NCBI RefSeq assembly: GCF_030285365.1
Contig: NZ_JASVDS010000006.1
Span: 229,370 to 293,369 of the forward strand
Direction of reading: 5' to 3'
DNA from: Roseateles subflavus
GTDB lineage: Bacteria; Pseudomonadota; Gammaproteobacteria; Burkholderiales; Burkholderiaceae_C
DNA: 64,000 nt
Part shown: one piece after another, positions 1 to 64,000 of the stretch
Layout: each line of letters begins with the position of its first letter
How positions within the stretch are numbered: the stretch's first letter is position 1
The notes under the pieces: generated by a model
What the model saw: only the letters and a program-made list of their open reading frames with translations
Databases searched by the model: none
Told to the model about the DNA's origin: nothing
Program-made: the position numbers and the translations under genes

Positions 1-939
1 CTGGCGCTCTTCACGGGCTTCAGCTTCGTCGGCTACTTCAGCCCCATCCGGGCACTGACGGAGGCGCTGTTCGCCTGGAACCTCTCGCCCTGGGAGGCCT
101 TCTGGGTGCTGTTCTACGCGGGCGCCACCTACGGCAACGCCGGCTGGCTGCGCGAGCAGATGTGCAAGTACATCTGTCCCTACGCCCGCTTCCAGAGCGC
201 ACTGATCGATGCCGACTCGCTGATCATCACCTATGACGCCCGCCGCGGCGAGCCGCGCGGCGCCCGCTCGCGCAAGTCCGCCGAGGTGCTCGCCGAGGGC
301 CGCGGCGACTGCGTGGACTGCACCCTGTGCGTGCAGGTCTGCCCCACCGGCATCGACATCCGCAAGGGCCTGCAGAACGAGTGCATCGGCTGTGCCGCCT
401 GCATCGACGTCTGCGACCAGGTCATGGACAAGATCGGCGCGCCGCACGGTCTCATCCGCTATGCCACCGAGAACGGCGTGGCCCAGGGGCTGAGCCGCGC
501 CCAGATGTGGCGGCGCACGCTGCGCCCCCGCGTGCTGATCTACGGCGGCGCGCTCGCGGTGCTCGGCGCCCTGATGCTGTGGCAGCTGAGCCAGCGCAGC
601 GCCCTGCTGATCGATGTCATCAAGGACCGCGGCGTGATGGCGCGTCAGGTCGAGGACGGCCAGATCGAGAACGTCTACCGCCTGCAGCTGCTCAACCGCA
701 GCGAGCGCACCCTGCACCTGCAGTTCGAGGCCGAGGGCCTGCCCGGCCTGCGCGTGCTGGGCGCCGAGCGCGTGACGGTGGACCCTGCGGCCATCGTGTC
801 CCTGCCCGTGCAGCTGCGCCTGCCGGCCGGCGCCGTGCAGGACAGCGGCGCACGGCGCGTGCACCTGCTGGCCCGGGACCTCGACCACCCTGAGACCCCG
901 GTCTTCCAGGCCGAGGCCAGTTTCTTCGTGCCGCGCTGA
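1..939 (+). CDS. ccoG: Cytochrome c oxidase accessory protein CcoG (5' truncated by window edge)
   Basis: The frame is open from base 1, so only the last 312 codons are visible; the true start lies upstream. Two ferredoxin-type cysteine clusters are present: C-x2-C-x2-C-x3-C at about bases 310-345 and again at about 382-417, preceded by a CKYICPYARFQ segment typical of CcoG/FixG/RdxA. A transmembrane helix follows (VLIYGGALAVLGALML) and then a C-terminal Ig-like region ending FFVPR. CcoG proteins are membrane-bound 4Fe-4S proteins needed to assemble the copper site of cbb3-type cytochrome oxidase. The ccoNOQP genes would be expected upstream, outside the window. Identity is secure. Confidence 0.95.
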   Translation: MALFTGFSFVGYFSPIRALTEALFAWNLSPWEAFWVLFYAGATYGNAGWLREQMCKYICPYARFQSALIDADSLIITYDARRGEPRGARSRKSAEVLAEGRGDCVDCTLCVQVCPTGIDIRKGLQNECIGCAACIDVCDQVMDKIGAPHGLIRYATENGVAQGLSRAQMWRRTLRPRVLIYGGALAVLGALMLWQLSQRSALLIDVIKDRGVMARQVEDGQIENVYRLQLLNRSERTLHLQFEAEGLPGLRVLGAERVTVDPAAIVSLPVQLRLPAGAVQDSGARRVHLLARDLDHPETPVFQAEASFFVPR

Positions 940-952
940 ACGACCTGACCCC

Positions 953-1279
953 ATGGACCCGCAAGACAACGCCGACGCCACGACACAGGAGCACCTCATG
1001 GCGGTGCTGCGCCGGGTGGCCGACCCCGAGATCGGCGAGAGCATCGTGGACCTCGGCCTGGTGGGCCGCCTGGACCTCGCGCCGGGGCGCGTGGCACTGT
1101 CCCTCATTCCCACCAGCGCCACCTGCCCGATGGCGGACGTGCTGATCGAGGATGCCGAGCTCGCCCTGCGCGAGGCCTGCCCGCCGGACTGGACGGTGGC
1201 GGTCGAGATGGACTGGAACGCCGTCTGGACGCCGCAGCGCCTGTCGCCCGCGCTTCGCCTGCGCCTGGGATGGGCCTGA
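953..1279 (+). CDS. MIP18/DUF59-family metal-sulfur cluster assembly protein
   Basis: A 108-residue protein carrying the DUF59 core: LRRVADPEIGESIVDLGLVGRLDL near the N-terminus and a TSATCPMADVLIEDAE segment with the single conserved Cys found in PaaD/SufT-type proteins. This family helps insert or repair Fe-S clusters. It follows ccoG by 13 bp and its end overlaps the next start by 10 bp, so the three genes are probably one transcript. The link to an Fe-S oxidase-assembly protein makes a role in respiratory Fe-S maturation plausible, but that is inference. The Shine-Dalgarno is weak, which fits coupling to ccoG. Confidence 0.8.
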   Translation: MDPQDNADATTQEHLMAVLRRVADPEIGESIVDLGLVGRLDLAPGRVALSLIPTSATCPMADVLIEDAELALREACPPDWTVAVEMDWNAVWTPQRLSPALRLRLGWA

Positions 1280-2337
1280 ATCGCCGGCCTGGCCTGCCCG
1301 GGTGGGGCCTGGCGCTGGCCCTGGTCCTCGCCCTGCTGAACCTGCTGGCCGCGATGGCCGGCGGCCTGCAGCGGCTGGGCAGTCTGCCGACGGGCCTGTC
1401 GGCCGTGGCGCAGGCGGCGCTGCAGCACCACGGCGCGCTGATGCTGGGCGGCTTCTTCGCCACGCTCATCGCGCTGGAACGGGCCGCCGCTCTCGGGCGC
1501 GGCCTCGTGGTGCCTCTGCTGTGCGGCCTGGCGGGCCTGGTGCTGCTGGCCGGTCTGCCGATCCCGGCCCTCGCGCTGTGGATGGCCGGCACCCTGGGCT
1601 TGCTGAGCCTGTACCTGCGGGCCGGCGACACGCGCGCGTGGTCCCTGCCCCTGGTCATCGAGGCCAGCGCGTGCCTGCCCCTGCTGATGGCCCTGGCCGC
1701 TCATGCGATGGCGGTCGACACGGCGCTGCGCTGGAACGGGTCCCTCTTCCTGCTGCTGACCATCGCCGGTGAGCGGCGCGAGCTCTGCCGGCTGCTGCCA
1801 CTGGGCCCGCTGGCCCGTCACAGCTTCCTGGCCCTGTGGCTGGGCCTGCTCGCGAGCGGCGTGCTGAGCCTGTGGCAACCCACCCTCGCCGAGCGACTGT
1901 GCTGGCCGCTGTTGGGGGCCCTCGCGCTGTGGCTGATGGCCTTCGACATCGCCCGCCACCAATGGCACGCCCGGGGCTGGGCCGGCCACACGGCGCGCTG
2001 CCTGCTGGCGGGCTATGCCTGGGCGGCCATCGCCGCGCTGGCAGGGCTGCTGGGCCAGCCCACCTTCGCCTGGCATGCGCTGTGGCTCGGCTTCGTGATG
2101 GCCATGGTCTTCGGCCACGCGCCCATCATGCTGCCGGCGCTCCTGCGCCTCAGCCCCCGCTACAGCCCCTGGGCGCTGCTGCCGCTGGGCCTCATGGGCG
2201 TGAGCCTGCTGTTGCGCGGGGCCGGCCAGGCCGGCCTTGCACCGGCCCTGCTCCCCTGGGCAGGTGGGCTGCACGCCCTCGCCCTGCTGAGCTTCGGCCT
2301 GCTGATGGCCGGGCTGTGCCGGGCCGGGCGGCGCTGA
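1270..2337 (+). CDS. Polytopic membrane protein, distantly NnrS-like
   Basis: A 355-residue, very hydrophobic protein with roughly ten to twelve predicted membrane helices and short charged loops. Two motifs stand out: HGALMLGGFFATLIALERA near residues 55-75, and a late FGHAPIMLPALL segment; His residues in similar helices characterise the NnrS family (haem/copper membrane proteins linked to nitric-oxide stress). I see only partial resemblance to NnrS, so the function is open. The start overlaps the upstream DUF59 gene by 10 bp, and ccoG lies before that, pointing to a role in respiratory metal or NO handling. It converges with the minus-strand cyclase gene 48 bp away. Confidence 0.7.
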   Translation: MGLNRRPGLPGWGLALALVLALLNLLAAMAGGLQRLGSLPTGLSAVAQAALQHHGALMLGGFFATLIALERAAALGRGLVVPLLCGLAGLVLLAGLPIPALALWMAGTLGLLSLYLRAGDTRAWSLPLVIEASACLPLLMALAAHAMAVDTALRWNGSLFLLLTIAGERRELCRLLPLGPLARHSFLALWLGLLASGVLSLWQPTLAERLCWPLLGALALWLMAFDIARHQWHARGWAGHTARCLLAGYAWAAIAALAGLLGQPTFAWHALWLGFVMAMVFGHAPIMLPALLRLSPRYSPWALLPLGLMGVSLLLRGAGQAGLAPALLPWAGGLHALALLSFGLLMAGLCRAGRR

Positions 2338-2385
2338 GCGCCCGCGGCGAACGCATCAAGACCAGCGGGGCGGCCGCGGTCGGTG

Positions 2386-4128
2386 TCAGGCGCGATGCCG
2401 CTGGCTCGGCGCCGCGTGGCAGATGAGGCCCCCGCCGCCACTCTTGGCCCGGTACATGGCCGCATCCGCTGCGGCGATGAGCGCCTCGGCATCCTCGCCG
2501 TGATCGGGGAAACGGGCCACGCCGACGCTGGCGCCCACCACCAGCTCGCGGCCTTCCCAGCGCACGGGCTCGGCCAGGGTGTCGCGCACCTTGCGGGCCA
2601 CCACTTCGACGTCCTCGGCCTCGTGCACCTCGTCCAGCAGGATCACGAACTCGTCCCCGCCAATCCGGGCGACGGTGTCCGACTCCCGCACCAGGTGGCG
2701 CAGGCGCTGAGCCAGGGTGCGGAGCACGGCGTCCCCCGCCCCGTGGCCTTCGCCGTCGTTGACTTCCTTGAAGCGGTCCAGGTCGACGAAGAGCATGGCC
2801 AGACGCCCCTGGTTCCGGCGCGCATGGGCCAGCGCATGGTCGAGGCGGTCCATGAAGAAGCGGCGGTTCTGCAGGCCGGTGAGGCTGTCATGGCTCGCCA
2901 GGTGATCCAGCTCCCGCTGCTTCTGCGCCAGCTTGGAGAACTGCGCGCCGATCTGCTGCTGCATGTGCTCGATGGCGCGGGCCAGCGTGCCGATTTCGTC
3001 GCGCCGCTGCACGGGCAGCGGATCGCCCGGCTTGCCGTCGACAAAGCCGTCGACCGCCCCCACGATCTGCGCGAGCGGCCGGGTCAGGGCCCGCGCCAGC
3101 AGCGCCGCCAGGAGCACCGCCAGGGCGCTGAAGGCGGCCACGATGCGCAGCACCATCGCGCCCAGGCTGTCGCTGTCGGACAGCACGGCCGACAGCGGCT
3201 GTGACAGGCCGAGCAGGAAGTCCTCCTCCGCCTTCAGCGCCGATCCCGGCTGCCGCACGAAGGCGGCGACCGCAACGGGGCCCTGGGCCGCCTCGGAACG
3301 GGCCACCACCGTCTTCTCATCCGCGCCGACCGGCGCGACCAGCAGCTCGCGCACCGCCGGGAACTCGTCCTGCACCACCGCGGACTGGCCGCGGTCGAAG
3401 GCGAAGGCCTTGCGCGGGTCGGGATGGATCAGGTATTCGCCCTGCGCATTGCTGAGGTAGAGCTGCAGCCCGGGCGGCAGGTCCGCGGCCAGCTGGCCGA
3501 AGAGGCCGTTGAGATCGACGTTGATGACCATGACCCCCAGGACCACGCCATGCACGTCCATGACGGGGGCCGCCACCTCCAGCGAGGGCTTGCCCTGCCC
3601 GGCATGGGCGCCCAGCTCGTGGTTGATCACGGCCCGGGACACATACACCTGCCCGGCATGCAGCCGCAGGGTCTCGTAGACATAGGGGTAGTGGCCCTTC
3701 TCCTGCAGGTCCTCGCCCTGCACGCGCATCACGCCGAGGTCATCGCGGTCCACACGCACGCGCTCGACGCCATGGTTGGCGGCATCCAGCAGCCGCATCT
3801 GGAAGTACTCGGGATGCGTCTCCAGCATCTGGCGGAACAGCAGCGCGAGGGTGGTCTCGTTGCGCGCCAGCTGCTCGGGATCGCTGCGCAGCAGCAGGCG
3901 GCCGGCCCCGGGATGACCGGCCACCAGCCGGACATCCCGCGCCGTGTTGTCCAAGCCCACCGCGAGCTGGCGCACCAGCACGCGTGTGGCCGTCACGAGC
4001 CGCTGCTCGGCGGCCGCGACCATCATGTGGCGGCTCGCGCTGTAGGCGTAGTAGCCCGTCAGCCCGGCCACCACCACCCCGGCCACGGCCAGGGCGACCC
4101 CGAGCCGCCAGGCGATGCCGAGCCTCAT
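2386..4128 (-). CDS. Membrane diguanylate cyclase (Cache-HAMP-GGDEF)
   Basis: A 580-residue sensor enzyme. A signal-anchor helix (about residues 7-27) is followed by a periplasmic double-Cache-like region to about 320, a second helix at about 323-346, HAMP, a short coiled linker and a GGDEF domain. The active-site motif GGDEF is intact at 490-494 and RESD at 481-484 is a product-inhibition I-site at the correct five-residue spacing, so it should make c-di-GMP from two GTP. There is no EAL domain. I chose the ATG at 4128 because it overlaps the upstream binding-protein stop (ATGA) and begins directly before the signal anchor; a longer open frame upstream is a shadow of that gene. See the finding on the pair. 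Confidence 0.9.
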   Translation of the reverse strand: MRLGIAWRLGVALAVAGVVVAGLTGYYAYSASRHMMVAAAEQRLVTATRVLVRQLAVGLDNTARDVRLVAGHPGAGRLLLRSDPEQLARNETTLALLFRQMLETHPEYFQMRLLDAANHGVERVRVDRDDLGVMRVQGEDLQEKGHYPYVYETLRLHAGQVYVSRAVINHELGAHAGQGKPSLEVAAPVMDVHGVVLGVMVINVDLNGLFGQLAADLPPGLQLYLSNAQGEYLIHPDPRKAFAFDRGQSAVVQDEFPAVRELLVAPVGADEKTVVARSEAAQGPVAVAAFVRQPGSALKAEEDFLLGLSQPLSAVLSDSDSLGAMVLRIVAAFSALAVLLAALLARALTRPLAQIVGAVDGFVDGKPGDPLPVQRRDEIGTLARAIEHMQQQIGAQFSKLAQKQRELDHLASHDSLTGLQNRRFFMDRLDHALAHARRNQGRLAMLFVDLDRFKEVNDGEGHGAGDAVLRTLAQRLRHLVRESDTVARIGGDEFVILLDEVHEAEDVEVVARKVRDTLAEPVRWEGRELVVGASVGVARFPDHGEDAEALIAAADAAMYRAKSGGGGLICHAAPSQRHRA

Positions 4129-5192
4129 CGCTGCAGCACCCGCGACGGGGAGTCCCCCGAGTGGATGCGCGCCCAGTAGTGCTCGCGACGCTCCTCGCTT
4201 TCCACCGGTTCCAGCCAGCGCAGCGGCACCTGCGGGGCGCTGGCCACGGAGTCGCTCACGGTGTTGGCCAGGCCCTGGCGGGACACCAGGAGGCTGCTGG
4301 CGGGCTCCTCGAGCATGAAGTTGATCCAGGCGTGGGCCAGCTCGGGGTCGCCCGTGCTCGAGGAGATCGCCCAGCAGTCGAGCCAGGCCAGCGCCCCTTC
4401 GCGCGGGATCACATAGCCCACGTCGACGCCAGCCGCCTTCAGCAGGTGGAGCTGCTGCAGGCCGTAGTTGGCATACATGAGCGCCACCTTGTGCCGCATG
4501 AAGAGCTGCACGGATTCCTCCGGCAGGCTGTAGAAGCCCAGGACGTTGCGGCGCAGCGCGACCAGCTTGTCCACCGCCGGCGCCCATTGGCGCTCACCCA
4601 GCTCGAAGGGCTGCTGCCAGCCGAGGGCCAGGGCCGCCAGCGAGAAGTTGTGGGTGCCGCCGGCATAGGCCAGCACCTTGCCCCGCCAGCGCGGATCCCA
4701 CAGGACCTGGAGCGAGTCCGGCGGCGCGCTCAGCTGGCGGCGGTCGTAGATCAGCCCCATCTCGGAGTAGGTGTAGGGCACGCCGTAGACCTGCGTGAGG
4801 CCGTCCACCCGCCGGATCAGCCCGGGAATCGCGGACAGCTCCCGGAATCGCGGCCGCTGGCGGCGCGTGTTCGGGACGCGCTGCAGCTCAATGGGCCGGG
4901 CGATGCCCTGGTCGATGTACTGCTGCAGCTCGGCGGTGTTGAGCGCAAAGACGTCGAAGTCCCGCCCGCGCCCGGACAGCAGGCGCTGGCGCATGGCCTC
5001 GTCGGAACCGACCACCGTCAGCTCCACCCGCGCGCCGGTGCGCTGGCTGAAGCCCTGCAGCACCTCCGGGTCCGCATAACCGGGCCAGGCCAGCACCCGC
5101 AGCACCTTGCCCGAGGGCTCGGCGGCGACCGCATGCGCCAGACCCAGGGCCCAGAACAGCAAAGGCATCAGGATGCGCAACGGCAACGTCAT
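4125..5192 (-). CDS. PotD-like periplasmic substrate-binding protein
   Basis: A 355-residue protein with a signal peptide (cleavage expected after AHAVAA, about residue 24) and the two-lobe pattern of family 1 binding proteins of the PotD/PotF polyamine group: LRVLAWPGYADPEVLQGF at the start, FDVFALN in lobe one, and YGVPYTYSEMGLIYD at the hinge. No ABC permease or ATPase lies next to it; instead its stop codon overlaps the start of a Cache-GGDEF cyclase. This arrangement suggests a ligand-presenting sensor rather than a transporter component, as with NspS in Vibrio cholerae. The ligand, possibly a polyamine, cannot be read from sequence alone. Confidence 0.88.
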   Translation of the reverse strand: MTLPLRILMPLLFWALGLAHAVAAEPSGKVLRVLAWPGYADPEVLQGFSQRTGARVELTVVGSDEAMRQRLLSGRGRDFDVFALNTAELQQYIDQGIARPIELQRVPNTRRQRPRFRELSAIPGLIRRVDGLTQVYGVPYTYSEMGLIYDRRQLSAPPDSLQVLWDPRWRGKVLAYAGGTHNFSLAALALGWQQPFELGERQWAPAVDKLVALRRNVLGFYSLPEESVQLFMRHKVALMYANYGLQQLHLLKAAGVDVGYVIPREGALAWLDCWAISSSTGDPELAHAWINFMLEEPASSLLVSRQGLANTVSDSVASAPQVPLRWLEPVESEERREHYWARIHSGDSPSRVLQR

Positions 5193-5317
5193 GGCGGCAT
5201 CCTAGAGGACGAAAGGGGCGGCGCGCCGGGCCGTGGGGGTCTGCACCACAGCCGCGCTGCCTCGATCCGCGACAGATGCCGCGGTTTGATGCCGAAACGG
5301 CCCGCTGCCGGCCCAGA

Positions 5318-5653
5318 TCAGCCGCCGCCGCGCACGGGCAGGCCGTGGGCCAGCCACGCGGCCATGCCCCCAGTGAGGTTGCGGACGCGACGGTGTCCCA
5401 GATGGCGCAGGTAGTTCATGGCCTGCTGGCTGCGCCCGCCGGCGGCACAGGCCAGGATCAGATCTGCATCAGCCGGCAATTCGGTGTGGCGCCGCTCGAA
5501 ATCGCTCAGGGGCATGAGCAGCAGCCGCTCGACGCCATAGCCCAGCCGGGTCACCTCGTGCCCCTCGCGCACATCGACCAGCCAGGCGCCCTCGCGGATG
5601 GCCTGGAGCGCGGCACGGGGGTCGAGGTGAAGCAGTGGCAGGGAGAGGGTCAT
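5318..5653 (-). CDS. Rhodanese-domain protein
   Basis: A 111-residue single-domain rhodanese. The active-site loop CAAGGRS, with Cys at about residue 69, matches the CxxGxR persulfide-forming loop, and LVDVREGHEV is the usual N-terminal signature. It would move sulfane sulfur in the cytoplasm. I prefer the ATG at 5653 because GGAG lies nine bases upstream; a longer form from the ATG at 5707, which overlaps the ArsR stop as ATGA, would add 18 unusual residues and has no clear Shine-Dalgarno. It lies downstream of the ArsR gene on the same strand, so the two are probably cotranscribed. Confidence 0.88.
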   Translation of the reverse strand: MTLSLPLLHLDPRAALQAIREGAWLVDVREGHEVTRLGYGVERLLLMPLSDFERRHTELPADADLILACAAGGRSQQAMNYLRHLGHRRVRNLTGGMAAWLAHGLPVRGGG

Positions 5654-5703
5654 GGGCAGGGACTCCGTCGGGAAGGACACAGCATCGCAGGACGAGCACA
5701 CCG

Positions 5704-6114
5704 TCATGGCTTGAGGAACGGGGCCTGGGCGTCGCTCATCCGCGCATGGTGGCGCGCCAGCTGGCCACAGACCAGGTCACACAGCGCATAGACCGAGGGA
5801 TCGGCGATCCGGTAGTAGACGCTGGTGCCCCGCCCCTCGCGGTCCACCAGGCCGTGCCGCTGCAGCTGGGCCAGGTGGCGGGAGATGTTGGCCGCGCTGC
5901 TGCCGCAGGCCCGGGCCAGTTCGCCCACGCACCGGGGCTGCTCGCGCAACTGGTTGAGCACGCGCAGGCGGCTGGGTTCGGCCAGCAGCTGGAAGAAGCC
6001 CGCCACCTGGGCCAATGCGCTGTCGGGCAGGTCGCGGATGCCGCAGTGCTCGGGCAGGGGCGCGGCTGCGCCGGGGAGCGGGGCCGCGGTGGCGGAGGCG
6101 GGAACCATGGGCAT
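5704..6114 (-). CDS. ArsR-family winged-helix repressor
   Basis: A 136-residue regulator with the ArsR fold: FFQLLAEPSRLRVLNQL, then CVGELARACGSSAANISRHLAQLQRHGLV (recognition helix) and a wing, REGRGTSVYYRI. Cysteines are at 24, 62, 70, 112 and 116; C62 sits where SmtB/ArsR proteins carry their alpha-3 ligand and C112/C116 are in the last helix, so a thiol or metal sensor is plausible. By eye it lacks the alpha-2 Cys of the BigR/SqrR sulfide sensors. The start at 6114 has GAGG eight bases upstream. It is divergent from the RND pump operon, with an inverted repeat between them, and is its likely repressor. Confidence 0.9.
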   Translation of the reverse strand: MPMVPASATAAPLPGAAAPLPEHCGIRDLPDSALAQVAGFFQLLAEPSRLRVLNQLREQPRCVGELARACGSSAANISRHLAQLQRHGLVDREGRGTSVYYRIADPSVYALCDLVCGQLARHHARMSDAQAPFLKP

Positions 6115-6213
6115 CGTGCGGACCTCAAGGCTGCGACAGACCCCCGCGAGGGCGCCCACCCGGCTCGACCCGGCGCGGCGCCCCATGGATGCGGCGGTCT
6201 TTTGTTTTCATGT

Positions 6214-6242
6214 TTGACTATTTGCGTGATTGCGCAAATAAT
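6214..6242 (+). promoter_or_regulatory. Promoter with embedded operator for the RND-thioredoxin operon
   Basis: TTGACT at 6214-6219 and AATAAT at 6237-6242, separated by 17 bp, form a good sigma-70 promoter facing the pump genes. Between and over these boxes lies a perfect inverted repeat, TATTTGCG (6219-6226), six bases, CGCAAATA (6233-6240). The AT-rich stretch contrasts with its 70% GC surroundings. Its placement fits repression by the divergent ArsR protein; which protein binds it is inferred. Confidence 0.7.
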
Positions 6243-6287
6243 AAATGCAACAGGACCTGCTGTCCAGCCTTTCGCCGACCCACCACC

Positions 6288-7382
6288 ATGCGCACTCCGT
6301 CCCCCCTCTTCCCTGCGGCTCTGCTGCTCGCGGCACTTGCCAGCCAGCCCCTGCCTGCACGGGCACAGTCCGCGGCGCCGCCGGCCCTGCAGACCTACGT
6401 CGCGCAGCCGGACCGCGCGGCCCAGGGCCTGCGCTACGAGGCCCGCGTCGAGGCCGTGCGCCAGACCACGCTGGCGGCGCAGGTCGCCGGTGCGGTCGTG
6501 CAGCTGGACGTCAGGCCGGGCGACGCCGTCAAGGCCGGGCAGCTGCTGATGCGCCTGGATGCCCGCAGCGCCGACCAGAACGCCCAGGCCAGCGAAGCCC
6601 AGGCCGGGGTGGCCCGCGCCCAGCTGGACCTTGCCCGCCGCGAGCTGGACCGCCAGCAGCAGCTCTTCCGACAGCACTTCATCAGCCAGGCCGCCCTGGA
6701 TCAGACGGAGGCGCAGTTCAAGGCGACGCAGGCCCAGGTGCAGGCGCAGCTGGCCCAGGCCGGCGCCGCGCGCAGCCAGAGCGCCTGGTACCAGCTGCGT
6801 GCGCCTTATGCCGGCGTGATCGCCGAGGTGCCCGTGGTACAGGGCGACATGGCCCTGCCCGGGCGCAGCCTGGCCGTCCTGTACGACCCCACCGCCTTGC
6901 GCGTGACCGCCCATGTGCCTCAGGCGGAGGTGCGGGCCGTGCAGGCCGCCCTGGACAGCAAGGACGCGGGCATCGCGCTCGTGATCGACCTCCCGGCCCT
7001 CGGCGTCCTGGGCCAGGCGCCGCGCCGCGTGCAGTGGCTGCCTACCGTGGACGGCAGCAGCGGCACCGTGGAGCTGCGGGCCGATCTGCCCTCGCCGCTG
7101 ACCGGGCAGCTCCAGGCGCTCGTGCCGGGGCAGTTCGCCCAGGTCCGGCTGGTCGGTCCCTCCGCGGAGCCGGGCCGGGCCGGTGTGCTGACCGTGCCGG
7201 CGCAGGCGGTGGTCCGCCGTGCCGAGATGACCGGACTCTACGTGCTCAATGCCGAGGGCCGCCCGCTGCTGCGCCAGGTGCGCCTGGGCGAGCTGCGCGG
7301 GGGTCAGATCGAGATCCTGAGCGGGCTTCGCGCCGGCGAGCGCGTCGCCCTGGAGCCGCAGGTGGCGGCGCGCGTGCGCTGA
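6288..7382 (+). CDS. RND efflux periplasmic adaptor subunit (HlyD/AcrA family)
   Basis: A 364-residue membrane fusion protein. A signal peptide ends near PARAQS (residue ~27); a lipoyl half-motif (AAQVAGAVVQLDVRPGDAVKAG), a helical hairpin rich in Ala and Gln, the second lipoyl half (YQLRAPYAGVIAEVPVVQGD) and a beta-barrel/membrane-proximal end follow in the usual order. It bridges an inner-membrane RND pump to an outer-membrane channel in the periplasm. No outer-membrane channel gene is present, so the pump may borrow a shared TolC-type channel. The ATG at 6288 begins the signal peptide; upstream codons in the same frame cross the promoter. Confidence 0.92.
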   Translation: MRTPSPLFPAALLLAALASQPLPARAQSAAPPALQTYVAQPDRAAQGLRYEARVEAVRQTTLAAQVAGAVVQLDVRPGDAVKAGQLLMRLDARSADQNAQASEAQAGVARAQLDLARRELDRQQQLFRQHFISQAALDQTEAQFKATQAQVQAQLAQAGAARSQSAWYQLRAPYAGVIAEVPVVQGDMALPGRSLAVLYDPTALRVTAHVPQAEVRAVQAALDSKDAGIALVIDLPALGVLGQAPRRVQWLPTVDGSSGTVELRADLPSPLTGQLQALVPGQFAQVRLVGPSAEPGRAGVLTVPAQAVVRRAEMTGLYVLNAEGRPLLRQVRLGELRGGQIEILSGLRAGERVALEPQVAARVR

Positions 7383-7388
7383 TCGGGG

Positions 7389-10300
7389 ATGGACATGGCT
7401 GACCGCACCCCCGCCCCCCTCGGCCTCTCCGGCCGCATCGCCGCCTTCTTCCAGGCCGCACAGATCACGCCGCTGCTGGCCCTCGTGGCGCTGTTGCTGG
7501 GTCTCTTCGCCGTGATGGTCACGCCGCGCGAGGAGGAGCCGCAGATCAACGTCACCATGGCCAACGTGCTGGTGCCCTTCCCGGGCGCCTCGGCCAAGGA
7601 CGTCGAGCAGATGGTCGCCGGCCCCGGCGAGCAGGTGCTGTCGCGCATGGCCGGCGTCGAGCACGTGATGTCCGTGTCCCAGCCCGGCCTCGCCGTGCTG
7701 ACCGTGCAGTTCAAGGTCGGTGTGCCTCGCACCGAGGCGCTGGTGCGCCTGCAGGAGACCGTGAGCAGCCATGCCGACTGGCTGCCCGCCGGCCTCGGCG
7801 TGCAGGCGCCGCTGGTCAAGCCCAAGGGCATCGATGACGTGCCCATCGTCAGCCTCACTCTCTTCAGCACACAGCCCGAGACCGGTGCGGCCGACCTCGA
7901 GCGCGTGGCCCACAGCCTCGAGACCGAGCTCAAGCGCGTGCCGGGAACGCGGGACGTCGTCAGCATCGGCGGCCCCGGGCGCGCCGTGCAGGTGCAGATC
8001 GACGCCGACCGCCTCGCCCGTGCGGGCCTGAGCGTGGCGGAGCTGCGCCAGGCGCTGCAATCCGCGCAGATGGGCCTGCCGCTGGGCGATCTGCTCCAGG
8101 GCGGCCAGGCCGTCGCGCTGGAGGCCGGCCCCTGGCTGCGCTCCGCCCGCGACCTCGAAGACCTGGTGGTGGCCGTGCGTGGCGGCAAGCCGCTCTTCCT
8201 GCGCGAGGTGGCCCGCATCATCGACGGCCCGCTCACGCCCGGCCGCTATGTGTGGCACGGCACCGGCGGGGCCCCGCAGCCCGAGGGCGCGGCGTCGGCG
8301 GTCCGGGGCGAGTTCCCCGCCATCACCCTGGCCATCACCAAGAAGGCCGGCGAGAACGCCATCGACGTCGCCAATGCGCTGATGCAGCGCGTGGACGCGC
8401 TGCGCAACACCGTCATCCCCGCGGACGTGCAGGTGCAGGAGACGCGCAACTACGGCGCCACCGCCAATGACAAGGCGCAGAAGCTCATCCAGAAGCTGCT
8501 CTTCGCCACGGCCTCGGTCGTCGCGCTGGTCTTCCTCGCGCTGGGCCGCCGCGAGGCCGCCATCGTGGGCACCGCCGTGATCCTCACGCTGACGGTCACC
8601 CTCTTCGCCTCCTGGGCGTGGGGCTTCACGCTCAACCGCGTCTCGCTCTTCGCGCTGATCTTCTCCATCGGCATCCTCGTGGACGACGCCATCGTCGTCG
8701 TCGAGAACATCCACCGCCACCAGCAGCTGCACCCGCAGCTCACGCTGGCGCAGCTGATCCCGGGCGCGGTCGACGAAGTCGGCGGGCCCACCATCCTCGC
8801 CACGCTGACGGTCATCGCCGCGCTGCTGCCCATGGCCTTCGTGAGCGGGCTGATGGGGCCGTACATGGGCCCCATCCCCATCAATGCGAGCATGGGCATG
8901 CTGCTGTCCCTGGCCATCGCCTTCGTGGTCACGCCCTGGCTGGCGCGTCTGTGGATGAAGGCGCTGCCGGCCGGCCACCCCGGCGATCCCGAGGCCCTGC
9001 ACGGTCTGTCGGCGCGCCTGGCGCCGGTCTTCACGCGGCTGTTCACGCCGCTGCTCGACGAGCGCCGTGGCCCGCGCAGCCGCCGCCTGCTGGGTGCAGG
9101 CATTGCCGGCCTGATCGCGCTGTCGCTGGCCCTGCCCGCGGCCGGCCTCGTGATGCTCAAGATGCTGCCCTTCGACAACAAGTCCGAGCTGCAGGTGGTG
9201 GTGGACATGCCGGCCGGCACGCCGCTGGAGCAGACGGCCGCGGTGCTGCACGAGCTGGGCGCCTATCTCTCGACGCAAGCCGAGGTGCAGCACTACCAGG
9301 CCTACGCGGGCACGGCCTCGCCGATCAACTTCAACGGCCTCGTGCGCCAGTACGACCTGCGCGCCGGCAGCGAGCAGGGCGACCTGCAGGTGACCCTGGT
9401 CGACAAGCACCACCGCTCGGCACAGAGCCATGCCATCGCCACGCGCCTGCGCCCCCCGCTGCAGGCCATCGGCCAGCGCTTCGGCGCGAACGTCAAGGTC
9501 GTCGAGGTGCCCCCGGGCCCGCCGGTGCTGGCCCCGCTCGTGGCCGAGGTCTACGGCGCGGACGATGCCGGCCGGCTGCAGCTCGCCCGCCAGATCCGCC
9601 GGGTCTTCGAGGCCCAGGCGGGCCTCGTCGATGTGGACGACAGCGGCATCGCCGCGGCGCCCCGCCAGCTGCTGCTCGTGCAGCGCGCCCGCGCCGCCGA
9701 GCTCGGCGTGAGCCAGGCCGCCATCGTCAGCACGCTGCGCACCGCGCAGGCCGGCGAGTCCGTGGTCTACCTGCACGACCAGAGCAAGTACCCCCGCGCT
9801 GTGCGCCTGCAGCTGCCCCCCGAGCAGCAGGGCCGGCTCGACGCCCTGCTCTCGCTGCGCGTGCGCTCGGCGCAGGGCGCGCTCGTGCCGCTGCGTGAGC
9901 TGGTGACGATCTCCGACACCCAGCGCGAGCAGCCGATCCACCACAAGGACCTGCTGCCCGTGACCTACGTCGTGGGCGACATGGCCGGCCGCGTGGACAG
10001 CCCGCTCTACGGCATGTTCCAGATGCGTGGGGCGATCGCCCAGCTGAAGGCGCCCGACGGCGGCCCCGTCGCGGAGTACTTCATCCGCCAGCCCGACGAC
10101 GCGTTCCGCGGCTACGCCCTCAAGTGGGACGGCGAGTGGCAGATCACCTACGACACCTTCCGCGACATGGGCGCCGCCTATGCCGTGGGCCTCGTGCTGA
10201 TCTACCTGCTCGTGGTCGCGCAGTTCGGCTCCTACCTCACGCCGCTCATCATCATGGCGCCCATCCCGCTGACGATCATCGGCGTGATGCCCGGCCACGC

Positions 10301-10694
10301 GCTGCTGGGCGCCCAGTTCACGGCCACCAGCATGATCGGCATGATCGCGCTGGCCGGGATCATCGTGCGCAACTCGATCCTGCTCGTCGACTTCATCCAC
10401 CTGCAGGTGCGCGCCGGGATGGCCTTCGAGACGGCCATCCTGCGCTCCGCCATCACCCGCGCCCAGCCCATCCTGCTGACGGGCCTGGCCGCGATGCTCG
10501 GCGCCTTCTTCATCCTCGACGACCCCATCTTCAACGGCCTGGCCATCTCGCTGATCTTCGGCATCCTGGTCTCGACGCTGCTGACGCTCGTCGTCATCCC
10601 GACGCTCTACTTCGTTGCCTACCGGCACCGCCTGCACCTGCTTCACCGGCAGCCGGCGGATGCCTCTCCCATCCCCTCTCCCGAAGGAGCCTGA
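7389..10694 (+). CDS. RND efflux pump permease subunit
   Basis: A 1101-residue inner-membrane pump of the AcrB superfamily. Helix 1 (ITPLLALVALLLGLFAV), two large periplasmic loops and the second set of helices are all present, so it is full length. The paired Asp of the proton relay is seen in SIGILVDDAIVVVENI; the position of the AcrB relay Lys appears as Arg in IIVRNSILLVDFI. It is the third gene-sized element of a tight module: the adaptor stop is 6 bp upstream and a DUF2892 gene begins 1 bp after its stop. A second in-frame ATG at 7395 is an equally good start. The substrate is unknown; the neighbours suggest thiol or reactive-sulfur related compounds. Confidence 0.93.
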   Translation: MDMADRTPAPLGLSGRIAAFFQAAQITPLLALVALLLGLFAVMVTPREEEPQINVTMANVLVPFPGASAKDVEQMVAGPGEQVLSRMAGVEHVMSVSQPGLAVLTVQFKVGVPRTEALVRLQETVSSHADWLPAGLGVQAPLVKPKGIDDVPIVSLTLFSTQPETGAADLERVAHSLETELKRVPGTRDVVSIGGPGRAVQVQIDADRLARAGLSVAELRQALQSAQMGLPLGDLLQGGQAVALEAGPWLRSARDLEDLVVAVRGGKPLFLREVARIIDGPLTPGRYVWHGTGGAPQPEGAASAVRGEFPAITLAITKKAGENAIDVANALMQRVDALRNTVIPADVQVQETRNYGATANDKAQKLIQKLLFATASVVALVFLALGRREAAIVGTAVILTLTVTLFASWAWGFTLNRVSLFALIFSIGILVDDAIVVVENIHRHQQLHPQLTLAQLIPGAVDEVGGPTILATLTVIAALLPMAFVSGLMGPYMGPIPINASMGMLLSLAIAFVVTPWLARLWMKALPAGHPGDPEALHGLSARLAPVFTRLFTPLLDERRGPRSRRLLGAGIAGLIALSLALPAAGLVMLKMLPFDNKSELQVVVDMPAGTPLEQTAAVLHELGAYLSTQAEVQHYQAYAGTASPINFNGLVRQYDLRAGSEQGDLQVTLVDKHHRSAQSHAIATRLRPPLQAIGQRFGANVKVVEVPPGPPVLAPLVAEVYGADDAGRLQLARQIRRVFEAQAGLVDVDDSGIAAAPRQLLLVQRARAAELGVSQAAIVSTLRTAQAGESVVYLHDQSKYPRAVRLQLPPEQQGRLDALLSLRVRSAQGALVPLRELVTISDTQREQPIHHKDLLPVTYVVGDMAGRVDSPLYGMFQMRGAIAQLKAPDGGPVAEYFIRQPDDAFRGYALKWDGEWQITYDTFRDMGAAYAVGLVLIYLLVVAQFGSYLTPLIIMAPIPLTIIGVMPGHALLGAQFTATSMIGMIALAGIIVRNSILLVDFIHLQVRAGMAFETAILRSAITRAQPILLTGLAAMLGAFFILDDPIFNGLAISLIFGILVSTLLTLVVIPTLYFVAYRHRLHLLHRQPADASPIPSPEGA

Positions 10695-10695
10695 C

Positions 10696-10905
10696 ATGAC
10701 CTCCTGGCAGATCGTCCGCATCGCCGCCGGCAGCTTCGTGCTGCTGTCCCTCGCCCTCGGCCTCCCCGGCAGCCCGCTGTTCCTCTCACAATGGTGGCTG
10801 GCCTTCACGGCCTTCGTCGGGCTGAACCTGCTGCAAAGCGGCTTCACCCGCTGGTGCCTGATGGAGACGCTGCTGCGCAAGCTCGGGGTGCGCCCGGGCT
10901 GCTGA
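10696..10905 (+). CDS. DUF2892 small membrane protein (YgaP-type)
   Basis: A 69-residue protein with two membrane helices (IAAGSFVLLSLALGL and WWLAFTAFVGLNLLQSGFTRWC) and the C-terminal Cys-containing pattern WCLMETLLRKLGVRPGC typical of DUF2892, the membrane part of YgaP rhodaneses. AAGGAG at 10684-10689 gives an excellent ribosome site for the ATG at 10696, just after the RND stop. In YgaP this domain is fused to a rhodanese; here a separate rhodanese is encoded on the other side of the regulator. A role in anchoring sulfur transfer at the inner membrane is inferred. Confidence 0.85.
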   Translation: MTSWQIVRIAAGSFVLLSLALGLPGSPLFLSQWWLAFTAFVGLNLLQSGFTRWCLMETLLRKLGVRPGC

Positions 10906-10920
10906 TTCGAGGAGGACACC

Positions 10921-11355
10921 ATGCATCTGGTCTGTGCCCATTGCGGGGCCACCAATCGCGTGCCGACGGAGCGCCTGCAGGACGGGCCGGTCTGCGGCCG
11001 CTGCGGCGCCGAGATCGCCCCGGCGCGCCCGCTGGCGCTGGGCGACGCCCATTTCGCCGACTACATCGCGCGGACCGAGGCCCCCGTCGTCGTGGACTTC
11101 TGGGCGGCCTGGTGCGGCCCCTGCCGCATGATGGCGCCGCAGTTCGAGACCGCCGCGGCGCAGGCGCCGGGCATCCGCTTCGTGAAGGTGGACACCGAGG
11201 CCAGCCCGCAGACAGCGGCGCGGCTCGGCATCCGCAGCATTCCCACCCTGGCGCTGTTCCTCGGCGGCCGCGAGGTGGCGCGCCAGAGCGGCGCCATGCC
11301 CGCGGCCGAGCTGCTGCGCTGGCTCCAATCCCATCTCCAGAAAGGACAGGGCTGA
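10921..11355 (+). CDS. trxC: Thioredoxin 2 (TrxC-type, zinc-binding)
   Basis: A 144-residue thioredoxin with an N-terminal zinc module (Cys 5, 8, 25 and 28) and the active site WCGPC at 64-68. The cis-proline loop IPTLALF is also present. Thioredoxin 2 reduces disulfides in the cytoplasm and is often induced by oxidative or electrophile stress; thioredoxins also reduce protein persulfides. GAGGAG precedes the ATG. The stop overlaps the OsmC start (TGATG), so translation is coupled. Placement inside the pump operon marks the operon as a thiol-stress unit. Confidence 0.93.
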   Translation: MHLVCAHCGATNRVPTERLQDGPVCGRCGAEIAPARPLALGDAHFADYIARTEAPVVVDFWAAWCGPCRMMAPQFETAAAQAPGIRFVKVDTEASPQTAARLGIRSIPTLALFLGGREVARQSGAMPAAELLRWLQSHLQKGQG

Positions 11356-11831
11356 TGAGCGACGAACTCGTGCGCGTTGAACTGGTCCAGCAGGCGGACT
11401 ACCGCTTCGACACCCGCTTCGGCGGCGACGTCCCCGCCGTGCTGACCGACGAACCACCGCCCCTGGGCAGCGGCCAGGGGCCCTCGCCCGTGCAGCTGCT
11501 GTGCGCGGCCGTGGGCAACTGCCTGTCGGATTCGCTGCTCTTTGCGCTGCGCAAGTACAAGCAGGCGCCCGAGCCGCTGCGCTGCAGCGTCGAAGCCCAG
11601 GTCGGCCGCAATGCCGAGGGCCGCGTGCGCGTGCTGGCGATGCAGGCCCGGCTGCAGCTCGGGGTGCCGGCAGCGCAGCTGCAGCACCTCGATCGCGTGC
11701 TGAGCCAGTTCGAGGCCTTCTGCACCGTGACGCAGAGCGTAGGCCAGGGCATCGCCATCAGCACCGAGGTCCGCGATGCCGAAGGCGCGCTGCTCAAGCC
11801 CGCCGCGCCCCTGTCACACGGATCTTCGTGA
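11355..11831 (+). CDS. OsmC-family protein
   Basis: A 158-residue OsmC/Ohr-fold protein. The first conserved Cys lies in LLCAAVGNCLSDSLLFALRKY and the second in FEAFCTVTQSV, the usual two-cysteine layout of peroxide- or persulfide-reactive members. Such proteins reduce organic hydroperoxides or bind sulfane sulfur in the cytoplasm. The start codon overlaps the thioredoxin stop by one base, and thioredoxin could regenerate it. It might belong to the OsmC or YhfA subgroup; the exact substrate is not visible. Confidence 0.88.
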   Translation: MSDELVRVELVQQADYRFDTRFGGDVPAVLTDEPPPLGSGQGPSPVQLLCAAVGNCLSDSLLFALRKYKQAPEPLRCSVEAQVGRNAEGRVRVLAMQARLQLGVPAAQLQHLDRVLSQFEAFCTVTQSVGQGIAISTEVRDAEGALLKPAAPLSHGSS

Positions 11832-11874
11832 TCCCCCGGATCCTTCTTCCCCTCAACACACCAAGGAGTGAATC

Positions 11875-12072
11875 ATGCAAGCCAATATCGGAACCCTGGA
11901 CCGCGCCATGCGCATCATCGCCGGCCTCATCCTGATCGCCTGCACCCTGCTGGGCTTCATCGGCGCCTGGGGCTGGATCGGCGTCGTCTTCGTGGCGACC
12001 GGGGCCCTTCGCTTCTGCCCGGCCTACCTGCCCTTCGGCATGAGCACCTGCAAGCTGCCTGAGCAGAAGTAG
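11875..12072 (+). CDS. DUF2892 small membrane protein, second copy
   Basis: A 65-residue protein starting MQANIGTLDRAMRIIAGL, the classic DUF2892/YgaP N-terminus, with two helices (IIAGLILIACTLLGFI and WGWIGVVFVATGALRFC) and the end CPAYLPFGMSTCKLP. AAGGAG precedes the ATG. It closes the pump-thioredoxin-OsmC operon, 43 bp after OsmC. It differs clearly from the first DUF2892 protein, so the operon carries two distinct members rather than a recent duplication. Confidence 0.9.
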   Translation: MQANIGTLDRAMRIIAGLILIACTLLGFIGAWGWIGVVFVATGALRFCPAYLPFGMSTCKLPEQK

Positions 12073-12085
12073 GCCGCGACCGGCC

Positions 12086-12103
12086 GGCGGGGGCGCCCCC
12101 GCC
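12086..12103 (+). terminator. GC hairpin after the stress operon
   Basis: GGCGGGGGC followed directly by GCCCCCGCC is a perfect 18-bp palindrome 14 bp after the second DUF2892 stop. It has almost no loop and no T-run, so it may be a pause or Rho-assisted end rather than an intrinsic terminator. Confidence 0.3.
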
Positions 12104-12177
12104 CCTGTCGCCTGGGCGTCAACGGACGCGGGAAGCTCCCAGGGCTGGCCGGCGGATCGCTGGGGTAGTGTGGGGCC

Positions 12178-12657
12178 ATGAGCAGCACGCCGCCCCGCAC
12201 CGTCTTCGAACCCGAGTTCACCGTCGCCCTGTGCCAGATCTTCGAGGAGCACATCAGCTTCAACAAGGTGCTGGGTCTGCAGGTCACGGCCCTGGAGGCC
12301 CTCGCCGCCGAAGCCACCGTGGTGATGCGCCCCGAGCTCATCGGCCATTTCGCGCATCAGCGCATGCACGGCGGCGTCATTTCCGCGACGCTCGATGCGC
12401 TGGGCGGGCTGGCCGTGATGGCAGCCATCGGTGACCGTCACCGCGACGAGTTGCCCTCCGTCCGGCTGCAGCGCTTCAACAAGCTCGGCACCATCGACCT
12501 GCGCGTCGACTACCTGCGCCCGGCCATCGGAGACCACTTCATCGCCCGCGCCGAGGTCCTGCGCCTGGGCAGCCGTGTGGCCAGCACCCGCATGGAGTTC
12601 ATGGACGCCCAGCGCCGCCTGCTCAGCACCGGCTCCGCCGCCTACATGGTGTCCTGA
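12178..12657 (+). CDS. Hotdog-fold thioesterase (YigI/PaaI-like)
   Basis: A 159-residue single-domain hotdog protein. HGGVISATLDALGGLAVM carries the conserved HGG and Asp of the acyl-CoA thioesterase subgroup that includes YigI and PaaI, and the last strands (ASTRMEFMDAQRRLLSTGSAAYMV) fit the fold. It would hydrolyse medium or long acyl-CoA or a related thioester in the cytoplasm. It stands alone, 105 bp after the stress operon and 105 bp before the next gene. Confidence 0.85.
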   Translation: MSSTPPRTVFEPEFTVALCQIFEEHISFNKVLGLQVTALEALAAEATVVMRPELIGHFAHQRMHGGVISATLDALGGLAVMAAIGDRHRDELPSVRLQRFNKLGTIDLRVDYLRPAIGDHFIARAEVLRLGSRVASTRMEFMDAQRRLLSTGSAAYMVS

Positions 12658-12762
12658 GCCGGAATGCGGGCGAGCTCGGGCGGCGCGCCATCAGGGTTTG
12701 CCGCGGCCTGCAGCGGTGATTTCTGGCAGGGGGCGGCCGGCGAATTGGCATAGAGTCCGGGC

Positions 12763-13875
12763 ATGCAGTACCCGCCGTACCCCGACGCCGACCGGGGCGT
12801 TTCACTGTCGGCCACCCCCACCTCGAACGGGCCGGCCCCTTCGAGCCCCCGAGCGCAGGCGCCGCTGGACGCCACCGCCAGCGCCACGGCGGCCGGCGAG
12901 GCCCTGCTGGCGCAGGCGATCCAGTCCTGGCAGACCGGCGATCTGCTGCCCAGCTGCCGCCAGGCGCTGTCCGCGGCCGTCGCGCTCAGCAATGGCCCTC
13001 CCTCCCCCCAGTTGCCGCACGCGCTGCGCCAGGCCGCGCTGGCCTTGTGCGAGTTCGGTCTTGCCGCCGAGGCGCTGCCCCTTGCCCGTACCGCCGTGCG
13101 CTACCTGGAACGCGAGGGCCTGCACGAGCCGCTCTCCGCCTGCCTCAGCTGCCTCGGCCATGTGCACGCGCGGCTCGGCCAGCTCGACCAGGCCGAGCTG
13201 CTGCACATGCGCGCCCTCTCCCTGGCGCGCGAATCCATCGACAGCGCCGACCGCATGCGGGCCTACACGAACCTCATCGTCTCGATGTCGGCTGCCCATG
13301 AGCAGGCCCTGGAGCGCAACGACGAGGAGGGCCGCGTGATGGCGCGGCTCGCGCTCCGCCGCGCCGAGCGCCAACTGGGCGGCGCGCGCTCCCTCGCGCA
13401 GGACGGACGCCTGCAGGGCGGCTTCCAGGGCGTGCTGAAGCTGGCTGTCGCCCACCTGCTGGTGCTGCTGCACCGGCTGGACGAGGCGGAGACGATGCTC
13501 AACCAGCTGCTGTCGCTGTGGTCGCAGGACGAGAAGACACGCTACTGGCGCTGGTCAGCCCTGGAAAGCATGGCCGAGCTGCTGAACCGGCGGGGCCGCC
13601 CGGGCGAGGCCTGGCAGCTGCTGCAGGAGCTGCTCCTCGTGCCCGAGTTGCAGAGCAACGTGCAGCTCCATGGCGCGCTGCTGCGGCAGGCCATGCGCTG
13701 CCTGCGCGCCGTCGACAGCCCCGAGACCGCCCAGCGCCTGCAGGCCCTGGAAGCGCAGCGCCGCCAATGGGAGCTGCAGAACGCCCAGGCCGCGGCCGAG
13801 GCGCGCGAGACGCTCGCGCAGGAACTGCACCTCATCCAGCCCTGGATGCAGGCGCTGCTCAGCGCCGAGGACTGA
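12763..13875 (+). CDS. TPR-repeat protein of unknown function
   Basis: A 370-residue, Ala/Leu-rich helical protein. A low-complexity Pro/Ser/Ala leader (residues 1-45) is followed by helix pairs that read as tetratricopeptide repeats, for example LSCLGHVHARLGQLDQAEL and WSALESMAELLNRRGRPGEA, and a C-terminal coiled segment rich in Gln and Glu. No catalytic domain or signal peptide is seen. Similar TPR arrays often sit in front of GGDEF domains in this bacterial group, but none follows here. Its 3' end overlaps the convergent regulator by 17 bp. Confidence 0.75.
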   Translation: MQYPPYPDADRGVSLSATPTSNGPAPSSPRAQAPLDATASATAAGEALLAQAIQSWQTGDLLPSCRQALSAAVALSNGPPSPQLPHALRQAALALCEFGLAAEALPLARTAVRYLEREGLHEPLSACLSCLGHVHARLGQLDQAELLHMRALSLARESIDSADRMRAYTNLIVSMSAAHEQALERNDEEGRVMARLALRRAERQLGGARSLAQDGRLQGGFQGVLKLAVAHLLVLLHRLDEAETMLNQLLSLWSQDEKTRYWRWSALESMAELLNRRGRPGEAWQLLQELLLVPELQSNVQLHGALLRQAMRCLRAVDSPETAQRLQALEAQRRQWELQNAQAAAEARETLAQELHLIQPWMQALLSAED

Positions 13876-14485
13876 CGCGGTAGGCGCAGCGGCGCGCACC
13901 CGCCAGCTGATGCTCCGTGCGCTGCACCTCGGCCCAGGGGGCGAGGCAACGCTGGAACAGGGCCAGCTCCGATCGGCAGAAGCCCTGGCAGACCTGGGCG
14001 GCGGCACAGATGGGACAGTGGTCCTCGATCAGCAGCCAGTCGGTGCCGTCCCGCTCCAGGCGTGCCATGTAGCCCTCGCGCTCGCGTTCGGCCGCCAGGG
14101 CCTGCAGGGCGCCACGCAGGCCGCGGCAGCGGGCCAGCGCCGCCCGGTAGCGCTGCTCGGCGTCCCGCTCGCGGGTATCGACCAGGCGTTCGAGGGCGGC
14201 CTCGCCGAACAACACGCGGACCTCCCGGATCAGCTGCACCGTCAGCTCGCCGTGCCGGTCAGGGAACAGGGCGTGCCCCGCTTCGCTGAGCTGCCACAGA
14301 CGCCGCGGCCGCCCCACGCCGGCGGGCTCGTCCTGCCATCGCAGCAAGCCCTCCTCGGCCAGCTGGGCCAGCTGCTTGTGGGCACCCATGAGGCTGAGGC
14401 CCAGCGCTTCGGCCACCTGCGCGGCCGGCTGCTGGCCCGCCTGCTTGAGCTGCTGCAGCAGGCGCTGGCGGGAGGCCGTTCTCAT
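13859..14485 (-). CDS. HTH regulator with C-terminal Cys cluster (SufR/DeoR-like)
   Basis: A 208-residue protein with an N-terminal winged helix (LLQQLKQAGQQPAAQVAEAL and MGAHKQLAQLAEEGLL) and a C-terminal motif CPICAAAQVCQGFC. Four cysteines in that motif resemble the cluster-binding region of SufR-type repressors, so an Fe-S cofactor is plausible. Its ATG at 14485 overlaps the stop of the MFS gene (ATGA), so the two are translated together, and it may control that exporter. An inverted repeat lies upstream of the MFS gene. The last 17 bp overlap the convergent TPR gene. Confidence 0.83.
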   Translation of the reverse strand: MRTASRQRLLQQLKQAGQQPAAQVAEALGLSLMGAHKQLAQLAEEGLLRWQDEPAGVGRPRRLWQLSEAGHALFPDRHGELTVQLIREVRVLFGEAALERLVDTRERDAEQRYRAALARCRGLRGALQALAAEREREGYMARLERDGTDWLLIEDHCPICAAAQVCQGFCRSELALFQRCLAPWAEVQRTEHQLAGARRCAYRVSPRR

Positions 14486-15765
14486 GCATCCTCCCGGGGC
14501 GCTGGCGCCTCGTGCGGCTGCTCGCTGCGGGCCAGCGCCAGCAGCTGCCACGCCGCCAGCACGCAGGTCAGGCCGCCGAGGCCCATGATCCACCGCGAGG
14601 ACAGCAGTGCCAGCGCCGAGCCCAGCAGCGCCACCAGCACATTGGACAGACAGAAGATCGTGGACAGCAGGCCCATCACCCGCCCCTGCCCGTGGGCAGC
14701 GAAGCGCTCGGACATCCAGGCGGGCATCACCGCGTTGTAGAGCGCCAGCGGCAGGCCCAGCGTCGCGATCATCACCAGTCCCGGCGTGGCCGGCAGCACC
14801 GCCAGCAGACTGAGGCCGATGGCCGCCACGAGCGCCATCCAGGCCGCCCCGCGCAGGGGGTGGCGCCGCCCGCCGCCGAAGCGCCCGGCGAGCACGCTGG
14901 CCAGCGTCATCGTGGCGCACTGGGCGGCCGTGACGTAGGCGATGCCGCGGCTGTCGAGCCCCGCCTGCTCCAGCATCCACAGCGGCGCGAACTCGTACAA
15001 CGCCGTGACCCCCAGCGTGTAGAGAAACTGCAGCAGGGCCAGGCGGGCGAGCACGGCGTCGGTGCGCAGCAGGCCCAGCGCCTGCTGCTCACGCATGGCC
15101 TTCAGCAGGTGCAGCGGCCCGCTCGCCCGCGGCCCGGCCGGCACGCCCGCGGCCAGGATGACGAGACAGGGCAGCATGGCCAGCCCCGCCAGCACGAAGG
15201 GCACGGGCTCGCCCCAGCTCAGCGTCAGGCCGCCCACCAGAGGCCCGAGCAGCCAGCCCGCGTAGAGGCAGGCATTGAGCCAGGCCAGGCCGCGGGTGCG
15301 GTCGATCTGGCCGTGCAGGTCCGCCACGAGCGCGCGTGCGACGGCCACATTGCCCTCGGTGAGGCCGGTCACGAAGCGCGCCAGCACGAAGACCACATAC
15401 CAGCGCTGCTGCAGGGCATAGGCCGTCAGCAGGTAGCCCAGCAGCGTGGCAGTGAGCGTCACGTTGAGCACCGCGCGGCGGCCGTAGCGGTCCGAGAGCG
15501 GCCCGATGAAGAGGCTCCCCAGCAGGATGCCGAGCGGATTGACGGCCAGGGCCAGGCCCATCAGCAGCTTGGGATCCAGCCCCATGAAGTGCGTGAAGCC
15601 GTCGCGCGCGCCGTCCACGAAGATGGGCGCGAGGATGGGATAGGGCATGGCCACGCCGACGGTGCTCATCAGCGCCAGGGCGCAGACGGCGCCGAGCACC
15701 CAGTAGGGATGGCGGATCGCGGGCGTCGTGGGCTCGGGGACGGGGGGTGTGAGGGTGGCGCTCAT
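14482..15765 (-). CDS. MFS transporter
   Basis: A 427-residue major-facilitator protein with twelve apparent helices. The loop 2-3 signature is GPLSDRYGRRAVLNV and a second-half counterpart appears as AGRFGGGRRHPLRG. The N-terminal half contains RFVTGLTEGNVAVARALVADL, common in drug-exporter-type MFS proteins. It is the first gene of a two-gene unit with the Cys-cluster regulator. The cargo is unknown; an efflux role is inferred from the family and the coupled regulator. Confidence 0.9.
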   Translation of the reverse strand: MSATLTPPVPEPTTPAIRHPYWVLGAVCALALMSTVGVAMPYPILAPIFVDGARDGFTHFMGLDPKLLMGLALAVNPLGILLGSLFIGPLSDRYGRRAVLNVTLTATLLGYLLTAYALQQRWYVVFVLARFVTGLTEGNVAVARALVADLHGQIDRTRGLAWLNACLYAGWLLGPLVGGLTLSWGEPVPFVLAGLAMLPCLVILAAGVPAGPRASGPLHLLKAMREQQALGLLRTDAVLARLALLQFLYTLGVTALYEFAPLWMLEQAGLDSRGIAYVTAAQCATMTLASVLAGRFGGGRRHPLRGAAWMALVAAIGLSLLAVLPATPGLVMIATLGLPLALYNAVMPAWMSERFAAHGQGRVMGLLSTIFCLSNVLVALLGSALALLSSRWIMGLGGLTCVLAAWQLLALARSEQPHEAPAPREDA

Positions 15766-15830
15766 GCGGCGCAGACCCGATGCAGGGGCGTGAACGAGGG
15801 CATGCGCGCATGATGGCCGGGCGCCGGAAA

Positions 15831-15853
15831 ATAATCAACGAAACGTTTATTAA
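15831..15853 (-). promoter_or_regulatory. Operator-like inverted repeat upstream of the MFS gene
   Basis: ATAATCAACG (15831-15840), AAA, CGTTTATTAA (15844-15853): the arms match at 8 of 10 positions and form an AT-rich island about 65 bp upstream of the MFS start. It is a good candidate site for the regulator encoded downstream of the transporter. Confidence 0.5.
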
Positions 15854-15935
15854 CCACGACCTCATCGAGGCGGATCATGGCCTGCTCCGGGCCCGCCCCT
15901 CCCTGCCGACGGGCGGCCGAAGGCACAATGGCACC

Positions 15936-16412
15936 ATGGCATTTCGCGCACTCGAGCTCCCACACGACATCAGCGGCCGGCTGTGGCTGCAGTCCATGCC
16001 CGGCCGCCTCGAACCCTGGGGCAGCTTCCTTGACGAAGCCCGCACGCGGCAGCTGACGCTGGTGAGCTGCCTGAATCCGCTGGACGAGGTGGCGCAGCTC
16101 TCGCCCCTTTATCACAAGGCCATCAGCGAGGGCCGCCTGCCCTTTCGCTGGCAGCACCTGCCCATGCGGGACTTCGGCCTGGGTTCGAACCCCGAGGTCT
16201 TCCGCCAGGGGGTCGAGACGCTGATCCACAGCCTGCGCGTGGGTGACCGCGTGCTGCTGCATTGCGCGGCCGGCATCGGGCGCACCGGCACCGTGGCGGC
16301 CTGCGTGCTCAAGGGGCTGGGGCTGCCTGTCGAGGACTCGCTGCTGCGCGTGCGCCAAGCCGGTTCCAACCCGCAATCGGCCGTGCAGAGCGGCTGGGTG
16401 GAGCAGTTCTGA
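15936..16412 (+). CDS. Dual-specificity protein phosphatase-like protein
   Basis: A 158-residue cytoplasmic protein with the PTP loop HCAAGIGRTGT (Cys nucleophile and Arg in HCx5R) and an upstream general-acid region, HLPMRDFGLG. These place it with atypical dual-specificity or tyrosine phosphatases. The ATG at 15936 gives the expected length; upstream in-frame codons run through the MFS promoter region. It is followed 14 bp later by a pseudouridine synthase gene, probably cotranscribed. The substrate cannot be inferred. Confidence 0.85.
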   Translation: MAFRALELPHDISGRLWLQSMPGRLEPWGSFLDEARTRQLTLVSCLNPLDEVAQLSPLYHKAISEGRLPFRWQHLPMRDFGLGSNPEVFRQGVETLIHSLRVGDRVLLHCAAGIGRTGTVAACVLKGLGLPVEDSLLRVRQAGSNPQSAVQSGWVEQF

Positions 16413-16426
16413 ACATCTCGCCTGCC

Positions 16427-17092
16427 ATGGCGGCGCTGCCACCCGCCCCGGACTCGCAGCGCCTGGCCCTGGGCTGGGTGCATGTGGGCCCTGGCTGCCT
16501 CGTCGTCGACAAGCCCAGCGGCCTGCTCTCGGTGCCCGGTCGCGGCGAGGACAAGCAGGACTGCGCCCTCCATCGCGTGCAGGCGCGCTTCCCCGAGGCC
16601 CTGGTCGTGCATCGCCTGGACATGGCGACCTCGGGCCTGCTCGTCTTCGCCCGCAGCCCGGCCGTGCAGCGCGAGCTCAGCGACGCCTTTGCCGGGCGGC
16701 AGGTCGAGAAGCGCTATGTGGCCGTGCTGGGCGGCGTGCTGGCGACGGACGATCAGCTCATCGACCTGCCCCTCGTGACCGACTGGCCCAACCGGCCGCG
16801 GCAGATGGTGTGCCCTGAGCGCGGCAAACCCTCGCAGACCCGGCTGCGCGTGCTGTCCCGCGACGAGCTTGCCCGGACGACCCGGGTCGAGCTCACGCCC
16901 TACACCGGCCGCTCGCATCAGCTGCGCGTGCACTGCCTGGCCCTGGGGCACCCCATCCTCGGCGACGCGCTCTACGCCCCGCCCGAGCTGCTCGCCGCCG
17001 CCCCGCGGCTGCTGCTGCACGCCTGCGCGCTGGGACTGCCGGCGACCTCACTGGAGGGCGCGCTGGCGCTGGCCAGCCCTCCCCCGTTCTGA
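16427..17092 (+). CDS. rluA: RluA-family pseudouridine synthase
   Basis: A 221-residue protein with VVDKPSGLLSVPG at the N-terminus and the catalytic motif VVHRLDMATSGLLVFA, whose Asp is the nucleophile that isomerises uridine. TPYTGRSHQLRVH and ILGDALY are further family signatures. Its short length and lack of an S4 domain match RluA, which modifies 23S rRNA U746 and tRNA position 32. RluA versus another stand-alone member cannot be fully separated by eye. Confidence 0.87.
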   Translation: MAALPPAPDSQRLALGWVHVGPGCLVVDKPSGLLSVPGRGEDKQDCALHRVQARFPEALVVHRLDMATSGLLVFARSPAVQRELSDAFAGRQVEKRYVAVLGGVLATDDQLIDLPLVTDWPNRPRQMVCPERGKPSQTRLRVLSRDELARTTRVELTPYTGRSHQLRVHCLALGHPILGDALYAPPELLAAAPRLLLHACALGLPATSLEGALALASPPPF

Positions 17093-17130
17093 GTCTCGCG
17101 GCACCGGCCCGGCCGCGCGAGAATGCGCGC

Positions 17131-17913
17131 ATGAACAGCCCCAAGCGCCATCTCTACATCATCAGCGGCAGCTCGCGCGGCCTGGGCTTGGCCCTCGCGC
17201 GACAGCTGCTCGCCAGTGCCGAGCACCAGGTCCTGGGCATCGCCCGCCGCGACAACGAGACCCTCTACGGTCTGGCGGCCTCCACAGGCAGCGGCCTGCT
17301 GCAGTGGCGCCAGGATCTCTCGAACCCGCTGCCGGCGGCCCAGACCCTGAAGCAGTGGCTGCAGGCCCAGCCGCTCGCCGGCTTCGCCAGCCTCACGCTG
17401 ATCAACAACGCCGGCGCCGTCACGGCCCCGGCCGCTGTGCAGGACACCGGCCTGGCCGAGCTGTCCAGTGCCCTGCGCGTCGGCGCCGAGGCGGCGCTGC
17501 TGCTCAGTGCCGCCTTCCTCGACGCCTGCCGGCAGGTGCCGGGCGAGCTGCGCGTGCTGAACATCTCGTCCGGGCTCGGACGCCGCGCCATGGCCGGCAC
17601 GGCGGCCTACTGCGCCGCCAAGGCGGCGATGGACCACCTCTCCCGGGCGATGGCCCTGGACGAGGCCCACCGGGCCGCCCAGGGCCTGAAGGCGGCCCGC
17701 ATCGTGTCCCTGGCGCCCGGCGTTGTCGACACCGACATGCAGGTGCAGCTGCGCACGGCTTCGCCCGCCGGTTTCCCGGACCAGGGCCGCTTCGCCGCCT
17801 TGAAGGCCGAGCAGCAGCTGAGCAGCCCGGAAGCGGCAGCGGCGGCCGTGCTGCGCTTCCTCGCGCGGCCGGACTTCGGCGATCAGGTGATTGCAGACGT
17901 GCGCGAGGCCTGA
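17131..17913 (+). CDS. SDR-family oxidoreductase (sepiapterin reductase-like)
   Basis: A 260-residue classical short-chain dehydrogenase. The nucleotide loop SGSSRGLGLALARQL, the NNAG motif (LINNAGAV), a Ser in NISSGLG and YCAAK (YxxxK) give a complete catalytic set, likely for NADP(H). The overall pattern, with LAPGVVDTDMQ late in the chain, resembles sepiapterin reductase or benzil reductase type SDRs. It lies 38 bp after the pseudouridine synthase on the same strand. The substrate is unknown. Confidence 0.87.
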   Translation: MNSPKRHLYIISGSSRGLGLALARQLLASAEHQVLGIARRDNETLYGLAASTGSGLLQWRQDLSNPLPAAQTLKQWLQAQPLAGFASLTLINNAGAVTAPAAVQDTGLAELSSALRVGAEAALLLSAAFLDACRQVPGELRVLNISSGLGRRAMAGTAAYCAAKAAMDHLSRAMALDEAHRAAQGLKAARIVSLAPGVVDTDMQVQLRTASPAGFPDQGRFAALKAEQQLSSPEAAAAAVLRFLARPDFGDQVIADVREA

Positions 17914-17986
17914 GCCCGCCCATGGCGGCCTCGGCTCCTCCACACGAGGGGCGCGAGGCGGCGCCTGCCGCCCGGCGCTCGCGGCC

Positions 17987-18976
17987 TCAGCCCAGGAGAT
18001 TGGCCAGCGTCAGCAGCGCCAGCAGGAACATCCACAGCACGACCGAACGCCAGACCAGGCCGACCACGCTCTGCAGGTGGCCGAGCGCCGGCGCCATCCC
18101 GGGCGTGGAGCCCTCGGCGCGGGTGGCGTCCATGTCACCGCCCGCCTCGAAGGTCTTGCTGCGATCGGGCGTGACGCCCGGGGCCGCGGTGCCGCCCAGC
18201 TGAACGCCCAGGGCACCCGCGGCCGACGCCAGGATGATGCCCTCGTTGGGATGCATCCACAGCCCGGCGTCGCGACGCCAGCCGTTCACGGCTTCCTCGA
18301 AGTTGCCCACGATGGCAAAGCCCGTGGCCGTCAGGCGGGCGGGCACGTAGTCGACCCAGCCGAAGAACTGGCGGGAGATCTGCATCAGGCGCTCGTTGGT
18401 GGGGGCGTCGATGGTGCGGCTCTTGAAGGCCCAGTAGCGGCTCGCGAATTCCGCCATGCGGTAGAGAATGGCGCCCGCCGGGCCCAGGCCCACGGTGGAC
18501 AGCACGATGAACCAGAAGAACACGCCGAAGACGTGGCGGTGCGCGGCCAGCAGCGAATGCTCGACGACGTGGCGCAGCAGCTCCGTGCGCGGCAGCTCGC
18601 TGGCATCGAGGTGACGCCATTCGGCGAGCAGGCGGCGGGCCTCCAGCTCGTCCGCCCGCTCCAGGGCGTCCCGGATGTCGGTGAAGTAGTGGCTGAACTG
18701 CCGGAAGCCGAGTGTGAGGTAGAGGATCAGGACGTCCAGCGCCAGTGCGCCAAGCACCGTGAAGTGCCGCACCAGACCGTAGACGACGGCCGCCATCAGC
18801 GCCGGCCCGAGCACCGTGATGCCCCAGACGACCAGCGCATGGCGCTCCTTGCCGGCATCGAAATTCCGGCCCGTCCAGCGCACCCAGCTGATCACGCCTT
18901 CGTGCACGGCATTGCCATGCGGCAGCGGCTTGAGCTGCTCACAGATCAGGGCCAGCAGGACGGCGAAGAAGTTCAT
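17987..18976 (-). CDS. CobD/CbiB-family (AmpE-like) membrane protein
   Basis: A 329-residue membrane protein beginning MNFFAVLLALICEQLKPL, the hallmark of the CobD/CbiB-like proteins of Burkholderiales. Helices flank a central segment (SLLAAHRHVFGVFFWFIVL) and the C-terminus is a helix (SVVLWMFLLALLTLANLLG). True CbiB amidates cobyric acid, but no cobalamin genes are near, and this group is often likened to AmpE. I treat it as a membrane protein of unknown role. It converges with the SDR gene and is 29 bp downstream of the NUDIX gene. Confidence 0.8.
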   Translation of the reverse strand: MNFFAVLLALICEQLKPLPHGNAVHEGVISWVRWTGRNFDAGKERHALVVWGITVLGPALMAAVVYGLVRHFTVLGALALDVLILYLTLGFRQFSHYFTDIRDALERADELEARRLLAEWRHLDASELPRTELLRHVVEHSLLAAHRHVFGVFFWFIVLSTVGLGPAGAILYRMAEFASRYWAFKSRTIDAPTNERLMQISRQFFGWVDYVPARLTATGFAIVGNFEEAVNGWRRDAGLWMHPNEGIILASAAGALGVQLGGTAAPGVTPDRSKTFEAGGDMDATRAEGSTPGMAPALGHLQSVVGLVWRSVVLWMFLLALLTLANLLG

Positions 18977-19005
18977 GGGCCCGCATGATAGCGGCCCGGC
19001 GGGCG

Positions 19006-19701
19006 TCAGGCCGAGAGGAAGCGATAGAAGTTGCGCAGCATGGCGGCCGTCGCCCCCCAGATGAAGTACTCGCGCGACACCCCGGCAAGATCTGACCCCG
19101 TCCAGGGCATGGACAGGAACTGCCGTTCGCCCTCCTCCCAGCGGAAGACGTGGCGCTGGTGGTTGGCCGGATCCATCAGGAAGGCCAGGGGCACCTCGAA
19201 GGCCTCGGCCACCTCGAAGTCGTCCAGCGCGAGGTCGAAGCCCGGCTCGACCAGCGCCACCACGGGATGCACCATGAAGGCGGTGACGGTGCGGTAGATC
19301 GGCAGCTGCCCCAGCACCTCCACATGGCGCGGATGCAGGCCGATCTCCTCCTGGGCTTCGCGCAGGGCCGTGGCGACAGCATCGACGTCTTCCGGTTCCG
19401 TGCGGCCGCCGGGAAAGCTGATCTGCCCGGCGTGGTCCCGCAGATGCGCCGTGCGCTGCGTCAGGAGCACCTGCAAGCCCTGCGGCCGCTTCACCAACGG
19501 CACCAGCACGGCCGCCGCCGCGGGCTCGCGCTGACTCAGCACGCCACCGTCTCCCGGCAGCTCCACCGACCAGTCCGGCGGCGCACGGAAGCGCAGGCGC
19601 AAGGCCTCGGCAGACAGGGCATCGGCCGACACGGCCGGCAGGCTGCCGTCACGGCCAGCCACCGGCACGGCACGGGGATCGAGGATGGGCGGGCGAGTCA
19701 T
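19006..19701 (-). CDS. NUDIX hydrolase, CoA pyrophosphatase type
   Basis: A 231-residue protein with a canonical NUDIX box running from GGRTEPEDVDAV to REAQEEIGL, and just before it LLTQRTAHLRDHAGQISFPGG, the signature of CoA-diphosphatases such as NudL and NUDT7. It should cleave CoA or oxidised CoA to phosphopantetheine and 3',5'-ADP. The ATG at 19701 is preceded by a normal coding start; the longer open frame upstream is low-complexity and unconvincing. It is followed on the same strand by the CobD/CbiB-like gene. Confidence 0.88.
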   Translation of the reverse strand: MTRPPILDPRAVPVAGRDGSLPAVSADALSAEALRLRFRAPPDWSVELPGDGGVLSQREPAAAAVLVPLVKRPQGLQVLLTQRTAHLRDHAGQISFPGGRTEPEDVDAVATALREAQEEIGLHPRHVEVLGQLPIYRTVTAFMVHPVVALVEPGFDLALDDFEVAEAFEVPLAFLMDPANHQRHVFRWEEGERQFLSMPWTGSDLAGVSREYFIWGATAAMLRNFYRFLSA

Positions 19702-19837
19702 CTGTTCAGCATAGCGCGAGCGCCCTGCCCTGCGCGTGCGCTCGGACATGCGCGGGCGCTGTCGGCGTGCCGGGGCGCCTGCGACCTGCCGCCGGGCTGC
19801 GTGCCGCCTGCGGCCGCGCGCTGGCCCGTCCGGAAAG

Positions 19838-19870
19838 GCAAAAGCCCCGCGCATCGCTGCAGCGGGGCTT
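19838..19870 (-). terminator. Intrinsic terminator of gltA
   Basis: On the minus strand, AAGCCCCGC and GCGGGGCTT form a 9-bp stem around an 11-base loop, followed by further T residues. It lies about 43 bp past the gltA stop and would end the sdh-gltA transcript. Confidence 0.85.
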
Positions 19871-19912
19871 CCGGTGACTGACCGAGGCCGACGGACGCCG
19901 GCCTCGACAGGA

Positions 19913-21223
<1,311 letters not shown>

Positions 21224-21273
21224 GGGGCGTTCCTTGTGACTTCTTGGAAAAACAGGTCAGGGGCGGTGACAGA

Positions 21274-21552
21274 TCAGAGCGGGGTCCTGAGCATGCCCAG
21301 GACCTCCAGGAATTCGGGCGTGGCCTGCTCGCCCTCGGGCTCCTTGCGCGCCAGCAGGAGGTCCATCAGATCGTTGTCCGACAGGTCCATCAGCTGGCGC
21401 AGGCCCTCCGCCTGACGTTCCGTCAGCACGGCTTCGTAACGCTTGAAGAACCGCTCAATGAAGAGGTCATTCTCCAGCAGACCGCGGCGGCAGCGCCACT
21501 TCAGTTTGGAGAGCGCTCTCTCGTCAATGAGGGCATCGGTCAAGGTTGTCAC
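21274..21552 (-). CDS. sdhE: FAD assembly factor SdhE
   Basis: A 92-residue protein of the SdhE/SDHAF2 family. The RGxxE motif that promotes covalent FAD attachment to SdhA is seen in KWRCRRGLLENDLFIERFF. I chose the GTG at 21552, which has AAAGG nine bases upstream; an in-frame TTG at 21570 would add six residues. It lies between sdhB and gltA, the usual place in beta-proteobacteria, and serves the flavoprotein encoded upstream. Confidence 0.9.
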   Translation of the reverse strand: MTTLTDALIDERALSKLKWRCRRGLLENDLFIERFFKRYEAVLTERQAEGLRQLMDLSDNDLMDLLLARKEPEGEQATPEFLEVLGMLRTPL

Positions 21553-21594
21553 GAATGGGGGCCTTTGCAAAGTGTCCGGGGGCGGATCGGGTCA

Positions 21595-22302
21595 TCAGAC
21601 GGCGCGACGCACCATCAGTTCCTTGATCTTGCCGATGGCCTTCGTGGGGTTTAGCCCCTTCGGGCAGACATCCACGCAGTTCATGATGGTGTGGCAGCGG
21701 AACAGGCGGTACGGATCCTCGAGGTTGTCGAGGCGCTCCGCGGTGGCCTGGTCACGGCTGTCGGCGATGAAGCGGTAGGCCTGCAGCAGACCGGCGGGGC
21801 CCACGAACTTGTCGGGGTTCCACCAGAAGCTCGGGCAGCTCGTGGAGCAGCTGGCGCACAGGATGCACTCGTACAGGCCGTCCAGCTCCTCGCGCTCTTC
21901 CGGCGACTGCAGACGCTCCTTGTCGGGCAGCGGCGTGTCGTTCACCAGATAGGGCTTGATCGAGTGGTACTGCTTGAAGAACTGCGTCATGTCCACGATC
22001 AGATCGCGCACGACAGGCAGGCCCGGCAGCGGCTTGAGCACGACCACCTGCGGCAGCGAGCGCATGTTGGTCAGGCAGGCCAGGCCGTTCTTGCCATTGA
22101 TGTTCATGGCATCCGAACCGCACACACCTTCGCGGCAGGAGCGGCGGAAGCTCAGCGTGGGGTCCACGGCCTTGAGCTTGATCAGCGCGTCCAGCAGCAT
22201 GCGCTCGTTGCCCTCGAGCTCGATCTCGAGGGTCTGCATGTAGGGCTTGGCGTCCTTGTCCGGGTCGTAGCGGTAGATCTGGAAGGTACGTTTTTGGCTC
22301 AT
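21595..22302 (-). CDS. sdhB: Succinate dehydrogenase iron-sulfur subunit
   Basis: A 235-residue protein carrying the 2Fe-2S ligands ([21 protein letters not shown]) in its N-terminal plant-ferredoxin domain and the 4Fe-4S/3Fe-4S ligands in [13 protein letters not shown] and [15 protein letters not shown]. It passes electrons from SdhA flavin to ubiquinone at the membrane subunits. The ATG at 22302 is preceded by GAGGAC. It lies 10 bp after sdhA and is complete. Confidence 0.97.
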
Positions 22303-22312
22303 GTCTCAGTCC

Positions 22313-24088
22313 TCAGAAGGTACGCACCTTGGGCGGCACGGATTCCACGGTCAGCGGGGTCAGCTTGACCGGCTTGTAGTCCAGGCGGTTGCCTTCGGAG
22401 TACCACAGGGTGTGCTTCATCCAGTTCGCGTCGTCGCGGTTCGGGAAGTCGTCGTGGGCGTGGGCGCCACGGGATTCCGGACGCGCGGCGGCCGAGGTCA
22501 TCGTGGCCTTGGCGGCCTCGATCAGGTTCTCGACTTCCAGGGCTTCCACACGGGCGGTGTTGAAGACCTTGGACTTGTCCTTCAGGCCGATGGACTTCAC
22601 GCGCTCGGCGACTTCCAGGATCTTCTTGACGCCTTCGTCCATGACGGCCTGCGTGCGGAACACGCCGGCGTGCTTCTGCATGGTCGAGCGGATGTCGTTG
22701 GCGACGTCCTGGGCGTATTCGCCATTGGAGGCCGACTCCAGGCGCGCCAGGCGGGCCAGGGTCTGGTCGGCGGCGTCCTTGGGCAGCGGCTTGTGCTCGC
22801 GGTTCTTGAGGTTGAACTCGACGATGTGCTTGCCGGCGGCACGGCCGAACACCACGAGGTCCAGCAGCGAGTTGGTGCCCAGGCGGTTCGCGCCGTGCAC
22901 CGACACGCAGGAGCACTCGCCCACCGCGTACAGGCCGTTGATGACCTCGTTCGGGTTGCCGTTCTTGGGCACGACCACCTGACCGTTGATGTTGGTGGGG
23001 ATGCCACCCATCTGGTAGTGGATGGTCGGCACCACGGGGATCGGCTCCTTGGTGATGTCGACGTTGGCGAAGTTGTGGCCGATCTCGAACACCGAGGGCA
23101 GACGCTTCATGATCGTCTCGGCGCCCAGGTGGGTCATGTCCAGCAGCACGTAGTCCTTGTTGGGACCGCAGCCACGGCCTTCCTTGATTTCCTGGTCCAT
23201 GGAGCGGGACACGAAGTCACGCGGGGCCAGATCCTTCAGGGTCGGGGCGTAGCGTTCCATGAAGCGCTCGCCGTTGGCGTTGCGCAGGATGGCGCCCTCG
23301 CCGCGGCAGCCTTCGGTCAGCAGCACACCCGCGCCGGCCACGCCGGTCGGGTGGAACTGCCAGAACTCCATGTCTTCCAGCGGGATGCCGGCGCGTGCCG
23401 CCATGCCCAGGCCGTCGCCGGTGTTGATGAAGGCGTTGGTGGAGGCCGCGTAGATGCGGCCGGCACCGCCGGTGGCCATCAGCACAGTCTTGGCCTGCAG
23501 GATGTGGACTTCGCCGGTTTCCATCTCCAGTGCGGTCACGCCAACGACGTCGCCTTCGGCGTCACGGATGACGTCCAGGGCCATCCATTCCACGAAGAAC
23601 TGGGTCTTGGCCTTGACGTTCTGCTGGTACAGCGTGTGCAGCAGCGCGTGACCGGTGCGGTCGGCGGCGGCACAGGCGCGCTGGACAGGCTTCTCGCCAT
23701 AGTTGGCCGTGTGACCGCCGAACGGACGCTGGTAGATCGTGCCGTCGGCGTTGCGGTCGAAGGGCATGCCGAAGTGCTCGAGTTCGTACACGACCTTCGG
23801 GGCCTCGCGGCACATGAACTCGATGGCGTCCTGGTCACCCAGCCAGTCCGAACCCTTGACGGTGTCGAAGAAGTGGTAGTGCCAGTTGTCTTCCGACATG
23901 TTGCCCAGCGAGGCACCGATGCCGCCCTGCGCTGCCACGGTGTGCGAGCGGGTCGGGAAGACCTTGGACAGCACGGCGACGTTCAGGCCGGCCAGGGAGA
24001 GTTGCAGCGAGGCGCGCATGCCGGACCCACCGGCACCCACGATCACCACGTCAAACTTGCGCTTTGCGAGCGAGCTTCCAACTTGCAT
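22313..24088 (-). CDS. sdhA: Succinate dehydrogenase flavoprotein subunit
   Basis: A 591-residue flavoprotein that oxidises succinate to fumarate. The dinucleotide fold VIVGAGGSGMRASLQL, the covalent-FAD His in TRSHTVAAQGGIGASLG, and the active-site region HPTGVAGAGVLLTEGCRGEG are present, as is the late capping-domain Arg region. It is full length. It starts 3 bp after sdhD and is followed by sdhB after 10 bp. SdhE, encoded downstream, should flavinylate it. Confidence 0.98.
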   Translation of the reverse strand: MQVGSSLAKRKFDVVIVGAGGSGMRASLQLSLAGLNVAVLSKVFPTRSHTVAAQGGIGASLGNMSEDNWHYHFFDTVKGSDWLGDQDAIEFMCREAPKVVYELEHFGMPFDRNADGTIYQRPFGGHTANYGEKPVQRACAAADRTGHALLHTLYQQNVKAKTQFFVEWMALDVIRDAEGDVVGVTALEMETGEVHILQAKTVLMATGGAGRIYAASTNAFINTGDGLGMAARAGIPLEDMEFWQFHPTGVAGAGVLLTEGCRGEGAILRNANGERFMERYAPTLKDLAPRDFVSRSMDQEIKEGRGCGPNKDYVLLDMTHLGAETIMKRLPSVFEIGHNFANVDITKEPIPVVPTIHYQMGGIPTNINGQVVVPKNGNPNEVINGLYAVGECSCVSVHGANRLGTNSLLDLVVFGRAAGKHIVEFNLKNREHKPLPKDAADQTLARLARLESASNGEYAQDVANDIRSTMQKHAGVFRTQAVMDEGVKKILEVAERVKSIGLKDKSKVFNTARVEALEVENLIEAAKATMTSAAARPESRGAHAHDDFPNRDDANWMKHTLWYSEGNRLDYKPVKLTPLTVESVPPKVRTF

Positions 24089-24091
24089 TTT

Positions 24092-24454
24092 TTACAGCCT
24101 CCAGAGGACTTGGATCGCCCAACCCGCGCAACCCACCAACCAGACCAGGGTGAACACGTGCAGCGTCAGGCGCAGGCCGACGTGCTTCACGTAGTCCATC
24201 CAGATGTCGCGAACACCGACCCAGGCGTGGTACGCCAGGGCGATGATGGTCGCGAAGGTCACGAACTTCATCCATTGCTGGGAGAAGATCCCGGCCCACA
24301 GCTCGTAGCCCAGCGGCTTCGTGGTGAGGAGGATCTGGGCCAGCAGCACGATGGTGAACAGGGCCATCAGCACGGCCGTCACGCGCTGGGCCAGCCAGTC
24401 GCGCAGACCATAGTGCGCACCGCTGACGATGCGCTTGGTTCCGTAAGTACTCAT
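24092..24454 (-). CDS. sdhD: Succinate dehydrogenase membrane anchor subunit D
   Basis: A 120-residue protein with three membrane helices (RVTAVLMALFTIVLLAQIL, FATIIALAYHAWVGVRDI and LHVFTLVWLVGCAGWAIQVL). The haem/quinone region HAWVGVRDIWMDYVK, with its His and Asp, is typical. I chose the ATG at 24454 (GAGG eight bases upstream) over an in-frame GTG three codons earlier. It lies between sdhC and sdhA. Confidence 0.93.
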   Translation of the reverse strand: MSTYGTKRIVSGAHYGLRDWLAQRVTAVLMALFTIVLLAQILLTTKPLGYELWAGIFSQQWMKFVTFATIIALAYHAWVGVRDIWMDYVKHVGLRLTLHVFTLVWLVGCAGWAIQVLWRL

Positions 24455-24482
24455 TCTTTGCACCTCAATCCAGATCAGGCGA

Positions 24483-24923
24483 TCAGTACAGGCCGAAGAG
24501 CTTGGCGCCCAGGGCCAGGGTCAGCAGCACCGACAGCGCGAGGGTCAGCACGGCGCTGGAGTGGCCCTGCTGCTTGCTGACGCTGTGCGTGGCGTCCATC
24601 CACAGATGGCGCACACCGGCGATGAAGTGATGCAGGTAGCCCCAGATCAGGGCCAGTGCGACCAGCTTGACCAGCACGCCCGGGATCGGGCCGAGGCCGG
24701 CGACGAAGGCGTTCTTGAACACGTCGAAGGAGATCTCGGTGCTCAGGCTGGTGTCCAGCATCCAGATCACGAACGGCAGCAGCAGGAACATCAGCAGGCC
24801 GCTGATGCGATGCAGGATCGAGACGATGCCGGCGGGCGGCAGGCGGTAGGACACGATCTCCGTCACATGGATGTTGCGGAAGACCGGTCGCGGTTTTTTG
24901 GTCTGAACGGTGGTGTCTGTCAT
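24483..24923 (-). CDS. sdhC: Succinate dehydrogenase cytochrome b556 subunit
   Basis: A 146-residue protein with the SdhC signature (RPVFRNIHVTEIVSYRLPPAGIVSI then LHRISGLLMFLLLPF) and the second haem-region His in HHFIAGVRHLWMD. Three helices anchor the complex and bind haem b and ubiquinone. The ATG at 24923 starts a normal N-terminus; the longer open frame upstream lies in the leader. It is the first sdh gene on the minus strand, 101 bp after the GntR gene. Confidence 0.95.
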   Translation of the reverse strand: MTDTTVQTKKPRPVFRNIHVTEIVSYRLPPAGIVSILHRISGLLMFLLLPFVIWMLDTSLSTEISFDVFKNAFVAGLGPIPGVLVKLVALALIWGYLHHFIAGVRHLWMDATHSVSKQQGHSSAVLTLALSVLLTLALGAKLFGLY

Positions 24924-25024
24924 ACCCGACCTTTGGTAATCAATGTGAAACCTGAGGATTTTATTGCAACGCAACAGGGTCAGGCCTTGCCTTTCGCTGC
25001 CGCAAGCCTCTTTCTTTCAGAGGG

Positions 25025-25819
25025 TCAATTCAGATCGTTGCGATAAAAGTGCGTGGAAGTGTTGTAGAGCCCGCGTCGCAGTTCCACCGGCCGGTCGCCG
25101 TAGGTGAAGGACAGGCGCTCCACGCTCAGCAGCGGCGCACCGACCTCGACCTGCAGCAGCGCGGCGGTCTCGGCATCCGCCGCCACGGCACGGATCTTCT
25201 CCTGGGCACGGATCATCTGCACCCCGAACTCCGACTCGAACAAGCCATAGAAAGGACCGCGATGCTGGTTCAGCAGCTCGGTCGTCAAACCCTTGAACAG
25301 GCTGCCCGGCAGCCAGATGTCATCCAGCACCACCGGGCGGCCCTTGCTGTGCAGCAGGCGGCGCACCTCGACCATGGCATCACCTGCGCGCATCTGCAGC
25401 TGGCGAGCAATCCAGGCCGGCGCGCGCTGCCGCCGGCAGTCCAGCAACTGCCGCCCCAGGCCAGGCTCCTGGTCCTCGTCCGGCATCAGACGCAGGAAGC
25501 GGTACTGCTGCTTCTGCTCCGCGTGCGTGGCGACGAAGGTGCCCTTGCCCTGGCGGCGAACGAGCAGATTCTCTGCCGCAAGTTCGTCAATAGCCTTACG
25601 GACCGTGCCCTGGCTGACGCCGAAGCTGGCCGCGAGCTCCATCTCGCTCGGGATGGCCTCGCCGGCCTTCCATGCACCGGCCTGCAGGCGCTGGATGATC
25701 AGCCCCTTGATCTGGCGGTACAGCGGGGAGAACGCCGGCGAGGACAGCCCGCCGGACGCAGCCTCGCCACGCTGGAGCTCAAGGCCAGGCGTGCTCGGGA
25801 CTGCAGGTGGATTCGGCAT
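25025..25819 (-). CDS. GntR-family regulator (HutC/UTRA type)
   Basis: A 264-residue regulator. The N-terminal winged helix (PLYRQIKGLIIQRLQAGAWK, GEAIPSEMELAASFGVS, TVRKAIDELAAENLL) is followed by a UTRA effector domain (YRFLRLMPDEDQEPG to the C-terminal ELRRGLYNTSTHFYRNDLN). UTRA domains bind small metabolites. It stands between sdhCDABE-gltA, in the same direction, and divergent mdh, next to tandem ATAAGAC sequences, so it is a good candidate for a TCA-gene regulator. The ATG at 25819 gives a normal N-terminus. Confidence 0.9.
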   Translation of the reverse strand: MPNPPAVPSTPGLELQRGEAASGGLSSPAFSPLYRQIKGLIIQRLQAGAWKAGEAIPSEMELAASFGVSQGTVRKAIDELAAENLLVRRQGKGTFVATHAEQKQQYRFLRLMPDEDQEPGLGRQLLDCRRQRAPAWIARQLQMRAGDAMVEVRRLLHSKGRPVVLDDIWLPGSLFKGLTTELLNQHRGPFYGLFESEFGVQMIRAQEKIRAVAADAETAALLQVEVGAPLLSVERLSFTYGDRPVELRRGLYNTSTHFYRNDLN

Positions 25820-25883
25820 GGCCGGGATTCGAGCACAGGGCACCCCGCCCCGTCGAGTGGATTCGGCAAATCCTGTCAAAAAT

Positions 25884-25904
25884 GTCTTCTATAAGACATA
25901 AGAC
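25884..25904 (+). promoter_or_regulatory. Candidate GntR operator between the regulator and mdh
   Basis: GTCTT, four bases, AAGAC forms an inverted repeat at 25884-25897, and ATAAGAC occurs twice head to tail at 25891-25897 and 25898-25904. The AT-rich element lies 65 bp before the GntR start and 220 bp before mdh. The rest of this 304-bp intergenic stretch shows no clear gene, and I could not fix a convincing -35/-10 pair. Confidence 0.5.
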
Positions 25905-26123
25905 AGTCAGTTTTATGCAAAGGACGCCGCATAATCTGCCCTGCCCGGCCTCAAGTGGCAGCCTTCAGATGGTCAATAGGGAAAACGCCCGGACTCTGAC
26001 CTACACTTGCGGCCACCGCGCCGCCGCCTGCCCGCTCTTCGGTCTCGCTCGTTCCAGGATGACCGCCGTGCACCGCAACCAGTGGCGCCACGAACAGCTT
26101 TTTCATCCTTTTCGGAGACCTCC

Positions 26124-27110
26124 ATGAGCAAGAAACCCGTTCGCGTTGCCGTCACCGGCGCCGCAGGCCAGATCGGCTACGCCCTGCTGTTCCGCATCGC
26201 CTCCGGCGAAATGCTGGGCAAGGATCAGCCCGTCATCCTGCAGCTGCTGGAGATCCCCGACGAGAAGGCCCAGAACGCGCTGAAGGGCGTGATCATGGAG
26301 CTGGAAGACTGCGCCTTCCCGCTGCTGGCCGGCATCGAGGCCCACAGCGACCCGATGACCGCCTTCAAGGACACCGACTTCGCCCTGCTGGTCGGCGCCC
26401 GCCCCCGCGGCCCCGGCATGGAGCGCTCGGACCTGCTGGCCGCCAACGCCCAGATCTTCACGGTGCAGGGCAAGGCCCTCAACGCCGTGGCCTCGCGCAA
26501 CGTCAAGGTGCTGGTCGTGGGCAACCCCGCCAACACCAACGCCTACATCGCCATGAAGTCGGCCCCGGATCTGCCGGCCAAGAACTTCACCGCCATGCTG
26601 CGCCTGGACCACAACCGCGCCGCCTCGCAGATCGCCGCCAAGACCGGCAAGGCCGTGGCCGACATCGAGAAGCTGGCCGTGTGGGGCAACCACTCGCCCA
26701 CGATGTACGCCGACTACCGCTACGCCACCATCGGTGGCCAGTCGGTCAAGGCCATGATCAACGACGAGCAGTGGAACCGTGAAGTGTTCCTGCCGACCGT
26801 CGGCAAGCGCGGCGCCGCCATCATCGCCGCCCGCGGCCTGTCCTCCGCCGCCTCGGCCGCCAACGCCGCCATCGACCACATGCGCGACTGGGCCCTGGGC
26901 ACCAACGGCAAGTGGGTCACCATGGGCATCCCGTCCAAGGGCGAGTACGGCATCCCTGCCGAAGTGATGTTCGGCTACCCGGTGACCACCGAGAACGGCG
27001 AGTACAAGATCGTCGAGGGCCTGGAGATCGATGCCTTCTCGCAAGAGTGCATCAACAAGACCCTGAACGAGCTGCTGGAAGAGCAGAACGGCGTCAAGCA
27101 CCTGCTGTGA
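26124..27110 (+). CDS. mdh: Malate dehydrogenase (NAD-dependent)
   Basis: A 328-residue enzyme converting malate to oxaloacetate. The NAD-binding loop [19 protein letters not shown], the substrate Arg region [14 protein letters not shown], and the catalytic His in [16 protein letters not shown] are all present. The family is the cytosolic type common in beta-proteobacteria. The ATG at 26124 follows CGGAGACC. A strong terminator follows. Together with gltA, sdh and acnB it makes up much of the TCA cycle in this window. Confidence 0.97.
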
Positions 27111-27160
27111 TCGCCGCAAGGCCAGCCAGCATCACGGACAGCCGTTCGTGATACGGTGAA

Positions 27161-27186
27161 GGGTCGGCCCCGTGCCGGCCCTTTTT
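27161..27186 (+). terminator. Intrinsic terminator of mdh
   Basis: GGGTCGGC and GCCGGCCC form an 8-bp stem with one G-T pair around the loop CCCGT, followed directly by five T residues, 50 bp after the mdh stop. Confidence 0.9.
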
Positions 27187-27215
27187 CATTTCCCGCCCTG
27201 ATCGCCCGCATACCC

Positions 27216-28211
27216 ATGAGCACCGCGCCCCATCCCCGCCTGGCCCTCTTCGAGGAAGGCGATGCCGCCGCCCTGCTGCCCGTCGTCGACCACTACTGCG
27301 GCGTCGAAGCCCGCATGCGCAAGAGCCTGGAGCTGCAGGCCGAGATGGGCCCGGTCTTCGACATCACGCTGGACTGCGAGGACGGCGCGCCCGTGGGCGG
27401 TGAGGTCGAGCATGTGCTGCTGGTCAACGAGGTGCTCAACGACCCGCTGAACCGCCACGGCCGCGTCGGCGCCCGGGTGCATCCGCTGGGCCACCCCGCC
27501 TTCGAGGCCGATGTCGAGGGCCTGCTGGCCGGCGGTGGCGAGCGCCTGGCCTACCTCATGGTGCCCAAGCCGCAGTCCTTCGAGGACGTGGACCGCGCCG
27601 TCGCCTTCATCGACGCCACCCGCGCGCGCCTGGGCCTGGCGGGCGAGCTGCCGGTGCACGTGCTGATCGAGACCCACGGCGCGCTGCGCGACGTGCAGCG
27701 CATCGCGGCGCATCCGCGCATCGAGTCCCTCTCCTTCGGGCTCATGGACTTCGTCTCCGCGCACCGCGGCGCCATTCCGCGCGTCGGCCTGACGGTCGAG
27801 GGCCAGTTCAGCCACCCGCTCGTGGTGCGTGCCAAGCTGGAGATTGCCGCGGCCGCCCACGCGCACGGCAAGACGCCCTCGCACTGTGTGGTGACCGAAT
27901 TCAAGGACACCGACGCCCTCGAGATGGCCGCCGGGCGCGCGGCACGCGAGTTCGGCTACACGCGCATGTGGAGCATCCATCCCAACCAGATCCGCCCCAT
28001 CGTCGAGGCCTTCGCCCCGCGCATGGCGGAGATCGACGAGGCCATCGAGATCATCCAGGCCGCCCAGGCGGCGCACTGGGCCCCGATCCAGCACCGGGAC
28101 ACGCTGCACGACCGTGCCAGCTACCGCTACTTCTGGCAGGTGCTGGAACGCGCCCACCGCACCGGGCAGGCCCTGCCCGCCGAGGTGACGGCCGCCTACT
28201 TCAACCCCTGA
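27216..28211 (+). CDS. HpcH/HpaI-family CoA ester lyase (CitE-like)
   Basis: A 331-residue TIM-barrel protein of the citrate lyase beta/malyl-CoA lyase group. FDITLDCEDGAPVG holds the metal-binding acidic residues, LMVPKPQSFEDVD and VLIETHGALRDVQRIAA are barrel signatures, and MWSIHPNQI is the family C-terminal motif. It likely cleaves or forms a 3-hydroxyacyl-CoA such as malyl-CoA. No glyoxylate-cycle genes are adjacent, so the substrate is open. It lies 105 bp after mdh, separated by the terminator, so it probably has its own promoter. Confidence 0.85.
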   Translation: MSTAPHPRLALFEEGDAAALLPVVDHYCGVEARMRKSLELQAEMGPVFDITLDCEDGAPVGGEVEHVLLVNEVLNDPLNRHGRVGARVHPLGHPAFEADVEGLLAGGGERLAYLMVPKPQSFEDVDRAVAFIDATRARLGLAGELPVHVLIETHGALRDVQRIAAHPRIESLSFGLMDFVSAHRGAIPRVGLTVEGQFSHPLVVRAKLEIAAAAHAHGKTPSHCVVTEFKDTDALEMAAGRAAREFGYTRMWSIHPNQIRPIVEAFAPRMAEIDEAIEIIQAAQAAHWAPIQHRDTLHDRASYRYFWQVLERAHRTGQALPAEVTAAYFNP

Positions 28212-28414
28212 TCCGGCCCGGCGCCCCGCCTGGCGCCCTTCGCTGCCGTGAAGCCCACACCTTTGCTTGCAGATGAAGGGATTTCTGGCATAGACAGTCG
28301 CGCCGCCCGGGCGCATGCTTGCGTCGGTCGTCGCCCAGGCCCGACATGGCCCTCGCGCAGGCACCACAAAGCGCTCTTTTGCTTGCACAATCAAGCATCT
28401 GCACAGGATTTCTC

Positions 28415-28954
28415 ATGCATCACCTCCGCTCCCTCACTGCCGCCCTCGGCACCTGCGCCCTGCTGATGGCCGGCCAGGCCTTTGCTGCCGCCAAGGAAAC
28501 GCCGCCCGCGCCCAAGAATCGCCTGGCCGCCAAGCTGAAGCCGCAGACCGCCGTGGCCCCGCTGCCGCCCCCCGAGGAAGTGCTGCTCAGCGACGAGCAG
28601 ATGGCCGTCGCCCCGCGCGTGCATGCCGGTGAGGTGCAGTGCGAGTTCAACCAGCAGGTGCACATCACCCCCCACCCGGAGAAGCCCGGCCGCTTCCGCC
28701 TGCAGTTCGGCAAGATGGTCTACAACATGACGCCGGAGCCCACCACCACCGGTGCCGTGCGCCTGGAAGACAAGTCGGCCGGCATCGTCTGGCTGCAGAT
28801 CCCCTCCAAGTCGATGCTGATGAACGCCAAGGCCGGCCAGCGCATGGCCGACAGCTGCCAGCACGCCGAGCAGCGCGCCTTCGTGGCCAATGGCGCCGGC
28901 ACCGCACCGGCCGGCGGCATCGGCATCACGCCGGGCACGAACGCCAGCAACTGA
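28415..28954 (+). CDS. Exported protein of unknown function
   Basis: A 179-residue protein with a clear signal peptide (LRSLTAALGTCALLMAGQAFA, cleavage near residue 25), a Pro/Lys-rich linker and a compact domain with two cysteines, one in EVQCEFNQQVHITPHP and one in MADSCQHAEQ, which could form a periplasmic disulfide. The C-terminus is a Gly/Ala-rich tail. I do not recognise the family beyond its look as a conserved Burkholderiales periplasmic protein. It stands alone and is followed by a strong terminator. Confidence 0.75.
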   Translation: MHHLRSLTAALGTCALLMAGQAFAAAKETPPAPKNRLAAKLKPQTAVAPLPPPEEVLLSDEQMAVAPRVHAGEVQCEFNQQVHITPHPEKPGRFRLQFGKMVYNMTPEPTTTGAVRLEDKSAGIVWLQIPSKSMLMNAKAGQRMADSCQHAEQRAFVANGAGTAPAGGIGITPGTNASN

Positions 28955-28975
28955 GCGCCCTCGCGCCCGCAGCAA

Positions 28976-28997
28976 GGAGGCTTCGGCCTCCTTTTTT
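28976..28997 (+). terminator. Intrinsic terminator with UUCG loop
   Basis: GGAGGC and GCCTCC form a 6-bp stem closed by the very stable C(TTCG)G tetraloop and followed by six T residues, 22 bp after the stop of the exported protein gene. Confidence 0.92.
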
Positions 28998-29188
28998 CAT
29001 GGCGCGGCGCCCTCTCCCGGCGGGCACGCCTGCTGCCGCTAGCCATGCGCCCCGCCCGCGTGCCGGCTCTGCCGGCCGGCCGCCAAGTCCGAGTACCCCG
29101 CTCGGGCTTGGGGTGAGGCCAGAAGTACGTACAATCAATGCATACTTTTCAGCGCATACTTGGTGTGCATCCCGAGAGGAGTCTCCGC

Positions 29189-29452
29189 ATGGAAGTGACC
29201 GTGGCAGAACGTGGGCAGATCACCCTGCCCAAGCCCGTCCGTGACGCCCTGGGCCTCACCAAAGGCACCACGCTGAAGGTGGAACTCGACGGCGGGCGCA
29301 TCATCCTGCGCAAGAATGTGGACGATGCGCTGTCCAAGCTGCGCGGCCGCTTCAAGCTCGCCGAGGGCCACGCCAGCACCAACGACGCCCTGCGCGCCCT
29401 GCGCGGCCGCGCCCCCGGCGACCCCTATCCCGCCCCCGGCGAAGACGCATGA
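29189..29452 (+). CDS. AbrB-family antitoxin (VapB-like)
   Basis: An 87-residue protein beginning MEVTVAERGQITLPKPVRDAL, the SpoVT/AbrB swapped-hairpin DNA-binding domain, followed by a helical tail that would wrap the toxin. GAGAGGAG precedes the ATG at 29189. Its stop overlaps the start of a PIN-domain gene (ATGA), the standard order of a VapBC pair, and the dimer would repress its own promoter. Confidence 0.9.
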   Translation: MEVTVAERGQITLPKPVRDALGLTKGTTLKVELDGGRIILRKNVDDALSKLRGRFKLAEGHASTNDALRALRGRAPGDPYPAPGEDA

Positions 29453-29856
29453 TCGCTGTCGACACCTCCGTGCTGATCGACGTGCTCACGGGTGATCCCG
29501 AGCATGGCGATGCCTCGTCGCAGGCCCTGGCCAAGGCCCTGAGCGAGGGCGAGGTCGTGATCAGCGAGGCCGTCGTCGCCGAGGCGCAGGCCCTGCTCGA
29601 CACCCGTGAGACCCTCATGGATGCCCTCAACGAGTTCGGCATCCGTTTCGACCCCATCCAGGAAGCGGCCGCTGTCCGCGCCGGCCACATGCAGCGTCGC
29701 TTCCGCGATCGCGGCGGCCAGCGTGGCCGGGTCGTCGCCGACTTCCTGATCGGCGCCCATGCCCTGCTGCAGTGCAAGGCGCTGATCACCCGCGATGAAG
29801 CCTTCTTCCGCGATTACTACAAGGGCCTGAAGCTGATCGTGCCTCAGCCCCTGTGA
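29449..29856 (+). CDS. PIN-domain toxin (VapC-like ribonuclease)
   Basis: A 135-residue PIN domain. The acidic residues that bind Mg/Mn are visible: Asp5 (VDTSVLIDVL), Glu45 (VVAEAQALL), Asp98 (VVADFLIGAHAL) and Asp116 (LITRDEAFF). VapC toxins cut tRNA or rRNA and stop translation until the antitoxin binds. It is translationally coupled to the AbrB antitoxin by a 4-bp overlap and sits directly in front of acnB. All active-site residues are present, so it is probably functional. Confidence 0.92.
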   Translation: MIAVDTSVLIDVLTGDPEHGDASSQALAKALSEGEVVISEAVVAEAQALLDTRETLMDALNEFGIRFDPIQEAAAVRAGHMQRRFRDRGGQRGRVVADFLIGAHALLQCKALITRDEAFFRDYYKGLKLIVPQPL

Positions 29857-29892
29857 CCCGTTTGAACCCACCCTAGCCCAGGAGTCCTCCCG

Positions 29893-32484
29893 ATGCTACA
29901 AGCCTACCGCCAACACACTGCCGAGCGCGCCGCGCTGGGCATCCCGCCTCTGCCCCTGGACGCCAAGCAGGTGGCCGAGCTGATCGAGCTCATCAAGAAC
30001 CCGCCGGCCGGCGAGGACGCCTTCCTGGTCGACCTGCTGACCCACCGCGTGCCTCCGGGCGTGGACGACGCCGCCAAGGTCAAGGCCAGCTTCCTGGCAG
30101 CCGTGGCGCACGGCGATCTGACGGTGGGCCTGATCTCCAAGGCCAAGGCCACCGAGCTGCTGGGCACCATGGTCGGCGGCTACAACGTCAAGCCCCTGAT
30201 CGACCTGCTGGACGACGCCTCCGTCGCTGAAGTCGCCGCCACCGGCCTGAAGAAGACCCTGCTGATGTTCGACGCCTTCCATGACGTCGCCGAGAAGGTC
30301 AAGGCGGGCAACGCCCACGCCAAGGCCGTGATGCAGAGCTGGGCCGACGCCGAGTGGTTCACCTCGCGTCCGGAAGTCGCGCAGAAGATCACCATCACCG
30401 TCTTCAAGGTGCCCGGCGAGACCAACACCGACGACCTGTCGCCCGCCCCGGACGCCTGGAGCCGCCCGGACATCCCGATGCACTACCTCGCCATGCTGAA
30501 GAACACGCGTCCTGACGCGGCCTTCAAGCCCGAGGAAGACGGCAAGCGCGGCCCGATGCAGTTCATCGAGGACCTGAAGAAGAAGGGCCACCTGGTCGCC
30601 TACGTGGGCGACGTGGTCGGCACCGGCTCCTCGCGCAAGTCCGCCACCAACAGCGTGATCTGGGCCACCGGCGAGGACATCCCCTTCGTGCCCAACAAGC
30701 GCTTCGGCGGCGTGACCCTGGGCGGCAAGATCGCCCCCATCTTCTTCAACACGCAGGAAGACTCCGGCTCGCTGCCCATCGAGGTGGACGTGAGCAAGCT
30801 GGAGATGGGTGACGTCATCGACGTGCTGCCCTACGCCGGCCAGATCGTGAAGAACGGCGAGGTCGTCGAGACCTTCGCGCTCAAGAGCGAAGTGCTGCTG
30901 GACGAAGTGCGCGCCGGCGGCCGCATCAACCTCATCATCGGCCGCAGCCTGACCGGCAAGGCCCGCGAGTTCCTGGGCCTGCCCACCTCCACCCTGTTCC
31001 GCCTGCCCAAGCCTCCCGTGGACAGCGGCAAGGGCTACACCCTGGCGCAGAAGATGGTCGGCCGCGCCTGTGGCCTGCCCGAAGGCAAGGGCATGCGTCC
31101 CGGCACCTACTGCGAACCCAAGATGACCACCGTGGGCTCGCAGGACACCACCGGCCCGATGACGCGCGACGAGCTGAAGGACCTGGCCTGCCTGGGCTTC
31201 TCGGCCGACCTGGTCATGCAGTCCTTCTGCCACACCGCCGCCTACCCCAAGGCCGTGGACGTGAAGATGCACCGCGAGCTGCCGGCCTTCATCAGCAACC
31301 GCGGCGGCGTGGCCCTGCGCCCGGGCGACGGCGTCATCCACAGCTGGCTGAACCGTCTGCTGCTGCCCGACACCGTCGGCACCGGCGGCGACTCCCACAC
31401 CCGCTTCCCCATCGGCATCTCCTTCCCCGCGGGGTCAGGTCTTGTCGCCTTCGGCGCCGCCACGGGCGTGATGCCCCTGGACATGCCCGAATCGGTGCTG
31501 GTGCGCTTCAAGGGCCAGATGCAGCCCGGCGTCACGCTGCGTGACCTGGTGCATGCCATCCCCCTGTACGCCATCAAGGCCGGCCTGCTGACCGTCGAGA
31601 AGAAGGGCAAGAAGAACATCTTCTCGGGCCGCATCCTCGAGATCGAAGGTCTGCCCGAGCTGAAGGTGGAACAGGCCTTCGAGCTGTCCGACGCCTCGGC
31701 CGAGCGTTCCGCCGCCGGCTGCACGATCAAGCTGAATCCGGAACCGATCAAGGAGTACCTGACCTCCAACATCGTCCTGATGAAGAACATGATCGCCGAC
31801 GGCTACGAGGACAAGCGCACCCTGGAGCGCCGCATCAAGGCCGTGGAAGCCTGGCTGGCCAAGCCGGACCTGCTGGAAGCCGACAAGGACGCCGAGTACG
31901 CCGCCGTGATCGAGATCGATCTGGCCGACATCAAGGAGCCCATCGTCTGCTGCCCGAACGATCCGGACGACGCCAAGTTCATGTCCGAAGTGGCCGGCAC
32001 CAAGATCGACGAAGCCTTCATCGGCTCCTGCATGACCAACATCGGCCACTTCCGCGCGGCCGCCAAGGTCCTGGGCGGCGCCCGTGACATCCCGGTCAAG
32101 CTGTGGGTCGCCCCGCCGACCAAGATGGACCAGAACGAGCTGATCAAGGAAGGCCACTACGCCACCTTCGGCACGGCCGGTGCCCGCACCGAAATGCCGG
32201 GCTGCTCGCTGTGCATGGGCAACCAGGCCCAGGTGCGCGAAGGCGCCACGGTGATGTCGACCTCGACCCGCAACTTCCCGAACCGTCTGGGCAAGAACAC
32301 CAATGTGTTCCTGGGCTCGGCCGAGCTGGCCGCCGTGTGCTCCAAGCTGGGCCGCATCCCGACCGTGGCCGAGTACCACGAGGCCGTCGGCATCGTGAAC
32401 AAGGACGCCGCCAGCATCTACAAGTACCTGAACTTCGACCAGATCGAGGAGTTCGCGGAGACCGCCAAGAGCGTGAACGTCTGA
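29893..32484 (+). CDS. acnB: Bifunctional aconitate hydratase 2 / 2-methylisocitrate dehydratase
   Basis: An 863-residue AcnB. It has the N-terminal HEAT-like domain ([19 protein letters not shown]), then the swivel domain, then the cluster domains with 4Fe-4S Cys ligands in [10 protein letters not shown] and [11 protein letters not shown], and a substrate-binding [12 protein letters not shown]. It interconverts citrate and isocitrate. CAGGAG lies upstream of the ATG. It follows the toxin gene by 36 bp, so some read-through from that operon is possible. A terminator follows. Confidence 0.98.
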
Positions 32485-32555
32485 GGCGCCTGAGTCCGCA
32501 CGCCGTGAGGCGCGCGGACCACCTCCCGGCGGCGTCTCCGTGACGCGCCCCCCAG

Positions 32556-32594
32556 CACCCTGGCCTGCCTCGCGGCAGCCAGGGTGTTGTTCTT
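32556..32594 (+). terminator. Intrinsic terminator of acnB
   Basis: CACCCTGGC and GCCAGGGTG form a perfect 9-bp stem with a 13-base loop, followed by TTGTTCTT, about 72 bp after the acnB stop. Confidence 0.85.
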
Positions 32595-32628
32595 GGGGCC
32601 TCTGCGGCCGGCTTCGTTCGACCGCCAT

Positions 32629-32672
32629 GCGTCGATCACGCGTCGATCGCGCGACCGTCACGCGACCGTCAT
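32629..32672 (+). repeat. Four 11-bp tandem repeats upstream of an unknown membrane protein
   Basis: Units read GCGTCGATCAC, GCGTCGATCGC, GCGACCGTCAC and GCGACCGTCAT, back to back at exactly 11-bp spacing. They end 33 bp before the start codon of the next gene. Helix-phased direct repeats of this kind are typical of binding sites for OmpR-type regulators, though drift of simple repeats is possible. Confidence 0.7.
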
Positions 32673-32705
32673 CAAGCCGGCACCGTGGACGGCTAAGCTG
32701 CCGGC

Positions 32706-34211
32706 ATGCACCCTGACAACAAGAACAAGAAGGTGCGGGGGCTCACGACCGAGTCCGCCACGCGCCCCGATCCGCGTCCGTCCTGGCCGGACCTCCCGCG
32801 GCCCTCATCAGCACGGGCGTCACCGCCGCCGCTGGGCGAGCCTTCGACTGATCGCCCCACCCGCCCGCCACCCGATGGCCCGGCGCCCCTTTTCGACCCG
32901 GCCCCTGCCCGGCACGCCGGCGCGCCGCTGCGGTCCCGGCGCCGCCTGGCTCTGTCCTGGTTCGTGGCCCTCTTCTGGAACATCGTCGCCTTCCCGATGG
33001 CAAGCCTGGCCCTCCTGCGCCCGATCTCCCTCTGGACCTGCGCGATCAGCCTGCTCGTCGTCGGCCTGGGCCTGGCCCTGCTGTGGGAGGCGCTCCACCA
33101 GACCTGGCTCGCCTGGCACTACCAGGGCTCGCGCCTGCAGATCCGGCCGGCACGGCCGCGCGCCGGCCAGCCCCTGTCGATCGACCTGCACCTGCCGCGG
33201 CGCGCTCGGGAGACCTGGCCGCCGGGCGAGACGCCACGCTGGTGCCTGACCCAGCACCGCATCGATGAGACGACGTCCGGCTCGCCCGAGCGGGAGGTCG
33301 AGTGCATCGAGTGTCCCGCCCGCTGGCAGGACCTGGGCGCGGCCGGTCTGCACCTCTCGGCCCGTCTCGTGGTGCCCGCCGACGCGCCGCCCGACGGCAG
33401 CCCGCGCGGCCGCGAGACGGTGGCCTGGCGACTGAGCCTGCGCACCGCCGACGGCCGGATCCTGCAGGACTACGGCGTGCCGGTCGCCGGCGGCGATCCG
33501 ACCCACCTGAGCCCCGCCAGCGCGCCGGCCTCGCCCACGCCGCCGGACCGCTTCGCGCCCACCAGCGGCCCCGCCCCAGCCGTCGACATCCCCCCCATGC
33601 CGCCCGATGCGCGCCCCCCGCGGCTGCCACCGGCGGTGCAGTGGCACGAGACACCCGCCGCGGGCCGCCTGGTCTTCGCGCAGGCCGGCTGGCGCGGGGT
33701 GGGCGGGCTGGCGCTGCTGTGCGCCCTGGCCGTGGCCCTGCCGTCGCCGGGCGGCAGGGGCGGGCTGTCGCTGCTGCTGCTCACCGCCAGCCTCGCCCTG
33801 GGGATGCACGGCCTGACCCGGCACTGGACGCTGTGGGTGCACGACGAAGGCCTGCTCCTGGAGCGGCGCTCATGGCTGTGGCTGACGCGGGTGTCCCTGC
33901 CGGCGTCCGCGCTGCAGGGCCTGTCCCGCCGGGAGACGCACCAGCGCCGGCGAAGCGGCCGCCTCCAGGATTTCCACGCCCTGCACACCTCGGCGCCGCT
34001 CGCGGACGGGGGCACGCGGCTGAGTCCGGGCCTGCCTGGCCGGGAGAGCGCCGAGGCCCTCGCCGGCTTCCTGCGCTGGGCCTTTGCGCAGCGGCAGGGG
34101 CGCTTCAGCCCCGGTGCCCGGCGCGACGTCCGGCGCACCAGCGTCTCGCAGCCCGGTTGGGGGCTGGCGCTGCTGGTCGCCGTGCTGGTTTGGCTGCTGC
34201 AGCGTCACTGA
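32706..34211 (+). CDS. Membrane protein of unknown function
   Basis: A 501-residue protein. A Pro/Arg-rich cytoplasmic leader (1-80) is followed by two helices (about 83-104 and 108-129), a soluble region of about 200 residues with a proline-rich linker, two more helices (about 335-373), a second soluble region and a C-terminal helix (GWGLALLVAVLVWLLQ). I recognise no family; the soluble parts are beta-rich with several Arg-Gln-Trp patches. It is preceded by four tandem 11-bp repeats and stands alone between two terminated or regulated neighbours. Confidence 0.7.
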   Translation: MHPDNKNKKVRGLTTESATRPDPRPSWPDLPRPSSARASPPPLGEPSTDRPTRPPPDGPAPLFDPAPARHAGAPLRSRRRLALSWFVALFWNIVAFPMASLALLRPISLWTCAISLLVVGLGLALLWEALHQTWLAWHYQGSRLQIRPARPRAGQPLSIDLHLPRRARETWPPGETPRWCLTQHRIDETTSGSPEREVECIECPARWQDLGAAGLHLSARLVVPADAPPDGSPRGRETVAWRLSLRTADGRILQDYGVPVAGGDPTHLSPASAPASPTPPDRFAPTSGPAPAVDIPPMPPDARPPRLPPAVQWHETPAAGRLVFAQAGWRGVGGLALLCALAVALPSPGGRGGLSLLLLTASLALGMHGLTRHWTLWVHDEGLLLERRSWLWLTRVSLPASALQGLSRRETHQRRRSGRLQDFHALHTSAPLADGGTRLSPGLPGRESAEALAGFLRWAFAQRQGRFSPGARRDVRRTSVSQPGWGLALLVAVLVWLLQRH

Positions 34212-34330
34212 CGCTGCCTTGAAGCCCGGAAGAGGCGACCTTGAAGCCGCTCCGCCGCCCTCTCCACGCTCGCAGCGGGAAAAATGCGCTTGGCCGTCGG
34301 AAACCCCGAACTCCATCGGTGTTTTCCTGC

Positions 34331-34346
34331 TGACTGTCATCAGTCA
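34331..34346 (+). promoter_or_regulatory. Inverted repeat upstream of the kinase-GGDEF gene
   Basis: TGACTG, four bases, CAGTCA is a perfect 6-bp inverted repeat about 93 bp before the start of the large signalling gene, within a 227-bp intergenic stretch that otherwise shows no clear signal. Confidence 0.4.
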
Positions 34347-34438
34347 TTTGCGACACTCTCTCGTCTGTTTCATTGCGTCCGCCGCCTTCTGCCAGGAGGA
34401 GCGTCGGGTGGTCAGCTCCAGGTTCCTCCCCTCTTCCG

Positions 34439-37400
34439 ATGCTCATTGCCGGTTACCGCCAGACCGACGTCATCTACGCGAATGCCGACACCGTGGTGGC
34501 GGCGGCCGTGGCGCCGGATGGCGAGCGTGTCGTCCTCAAGTACCCCGACAGCGAGCAGCCGGCACCCGAGCTGCTGGCCCGCTGGCGGCATGAGTTCCAC
34601 ACCCTGCAATCGATCGACTCCGAGTGGGTGGTCAAGGCGCGCGCCCTGCACCAGGACGGGCGCAAGCTGGTGCTGGCCATGGAGGCCTTCGCCACGAGCA
34701 GCCTCGCGCAGCTGATCGAGGGCCAGCACCTCGATCTGGGGGAGAAGCTGGGCCTGGCCCTGCAGCTGTGCCGCGCGCTCAGCGACGTCCACGCTCACCG
34801 GCTGATCCACGGCGACGTCGCGCCCAAGAACGTGCTGGTCGACCTGCGCCAGATGCGCCTGAAGCTCTGCGACTTCGCGCTGTCCTCGCCGCTGGACCGC
34901 GAGGAGGCGCCCCCGGGGCCGGGGCTGCGCGGCACGCTGGACTACATCTCTCCCGAGCAGACCGGCCGCACCAGCCTCGAGGTGGACTACCGCAGCGACT
35001 TCTATTCGCTGGGCATCACGCTCTACGAGCTCTTCGCCGGCCGCCGACCCTTCCTGCTGAGCGACCCCATGGCCCTGCTGCACGCGCAGCTTGCCGTGAT
35101 GCCGACACCGCTGCACCTGCTCGATGAGAGCATCCCTGCCCCGCTCTCGCGCGTCGTGCAGAAGCTGCTGGCCAAGTACCCCGATGAGCGCTACCAGAGC
35201 AGCTACGGGCTGTTGGAGGACCTCGAGCAGTGCGCCCGCGACTGGGCGCACCGCCGCCACATCGACGACTTCGAGCTCGGCCGGCATGACACCCCCGAGC
35301 GCTTCTGCATCGCCCAGAAACTCTACGGCCGCGAAGCCGAGGCGGCCGCCATGCTGGAGGCCTTCGAGCGGGCGGCGGCCGGGCGGGCGGAGCTCCTGCT
35401 CGTCAGCGGGGCCTCGGGCATCGGCAAGACGGCCCTGGTGGCCGAGCTGCACCGGCCCGTGCTGGCCCGGCGCGGCTACTTCCTGCGCGGAAAATGCGAC
35501 CAGTACCGCCGCAACGAGCCCTATGCCGCGCTGTGCCAGGCCTTCCAGCCCTTCGTCGAGCTGCTCGCCTCCGAGGGCGAGGAGCGCCGCAGCTACTGGC
35601 GCGACACCCTGCGCCTGGCCCTGGGCGACACCGCCGGCACGGTGGCTGCGCTGCTGCCGCAGCTGAGCCTGCTCATCGGCGAGATCCCCGCCCTGCCCGC
35701 GCTGCCCGCCGCCGAGAACGAGCAGCGCTTCCACTTCGCCTTCGCCGCCTTCACCCGCGCCCTGGCAGACAGCGCCCATCCCATTGCGCTGTTCCTCGAT
35801 GACCTGCAGTGGGTGGACGGGCCGAGCCTGCGCCTGCTGCAGCACCTGCTGGCGGACCCGGAAGGCCACTGCTGCCTGCTGGTGGTCGGGGCCTTCCGCG
35901 ACCAGGAGGTGGATGACGGCCACCCGCTGCAGCAGATGCTGCTGAGCCTGCGCCAGGCGGGTGTGCCCGCACCGGGGCGCCTGCACCTGGATCACCTGCA
36001 GTCCGAGCACGTCTCGCAGCTGATCGCCGACAGCCTGCACAGCAAGCCGGAGGACATCGAGGCCCTTGCGGAGCTGTGCGTCGAGAAGACCCGCGGCAAT
36101 CCCTTCTTCCTCAACCAGTTCCTGCGCCGCCTGCATGCCCTGGGCGACCTGCGCTATGAGCGACGCAGCGGCCGCTGGGCCTGGGACATGACCCGCATCC
36201 GCCAGCGTGACATGACGGACAACGTCGTGACGCTGATGCTGGACGGCATGCGCGGCCTCGCCCCGCTCACGCAGCGCCTGCTGGCCAATGCGGCCCACCT
36301 CGGCGAGAGCTTCTCGCTCAGCGAGCTCATGGCCGTGAGCGACCTCGACGCCGATGCCTGCGCGCGCGCCCTGTGGCCCGCGCTGCAGGCCAGCCTCGTG
36401 CTGCCGCTGGACGAGGGCTACAAGTTCACCGGCACGCCGGCGCTGCTGGCCGAGGCCCGCTACCGCTTCCTGCACGACCGCGTGCAGCAGGCCGCGCATG
36501 ACCTGACCCCGCTGCATGACCTGGCAGCGCTGCAGCTGCGCTGCGGCCGCCGCCTGCTGGCCGCCAGCAACGAGGCCCAGCGAGAGCAGCGGCTCTTCAG
36601 CATCCTGGCCTGCCTCAATGCCGGCCGCGGCCTGATGCACGAGCCGCAGGAGCTGGCCACGCTGCGCCGGCTCAATCTGCGTGCCGGCCTGCGGGCCAAG
36701 GCCGCCTCGGCCCACGCCACCGCGGTGGACTTCCTTCGCCACGCCCATGCCCTGCTGCCCGAGGACGCCTGGGAGCAGGACCCGGACGGCACGCTGGCGC
36801 TGTACCGCGAGCTCTCGGAAGCCGAATACCTGGCTGGCAACTTCAACGCGGCCGAGCGCCTCTACCCGCTGGCCCAGGCCGCCTGCCCCTCGGGCGACGG
36901 GCGGGCCTTGCTGGGCCTGGTGCAGGCCGAGCAGTACCACATCCAGGGCCGCTTCGGCGATGCCTTCACCGTGCTGCTCAAGGCCCTGGAGGAGATCGGC
37001 CGCCCCTTCCCCGCGACCGAGGAGGCGGCCCAGGCGCTGTTCCCGGACGAGTTCGCCGCCACCGAGCAGCAGCTCGCGGACCAGGGCGAGGACGCGATCC
37101 TGCGCGCCCCCGAGATGCAGGACCCGCGAGCCCTGCTCGAGATGCGCCTGTGCATGGCGCTGTCCTACGCGAGCTACCAGACCAGCCGCTTCGCCGCCTT
37201 CGTGCTGAACACCTGCCGCATGATGAGCACGACGCTCGCGCACGGGCAGAGCGACCTCAGCTGCATCGCCTACGTGGCGCACATGACCTCCCGCTCGGTC
37301 ATGCAGCGCCCCTACACCGAGTGTTATGCGCTCGGCCACCTCGCGCGCCTGCTGGCCGAGCGCCGAGGCGCGGCCTACTTCCGCATCACCGTCTACCAGT

Positions 37401-39463
37401 ACTTCAGCGCCTTCTACCAGCACTGGTGCGAACCGCTGTCCGCCGCGATCCGGCAAGTCGAGCTGGGCTGGGAGCTGGGCCAGAGCGGCACCAACCCGCT
37501 GGCGGCCGGCTACTGCGCGCTCCTGAGCGCCGTCAACCATTTCGCGCTGGGCACGCCGCTGGACGAACTGGAGGTGCACTGCGAGCGCGGGATCAAGTTC
37601 CTGAACAGGACGCGCCAGCCGGCGACGGAGTCCATGCTGCGCCACGGCGTGCTGCAGCCGCTGCTGGCACTGACCGGGCGCACGCTGTCGCCCCTGAGCT
37701 TCGACACCGAGGCCTGCCGCGCCAGCGCACTGCTCGAGGCCCAGCCGCTGCAGCCGAGCATCCCGCTGGCGCTGATGGTCGCGGCGCGCCTGCGCCACAG
37801 CTACCTGCTGCGGGACGCCGAGGGCTGGCGCCAGGCCCTGCCCCTGCTGCCCATGGTCGCCCTGTGCCTGCCTGACAGCCCCTCGCTCGTGGAGAGCAGC
37901 TTCTATTCGGCGCTCGGCCATCTGCGCAGCGGTTTCCCGACCGACGACACCGCGATCGACACGGCCCGCCAGCTGCTGACCCGCTTCGAGACCTGGGCAC
38001 GCCACGGGGAGACCAACTTCCTGCACAAGCAGCTGCTGATCGCCGCCGAGCTGGCCCGCGCCGAAGGCCGGGACGAGGCGGCGATGGCCTTCTACAGCCA
38101 GGCCGTCGAGCAGGCGCAGGCCAGCGGCTTCGCGCCCTGCGCGGCACTGGCCAACGAGCTCTACGCCGACTACTGGACCGCCAAGGCCCAGCCGCAGCTC
38201 GCCCGCAACTTCATCCGCGAGGCCCACTACCACTACCGCCAGTGGGGCGCCGTCGTGAAATGCCGCCAGCTCGAGGCGCAATGGCCCGGCCTGGCCTTCT
38301 CCAGTGCCCGCGGCCCGCAAGGCAGCCAGAGCCGCAGCAGCCCGACCTACCGCGACTCCCTCGACCAGATCAGCCGCCTGGACCTGCACTCCCTGCTCAA
38401 GGCCAACCAGCTGCTCACCCAGGAAATCCAGCTCGACGCGCTGCTGCCCCAGATGCTGGGCGTGCTGCTGGAGAACGCGGGCGCCGAGCGCGGGGCCATC
38501 GTGCTGGAGGACGAAGGACGCCTCATCGTCGAGGTCGTGGGCGGTGTGGACGAGCATCACCGCCTGGTCTCGAGCCGCATCGCGCGCCCGCTGGACGAGG
38601 TCAACCGCGGGAGCGAGGCCCTGCTGCCGAGCAGCCTGATCGAGTTCACCAAGCTCAGCCGCCGCACCCAGCGGCTCAACCGGCCCGCCGAGGACGAGCG
38701 CTTCGCGCAGAGCCGCTACCTGCGGCAGTGCCAGCCCAAGTCCGTGCTGTGCCTGCCGGTGCTCAACCAGGGCAAGCTCGCGGCCGTCATCTACCTGGAA
38801 AGCCGGCAGCTGGAGAACGCCTTCACGCCGCGCCATCAGCAGACGCTGGAGTTGCTGAGCTCGCAGGCCGCCATCTCGCTGGCCAATGCGCGGCTGTACG
38901 AGCAGCTGGAGGAGAAAGTCGAGCGCCGCACGCAGGAGCTGCGCCAGATGAGCATGCGCGACGGCCTCACGGGCATCGCCAACCGACGCGCTTTCGACGA
39001 GCGCCTTGCCATCGAATGGCGGCGCAGCCAGCGCCATGGCACACCGCTGTCCTTGCTGATGCTGGACATCGACCACTTCAAGCAGTTCAACGACCACTAC
39101 GGCCACCTCGAGGGCGACCGCTGCATCAAGACGGTGGCGCAGCTGCTGCAGGGCGTGGCCAGCCGGGGCAGCGACCTCGTGGCGCGCTACGGGGGCGAGG
39201 AGTTCGCGCTGCTGCTGCCGGACACGGAAGCGCCCGCGGCCGAGCGCCTGGCGCAGGCCTGCCTGGACGCCATCGAGGCGCTGGCCATCCCGCACGCCAA
39301 GTCCGCCGCCGGTCCGCATGTGAGCCTGAGCCTCGGCTGCAGCACCTTGCAGGCCAGCGAGGCCAGCACGCCGGAGATGCTGCTGAGCCACGCCGACCAG
39401 GCGCTATACCGCGCCAAGCGCGGCGGACGGCGCCGCTGGACGCGCTTCGACCCCCAGATCTGA
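34439..39463 (+). CDS. Multidomain sensor: Ser/Thr kinase - AAA/TPR - GAF - diguanylate cyclase
   Basis: A 1674-residue cytoplasmic protein. Residues 1-285 form a protein-kinase domain with Lys34, catalytic-loop HGDVAPKN (Asp126) and DFA (Asp145) instead of DFG. A STAND/AAA ATPase follows, with Walker A GASGIGKT at 324-331 and Walker B ALFLDDLQWVD near 455. A long TPR-like helical region leads to a GAF domain (about 1330-1490) and a C-terminal GGDEF domain: GGEEF at 1585-1589 with I-site RGSD five residues before. It should make c-di-GMP under control of the kinase/ATPase part. I chose the ATG at 34439; an in-frame TTG lies 66 bp upstream and no strong Shine-Dalgarno decides between them. Confidence 0.9.
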   Translation: MLIAGYRQTDVIYANADTVVAAAVAPDGERVVLKYPDSEQPAPELLARWRHEFHTLQSIDSEWVVKARALHQDGRKLVLAMEAFATSSLAQLIEGQHLDLGEKLGLALQLCRALSDVHAHRLIHGDVAPKNVLVDLRQMRLKLCDFALSSPLDREEAPPGPGLRGTLDYISPEQTGRTSLEVDYRSDFYSLGITLYELFAGRRPFLLSDPMALLHAQLAVMPTPLHLLDESIPAPLSRVVQKLLAKYPDERYQSSYGLLEDLEQCARDWAHRRHIDDFELGRHDTPERFCIAQKLYGREAEAAAMLEAFERAAAGRAELLLVSGASGIGKTALVAELHRPVLARRGYFLRGKCDQYRRNEPYAALCQAFQPFVELLASEGEERRSYWRDTLRLALGDTAGTVAALLPQLSLLIGEIPALPALPAAENEQRFHFAFAAFTRALADSAHPIALFLDDLQWVDGPSLRLLQHLLADPEGHCCLLVVGAFRDQEVDDGHPLQQMLLSLRQAGVPAPGRLHLDHLQSEHVSQLIADSLHSKPEDIEALAELCVEKTRGNPFFLNQFLRRLHALGDLRYERRSGRWAWDMTRIRQRDMTDNVVTLMLDGMRGLAPLTQRLLANAAHLGESFSLSELMAVSDLDADACARALWPALQASLVLPLDEGYKFTGTPALLAEARYRFLHDRVQQAAHDLTPLHDLAALQLRCGRRLLAASNEAQREQRLFSILACLNAGRGLMHEPQELATLRRLNLRAGLRAKAASAHATAVDFLRHAHALLPEDAWEQDPDGTLALYRELSEAEYLAGNFNAAERLYPLAQAACPSGDGRALLGLVQAEQYHIQGRFGDAFTVLLKALEEIGRPFPATEEAAQALFPDEFAATEQQLADQGEDAILRAPEMQDPRALLEMRLCMALSYASYQTSRFAAFVLNTCRMMSTTLAHGQSDLSCIAYVAHMTSRSVMQRPYTECYALGHLARLLAERRGAAYFRITVYQYFSAFYQHWCEPLSAAIRQVELGWELGQSGTNPLAAGYCALLSAVNHFALGTPLDELEVHCERGIKFLNRTRQPATESMLRHGVLQPLLALTGRTLSPLSFDTEACRASALLEAQPLQPSIPLALMVAARLRHSYLLRDAEGWRQALPLLPMVALCLPDSPSLVESSFYSALGHLRSGFPTDDTAIDTARQLLTRFETWARHGETNFLHKQLLIAAELARAEGRDEAAMAFYSQAVEQAQASGFAPCAALANELYADYWTAKAQPQLARNFIREAHYHYRQWGAVVKCRQLEAQWPGLAFSSARGPQGSQSRSSPTYRDSLDQISRLDLHSLLKANQLLTQEIQLDALLPQMLGVLLENAGAERGAIVLEDEGRLIVEVVGGVDEHHRLVSSRIARPLDEVNRGSEALLPSSLIEFTKLSRRTQRLNRPAEDERFAQSRYLRQCQPKSVLCLPVLNQGKLAAVIYLESRQLENAFTPRHQQTLELLSSQAAISLANARLYEQLEEKVERRTQELRQMSMRDGLTGIANRRAFDERLAIEWRRSQRHGTPLSLLMLDIDHFKQFNDHYGHLEGDRCIKTVAQLLQGVASRGSDLVARYGGEEFALLLPDTEAPAAERLAQACLDAIEALAIPHAKSAAGPHVSLSLGCSTLQASEASTPEMLLSHADQALYRAKRGGRRRWTRFDPQI

Positions 39464-39518
39464 CGGCAGCGGCGGAACGCCCCGTCCGGTGACGCCCGCC
39501 GCGGGGTGGCCGGCAGGG

Positions 39519-40058
39519 TCAGGTCTTGAGGGCCGCCTTCAGGGCCTCGAGCAACTGCTTCACGAGACCCTGGATGCGCTCATCCACCAGCTCGTTCTGC
39601 TCGTCGAACAGGCCCGCCGTGAAGGCATTGCAGAAGACCTCGGGCTTGTTCAGCACGTGGAGGTCCAGGCACACGGCCACCTGGCGCAGGTGGTACTGCG
39701 CCCGCGACGTGCCCATGCCGCCGCCCGCACCCATCAGGCCCACGGTCTTGCCGGCGAGCAGGTGGTTGTCCTTCTCCCGCGAGGCCCAGTCCAGCGCATT
39801 CTTGAGCGCCGGGGCGATCGAGTAGTTGTACTCCGGGCAGGCCAGCAGCAGACCGTCGGCGGCGCGCAGCTGCTCGAAGAAGCGCTGCACGGCGGGCGGC
39901 GGCGTGGGGTGGTCCGCGTTGTAGAACGGGAACTGGCTGATGTCCGCCATCTCCAGCTGCAGCCCCTCGGGCGCGTGGCGCAGGGCGTAGCGGGCCAGGG
40001 CCGTGTTGCGCGAGGCGGCGCGCAGGCTGCCGCTCATCACCAGGATCTTCTTCGTCAT
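39519..40058 (-). CDS. NADPH-dependent FMN reductase
   Basis: A 179-residue flavodoxin-fold protein starting MTKKILVMSGSLRAASRNTALARYA, the FMN phosphate loop of the NAD(P)H-FMN/quinone reductase family (ChrR/YieF type), with CPEYNYSIAPALKNALDW and GKTVGLMGAGGGMGTSRAQ as later signatures. It would reduce FMN, quinones or similar acceptors in the cytoplasm. The ATG at 40058 has AAGGAGCAC upstream. It lies 64 bp downstream of the lipoxygenase gene on the same strand and may be cotranscribed with it. Confidence 0.92.
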   Translation of the reverse strand: MTKKILVMSGSLRAASRNTALARYALRHAPEGLQLEMADISQFPFYNADHPTPPPAVQRFFEQLRAADGLLLACPEYNYSIAPALKNALDWASREKDNHLLAGKTVGLMGAGGGMGTSRAQYHLRQVAVCLDLHVLNKPEVFCNAFTAGLFDEQNELVDERIQGLVKQLLEALKAALKT

Positions 40059-40122
40059 CGTGTGCTCCTTGCCGAGGCGGCCGGTGCGGAGCCCCTGCCC
40101 CGCGCCGGCCGTCGCCCGTTGA

Positions 40123-42303
40123 TCAGATGCTGATGCTATTCGGGATCTGCGACGGCAGCTGGAAGGGGTATTCCACCGGGCGCAGGCGGTTGCGCCCGCG
40201 GATCTCGCGCTCGGCCAGGGCCAGGTCCGTCTGGAGGTCCGCCACGAGCGGGCCCACACGCGGATCCTGGAAGTACGGGTTGCGCGGGTTGTGCTCGTAG
40301 TGGCCGAAGGTGTCGTACTGCACGCCGGAGAGCAGGTACTCGAAGGAGAAGGTGTACAGCGACACGTCCAGCGGCGGGTACCAGCGGATGCAGTCCTGCT
40401 CGCTGGCCACGACGGTGCTGCGCGCCGGCGCGGGATCGTAGAGCGTGCCGGCCACCGCGGGCATGTAGGACATCAGCGGGTACTGCGCGTAGTTGACGGA
40501 CGCGTGCTGCGGGCCGGCCACGTAGATGATCTGCGCCACCACCTCGATGAGGTAGGCCAGGCTCTCGATGCGCCAGGGCCGCTTCTTGTCGCCGGTGGCC
40601 TTGAGGCCGCGCATGCCCTTGAAGCCCGCGAACTGCGGCGCCGTCATCTCGTGGATCCAGTTCTGCAGCTCGTAGTCCCCCGCCACCTCCGCATCGCTCG
40701 TGTAGTAGAGGCGCAGGTAGCGGTCGACGAAGCGGTGCGTCGCCTGCCACAGGAGCATCGTGTCGTCGCGGAAGGGGAACTGGGGCAGGCCGTCCACGCC
40801 GCGCAGGCGGAAGAGGCGCTCGGGGTGGTTGTCGTCCCAGCGGTAGGCCTGGTGCGCCTGCGCCAGCACGCCCAGCGTGCACTCGATGGCCGGGCCGACA
40901 TTCGTCGCCACCACGCCGCCCGGGATGATGAGGCTGTGGATGGCGGAGTCGTTGATGTTGATGGTGAAGCGGAAATGCGGCGCGAGCAGCTTCAGGATCG
41001 GGTGCCCCTCGGCCAGCTGCCGGTGGGCGGCGACGACGATGGGCTCGATGATGAGGTGGCAGGCGCCCAGGTGGGCGATGGCCTCGTGCTGGATGGCCGC
41101 GGCCACGTTCACGAAGTACTTCGCGATGCGCCACTTGAAGCCCTGGGCGTCGTTGGCGTTCCCGGCGTCATGCGGGGTGTAGATGGGCGCGGTCTCGGCA
41201 TCGTGCTGCTGCGCGAGCTGCACGGCAATCGGCTGCAGCACGCCGTCGGGCAGCGCCGGGTAGCCGGCCGGCGGCGTGGTGTTCCAGAAGAAGAGCGCGA
41301 TGGGCGCGGCCATGTAGCGCTGCTCGCCGTGCAGTGGATCGGCCCAGGCGCCGTTGAGCAGCGCGTAGTCGCACACGAAGAGGCGCCCCTGCTCCGCGGC
41401 CTGCGCCAGCGTCAGGCCGGCCTGGCCGGTCTCCTTCTGCAGCATCGCGTCCGTGACCGGCATCTTGGCCAGCAGATCGGCCAGGGGCATCTTCTGGATG
41501 CCTTCCATGGGGTCGTCCACGTCCGGCGCGACCGGCGCCGGCACCACGGCGCGCAGCATCGCCGTGTTGTAGCCGGCCGTCTGCAGCCAGCCGAAGAACC
41601 AGTCCTGCTGGCAGGGCTTGCCCTGGCCCTGGGGCATCCAGGGCTGCTCCTGGATGGACAGCATCAACGGCGTGGGCAGGCTCACGAAAAGGCGCTCGTA
41701 GTCCTCGATGCCCTGGGCCTGCAGGTAGTTGCGGCCGGGCTCCTCGCTGAGCATGTCGAAGAGCGTGGATTTCAGGAAGGCCGTGGGGCCGTTTTCCAGG
41801 AACTCCTTGAAGACCGCCTCGAGGCCGACGGCCATCTTGGCCAGGTCCTTGGGCAGGTTCTGCAGGCTCTCCAGTGCCGAGGGCAGCGCGGCGATCGCCT
41901 CGTAGAAGGCCTTCAGCTCCTCCAGGTCCCGCAGCGGGTGCAGCAGGCTGAAGTCCTTGCTGAGCTTCTCGTAGGTCTCCTCCACGCGACGCAGCGCGGC
42001 GGTGGGCACGTCGGCCAGCAGCTCCCGCTCCAGCAGCATCATCACGACGCGCTTGAAGTTGTCCGTCAGCTCCAGGAAGACCTGCACCACCTGCGCCTCG
42101 TAGTCGACGCTGAACTTCTCGCTGTCCGGCAGGTCGGCCGACAGCGGCACGCCTTCCAGGTAGCTCTGCATGTAGTTGTACTGCGTGCGGGCGATGGAGA
42201 GCTGGAAGGCGCGTGCCTTCTGCGCCTCGGCGTCATGGTGCTGCGGCAGGCTCGGCACCTGGGCCGGGTTGGCGTTGCTGGCGGGGGTCTGGAAGAGGCT
42301 CAT
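40123..42303 (-). CDS. Bacterial lipoxygenase
   Basis: A 726-residue iron lipoxygenase. The five iron ligands of the family are all in place: His406 and His411 (HEAIAH, the Hx4H pair), His600 and Asn604 (HASVN), and a C-terminal Ile726 in PNSISI. It would add molecular oxygen to polyunsaturated fatty acids to give hydroperoxides. No signal peptide or PLAT domain is seen, unlike the exported LoxA of Pseudomonas aeruginosa; the N-terminal 300 residues are mostly helical and divergent. The ATG at 42303 is chosen over a longer Arg-rich extension. An inverted repeat lies 28 bp upstream. Such genes are patchily distributed, which suggests horizontal spread. Confidence 0.95.
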   Translation of the reverse strand: MSLFQTPASNANPAQVPSLPQHHDAEAQKARAFQLSIARTQYNYMQSYLEGVPLSADLPDSEKFSVDYEAQVVQVFLELTDNFKRVVMMLLERELLADVPTAALRRVEETYEKLSKDFSLLHPLRDLEELKAFYEAIAALPSALESLQNLPKDLAKMAVGLEAVFKEFLENGPTAFLKSTLFDMLSEEPGRNYLQAQGIEDYERLFVSLPTPLMLSIQEQPWMPQGQGKPCQQDWFFGWLQTAGYNTAMLRAVVPAPVAPDVDDPMEGIQKMPLADLLAKMPVTDAMLQKETGQAGLTLAQAAEQGRLFVCDYALLNGAWADPLHGEQRYMAAPIALFFWNTTPPAGYPALPDGVLQPIAVQLAQQHDAETAPIYTPHDAGNANDAQGFKWRIAKYFVNVAAAIQHEAIAHLGACHLIIEPIVVAAHRQLAEGHPILKLLAPHFRFTININDSAIHSLIIPGGVVATNVGPAIECTLGVLAQAHQAYRWDDNHPERLFRLRGVDGLPQFPFRDDTMLLWQATHRFVDRYLRLYYTSDAEVAGDYELQNWIHEMTAPQFAGFKGMRGLKATGDKKRPWRIESLAYLIEVVAQIIYVAGPQHASVNYAQYPLMSYMPAVAGTLYDPAPARSTVVASEQDCIRWYPPLDVSLYTFSFEYLLSGVQYDTFGHYEHNPRNPYFQDPRVGPLVADLQTDLALAEREIRGRNRLRPVEYPFQLPSQIPNSISI

Positions 42304-42625
42304 CGGAGTCGTCTCGCTGATGCGGCGGCTCACGAGTCGGGGACTGCTCACTCGTGCGCGCCGGGCGGGTTGTTTTGGGGCGCGCACTGCCAACTGCCTG
42401 GCGCGGGTGGCACGGAAGTTACCACTGCGCGAGGGCGTCTCAGGGGAGAAAAAATCCGGAGAGACAGGGGTGATCCGTCATTGGTGCAACGGGCCGGTCC
42501 GGTGCTCGACCCACGCTTCCTTCGGGTCAGGCGGCCCTCGAAATCCGCATTTTTCTGATGGCCTGCGCCCCCGTGCTGCGATACGGTGGCTGCCATGCGG
42601 GTCGGCCCGCACCGGGAGGAAACCC
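42304..42625. promoter_or_regulatory. Divergent intergenic region between lipoxygenase and cargo-like gene
   Basis: This 322-bp stretch holds a perfect 7-bp inverted repeat, CACGAGT (42331-42337) and ACTCGTG (42350-42356), 28 bp before the lipoxygenase start, which could be an operator or a leader hairpin. Apart from a good GGGAGGA ribosome site near 42615 for the plus-strand gene I see no further gene, repeat or convincing promoter pair. Confidence 0.4.
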
Positions 42626-43423
42626 ATGAAGACACGTCAAGCGCAGGCGGCGGCAACGGCGCGGGAGCCGGCCGCCGCCCCCACGGCCCAGCCCCGGGCG
42701 GCGATCGCGCCGCACACCGCAGGGGCGCTGCAGTCCGCCCTCCATGCATCGCCCCGCATGACGCTGCAACGACAGTCGATCCAGGCCGCGCGCCGCCCCG
42801 CCGTGCCCCTCGAGTCCGGGCAGGCCGTCCCGCCCCCGCAGGCACCGACGCCGGTCTCCGCCCCGCCCATCCAATGCACCCGAACCCGGTTCACCGGCGG
42901 CAAGACCCGCTATGCCAGCCGCACCGGCGGCCGGATCGGCAGTGTGTATGCACAAGATCCCGAGCACCAGGAGAACTACGGCCGCCGGATCCGGCTGATG
43001 CACAAGAGCGGCCCACACGTGTCGAAGCGAAGCAGCTACCGGCACGGACGCGGGGACGCGATCCGTCCGCTGAACGCCGGGCAGGTCAATCGACGCGGCG
43101 AGCGCCTTGTCGAGAGCCGCACCGTCGACGGGCCCATCACGCACACCTCGCGAGGCAGCCTGGGGCACATGCAGCCCCTGAACGACGAGCAGGCCGTCGC
43201 GCTGTACAGGCTCGCCCGGCGCTCCGACGATGCGCGCCCGTCACGCGACGCGTACGAGAATCAGCCGCAGGCCTACCGGCAGGCCAAGGCCGACCATGCC
43301 GACGAATACAACGACCGCATGTGGAACCTGCTGATGGAGGACCGCTTCCAGGACCACGAACTCGGCATGGAGGCACGGGCCCTGCATGAATCCGGCTACG
43401 ACGGCGACGATGAATCCGATTGA
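42626..43423 (+). CDS. Orphan protein with eCIS-cargo-like N-terminal leader
   Basis: A 265-residue, strongly basic, low-hydrophobicity protein. Residues 1-80 are disordered and rich in Ala, Pro and Gln, with ASPRMTLQRQSIQAA at 41-55 and PPIQC at 80-84; this SPR...QRQ...PIQ pattern resembles the leaders of proteins loaded into extracellular contractile injection systems. The C-terminal part (FTGGKTRYASRTGGRIGSVY onward) is rich in Arg, His and Asp and has no family I know; it ends with an acidic tail. No injection-system genes lie in the window. A toxin role is possible but unproven. It is divergent from the lipoxygenase. Confidence 0.65.
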   Translation: MKTRQAQAAATAREPAAAPTAQPRAAIAPHTAGALQSALHASPRMTLQRQSIQAARRPAVPLESGQAVPPPQAPTPVSAPPIQCTRTRFTGGKTRYASRTGGRIGSVYAQDPEHQENYGRRIRLMHKSGPHVSKRSSYRHGRGDAIRPLNAGQVNRRGERLVESRTVDGPITHTSRGSLGHMQPLNDEQAVALYRLARRSDDARPSRDAYENQPQAYRQAKADHADEYNDRMWNLLMEDRFQDHELGMEARALHESGYDGDDESD

Positions 43424-43513
43424 TCCCTGACCCGGCCCATCGCCTCGCCCGATCCCGATCCCGGCCGCGCGATCGGCGCGGGGCCGGCTGGCGTGCGACG
43501 TCCTGATCGCCCG

Positions 43514-44710
43514 TCAGCTCGCCCGCTTCAGCAACGCCAGCGTCGGCCGCAGCCGCGGCGCCACCACCGGCACCGTCAGCATCGTGCTTCCCACCGCCAT
43601 CAGCAGCAGCGCGGTGAAGGTCTCGGCGGTGATGATCTGCTTGTCCAGCAACACGTTGGCGAAGATGATCATGATCAGCGCCTTGGTTTGCAGCAGCCAG
43701 CCGATGATGCTGGCCTCGCCGGGAGGCCAGCGCAGGATCCGACCGGCGATCCGCAGGCCCAGGAGCTTGCCGGCCACGGAGGCCGCCAGCAGCAGCGCGG
43801 CCACGCCGAAGACCGCATAGCCGCCCATCTGCCAGTTGGTGCGCAGCCCCGTGGAGAGGAAGAACACCGGCATCAGCACCATCAGCACGTGGTGGCGCAG
43901 CAGGTCCATGTGGTCCTGGTTGAACCAGTCCGCGTCCATCACGGCCCCGGCGAGGAAGGCGCCGACCATGAAGTGCAGGCCGGACCAGTCGGCCCCGAAG
44001 GACACGATCGCCAGCCAGATCAGGCTCACGAACCAGCGGTCGCGCTCGGGCAGGCGCCGCATCAGCGCGCGCAGGCCCCAGGTCGCCACCGCGAAGGCCA
44101 GCAGGAACAGGCCCTGCCGACCCACGCGCGTCCAGTCCATGAGGATCAGCGCCAGCACGCCCCAGATGGCGATGTCGTCGAGGCTGGCATAGCGCAGGAT
44201 GCGCTGGCCCAGCGGCTGGCGAAGGATCTCCAGCTTCTCCATCAGCAGGATGAGGATGGGCAGCGCCGTCACCGCGCAGGACATGCCCACGCCCAGCACG
44301 AACTGCCAGGTCTCGGCCTTCGCCCCCATCCAGCCACCGCCGAGCAGGCCCAGGCCCACGAGACTGCCCGCGATCAGCGGCGTGCCCAGCGCCAGACCGG
44401 CCGTGATGCCACTCTCCACGCGATGGATCCAGGCCTTCTTCAGATCCAGCTCGATGCCGGCGATCCACACGAAGAGCATCACCGCCCACCAGGCCACGCC
44501 GTTGAGGGACTGCACCACCGGCGCACTGAACACGAACTGGTAGTAGTCCGGAAACGCGCGGCCCAGCACGCCCGGCCCGAGCACGATGCCCGTGAGGATC
44601 TGGACGACGACCAGCGGGGCCCAGTAGTCGGTGCGCCCCAGCCGCCAGATCAGGTAGGGCACCGTGAAGATGATCGTCATCGCGATCAGGAAGACTTCGG
44701 TCGTGTTCAT
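43514..44710 (-). CDS. Cation:proton antiporter (CPA2/KefB-like)
   Basis: A 398-residue membrane protein with about twelve helices and the Na+/H+ exchanger domain. AVMLFVWIAGIELDLKKAW and ASLDDIAIWGVLALILMDW hold the acidic pair region typical of CPA2 antiporters, and GVGMSCAVTALPILILLMEKLE a discontinuous helix. There is no RCK/TrkA-N regulatory domain, so it is a short form. It exchanges Na+ or K+ for protons across the inner membrane; which ion is not clear. Confidence 0.88.
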   Translation of the reverse strand: MNTTEVFLIAMTIIFTVPYLIWRLGRTDYWAPLVVVQILTGIVLGPGVLGRAFPDYYQFVFSAPVVQSLNGVAWWAVMLFVWIAGIELDLKKAWIHRVESGITAGLALGTPLIAGSLVGLGLLGGGWMGAKAETWQFVLGVGMSCAVTALPILILLMEKLEILRQPLGQRILRYASLDDIAIWGVLALILMDWTRVGRQGLFLLAFAVATWGLRALMRRLPERDRWFVSLIWLAIVSFGADWSGLHFMVGAFLAGAVMDADWFNQDHMDLLRHHVLMVLMPVFFLSTGLRTNWQMGGYAVFGVAALLLAASVAGKLLGLRIAGRILRWPPGEASIIGWLLQTKALIMIIFANVLLDKQIITAETFTALLLMAVGSTMLTVPVVAPRLRPTLALLKRAS

Positions 44711-44805
44711 CGGCGCATGATGCCCGCCCCGCCCCGCCCGGCGCAGCAGGGCTCACCCGGAGGCCATGCATCTTGAAACCCGATGAAACCGGGCGCGCCA
44801 GTCCG

Positions 44806-45537
44806 CTAGTGCAGGTCGTCCCAGGCCGGCACCAGGGAGATCACGGCCAGCAGCACGGCGATGGGGATGGTGAAGCCGTAGCCGATGGCCTTGAAGCCGT
44901 AGGCCCCCGAGACGCCGCCCACGAGAAAGGCCGCCAGCAGGCCGCCGAGCACCTTGAGGCGGTCGCGGTCCGCACGGACGGGGTTGGGCAGCGCGGGGTC
45001 GGCATTCCAGTACACGAGCTTGCCGAGCTCGATGCCGAGGTCCGTCACGATGCCCGTCATGTGCGTCGTGCGGATGACCGCGCCGGACAGCTTGGTCACG
45101 ACCGCGTTCTGCAGGCCCATGATGAAGCACAGCAGGATCACGGTGAAGGGCAGCAGCAGGCCCTCAAAGGCGGCCAGGCGCGCGCCCAGGAGGCCGAAGC
45201 CCAGGATGAGCACCGACTCCAGCAGCAGCGGCAGGGCATATTCGCTGGCCAGGGCCCGTCGCCGCGCAAAGTTGACGAGGATGCCGCTGCACATCGCCCC
45301 CAGCAGGAAGGACAGCACGCCGATGACGCCGTCCACGACCAGGTCCAGCTGCCCCAGCGCCAGGTTGTCCGCCACCGCGGACACGATGCCCGTGACGTGC
45401 GAGGTGTACTGACGCACCGCGAGATAGCCCCCGGCGTTGATGGCCCCCGCGACCAGGGCCAGCAGCCAGCCCAGCTGGCGGTTGGCGGCAACGGTGCGGT
45501 GGCGCCCGATCAGGAATCTGGCGTAGTGGGTGGGCAT
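44806..45537 (-). CDS. DUF1275 (YoaK-family) membrane protein
   Basis: A 243-residue membrane protein with six to seven helices. LALVAGAINAGGYLAV and SHVTGIVSAVADNLA near the N-terminus and MGLQNAVVTKLSGAVIRTTHMTG in the middle match the DUF1275/YoaK family, whose biochemical role is unknown. I chose the ATG at 45537 rather than an earlier one 12 codons upstream. It lies 95 bp from the antiporter on the same strand. Confidence 0.87.
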   Translation of the reverse strand: MPTHYARFLIGRHRTVAANRQLGWLLALVAGAINAGGYLAVRQYTSHVTGIVSAVADNLALGQLDLVVDGVIGVLSFLLGAMCSGILVNFARRRALASEYALPLLLESVLILGFGLLGARLAAFEGLLLPFTVILLCFIMGLQNAVVTKLSGAVIRTTHMTGIVTDLGIELGKLVYWNADPALPNPVRADRDRLKVLGGLLAAFLVGGVSGAYGFKAIGYGFTIPIAVLLAVISLVPAWDDLH

Positions 45538-45616
45538 GCGCGAGGCGTTCGAAAGGGGGCGTGCAGACCGCATTTGACCACTGACGCGCCAGGCGTCGTC
45601 GCCAGGCGCCCGGCCG

Positions 45617-46324
45617 TCACGGCTTCGGCGCCGGCCGCGACTGGGTCCGTTTCAGGTCGGCGTGCTGCGCCTCGCGCAACTGCCGGGCGTAGGCACCCCA
45701 CTCCGACACGTAGCGGTCGAAGTCCGCCAGGCTGAGCCTGAGCACGCTGAAGGTCGACGCCCCCTTGCCCAGCAGCACCTCCACGCCCGACCGGCAATGC
45801 CGGTGGCCCGGCAGGTCCTGCTGGTAGCTGACGACGGGATAGGCGGCGGGCCAGCACTTGCTGACGCTGTTGGGGGAGCTCCAGTCCTTCAGCGCCGCCC
45901 AGTGCAGCTCGTGGAGGCCGCCCTCGCTGGGCAGGGCCGGGCCGTACTTCTGGACCATCTCGGCCCGCGCGGCCGACACCGCCCTCGGCTTGTCCAGCGT
46001 CTCTTCGCGGGCAATCACCAGGGCCTTGCCCGTGAGTGGCCCGAAGCCGATGCCGATGGCGGCCTGGCGCTCGCCCTGCGGGCTCCGCCGGACGTAGAAG
46101 ACCTCGGCGACATGCGCCGGCATGCCCGCCGCCGCTGGCAATGTCTTGCGACTGAGCAGCACATAGCCGAGCGCGCGGGTGATGCTGTCGACCTCGTCGG
46201 CGGACTGCCCCACTGCCAGGCCCAGGGTCTCCAGCGTGCGAGGCGCGGCCTGCGCCCCGGCCAGCCCCGGAGACGCGGCAAACAAGCAGGCAAGCACGAC
46301 GGCAGCAGCGGACGGATGGCGCAT
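45617..46324 (-). CDS. Exported protein of unknown function
   Basis: A 235-residue protein with a signal peptide (AAAVVLACLFAASPGLAGAQA) and a soluble domain starting TLETLGLAVGQSADEVDSI. Two cysteines (SKCWPAAYP and HRHCRSG) could form a disulfide. The helical start followed by beta strands resembles small periplasmic lipid- or ligand-binding proteins, but no family is recognised. The ATG at 46324 precedes the signal peptide. It stands alone, 145 bp from malQ. Confidence 0.7.
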   Translation of the reverse strand: MRHPSAAAVVLACLFAASPGLAGAQAAPRTLETLGLAVGQSADEVDSITRALGYVLLSRKTLPAAAGMPAHVAEVFYVRRSPQGERQAAIGIGFGPLTGKALVIAREETLDKPRAVSAARAEMVQKYGPALPSEGGLHELHWAALKDWSSPNSVSKCWPAAYPVVSYQQDLPGHRHCRSGVEVLLGKGASTFSVLRLSLADFDRYVSEWGAYARQLREAQHADLKRTQSRPAPKP

Positions 46325-46469
46325 GGAGGACCCCAAACTGGTGGCAAGCCATGGCTGCGGATGGCCATGTCGCGCCGATTGTGGGCACACTCGCGAAGCA
46401 CCATCGGCCCTTGTTGTAAGGGCCTGTATCCGTTCTCAAAGCCGCGGCCGGATCCGCCGCCCCGGCCAA

Positions 46470-47984
46470 TCAGGGCAGGCGCATCAGCCCCACGTCCGCC
46501 CGCCCGCTGGCGGCGGTGATAAGCCCCAGCACGCGGGTGTGCTCGCCCGTCACCAGGTCCCAGCGCAGGCGCCAGGCCCAGTTGCCGCCAAGGATGCCCG
46601 GCACGTTCATGCGGTGCTCGCCACCCAGGCCCAGCACATCCTGCATGGGGAAGACGGCCATAGTGGCGACGGAGTTGCAGCAGGCACGGATCATGGCCCA
46701 GTGCACGTCGTGCTCGCCGCAGGCCAGGTAGGCGCCGGCGAAGGCGCGCTCGCGGGCGCTGGCGTTGCGCCACCAGCCCAGCACGGTGTCGTTGTCGTGC
46801 GTGCCGGTGTAGGCCACGGCGGCGCGCGGCCACATCTGCGGCAGGAACTCGTGCGTGCCGTCGCCGCCGAAGCCGAACTGCAGGATCTTCATGCCGGGGA
46901 AGCCGCAGGCGTCGCGCAGCTGGTGCACATCCTCGGTGATGAAGCCCAGGTCCTCGGCCACGATGGGCAGCGGGCCCAGGGCCTGCTCGATGGCATCGAA
47001 CAAGGCCTGGCCGGGGCCGGTGCGCCACACGCCCTGCTTGGCGTCGGGGCTGCTGCCGGGGATCTCGTAGTAGCCGGCGAAGCCGCGGAAGTGGTCGATG
47101 CGGAAGACGTCGGCACTGCTCAGCGCGCGACGCACGCGGGCCGTCCACCAGGCATAGCCTTCGGCGGCCATGCGGTCCCAGCGGTACAGCGGATTGCCCC
47201 AGCGCTGGCCCTCGGCGGAGAGCGCATCGGGCGGCACGCCGGCCACGGTGACGGTCTGGAACTGCGCGTCAAGGTCGTAGAGGTCCGGGCGGGCCCAGCA
47301 GTCGGCGCTGTCGTGGGCGACGAAGATGGGCAGGTCGCCCATGATGCGCACGCCGCGCTCGTTGGCGTAGCGCTTCAGACCGGCGACCTGCCAGTCGAAG
47401 CACCACTGCACGAAGCACCAGAAGGCGATCTCGGCGGCGTGCTCACGGCGTGCGGCGGCGAGGGCCGCGGTTTCACGGCGTGCCAGGTCTTGCGGCCACA
47501 GCCACCAGGGCTGACCGCCGCGCGGGCTGCGGATGGCCATGAAGAGCGCGTAGTCGTCCAGCCAGTCGGCCTGTGCGGCGCACCAGGCCGCGAACTCGGC
47601 CCGCTCGGCCGCCGTCGCCTTCGCCCGGAAGCCGGCCTCGGCGAGGCGCAGTTGCTGTTCACGCCAGGGCAGCACGCGGCCGTAGTCGACGCGCGCGGCG
47701 TCGAAGCCTTCGGGCGGCAGCTGCGGCGCACTCGTCCAGCCCTTCTCGACCAAGGGCTCGAAGGCCACCATCCAGGGGCTGCCGGCAAAGGCCGAGACGC
47801 CCTGGTAGGGGCTGTCACCCGGGCCGATGGGCGTCGAGGGCAGCCATTGCCACAGCCCCTGGCCGGCGGACTGCAGCCAGTCCACATAGCGGTAGGCATC
47901 GGGGCCGAAGTCGCCCATGCCGTGCGGGCCGGGCAGCGAGGTGATGTGCAGCAGCACACCGGCGAGGCGTTGGTTCAGGTCCAT
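46470..47984 (-). CDS. malQ: 4-alpha-glucanotransferase (amylomaltase, GH77)
   Basis: A 504-residue GH77 enzyme that disproportionates maltodextrins, releasing glucose and lengthening acceptors. The catalytic residues are visible: nucleophile Asp in DVFRIDHFRGFAGYYEIP, acid/base Glu in PIVAEDLGFIT and the third Asp in YTGTHDNDTVLGW. It starts LNQRLAGVLLHITSLPGPHG, the usual N-terminus. It is the last gene of the minus-strand glgP-glgB-glgX-malQ series, 54 bp after glgX, and works on dextrins imported by the divergent Mal transporter. Confidence 0.96.
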   Translation of the reverse strand: MDLNQRLAGVLLHITSLPGPHGMGDFGPDAYRYVDWLQSAGQGLWQWLPSTPIGPGDSPYQGVSAFAGSPWMVAFEPLVEKGWTSAPQLPPEGFDAARVDYGRVLPWREQQLRLAEAGFRAKATAAERAEFAAWCAAQADWLDDYALFMAIRSPRGGQPWWLWPQDLARRETAALAAARREHAAEIAFWCFVQWCFDWQVAGLKRYANERGVRIMGDLPIFVAHDSADCWARPDLYDLDAQFQTVTVAGVPPDALSAEGQRWGNPLYRWDRMAAEGYAWWTARVRRALSSADVFRIDHFRGFAGYYEIPGSSPDAKQGVWRTGPGQALFDAIEQALGPLPIVAEDLGFITEDVHQLRDACGFPGMKILQFGFGGDGTHEFLPQMWPRAAVAYTGTHDNDTVLGWWRNASARERAFAGAYLACGEHDVHWAMIRACCNSVATMAVFPMQDVLGLGGEHRMNVPGILGGNWAWRLRWDLVTGEHTRVLGLITAASGRADVGLMRLP

Positions 47985-48038
47985 GCGCGCAAGTCTCGTA
48001 CAAATGGGAGGGAAATGGAGGGTGAGGCGCTCACCGGC

Positions 48039-50207
48039 TCAGGGCGCCTGTGACTGCAGCAGCCAGACGCTGTGCGCCGGCACCTCGAGGGCGAGATCCA
48101 GGGACAGCGCCTGCACCGCGGGGCGGCCGTCGGCCTGGCTGCTGTCGAGCAGCAGACGCCAGTGCGTGCCGCGGCACTCGGCCGGCGCCTGGAAACGCAG
48201 TGGCTGCGGCTCCGGGTTGAAGAGCAGCGCCAGCGGCGGGGACTCGCCAGCCGGCAGGGAGGAGATCACGCAGGCCAGGGCCTGCTCGTGGCCGAGGTGC
48301 CAGTCCTGCACCTGCATCTCGTGACCGTGCGGCGAGAACCAGCGCAGCTGCGCATCCCCCGGCTGGGCGCAGGCGCCCTGCCCGGCCGACACGAACCAGC
48401 GCTCGTGCCGCAGCAGCGGCTGCGCGCGGCGCAGGGCGCTCACGCGGGCCACGAAGGCCTGCAGCGCGGCGCTGTCGTGGTGCCAGTCCAGCCAGCCCAG
48501 CGGGTTGTCCTGGCAGTAGGCGTTGTTGTTGCCCTGCTGCGTGTTGGCCAGCTCGTCGCCCGCATTGAGCATGGGCGTGCCCTGGGCCAGCAGCAGCGTG
48601 GCCAGCATGGCGCGGCGCAGGCGCTCGCGCGTGGCCTGCACGTCGGCAGGGGCCCCCTCGCCCTCATGGCCGAAATGGTGGGCCAGCTCGCCGTCGCGGC
48701 CGTCGCGGTTGTCCTCGCCGTTGGCCTGGTTGTGCTTGCCGCTGTAGCTCAGCAGGTCGTGCAGGGTGTAGCCGTCATGCACGGCGATGAAGTTGACCGA
48801 GGCCGTGGGCAGGCGCTGCGCATGGTGGAACACATCGCTCGACGCGCTGAAGCGGCGGGCGAACTCGCCGCGGCTGATGGCGTGCCCCAGGCGCGGCTGC
48901 GTGGCCGCCGGGCCGATCCAGTAGCCGCGCACGGCGTCGCGGAACTTGTCGTTCCACTCCATGAAGCGACCGGGGAAGCGGCCCAGCTGGTAGCCGTCAT
49001 AGCCCGCATCCCAGGGCTCGGCGATCAGGTGGACGCCCGCCAGCACCGGGTCCTGGCGAAGCGCCGTGAAGAAGGCGGCGTGCGGATCGAAGCCATGCGC
49101 GACGCGCCCCAGCACCGGCGCGAGGTCGAAGCGGAAGCCGTCCACGCCCATCTCCTGCACCCAGAAGCGCAGCGAATCGAGCACGAACTGCGCCACGCGC
49201 GGATGCTGCGCATTCAGGGTGTTGCCGCAGCCCGTGAGGTTCTCGGCGCGGCTCGCGTCGTCGGGCACGTGGCGGTAGTAGCTGCGGTTGTCCAGCCCGC
49301 GCCACGAGAGCGTCGGACCGAACTCGTTGCCCTCCGGCGTGTGGTTGTAGACGACGTCCAGCACCACCTCCAGCCCCGCGGCATGCAGGGCTTCGACCAT
49401 GGCGCGGAACTCCGCCGCCACCCGGGCCGGATCATGGCGCACCGCGCTGCTGGCCAGGCGCGGATCCGGCGCGAAGAAGCCCAGCGTGTTGTAGCCCCAG
49501 TAGTTGTGCAGGCCCTTGTCGCCCAGGTGCGGCTCGTCGATGGCGTAGTGCACCGGCAGCAGCGAGAGCGTGCTCACCCCCAGGCGCTGGAAATGGGCGA
49601 TGGCCGCCGGATGCGCCAGCGCCGCGTAGCTGCCGCGCAGGGCTTCGGGGATGTCGGGGTGCTGCGCCGAGAAGCCCTTCACATGGACCTCGTACAGCAG
49701 CAGATCGGCGGCCGCGTGCCGCGGCGCGGAGGCCCGCGGGCTCGGCTGCAGCGCCGGCGCCGCCACGCGGGCCTTCAGCGCGTGCAGGGCGTTGTCCCGC
49801 ACATCCAGGCTGCGTGCGCCGTCCGGATGGCCCAGCTCGTAGCCGTGGTGCTCGGCGCGCCAGGCGAAGCGACCGACGATCTCGCGGGCGTAGGGGTCGA
49901 GCAGCAGCTTGTGCGCATTGAAGCGGTGCCCCCGCTCGGGCGCATACGGCCCGTGCGCCCGCAAGCCGTAGACAAGACCTGGCCCCACGCCGGGCAGGAA
50001 GCCATGGAAGACGCCGTCGTGCGGGCCGTGCAGACGGTAGCGACGCAACTCGCGCTGGCCGTCGGCATCGAACACGCACAGCTCGAGGGCCTCGGCATGC
50101 TCGGAGAACACGGCGACGTTGACGCCGCCGTCGCGGGCCTGGGTGCCCAGGGGCTCGGTGCGGCCCGGCAGCAGCGGGTCCGGCAGGGACAGGAAGGCGT
50201 CAGGCAT
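48039..50207 (-). CDS. glgX: Glycogen debranching enzyme GlgX (GH13_11)
   Basis: A 722-residue GH13 enzyme hydrolysing alpha-1,6 branches of phosphorylase-limited glycogen. An N-terminal CBM48-like part (VNVAVFSEHAEALELCVFD) precedes the catalytic barrel: Asp in VDGFRFDLAPVLG, Glu in LIAEPWDAG and Asp in FIAVHDGYTLHDLLSY. It overlaps the glgB end by 8 bp and is therefore coupled to it. Together with GlgP it breaks glycogen down to glucose-1-phosphate and short dextrins for MalQ. Confidence 0.96.
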   Translation of the reverse strand: MPDAFLSLPDPLLPGRTEPLGTQARDGGVNVAVFSEHAEALELCVFDADGQRELRRYRLHGPHDGVFHGFLPGVGPGLVYGLRAHGPYAPERGHRFNAHKLLLDPYAREIVGRFAWRAEHHGYELGHPDGARSLDVRDNALHALKARVAAPALQPSPRASAPRHAAADLLLYEVHVKGFSAQHPDIPEALRGSYAALAHPAAIAHFQRLGVSTLSLLPVHYAIDEPHLGDKGLHNYWGYNTLGFFAPDPRLASSAVRHDPARVAAEFRAMVEALHAAGLEVVLDVVYNHTPEGNEFGPTLSWRGLDNRSYYRHVPDDASRAENLTGCGNTLNAQHPRVAQFVLDSLRFWVQEMGVDGFRFDLAPVLGRVAHGFDPHAAFFTALRQDPVLAGVHLIAEPWDAGYDGYQLGRFPGRFMEWNDKFRDAVRGYWIGPAATQPRLGHAISRGEFARRFSASSDVFHHAQRLPTASVNFIAVHDGYTLHDLLSYSGKHNQANGEDNRDGRDGELAHHFGHEGEGAPADVQATRERLRRAMLATLLLAQGTPMLNAGDELANTQQGNNNAYCQDNPLGWLDWHHDSAALQAFVARVSALRRAQPLLRHERWFVSAGQGACAQPGDAQLRWFSPHGHEMQVQDWHLGHEQALACVISSLPAGESPPLALLFNPEPQPLRFQAPAECRGTHWRLLLDSSQADGRPAVQALSLDLALEVPAHSVWLLQSQAP

Positions 50208-52386
50208 GGTCGTCGGACTCGGGCACTAGAAACAGGGTGGCCAGCGGCGGCAGGTGCAGGCGCAGCGCGCCGCCGGACTCGGCCAGCAGCGCGGCCGCAT
50301 TGCCGTCGTTGCTGCCGCCGTAGTGGGTCGAATCGGTGTTCAGGCGCTCGCGCCAGCGGCTGCCCTGCAGCGCCGGCGGGAGCGGGATGGCGTAGCCGGG
50401 ACGCGGCACCGGCGTGAAGTTGCAGACCACCAGCGTCCGCTCGCCGCCCGGCTCCTGGCGCAGCCACGCGAAGACGGAATGGTCGCGGTCCTCGCTCACC
50501 AGCCACTGGAAGCCCGCGGCCTCGCAGTCCTGGCGGTGCAGGCTCGGGCGCTCGCGGTAGAGGCGGTTGAGGTCGCGGATGAGCACCTGCACGCCCGCGT
50601 GGGCCGGCGCGTCGAGCAGCGCCCAGGGCAGCTCGCCGTCGTGGTTCCACTCGGTGTCCTGGGCGAACTCCTGGCCCATGAACAGCAGCTTCTTGCCCGG
50701 GTGGCCCCACATGAAGCCGTAGTAGGCGCGCAGGTTGGCGAAGCGCTGCCAGGGGTCGCCGGGCATCTTGCCCAGCATCGAGCCCTTGCCATGCACCACC
50801 TCGTCATGCGAGATCGGCAGCACGAAGTTCTCGCTGAAGGCATACACGAGGCCGAAGCTCATCTTCTCGTGGTGCCACTTGCGATGGATGGGGTCCTCGT
50901 GCATGTAGCGCAGGGTGTCGTTCATCCAGCCCATGTTCCATTTGTAGTGGAAGCCCAGGCCGCCGGCCGAGGTGGGCGCACTGACGCCGGGAAAGCTGGT
51001 CGATTCCTCCGCCACGGTGATGCCGCCGGGCGCCTCGGCGCCGATCACCTCGTTCATGCGGCGCAGGAAGGCGATGGCCTCGAGGTTCTCGCGGCCGCCG
51101 TGCACATTGGGCACCCACTCGCCGGGCGGGCGGGAGTAGTCGCGGTAGAGCATGGAGGCCACGGCGTCCACGCGCAGGCCGTCCACGCCCCACTGCTCCA
51201 GCCAGTACAGCGCATTGCCGACCAGAAACTGCTGGGTCTCGAGGCGGCCGAAGTGGTAGATCAGCGTGTTCCAGTCGCGGTGGAAGCCCTCACGCGGGTC
51301 GGCGTACTCGTAGAGGTGCGTGCCGTCGAACTGCACGAGCCCGTGGGCATCCGCCGGGAAATGCGCCGGCACCCAGTCCAGCAGCACGCCCAGCCCCTGC
51401 GCATGGCAGGCGGCCACGAAGCGCGCCAGGCCGCGCGGGTCGCCCAGGCGCGCGGTGGGCGCGTAGAGGCCCAGGGTCTGGTAGCCCCAGGAGCCGTCGA
51501 AGGGATGCTCGGCGATGGGCAGCAGCTCGATGTGCGTGAACCCCAGCCCCGCGGCATAGCCCGGCAGCGTGGCGGCCAGGGTGTCCCAGTCCACGAAGTC
51601 CGAGGCGCCCCCGCCCGGCGGACGGCGCCAGGACGGCGCATGGACCTCGTAGATGCTGATCGGGGCATCACGCCGGTTCACCGGGCGGCGGTCCACGGGC
51701 AGGCGCATCTGAGGCGGCTCGGGGCAGACGACGCTGGCGGTGTCCGGCCGGAACTGGGCCTGGCGGGCGTAGGGATCGGCCTTGCGCAAGACCTGACCCT
51801 CGGCGCCCAGGATCTCGAACTGGTAGAGGTCTCCCGCCTGCACCGCCGGGATGAACAGCTCCCACACGCCGGCCTCGTGGCGCCGCCGCATGGGATGGCG
51901 CCGTCCGTCCCACTGGTTGAAGCCCCCCACCACGCTGACCCGGCGCGCATTCGGCGCCCAGACGGCGAAGCGCGTGCCGGCCACACCGTCCACGCGCGCC
52001 AGGTGCGCGCCCAGCACCCGCCAAGGCCGCAGATGACGCCCTGCCGAGAGCGGCTCCAGGTCCTCCGAAGCGAGCTGCGGGCCGAAGGCGTAGGGATCGT
52101 CCATCACCTGCCACGGACCGTCCGGCGACCACTGCACCGAGAGCCGGTAGGCGAAGGCCTTGCGGCGGCGCGGGACGATGACCTCGAAGAACAGGCCCGG
52201 CTCGCGCACCTCCATCCGGCACAGCGCGCGGCCGGAGCCGGCATCCAGCACCTGCACGGCCTGTGCGCCCGGCAGGCAGGCGCGCAGCCACAGCCGCCCC
52301 TCGGCGTCCGCGTGCTGCCCCAGCACGGCGAAGGGGTCGCCATGCCGGGCTTGCGCCAGGGCCTGCCAGGTGCCGTCGTCGAGCAT
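50200..52386 (-). CDS. glgB: 1,4-alpha-glucan branching enzyme (GH13_9)
   Basis: A 728-residue branching enzyme. N-terminal CBM48 modules (DPFAVLGQHADAEGRLWLRA and TRFAVWAPNARRVSVVGGFN) lead to the barrel with Asp in VDGLRVDAVASMLY, Glu in ITVAEESTSFPG and Asp in LPISHDEVVHGK. It introduces alpha-1,6 branches into glucan. The ATG at 52386 lies 23 bp after the glgP stop and gives the usual length; a GTG further upstream would overlap glgP. glgA and glgC are not present here, so the unit is biased towards breakdown and remodelling. Confidence 0.95.
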   Translation of the reverse strand: MLDDGTWQALAQARHGDPFAVLGQHADAEGRLWLRACLPGAQAVQVLDAGSGRALCRMEVREPGLFFEVIVPRRRKAFAYRLSVQWSPDGPWQVMDDPYAFGPQLASEDLEPLSAGRHLRPWRVLGAHLARVDGVAGTRFAVWAPNARRVSVVGGFNQWDGRRHPMRRRHEAGVWELFIPAVQAGDLYQFEILGAEGQVLRKADPYARQAQFRPDTASVVCPEPPQMRLPVDRRPVNRRDAPISIYEVHAPSWRRPPGGGASDFVDWDTLAATLPGYAAGLGFTHIELLPIAEHPFDGSWGYQTLGLYAPTARLGDPRGLARFVAACHAQGLGVLLDWVPAHFPADAHGLVQFDGTHLYEYADPREGFHRDWNTLIYHFGRLETQQFLVGNALYWLEQWGVDGLRVDAVASMLYRDYSRPPGEWVPNVHGGRENLEAIAFLRRMNEVIGAEAPGGITVAEESTSFPGVSAPTSAGGLGFHYKWNMGWMNDTLRYMHEDPIHRKWHHEKMSFGLVYAFSENFVLPISHDEVVHGKGSMLGKMPGDPWQRFANLRAYYGFMWGHPGKKLLFMGQEFAQDTEWNHDGELPWALLDAPAHAGVQVLIRDLNRLYRERPSLHRQDCEAAGFQWLVSEDRDHSVFAWLRQEPGGERTLVVCNFTPVPRPGYAIPLPPALQGSRWRERLNTDSTHYGGSNDGNAAALLAESGGALRLHLPPLATLFLVPESDDHA

Positions 52387-52409
52387 GCCGCCGCTCGCCA
52401 CGCCGCGCG

Positions 52410-54893
<2,484 letters not shown>

Positions 54894-55096
54894 GGCACCT
54901 CGCGCCGTGGAACGGGCCGCGTTGAGAAGCGTGGACAGCATGGGCAATCATCCAGAGAGAGCGCGGCCCGGCGGCCCGCCCTCGGCAGTCGGCCGCCGGA
55001 CCCCGGTTCGGGCCCCTCGGCACATCGGACACACAGCCCACACGGACCGGACGTGTGAGCGCGACGATGAAAGTATCGCCCAGCTCGCTGATTTTG

Positions 55097-55111
55097 TGTA
55101 GTTTCACTACA
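55097..55111. promoter_or_regulatory. Operator-like site 1 (glg-mal intergenic)
   Basis: TGTAGTTTCACTACA: arms TGTAGT and ACTACA are perfect inverted repeats around TTC, the size of a LacI/GalR-type site. A near copy lies 110 bp downstream at 55207. It sits on the glgP side of the 409-bp divergent region. Confidence 0.6.
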
Positions 55112-55112
55112 G

Positions 55113-55124
55113 CGGGTTAACCCG
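55113..55124. promoter_or_regulatory. 12-bp perfect palindrome next to operator 1
   Basis: CGGGTTAACCCG is a perfect palindrome starting two bases after operator-like site 1. It may be a separate protein site; no match to a known family is claimed. Confidence 0.4.
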
Positions 55125-55185
55125 AACTGAAAGTTAAGTGCTTGATTTTCAATGGTTGCGTGACCAGCAATCAGGTTCACCCACG

Positions 55186-55221
55186 TTGTAAGACTACATT
55201 TTGAACTGTATATTCTCTACA
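55186..55221 (+). promoter_or_regulatory. mal promoter with operator-like site 2
   Basis: TTGTAA (55186-55191), 17 bp, TATATT (55209-55214) is a good sigma-70 promoter about 90 bp before malK. TGTATATTCTCTACA at 55207-55221 covers the -10 box and matches operator-like site 1 at 12 of 15 positions, so binding there would block transcription. No LacI-type gene is in the window. Confidence 0.6.
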
Positions 55222-55302
55222 AACGAGGTCCTCGGCACCGCCCGGACCACCCCATGAGCGAGACAAGCCGACCGGCGCCAGCCGGCTGGCGGAGGTAGAC
55301 AA

Positions 55303-56417
<1,115 letters not shown>

Positions 56418-56421
<4 letters not shown>

Positions 56422-57602
56422 GGGCCGCCCGCAACGCCGCGGCCGCCCTGGCGCTGCTCGCGAGCGCCCTCGCCCAGGCCGCGCCGACGCCCACGCTGCT
56501 CGTCTGGATCAACGGCGACAAGGCCTACAACGGCCTGCAGAAGGTCGGCCACGCCTTCGAGAAGCTCTCGGGCGTGAAGGTCGTCGTCGAGCATCCCGTC
56601 GACGCGACGGACAAGTTCCAGCAGGCCGCCGGCGCCGGCAAGGGCCCGGACATCTTCTGCTGGCCCCACGACCGCGTGGGCGAATGGGCCAAGGCCGGCC
56701 TGCTCACACCGCTGCGCCCCTCCCCCGCCCTGCGCGCCGAAATCGAGGACACCGCCTGGCGCGCCTTCAGCTACCAGGGCCGGACCTGGGGCTACCCGAT
56801 CGCCATCGAGACCACCGGCCTCATCTACAACAAGAGCCTGGTGCCCGTGCCACCCAGGACCTTCGACGAGGTGATCCAGCTGGACCGCAAGCTCCAGGGC
56901 CAGGGCAAGCGCGCCATCCTGTGGCACTACAACAAGAGCTTCTTCAGCTGGCCCGTGCTGGCCGGCGCCGGCGGGCAGATCTTCGGACGCGATGCGCGCG
57001 GGGACTTCGACGCCGGGCAGGTCGGCGTCAACAACGAGGGCGCGCTGGCCGGTGCGCAGATGATCGACCGCCTGGTGCGCGAGGGCCACATGCCCAAGGG
57101 CGCCAACTACGCCGAGATGGAAAGCGGCTTCGCCCGCGGCGAGGTGGCGATGATGATCTCCGGCCCCTGGGCCTGGGAGAACGCCCGGCGCGCGCGCATC
57201 GACTTCGGCGTGGCGCCCATCCCCGCGGTCAGGCCGGGACAGTACTCCAAGCCCTTCGTGGGCGTGCTGGGCTGCATGATCGCCGCGCCCTCCCGGCAGA
57301 AGGACCTGGCCCGCGAGTTCCTGGAGCAGCACCTGCTGCGCCCCGAGGCCCTCAAGGTGCTCGATGCCGACGTGCCCATCGGTGTGCCCGCCAACAAGGC
57401 CTTCTATGCCGAGCTCTCGGTCAATCCGCTGATCAAGGCCAGCATGGAGAACGCCCGCCTCGGCGAGCCCATTCCCAACATCCCCGAGGTGGGCCGCTTC
57501 TGGACCGCCATGGACGCCGCGCTGGAGGCCATCAGCAATGGTCTGCAGAGCCCGAAGGACGCGCTCGACGGCGCCGCCGCCCGCATGCTCCTGAAGAAGT
57601 GA
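56418..57602 (+). CDS. malE: Maltose/maltodextrin-binding protein MalE
   Basis: A 394-residue periplasmic protein with a signal peptide (NAAAALALLASALAQA) and the family core: LLVWINGDKAYNGLQKVGHAFEK, PDIFCWPHDRVGEWAKAGLL and YPIAIETTGLIYNKSL, very close to the E. coli MalE pattern. It delivers maltodextrins to MalFG. It overlaps malK by 4 bp and precedes malF by 7 bp. Identity is secure; the preferred chain length of the sugar is not visible. Confidence 0.95.
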
Positions 57603-57609
57603 GCCGCCC

Positions 57610-59232
57610 ATGAACGCTTCGCCCTCCCTCGCCCCCTCGCCGCTCGCCGCGGCCTACAGCACCCTGCCGCCCTCGCTCGGGAGCCGCCTCCTCGCCGCCC
57701 TGCGCTGGCCCGCCGTGGCCGCCCTGGCGCTGGGCGCGCTGTACCTCGTCTTCTCCATCTACGCCGCGGGCCAGACCGCCTGGGCGGCCGGCGCACTCGC
57801 GCTGTTCGGCGGCGCCTTCTACGCCTACCTGCGGGCGGGATTCGCCTGGCGCTACCTCTTCCCCGGCGTGGCCGGCATGGCCGTGTTCATCGCCTTTCCG
57901 CTGCTCTACACGGCGCAGATCGGCTTCACCAACTACTCGTCGGCTCACCTGCTGAGCCAGGAACGCGTGCGGGCCTATCTGCTGGACCAGCACGACGTGA
58001 TCGAGGCGGGCGCCATGGGCTTCAGCCTGCACGCCGACGGGCCGGAGTTCCGCGTCGTGCTCAACGAGGCCGGCACGGCGCAGCCGCGCTATGTATCCCC
58101 GCCGCTGGCGCTCAAGAAGACGCGCGAGCCGCTGAAGGTCACGATGCTCGCGGCCCGGGAGGAGCACCTGCCGCTGCAAAGCGCACTGCAGCCCGCGCTG
58201 CCGCTGCGCGAGCTCGTGCAGCACCGCGAGGCGCTCGCACAACTGCAGCTGCTGCTGCCCGATCGCAGCGGCCCCGAGGCGCAGCTGCGCTACCTGGGCC
58301 TGCGCGAGTACGGCCCCGTCTCGCCGCACTACGTGGAGCAGCCCGACGGCAGCCTGCTGCGCGCGGCGGACGGCCAGCGCTTCGCGCCGGACGGCAAGCT
58401 CGGTTACTACCGCAGCCAGGACGGCGCCGGCGGCGAGATCCTGCAGCCCGGCTACAAGGTCCTCGTGGGCCTGCAGAACTACAGCCGCATGCTCTTCGAT
58501 GCCGAGTTCCGCGGCCCCTTTGTCAGCATCTTCATCTGGACGGTGCTGTTCTCGCTGGCCACCGTGGCGGGCGCCACCTTCATCGGCATGTTCCTGGCCG
58601 TGCTGCTGAACTGGGAGGACCTCAAGGGCCGCACCGCCTACCGCACCCTGCTCTTCCTGCCCTACGCGGTGCCGGGCTTCATCTCCATCCTCGTCTTCAA
58701 GGGCCTGTTCAACCAGAACTTCGGCGAGATCAACGCCATCCTCGACGCCCTCTTCGGCGTGAAGCCCGCCTGGTTCGCCGACCCGCTGCTGGCCAAGGTG
58801 ATGCTGCTGATCGTGAACATCTGGCTGGGCTACCCCTACATCATGATCCTGTGCTCGGGCCTGCTGAAGGCGATCCCGGCGGACCTGTACGAGGCCTCGG
58901 CCATCGTGGGCGCGGGGCCATGGACCAACTTCTGGCGCATCACCGCGCCGCTGATCGTGAAGCCGCTGTCGCCCCTGCTCATCAGCGCCTTCGCCTTCAA
59001 CTTCAACAACTTCGTGCTGATCGCCCTGCTGACCGACGGCCGGCCGGACTTCCTCTCGACCAAGCTGCCGGCCGGGCAGACGGACATCCTCGTGTCCTAC
59101 ACCTACCGCATCGCCTTCCGCGACTCGGGCTCGGACTTCGGCCTCGCGGCGGCGATCTCCACGCTGATCTTCTTCCTGGTGGCGGCGATGTCGCTGCTGA
59201 ACCTCCGTCTCATGCGCAAGGCACAGAGCTAA
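57610..59232 (+). CDS. malF: Maltose ABC transporter permease MalF
   Basis: A 540-residue permease with eight predicted helices and the large periplasmic P2-type loop (about residues 115-290) known from MalF, which contacts MalE. The EAA loop that docks on MalK is seen as YEASAIVGAGPWTNFWRITAPLI. FAFNFNNFVLIALLTDGRPD is the MalF helix region near the sugar site. It follows malE by 7 bp and precedes malG by 9 bp. Confidence 0.95.
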   Translation: MNASPSLAPSPLAAAYSTLPPSLGSRLLAALRWPAVAALALGALYLVFSIYAAGQTAWAAGALALFGGAFYAYLRAGFAWRYLFPGVAGMAVFIAFPLLYTAQIGFTNYSSAHLLSQERVRAYLLDQHDVIEAGAMGFSLHADGPEFRVVLNEAGTAQPRYVSPPLALKKTREPLKVTMLAAREEHLPLQSALQPALPLRELVQHREALAQLQLLLPDRSGPEAQLRYLGLREYGPVSPHYVEQPDGSLLRAADGQRFAPDGKLGYYRSQDGAGGEILQPGYKVLVGLQNYSRMLFDAEFRGPFVSIFIWTVLFSLATVAGATFIGMFLAVLLNWEDLKGRTAYRTLLFLPYAVPGFISILVFKGLFNQNFGEINAILDALFGVKPAWFADPLLAKVMLLIVNIWLGYPYIMILCSGLLKAIPADLYEASAIVGAGPWTNFWRITAPLIVKPLSPLLISAFAFNFNNFVLIALLTDGRPDFLSTKLPAGQTDILVSYTYRIAFRDSGSDFGLAAAISTLIFFLVAAMSLLNLRLMRKAQS

Positions 59233-59241
59233 GGACACCCC

Positions 59242-60132
59242 ATGGCCATCGTTCGAGGCAAGCAAGCCCGCTGGCGCGTCGGCGCCGCCCATGCCCTGCT
59301 GTGGGTGTTCCTGGCATTGACGCTGTTCCCGCTGCTGGCGGTGGTGTCCATCTCGCTGCGGCCCGGCAACTTCGCCACCGGCAGCCTGATTCCCGCCGAG
59401 GTCAGCCTGGAGCACTGGAAGCTCGCGCTGGGCATCCCCTACCAGGGCCCGGACGGCGCGCTCGTGCAGCCGCCCTTCCCCGTGCTCACCTGGCTGTGGA
59501 ACTCGATCAAGGTCGCGACGATCTCGGCCTTCGCCATCGTGGCCATCTCCACCACCGCGGCCTATGCCTTCGCGCGCCTGAGGTTCCCCTTCAAGACAGG
59601 CATCCTGAACAGCATGCTGCTGCTGCAGATGTTCCCGCCGGTGCTGGCCCTGGTGGCGCTCTATGCCATCTTCGAGACCATCGGCACGCAGGTGCCGGTG
59701 CTGGGCCTCGAGACGCACGCCGGCCTGGTGCTGGCCTACCTCGGCGGCGTGGCCACGCACATCTGGACGATCAAGGGCTACTTCGAGACCATCCCGAGCG
59801 AGATCGAGGAGAACGCCAAGGTCGATGGTGCCTCGCACTGGCAGGCCTTCCGCCGCGTGCTGCTGCCGATGGCCGTGCCCATCCTGATGGTCGTCTTCGT
59901 GCTGGCCTTCATCGGGACCATCATCGAGTACCCGGTGGCCTCCGTCCTGCTGCGCGAGGAGGGCAACCTCACGCTGGCCGTGGGCTCGAAGTACTTCCTG
60001 CACGACCAGCGTTTCCTGTGGGGCGACTTCGCCGCGGCCGCCGTGCTCTCGGGCCTGCCGATCACGCTCGTGTTCCTGCTGGCGCAGCGCTGGATCGTCT
60101 CGGGCCTCACGGCCGGCGGCGTGAAGGGATGA
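59242..60132 (+). CDS. malG: Maltose ABC transporter permease MalG
   Basis: A 296-residue permease with six helices. Its EAA loop reads [25 protein letters not shown], and the C-terminal tail LTAGGVKG matches the MalG end that inserts between the MalK subunits. ACACCCC precedes the ATG. Its stop overlaps the amylase start (ATGA), so the degradative enzyme is translated with the transporter. Confidence 0.95.
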
Positions 60133-62537
60133 GGCGCGCCCGCCGCCTGCTCGCCGCCGGGCTGCTCGGACTGCTCGGGCTGCCGGCCGTGGCCCGGCCC
60201 TGCGCGCCGGCCCCTTTCGGCGACACCGTGCTCTACCTGCGCGGCCCGCTCAACAACTGGGCGGCCCAGGACGAGCAGGCCTTTGAGTACCGCTGCGACG
60301 CCTACTACCTCAACCTGCGCGCGCAAGGGCCGCAGGAGTTCAAGGTGGCCGACGAGGACTGGACGCCCGAGCGCACCTGGGGCGCCGACGCCCAGGGTCG
60401 CCTGGCACGCGGCGCCGCGGCCCTCGGCAACGTCCGCCTGGATCTGCGCGGGGCCCACACGCTGCGCCTGCGCTTCGAGGCCTCGGGAGCGACGCGACTC
60501 GAGCTCGGACCGCTGTCCTTCAAGCCCACGCCGCCTCGCCCGATCACCGACGAAGCTGCCCTGAGCACCCACTTCGACTCTCGCCACGCCGAGTCCAAGA
60601 CGCCCTTCGGTGCCCAGCCGCAAGGCACCGAGATCCGCTTCGCGCTGGCCAGCACCCGTCCGGGCCTGCTGCGCGCCACGCTCGTGCTGGAGCGGCGCCA
60701 TCTGAGCGGCAACCAGGAGCAGCTGAGCTACGAACCGCTGCAGCGCATCGCCATGACGCCCGAGGGCCACGGTCTCGGCACCGCCTTCAACACCACCGTC
60801 CGCTTCGACGAGGTCGGCATCTTCGGCTACTGGTTCGAGCTGGAGACGCAGCAAGGCCGCTACGCCCTGCAGAACAACAGGGACACGGTCCACTGGACGC
60901 GTGAGAAGGGCAGCCTGGGCCCGGCGGTGGTCGAGCGCCTGCCGTCGGACGCCCGCCGCATCCGCCGCTACCGGCAGACCATCCATGCACGCGACTTCGC
61001 CGTGCCAGCCTGGGCGCATGACGCCGTCTACTACGCCATCTTCCCGGAGCGCTTCAGGAACGGCGACCCGTCCAACGACCCACGCCCCGGCGGCGGGCGC
61101 GTGCAGGACCGCTACCAGGGCCACGACGTCGAGCGACACGCCCGCTGGATCGACAAGCCCTACAAGCCCGGCAGCGGTGACGGCTCCGATGCCGTCTACA
61201 ACAACGACTTCTTCGGCGGCGACCTCGCCGGCATCATCGAGAAGCTCGACGACATCCGCGCGCTCGGGGTCAACACGATCTATCTGACGCCCATCTTCCG
61301 CGCGGCCAGCAACCACAAGTACGACACGGCCGACTACACCGAGGTCGACCCGGCCCTCGGCAGCAACGCCGACTTCGAGCGGCTCTGCGCCGAAGCCGCG
61401 AAGCGCGGCCTGCGGGTGCTGCCGGACACCTCCCTGAACCACGTCGGCGCCGACTCGCGCTACTTCGACCGCTTCGCCCGCCACACCCCGGCGGAGCGCC
61501 CCGGCGCCTTCCGCGGCGGCCGCATCCAGCCGGGCTCGCCCTATGCGGACTGGTTCAGCTTCGACCCCGGCCAGGCCGCGCCGGACCGCCAGTTCAAGGG
61601 CTGGGTCGGCGTGACGGACCTGCCGGAGATCGACAAGGGCAGCCGCGCCTTCCGCGACTTCGCCTACGGCCCGGGCGGCGTCATGCAGCAGTGGCTGGAC
61701 CGCGGCGCGGCCGGTTGGCGCATGGACGTCGCGCCCTGGGTGCCGGATGATTTCTGGCGCGAATGGCGCCGCGCCATCAAGGCGCATCGGCCCGATGCGA
61801 TCACGATCGCCGAGACCTGGTTCGACGCCAGCAAGTACTTCCTGGGCGACACCTTCGACGGCACGATGAACTACATCTTCCGCAGCGCGGCGCTGGACTT
61901 CGCCGCCGGCGGCGATGCGAGGCGGCTGGCCGCGCATCTCGAGTTCATGCGCGAGTCCTACCCCGCGCAGGCCCTGCTGGCCAACATGAACCTGCTCTCC
62001 AGCCACGACCAGCCGCGCGCGCTGCACGCCCTGGGCGAGCGCGAAGACAGCCCCGCCAGCGCCCGCCGGCTGGCGCGGCAACGCCTGCGCCTGGCCTGGC
62101 TGCTGCAGGTGACGGCGCCCGGCGCGCCGAGCCTCTACTACGGTGACGAGGTGGGCGTGAGCGGCGGCGACGATCCCTTCAACCGGGCCCCCTACCCGTG
62201 GGCGGACGCGGGCGGCGCGCCCGACGAAGCCCTGCGCGCCGACTGGCGCCGCCTCGCGGCCCTGCGCCAGCAGCATCCCGTGCTGCGCCACGGCCTGCCG
62301 GACGCCCCGCTTGTCGCCACGGCACAGCTGCTCGCCCTGCCCCGCCGCCTGGGCGACGCCCGGGCGCTGACGGTGCTCAGCAATGCGCCCGGCGTCACCC
62401 GCGCCAGCCTCCCCCTGGGCCCCGAATGGCCCGTCCGCTGGCGCGACGCCCTCAGCGGCGAACGCTTCGTGGCCGATCAGGGCCGCCTGCTCCTGCCCCT
62501 GCCCGCCCTCGGCGGGCGCCTCCTGGTGAACGAATGA
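60129..62537 (+). CDS. Secreted or periplasmic GH13 alpha-amylase family enzyme
   Basis: An 802-residue enzyme with a signal peptide ([17 protein letters not shown]). An N-terminal starch/pullulan-type beta domain ([19 protein letters not shown]) and a second beta domain (about 160-290) precede the GH13 barrel ([18 protein letters not shown]). The catalytic set is Asp533 (WRMDVAPW), Glu562 (TIAETWF) and Asp627 (SSHDQPR). It likely cuts maltodextrin or starch outside the cytoplasm to feed MalE. It overlaps malG and the next gene by 4 bp each. Specificity (amylase, cyclomaltodextrinase or neopullulanase type) cannot be set by eye. Confidence 0.92.
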
Positions 62538-63457
62538 CGCCTGCCTCTCCCCGTCCTGCGCCTCCGCGCGACTTCGGCCAGACCGGCCTGCAGGTCAGCG
62601 CGCTGGGCTTTGGCGCCATGCACCTCAACGACGAGCGCACCAGTGATGCCGAGGCCGGCGCCCTGCTCAACGCCGTGCTGGACCTGGGCGTCACGCTCAT
62701 CGACACGGCGCGCTCCTACGGCCTGTCCGAGGCGCGCATCGGCCGCCATCTCGCGCACCGTCGCCAGGAGTTCCTGCTGTCCACCAAGCTGGGCTATGGC
62801 GTGGACGGCGTGCCGGACTGGACCCACGACTGCATCGTCCAGGGCGTGGAGCGCGCCCTGCGGCTGATGCGCACGGACGTCATCGACATCGCGCACCTGC
62901 ATTCCTGCCCGCTGGAGACGCTGCAGCGTGGCGACGTGGTCCGGGCTCTGGACGACTGCCGCCGCGCCGGCAAGATCCGCGTCGCGGCCTACTCGGGCGA
63001 GAACGCCGAGCTGGACCTCGCCCTGGCCGATCCGGTGTTCGGCGCCGTGCAGACCTCGGTGAGCGTCTGCGACCAGGCCAATGTGCCGGACCGTCTGGAC
63101 CGGGCTCGGGCGCGTGGCGTGGGCGTGATCGCCAAGCGGCCGCTGGCCGGCGCCATCTGGCGGCATGCGCAGCGGCCGGACGACTTTGCCGAGGGGCAGT
63201 ACTGGGACCGCTGGCGGGCCCTGGATCTGGAGGCCCTGAGGCAAGACCTGGCCCCCGACATGGCCCCGGATGAGATGGCCTTGCGCTTCGTGGCCTGGCT
63301 GCCGGGGGTGAGCAGCGTCATCGCTGGCAGCCGGCGCCTTGAGAACGTCCAGCGCAACCTCGCCGCCGTGGCCCGCGGGCCCTTGCCGGCGCCGCTGCAG
63401 CAGGCGCTGCTGGCGCGATTCGTGCCGCACGCGGCGCAGTGGCACGGCGTGATCTGA
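62534..63457 (+). CDS. Aldo/keto reductase
   Basis: A 307-residue TIM-barrel reductase. The tetrad can be placed as Asp in LIDTARSYG, Tyr in the same segment, Lys in LSTKLGYG and His in IAHLHSCP. It begins FGQTGLQVSALGFGAM, the usual AKR start, and would use NADPH on an aldehyde or ketone. Its ATG overlaps the amylase stop, so it belongs to the mal operon; why a reductase is here is unknown, possibly sugar-derived carbonyl handling. Confidence 0.88.
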   Translation: MTPASPRPAPPRDFGQTGLQVSALGFGAMHLNDERTSDAEAGALLNAVLDLGVTLIDTARSYGLSEARIGRHLAHRRQEFLLSTKLGYGVDGVPDWTHDCIVQGVERALRLMRTDVIDIAHLHSCPLETLQRGDVVRALDDCRRAGKIRVAAYSGENAELDLALADPVFGAVQTSVSVCDQANVPDRLDRARARGVGVIAKRPLAGAIWRHAQRPDDFAEGQYWDRWRALDLEALRQDLAPDMAPDEMALRFVAWLPGVSSVIAGSRRLENVQRNLAAVARGPLPAPLQQALLARFVPHAAQWHGVI

Positions 63458-63468
63458 GGGCGCGCGCC

Positions 63469-63939
63469 TCAGCCGATGTCTCGTCCCATGGCGCCCATGC
63501 CGCTGCGCGCGGCTGCCCGGTCTGCGGCATGGTGGGATGGCACGTGCAGGGCCGTGAGGTGCAGCCCCCAGCACACTGCCAGCGATTCCAGCAGCTGCGC
63601 CTCGCCCAGCAGCGCATCCGGCAGCAGCGCCACCGAGCGGCTCACGTGGACCTGGTAGAACGTATCGACCAGCCCGGGAATCTCGCTCGGGGCCGTTGCC
63701 ACCTGCAGCTCCTCCAGCGTGAAGCGCATCTGCTGAGCCAGCCAGGCCAGGCGCTCGGCGCGGCCGCGGTCCAGCCCGGACAGCACCCACGTCACCGTGT
63801 ACAGACCGCCCTGGACATAAGGAATCTGCCCCGCGGTGTCCGCCAGCGACGCCCACCGCGAAGACACCAGCTCATGCAAGGCGTCCCGCTCGTCCTCTCG
63901 CAGGCGACGCAGGTCGGGTTCAAAGGGCTCGTCAGTCAT
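63469..63939 (-). CDS. Protein of unknown function
   Basis: A 156-residue soluble protein, Leu/Ala-rich and mostly helical, with VQGGLYTVTWVLSGLDRGRAERLAWLA in the middle and HVSRSVALLPDALLGEAQLLESLAV later; the tail has two adjacent His. No known domain or signal peptide is seen. The ATG at 63939 is preferred to a GTG three codons earlier. It converges with the mal operon, 11 bp beyond the aldo/keto reductase stop. Confidence 0.6.
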   Translation of the reverse strand: MTDEPFEPDLRRLREDERDALHELVSSRWASLADTAGQIPYVQGGLYTVTWVLSGLDRGRAERLAWLAQQMRFTLEELQVATAPSEIPGLVDTFYQVHVSRSVALLPDALLGEAQLLESLAVCWGLHLTALHVPSHHAADRAAARSGMGAMGRDIG

Positions 63940-64000
63940 CGCAGTCACGAAGCAATTGAATTGTGAAGCCGGCCCACTTGGCGGGGCAGGCGGCTCGATG

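Follow-up and report, generated by a model that had tools for sequence, protein, structure and literature searches.

The lipoxygenase gene of Roseateles subflavus (40123..42303, minus strand) lies beside a gene for a giant Ser/Thr kinase-ATPase-GAF-diguanylate cyclase (34373..39463, plus strand; characterised from Pfam domains, motifs and linkage), and the two genes are paired in two bacterial families. Positions refer to the window, the whole stretch of 64,000 nucleotides that was analysed, unless a locus is named. The pairing is kept at 50–70% lipoxygenase identity; it spans two orders or more, and the output domain of the kinase can be exchanged. Lipoxygenases are fat-oxidising enzymes best known from animals and plants; for most bacterial members other than LoxA of Pseudomonas aeruginosa, we know of no obvious substrate or partner. 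The kinase-diguanylate cyclase neighbour is the strongest clue to the function of the enzyme described here. An earlier note on this DNA, whose overall interpretation is partly supported by our analysis, had missed it. Among the papers listed for lipoxygenases with signalling or context, none reported the pairing (subscription journals and preprints lay mostly outside the scope of the search); within the searches made, the pairing is undescribed, and it gives the lipoxygenase a testable function.

The window enzyme itself is a further member of the known lipoxygenase family. Its 726 residues match the Pfam profile PF00305 with an E-value of 3.5e-50 (171.7 bits against a curated cut-off of 23.6); its modelled structure passed a lipoxygenase fold test, and 544 of the 726 residues align with CspLOX2, the mini-lipoxygenase of Cyanothece (PDB 5med/5mee), in a structure comparison. 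The metal-ligand set of three His, Asn or His, and a C-terminal Ile is complete: His406 (codon at 41086..41088), His411 (41071..41073), His600 (40504..40506) and Asn604 (40492..40494), all on the minus strand, are kept in all 120 homologues listed, and the C-terminal ligand Ile726 (40126..40128, minus strand) is Ile in 119 and Val in one of them. The lipoxygenase is full-length and its metal site intact; it is predicted to oxygenate polyunsaturated fatty acids (PUFAs).

Two further minus-strand positions are invariant among the same 120 homologues. Ala454 (40942..40944) occupies the Coffa position, as assigned by alignment to CspLOX2 (Ala300) and from the residue table in the accessible part of PMC5437038, and Ala at this site leads us to predict S products, unlike the bis-allylic 11R product given for CspLOX2 in that source. 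Phe654 (40342..40344) fills the clamp position, which is Leu502 in CspLOX2, again according to the accessible part of PMC5437038, and Ile608 in LoxA. At the N-terminus, four predicted helices (residues 66–171; 41791..42108, minus strand; secondary structure of the model) make up a helical region longer than that of the 569-residue CspLOX2. A Pfam scan at E 0.001 gave PF00305 alone, with no PLAT domain found there, and the alignment to 5-LOX begins at chain residue 94.

By hydropathy, no hydrophobic N-terminal segment was found in the lipoxygenase, whether read from its ATG start or from an in-frame TTG 90 bases upstream, and its sole strongly hydrophobic 19-residue stretch (residues 408–426, mean 1.77) corresponds to the core's iron helix; a cytosolic enzyme is predicted on these grounds. 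Such a segment is likewise missing from all 120 homologues listed (0/120), and the absence of an export signal is by this measure the rule in the subfamily. The earlier note was thus right to describe a complete bacterial lipoxygenase with five visible iron ligands and no signal peptide, but the missing signal is nothing odd for this protein: besides the listed homologues, intracellular bacterial lipoxygenases are already known, MF-LOX1 of Myxococcus fulvus having been characterised earlier (accessible text of PMC6612559). MF-LOX1 resembles the window enzyme in being intracellular, a likeness taken from its description only, and, unlike the window enzyme, comes with no mention of a partner kinase in that accessible text. 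LoxA (PDB 5ir4/4g32; 28–31% identity) differs from the window protein in being exported. According to the portion of PMC6702342 available, it is a secreted enzyme whose targets are host PUFAs. This, together with the fold match, would fit a lipoxygenase that leaves the cell by a route needing no signal peptide and likewise attacks the lipids of a host or prey; given the hydropathy of the window protein and its homologues, we consider such an exit quite improbable.

The partner is a large protein, predicted to be soluble because no 19-residue stretch exceeds a hydropathy of 1.54. Read from a TTG, its open reading frame has 1,696 residues; the likely start, ATG 34439, gives 1,674. Pfam places a Ser/Thr kinase at residues 41–275, an AAA_16 ATPase at 316–501, a GAF domain at 1354–1503 and a GGDEF domain at 1528–1688. 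The kinase core keeps HGD and DFA, a P-loop reads GASGIGKT, and the cyclase domain carries RGSD-(5)-GGEEF, within RYGGEEF. It passed the test for the GG(D/E)EF signature of active diguanylate cyclases, an activity that is putative here. A role in a defence system was considered and rejected, as the 25 PADLOC matches listed for the partner, out of 31, were kinase models lying on its kinase domain; among the matches listed, none fell on the lipoxygenase.

The kinase and lipoxygenase genes converge across a gap of 659 bp in the window. Between them, on the lipoxygenase strand and 64 bp downstream of that gene, lies an NADPH-dependent FMN reductase-like gene (39519..40058, minus strand; PF03358, E 1.1e-39) that is probably co-transcribed with it. 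This gene adjoins the lipoxygenase only within the genus (L023, L024); in locus L026 the FMN reductase match covers 49 residues only and is 8.8 kb away. A divergent open reading frame of 265 residues (42626-43423, plus strand) has no Pfam, NCBIfam or PADLOC match and is unmatched in the compared lipoxygenase loci. It contains the stretch SPRMTLQRQ, which may resemble the leader motifs found in proteins associated with extracellular contractile injection systems.

Within the family of the window's genome, linkage was complete. PF00305 was matched in 13 of 299 genomes at E 0.001, 12 of which pass the cut-off. The rarity of bacterial lipoxygenases noted earlier is supported. The window's subfamily is present in eight of the 299, the other seven at 64–92% identity; two of these genomes (G001 and G002) belong to the same genus as that of the window (G000). 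In all eight loci the kinase gene (59–87% identity) adjoins the lipoxygenase tail to tail, with gaps of 28–722 bp. In the reverse search, which scored the top two candidates of each genome, nine of the 299 genomes had a full-length kinase of at least 59% identity, and the next best reached 36%. The ninth genome, G009, has no lipoxygenase match, and a glutamate dehydrogenase gene adjoins its kinase. Three full-length distant lipoxygenases of the family (28–30% identity; L025, L028 and L030) have no such kinase beside them, although L025 has a 260-residue match to the GGDEF region 2.4 kb away.

The same pairing is found in Alteromonadaceae (the family of L004 and its genome G665), where 14 of 246 genomes match P0002 and 12 of these carry the lipoxygenase subfamily at 49–57% identity. 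A kinase lies within 2.6 kb of the lipoxygenase in eight of ten evaluable loci (L004, L042, L045, L046, L048, L049, L050 and L051), with an epimerase/SDR-type gene in between in L004 and a TonB receptor gene in L050 and L051; L043 and L044 have no kinase beside the lipoxygenase. Linkage counts leave out L047 (a 5.6-kb contig) and L052 (lipoxygenase 190 bases from the contig end), which offer too little sequence, as well as L033 and L034 (partial lipoxygenase matches, no kinase match), the extra lipoxygenase matches in G694 and the lipoxygenase matches in G336. The reverse search yielded nine genomes whose kinases have 35–42% identity with E-values no higher than 5.5e-273, and the subfamily occurs in seven of the nine; G871 and G799 have the kinase and lack it. 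In G701, G741 and G705, which have the lipoxygenase, no such kinase reached E 1e-60. Similarly built kinases are common in the absence of a lipoxygenase: at the same threshold, 56 of the 246 genomes have one.

Several arrangements within these loci are worth recording. In L050 (1368-11095) and L051 (1295-11096), kinase, TonB-dependent receptor and lipoxygenase genes follow one another on the same strand, about 120–150 bp apart, which suggests one transcription unit with lipid uptake. The near-identical, kinase-free loci L043 and L044 carry a patatin-like phospholipase gene (12833-13720 and 1742-2656, respectively) about 2 kb or less from the lipoxygenase. A second lipoxygenase of G665 (L053), 36% identical, has no kinase beside it.

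Co-presence of the two genes departs strongly from chance, with the caveat that kinship is ignored in each of the following tests. Counted as genomes with both, lipoxygenase only, kinase only and neither, the figures are 8/0/1/290 for the window's family (Fisher p 6e-15) and 7/5/2/232 for Alteromonadaceae (Fisher p 3e-9). A kinase adjoins 16 of 18 subfamily loci and none of nine other lipoxygenase loci (L025, L028, L030, L037, L038, L039, L053, L054 and L055; Fisher p 1e-5); with L036 counted among the others, the comparison becomes 16/18 against 1/10 (Fisher p 7e-5). The distribution is patchy, as might be expected if both genes had travelled on one transferred block without any functional tie. 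However, when 12 other window genes were tested at E 1e-10, none recurred beside the lipoxygenase as the kinase does: beyond the same-genus loci L023 and L024, L029 has matches to acnB and to the gene at 32706, L027 to the latter, L031 to a DUF1275 gene and L026 to the 49-residue piece of the FMN reductase, with no match in the Alteromonadaceae loci. As the pair also persists at the lipoxygenase divergence given above, across genera and orders and in three orientations, hitch-hiking appears very improbable.

Phylogeny places most of the linked kinases together. In a tree of 51 kinases, a quick tree that carries long-branch and composition warnings, 18 sequences form one group (SH-aLRT 100) made up of 14 of the 16 lipoxygenase-adjacent kinases, three without a lipoxygenase (L035, L076 and L077) and L078, from the mixed assembly G694, whose lipoxygenase sits on another short contig. 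The 14 thus share one supported clade that spans the window's family and Alteromonadaceae, and all 30 kinases taken as unlinked, from the absence or distance of a lipoxygenase in their genomes, fall outside it. The lipoxygenase-adjacent kinases of L050, L051 and L036 lie in another tree group, and the group of L050 and L051 includes unlinked members as well. The output domain varies within the 18: GGDEF in 15, all of which keep GGEEF and the RxxD site, and a histidine kinase in L004, L042 and L078 (the last assigned by its 93% identity to L004). The Ser/Thr kinase domains of L004 and L042 carry Asn in place of the catalytic Asp. The lipoxygenase tree, built by a careful method and containing no eukaryotic rows, joins the window, L023 and L024 with L029, L026 and L027, L031 with L032, and L048 with L045, L046 and L049; judged by eye, it looks congruent with the kinase tree. 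The earlier note had asked for a phylogeny as a check on horizontal gain, and among the bacterial rows of this tree the lipoxygenase groups with relatives that have the same neighbour.

A large protein database extends the linkage. It listed 120 of 297 lipoxygenase matches and 120 of 555 kinase matches, with the longest contig of each. Among the matches listed, 61 lipoxygenase clusters have a contig of 8 kb or more, and 17 of these equal a kinase cluster in the exact size of the contig, against a mean of 0.32 and a maximum of 2 in a control shifted by 1–50 bases, which is strong but indirect evidence that both clusters lie on one contig. Seven of these 17 contigs are only 8.2–17.6 kb in size, so the two genes cannot lie far apart on them. 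Two same-organism pairs were found among the matches listed, in Paucibacter sp. APW11 and in Pseudomarimonas salicorniae (order Lysobacterales).

Since the lipoxygenase stands beside the kinase in distantly related bacteria, the pair is a likely candidate for a circuit from oxidised fat to c-di-GMP. On the simplest reading, the oxygenase and the signalling protein, both soluble, would share a small molecule. The lipoxygenase would take a PUFA, more probably imported (an algal, protist or plant lipid) than self-made, and give an S-hydroperoxide; the GAF or TPR/ATPase regions of the partner may sense this product, or the redox or lipid state that it reports. The partner would respond with c-di-GMP in the GGDEF type, or with a phosphorelay in the histidine-kinase type of some relatives, and so might decide whether the cell swims freely or lives attached. 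We favour an oxylipin-to-c-di-GMP signalling pair of this kind, formed by a cytosolic lipoxygenase and its kinase-ATPase-GAF-diguanylate cyclase partner, with a confidence that falls somewhat short of even. Three kinase genomes without the lipoxygenase (G009, G871 and G799) and three lipoxygenase genomes without the kinase are exceptions that count against it. So do the usually convergent layout, which is not that of one operon, the separate tree group of the L050 and L051 kinases, the GGDEF-region match near the L025 lipoxygenase and the frequency of similarly built kinases in genomes that have no lipoxygenase. More tentative is the broader proposal of a two-gene oxylipin module, widespread in Burkholderiales, Lysobacterales and Alteromonadaceae, in which a kinase-STAND ATPase-GAF neighbour with exchangeable outputs would read the hydroperoxide made by the cytosolic enzyme; if true, this would be a bacterial counterpart of lipoxygenase-based eicosanoid signalling.

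The nearest rival turns the relationship around: the partner would control the expression or activity of the lipoxygenase, which would be a catabolic or detoxifying enzyme for environmental PUFAs. It draws on the same linkage evidence, and on several features of individual loci: the single-strand order of kinase, TonB receptor and lipoxygenase in L050 and L051 would fit regulation together with lipid uptake, the genes of L042 share a 213-bp gap on their start side, and the phospholipase gene of L043 and L044 lies close to the lipoxygenase. Yet it would be unusual for a large soluble cyclase to serve a single enzyme as its private regulator, most of the gene pairs converge, and pairs of the GGDEF type involve no transcription factor. 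Control of the lipoxygenase by its partner seems to us somewhat unlikely.

The earlier remark that the substrate is unclear still stands. In the window's genome, the PUFA synthase marker PfaD reached 22.6 bits at best (cut-off 449), and four FA_desaturase genes exceed their cut-off, one of them of the DesA family (NF049918). Another of the four, the desaturase P0123 (L019:1300-2352), has a QLEHHLFP box, which we take to mark a front-end type desaturase, and it could make a diene of relevance to an endogenous substrate. These desaturases would suit a lipoxygenase that oxidises the cell's own desaturase-made lipids for membrane remodelling or a stress response. Against this, no PfaD-type synthase scored above the cut-off, and although P0123 has matches in 24 of 299 genomes, it is near-identical only in G000 and G001 (89%), reaches at most 43% elsewhere in the family and has no match in G002, a carrier of the lipoxygenase. 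A supply of PUFA through a dedicated desaturase was rejected because P0123 is not a consistent partner of the enzyme, and oxidation of the cell's own lipids seems improbable.

The signalling pair that we favour has partial precedents. Loss of wspF raises c-di-GMP. In P. aeruginosa, expression of loxA occurs preferentially in biofilms, the gene was induced in a wspF mutant (PMC6702342, text available in part), and oleate-derived oxylipins act as autoinducers (accessible text of PMC6377657). The latter system, ODS, offers a proposed parallel in that a bacterial enzyme makes a signalling oxylipin, but as described in that text it relies on oleate diol synthases together with a LysR receptor, whereas the window pair consists of a lipoxygenase and a kinase-cyclase. 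The cyanobacterial dual Ser/Thr-His kinases HstK/cbSTKIII, in the part of PMC2176072 available, share with the partner an N-terminal Ser/Thr kinase and a GAF domain before the output; they end in a histidine kinase where the window partner has GGDEF, although some relatives in its tree group (L004 and L042) also have a histidine kinase at the C-terminus. The recurrent partner gene raises a testable question, namely whether the lipoxygenase product alters kinase-cyclase output. If it does, signalling by lipoxygenases, so characteristic of animals and plants, also exists in bacteria, where both a candidate receptor and a second messenger can be named, and the pair may let aquatic and soil bacteria read algal, plant or protist lipids.

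Lipoxygenases outside the subfamily show other contexts. In the family of G580, a mini-lipoxygenase of 26–28% identity occurs in five of 42 genomes, and in four of the five loci a histidine-kinase-type relative of the partner lies a few kb away, beyond a RoxA-like cytochrome gene; we give this more distant case less weight. In all five loci (L036, L089, L090, L091 and L092) the mini-lipoxygenase adjoins the gene for a membrane-anchored RoxA-like haem protein, with PF21419 in all three neighbours scanned (L036, L089 and L090). Gln takes the place of the first iron His in L036, L089, L091, L092 and L055, while L090 keeps His; in all six the Asn ligand position is His. The lipoxygenase-like proteins of L037, L038 and L039 match PF00305 weakly and end in SPWN, not Ile, and their first ligand and Asn positions are unrecognisable in the alignment.

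A mobile location was considered and rejected. No lipoxygenase was found in phage records. Seven plasmid records hold a distant lipoxygenase (less than 60% identity), one of which covers at least 80% of the query, and the annotation around four of the seven, taken from incomplete PLSDB gene tables, includes no such kinase. On a Pantoea ananatis plasmid (NZ_CP054911.1; L095), the lipoxygenase gene stands directly before lysozyme and lysis genes.
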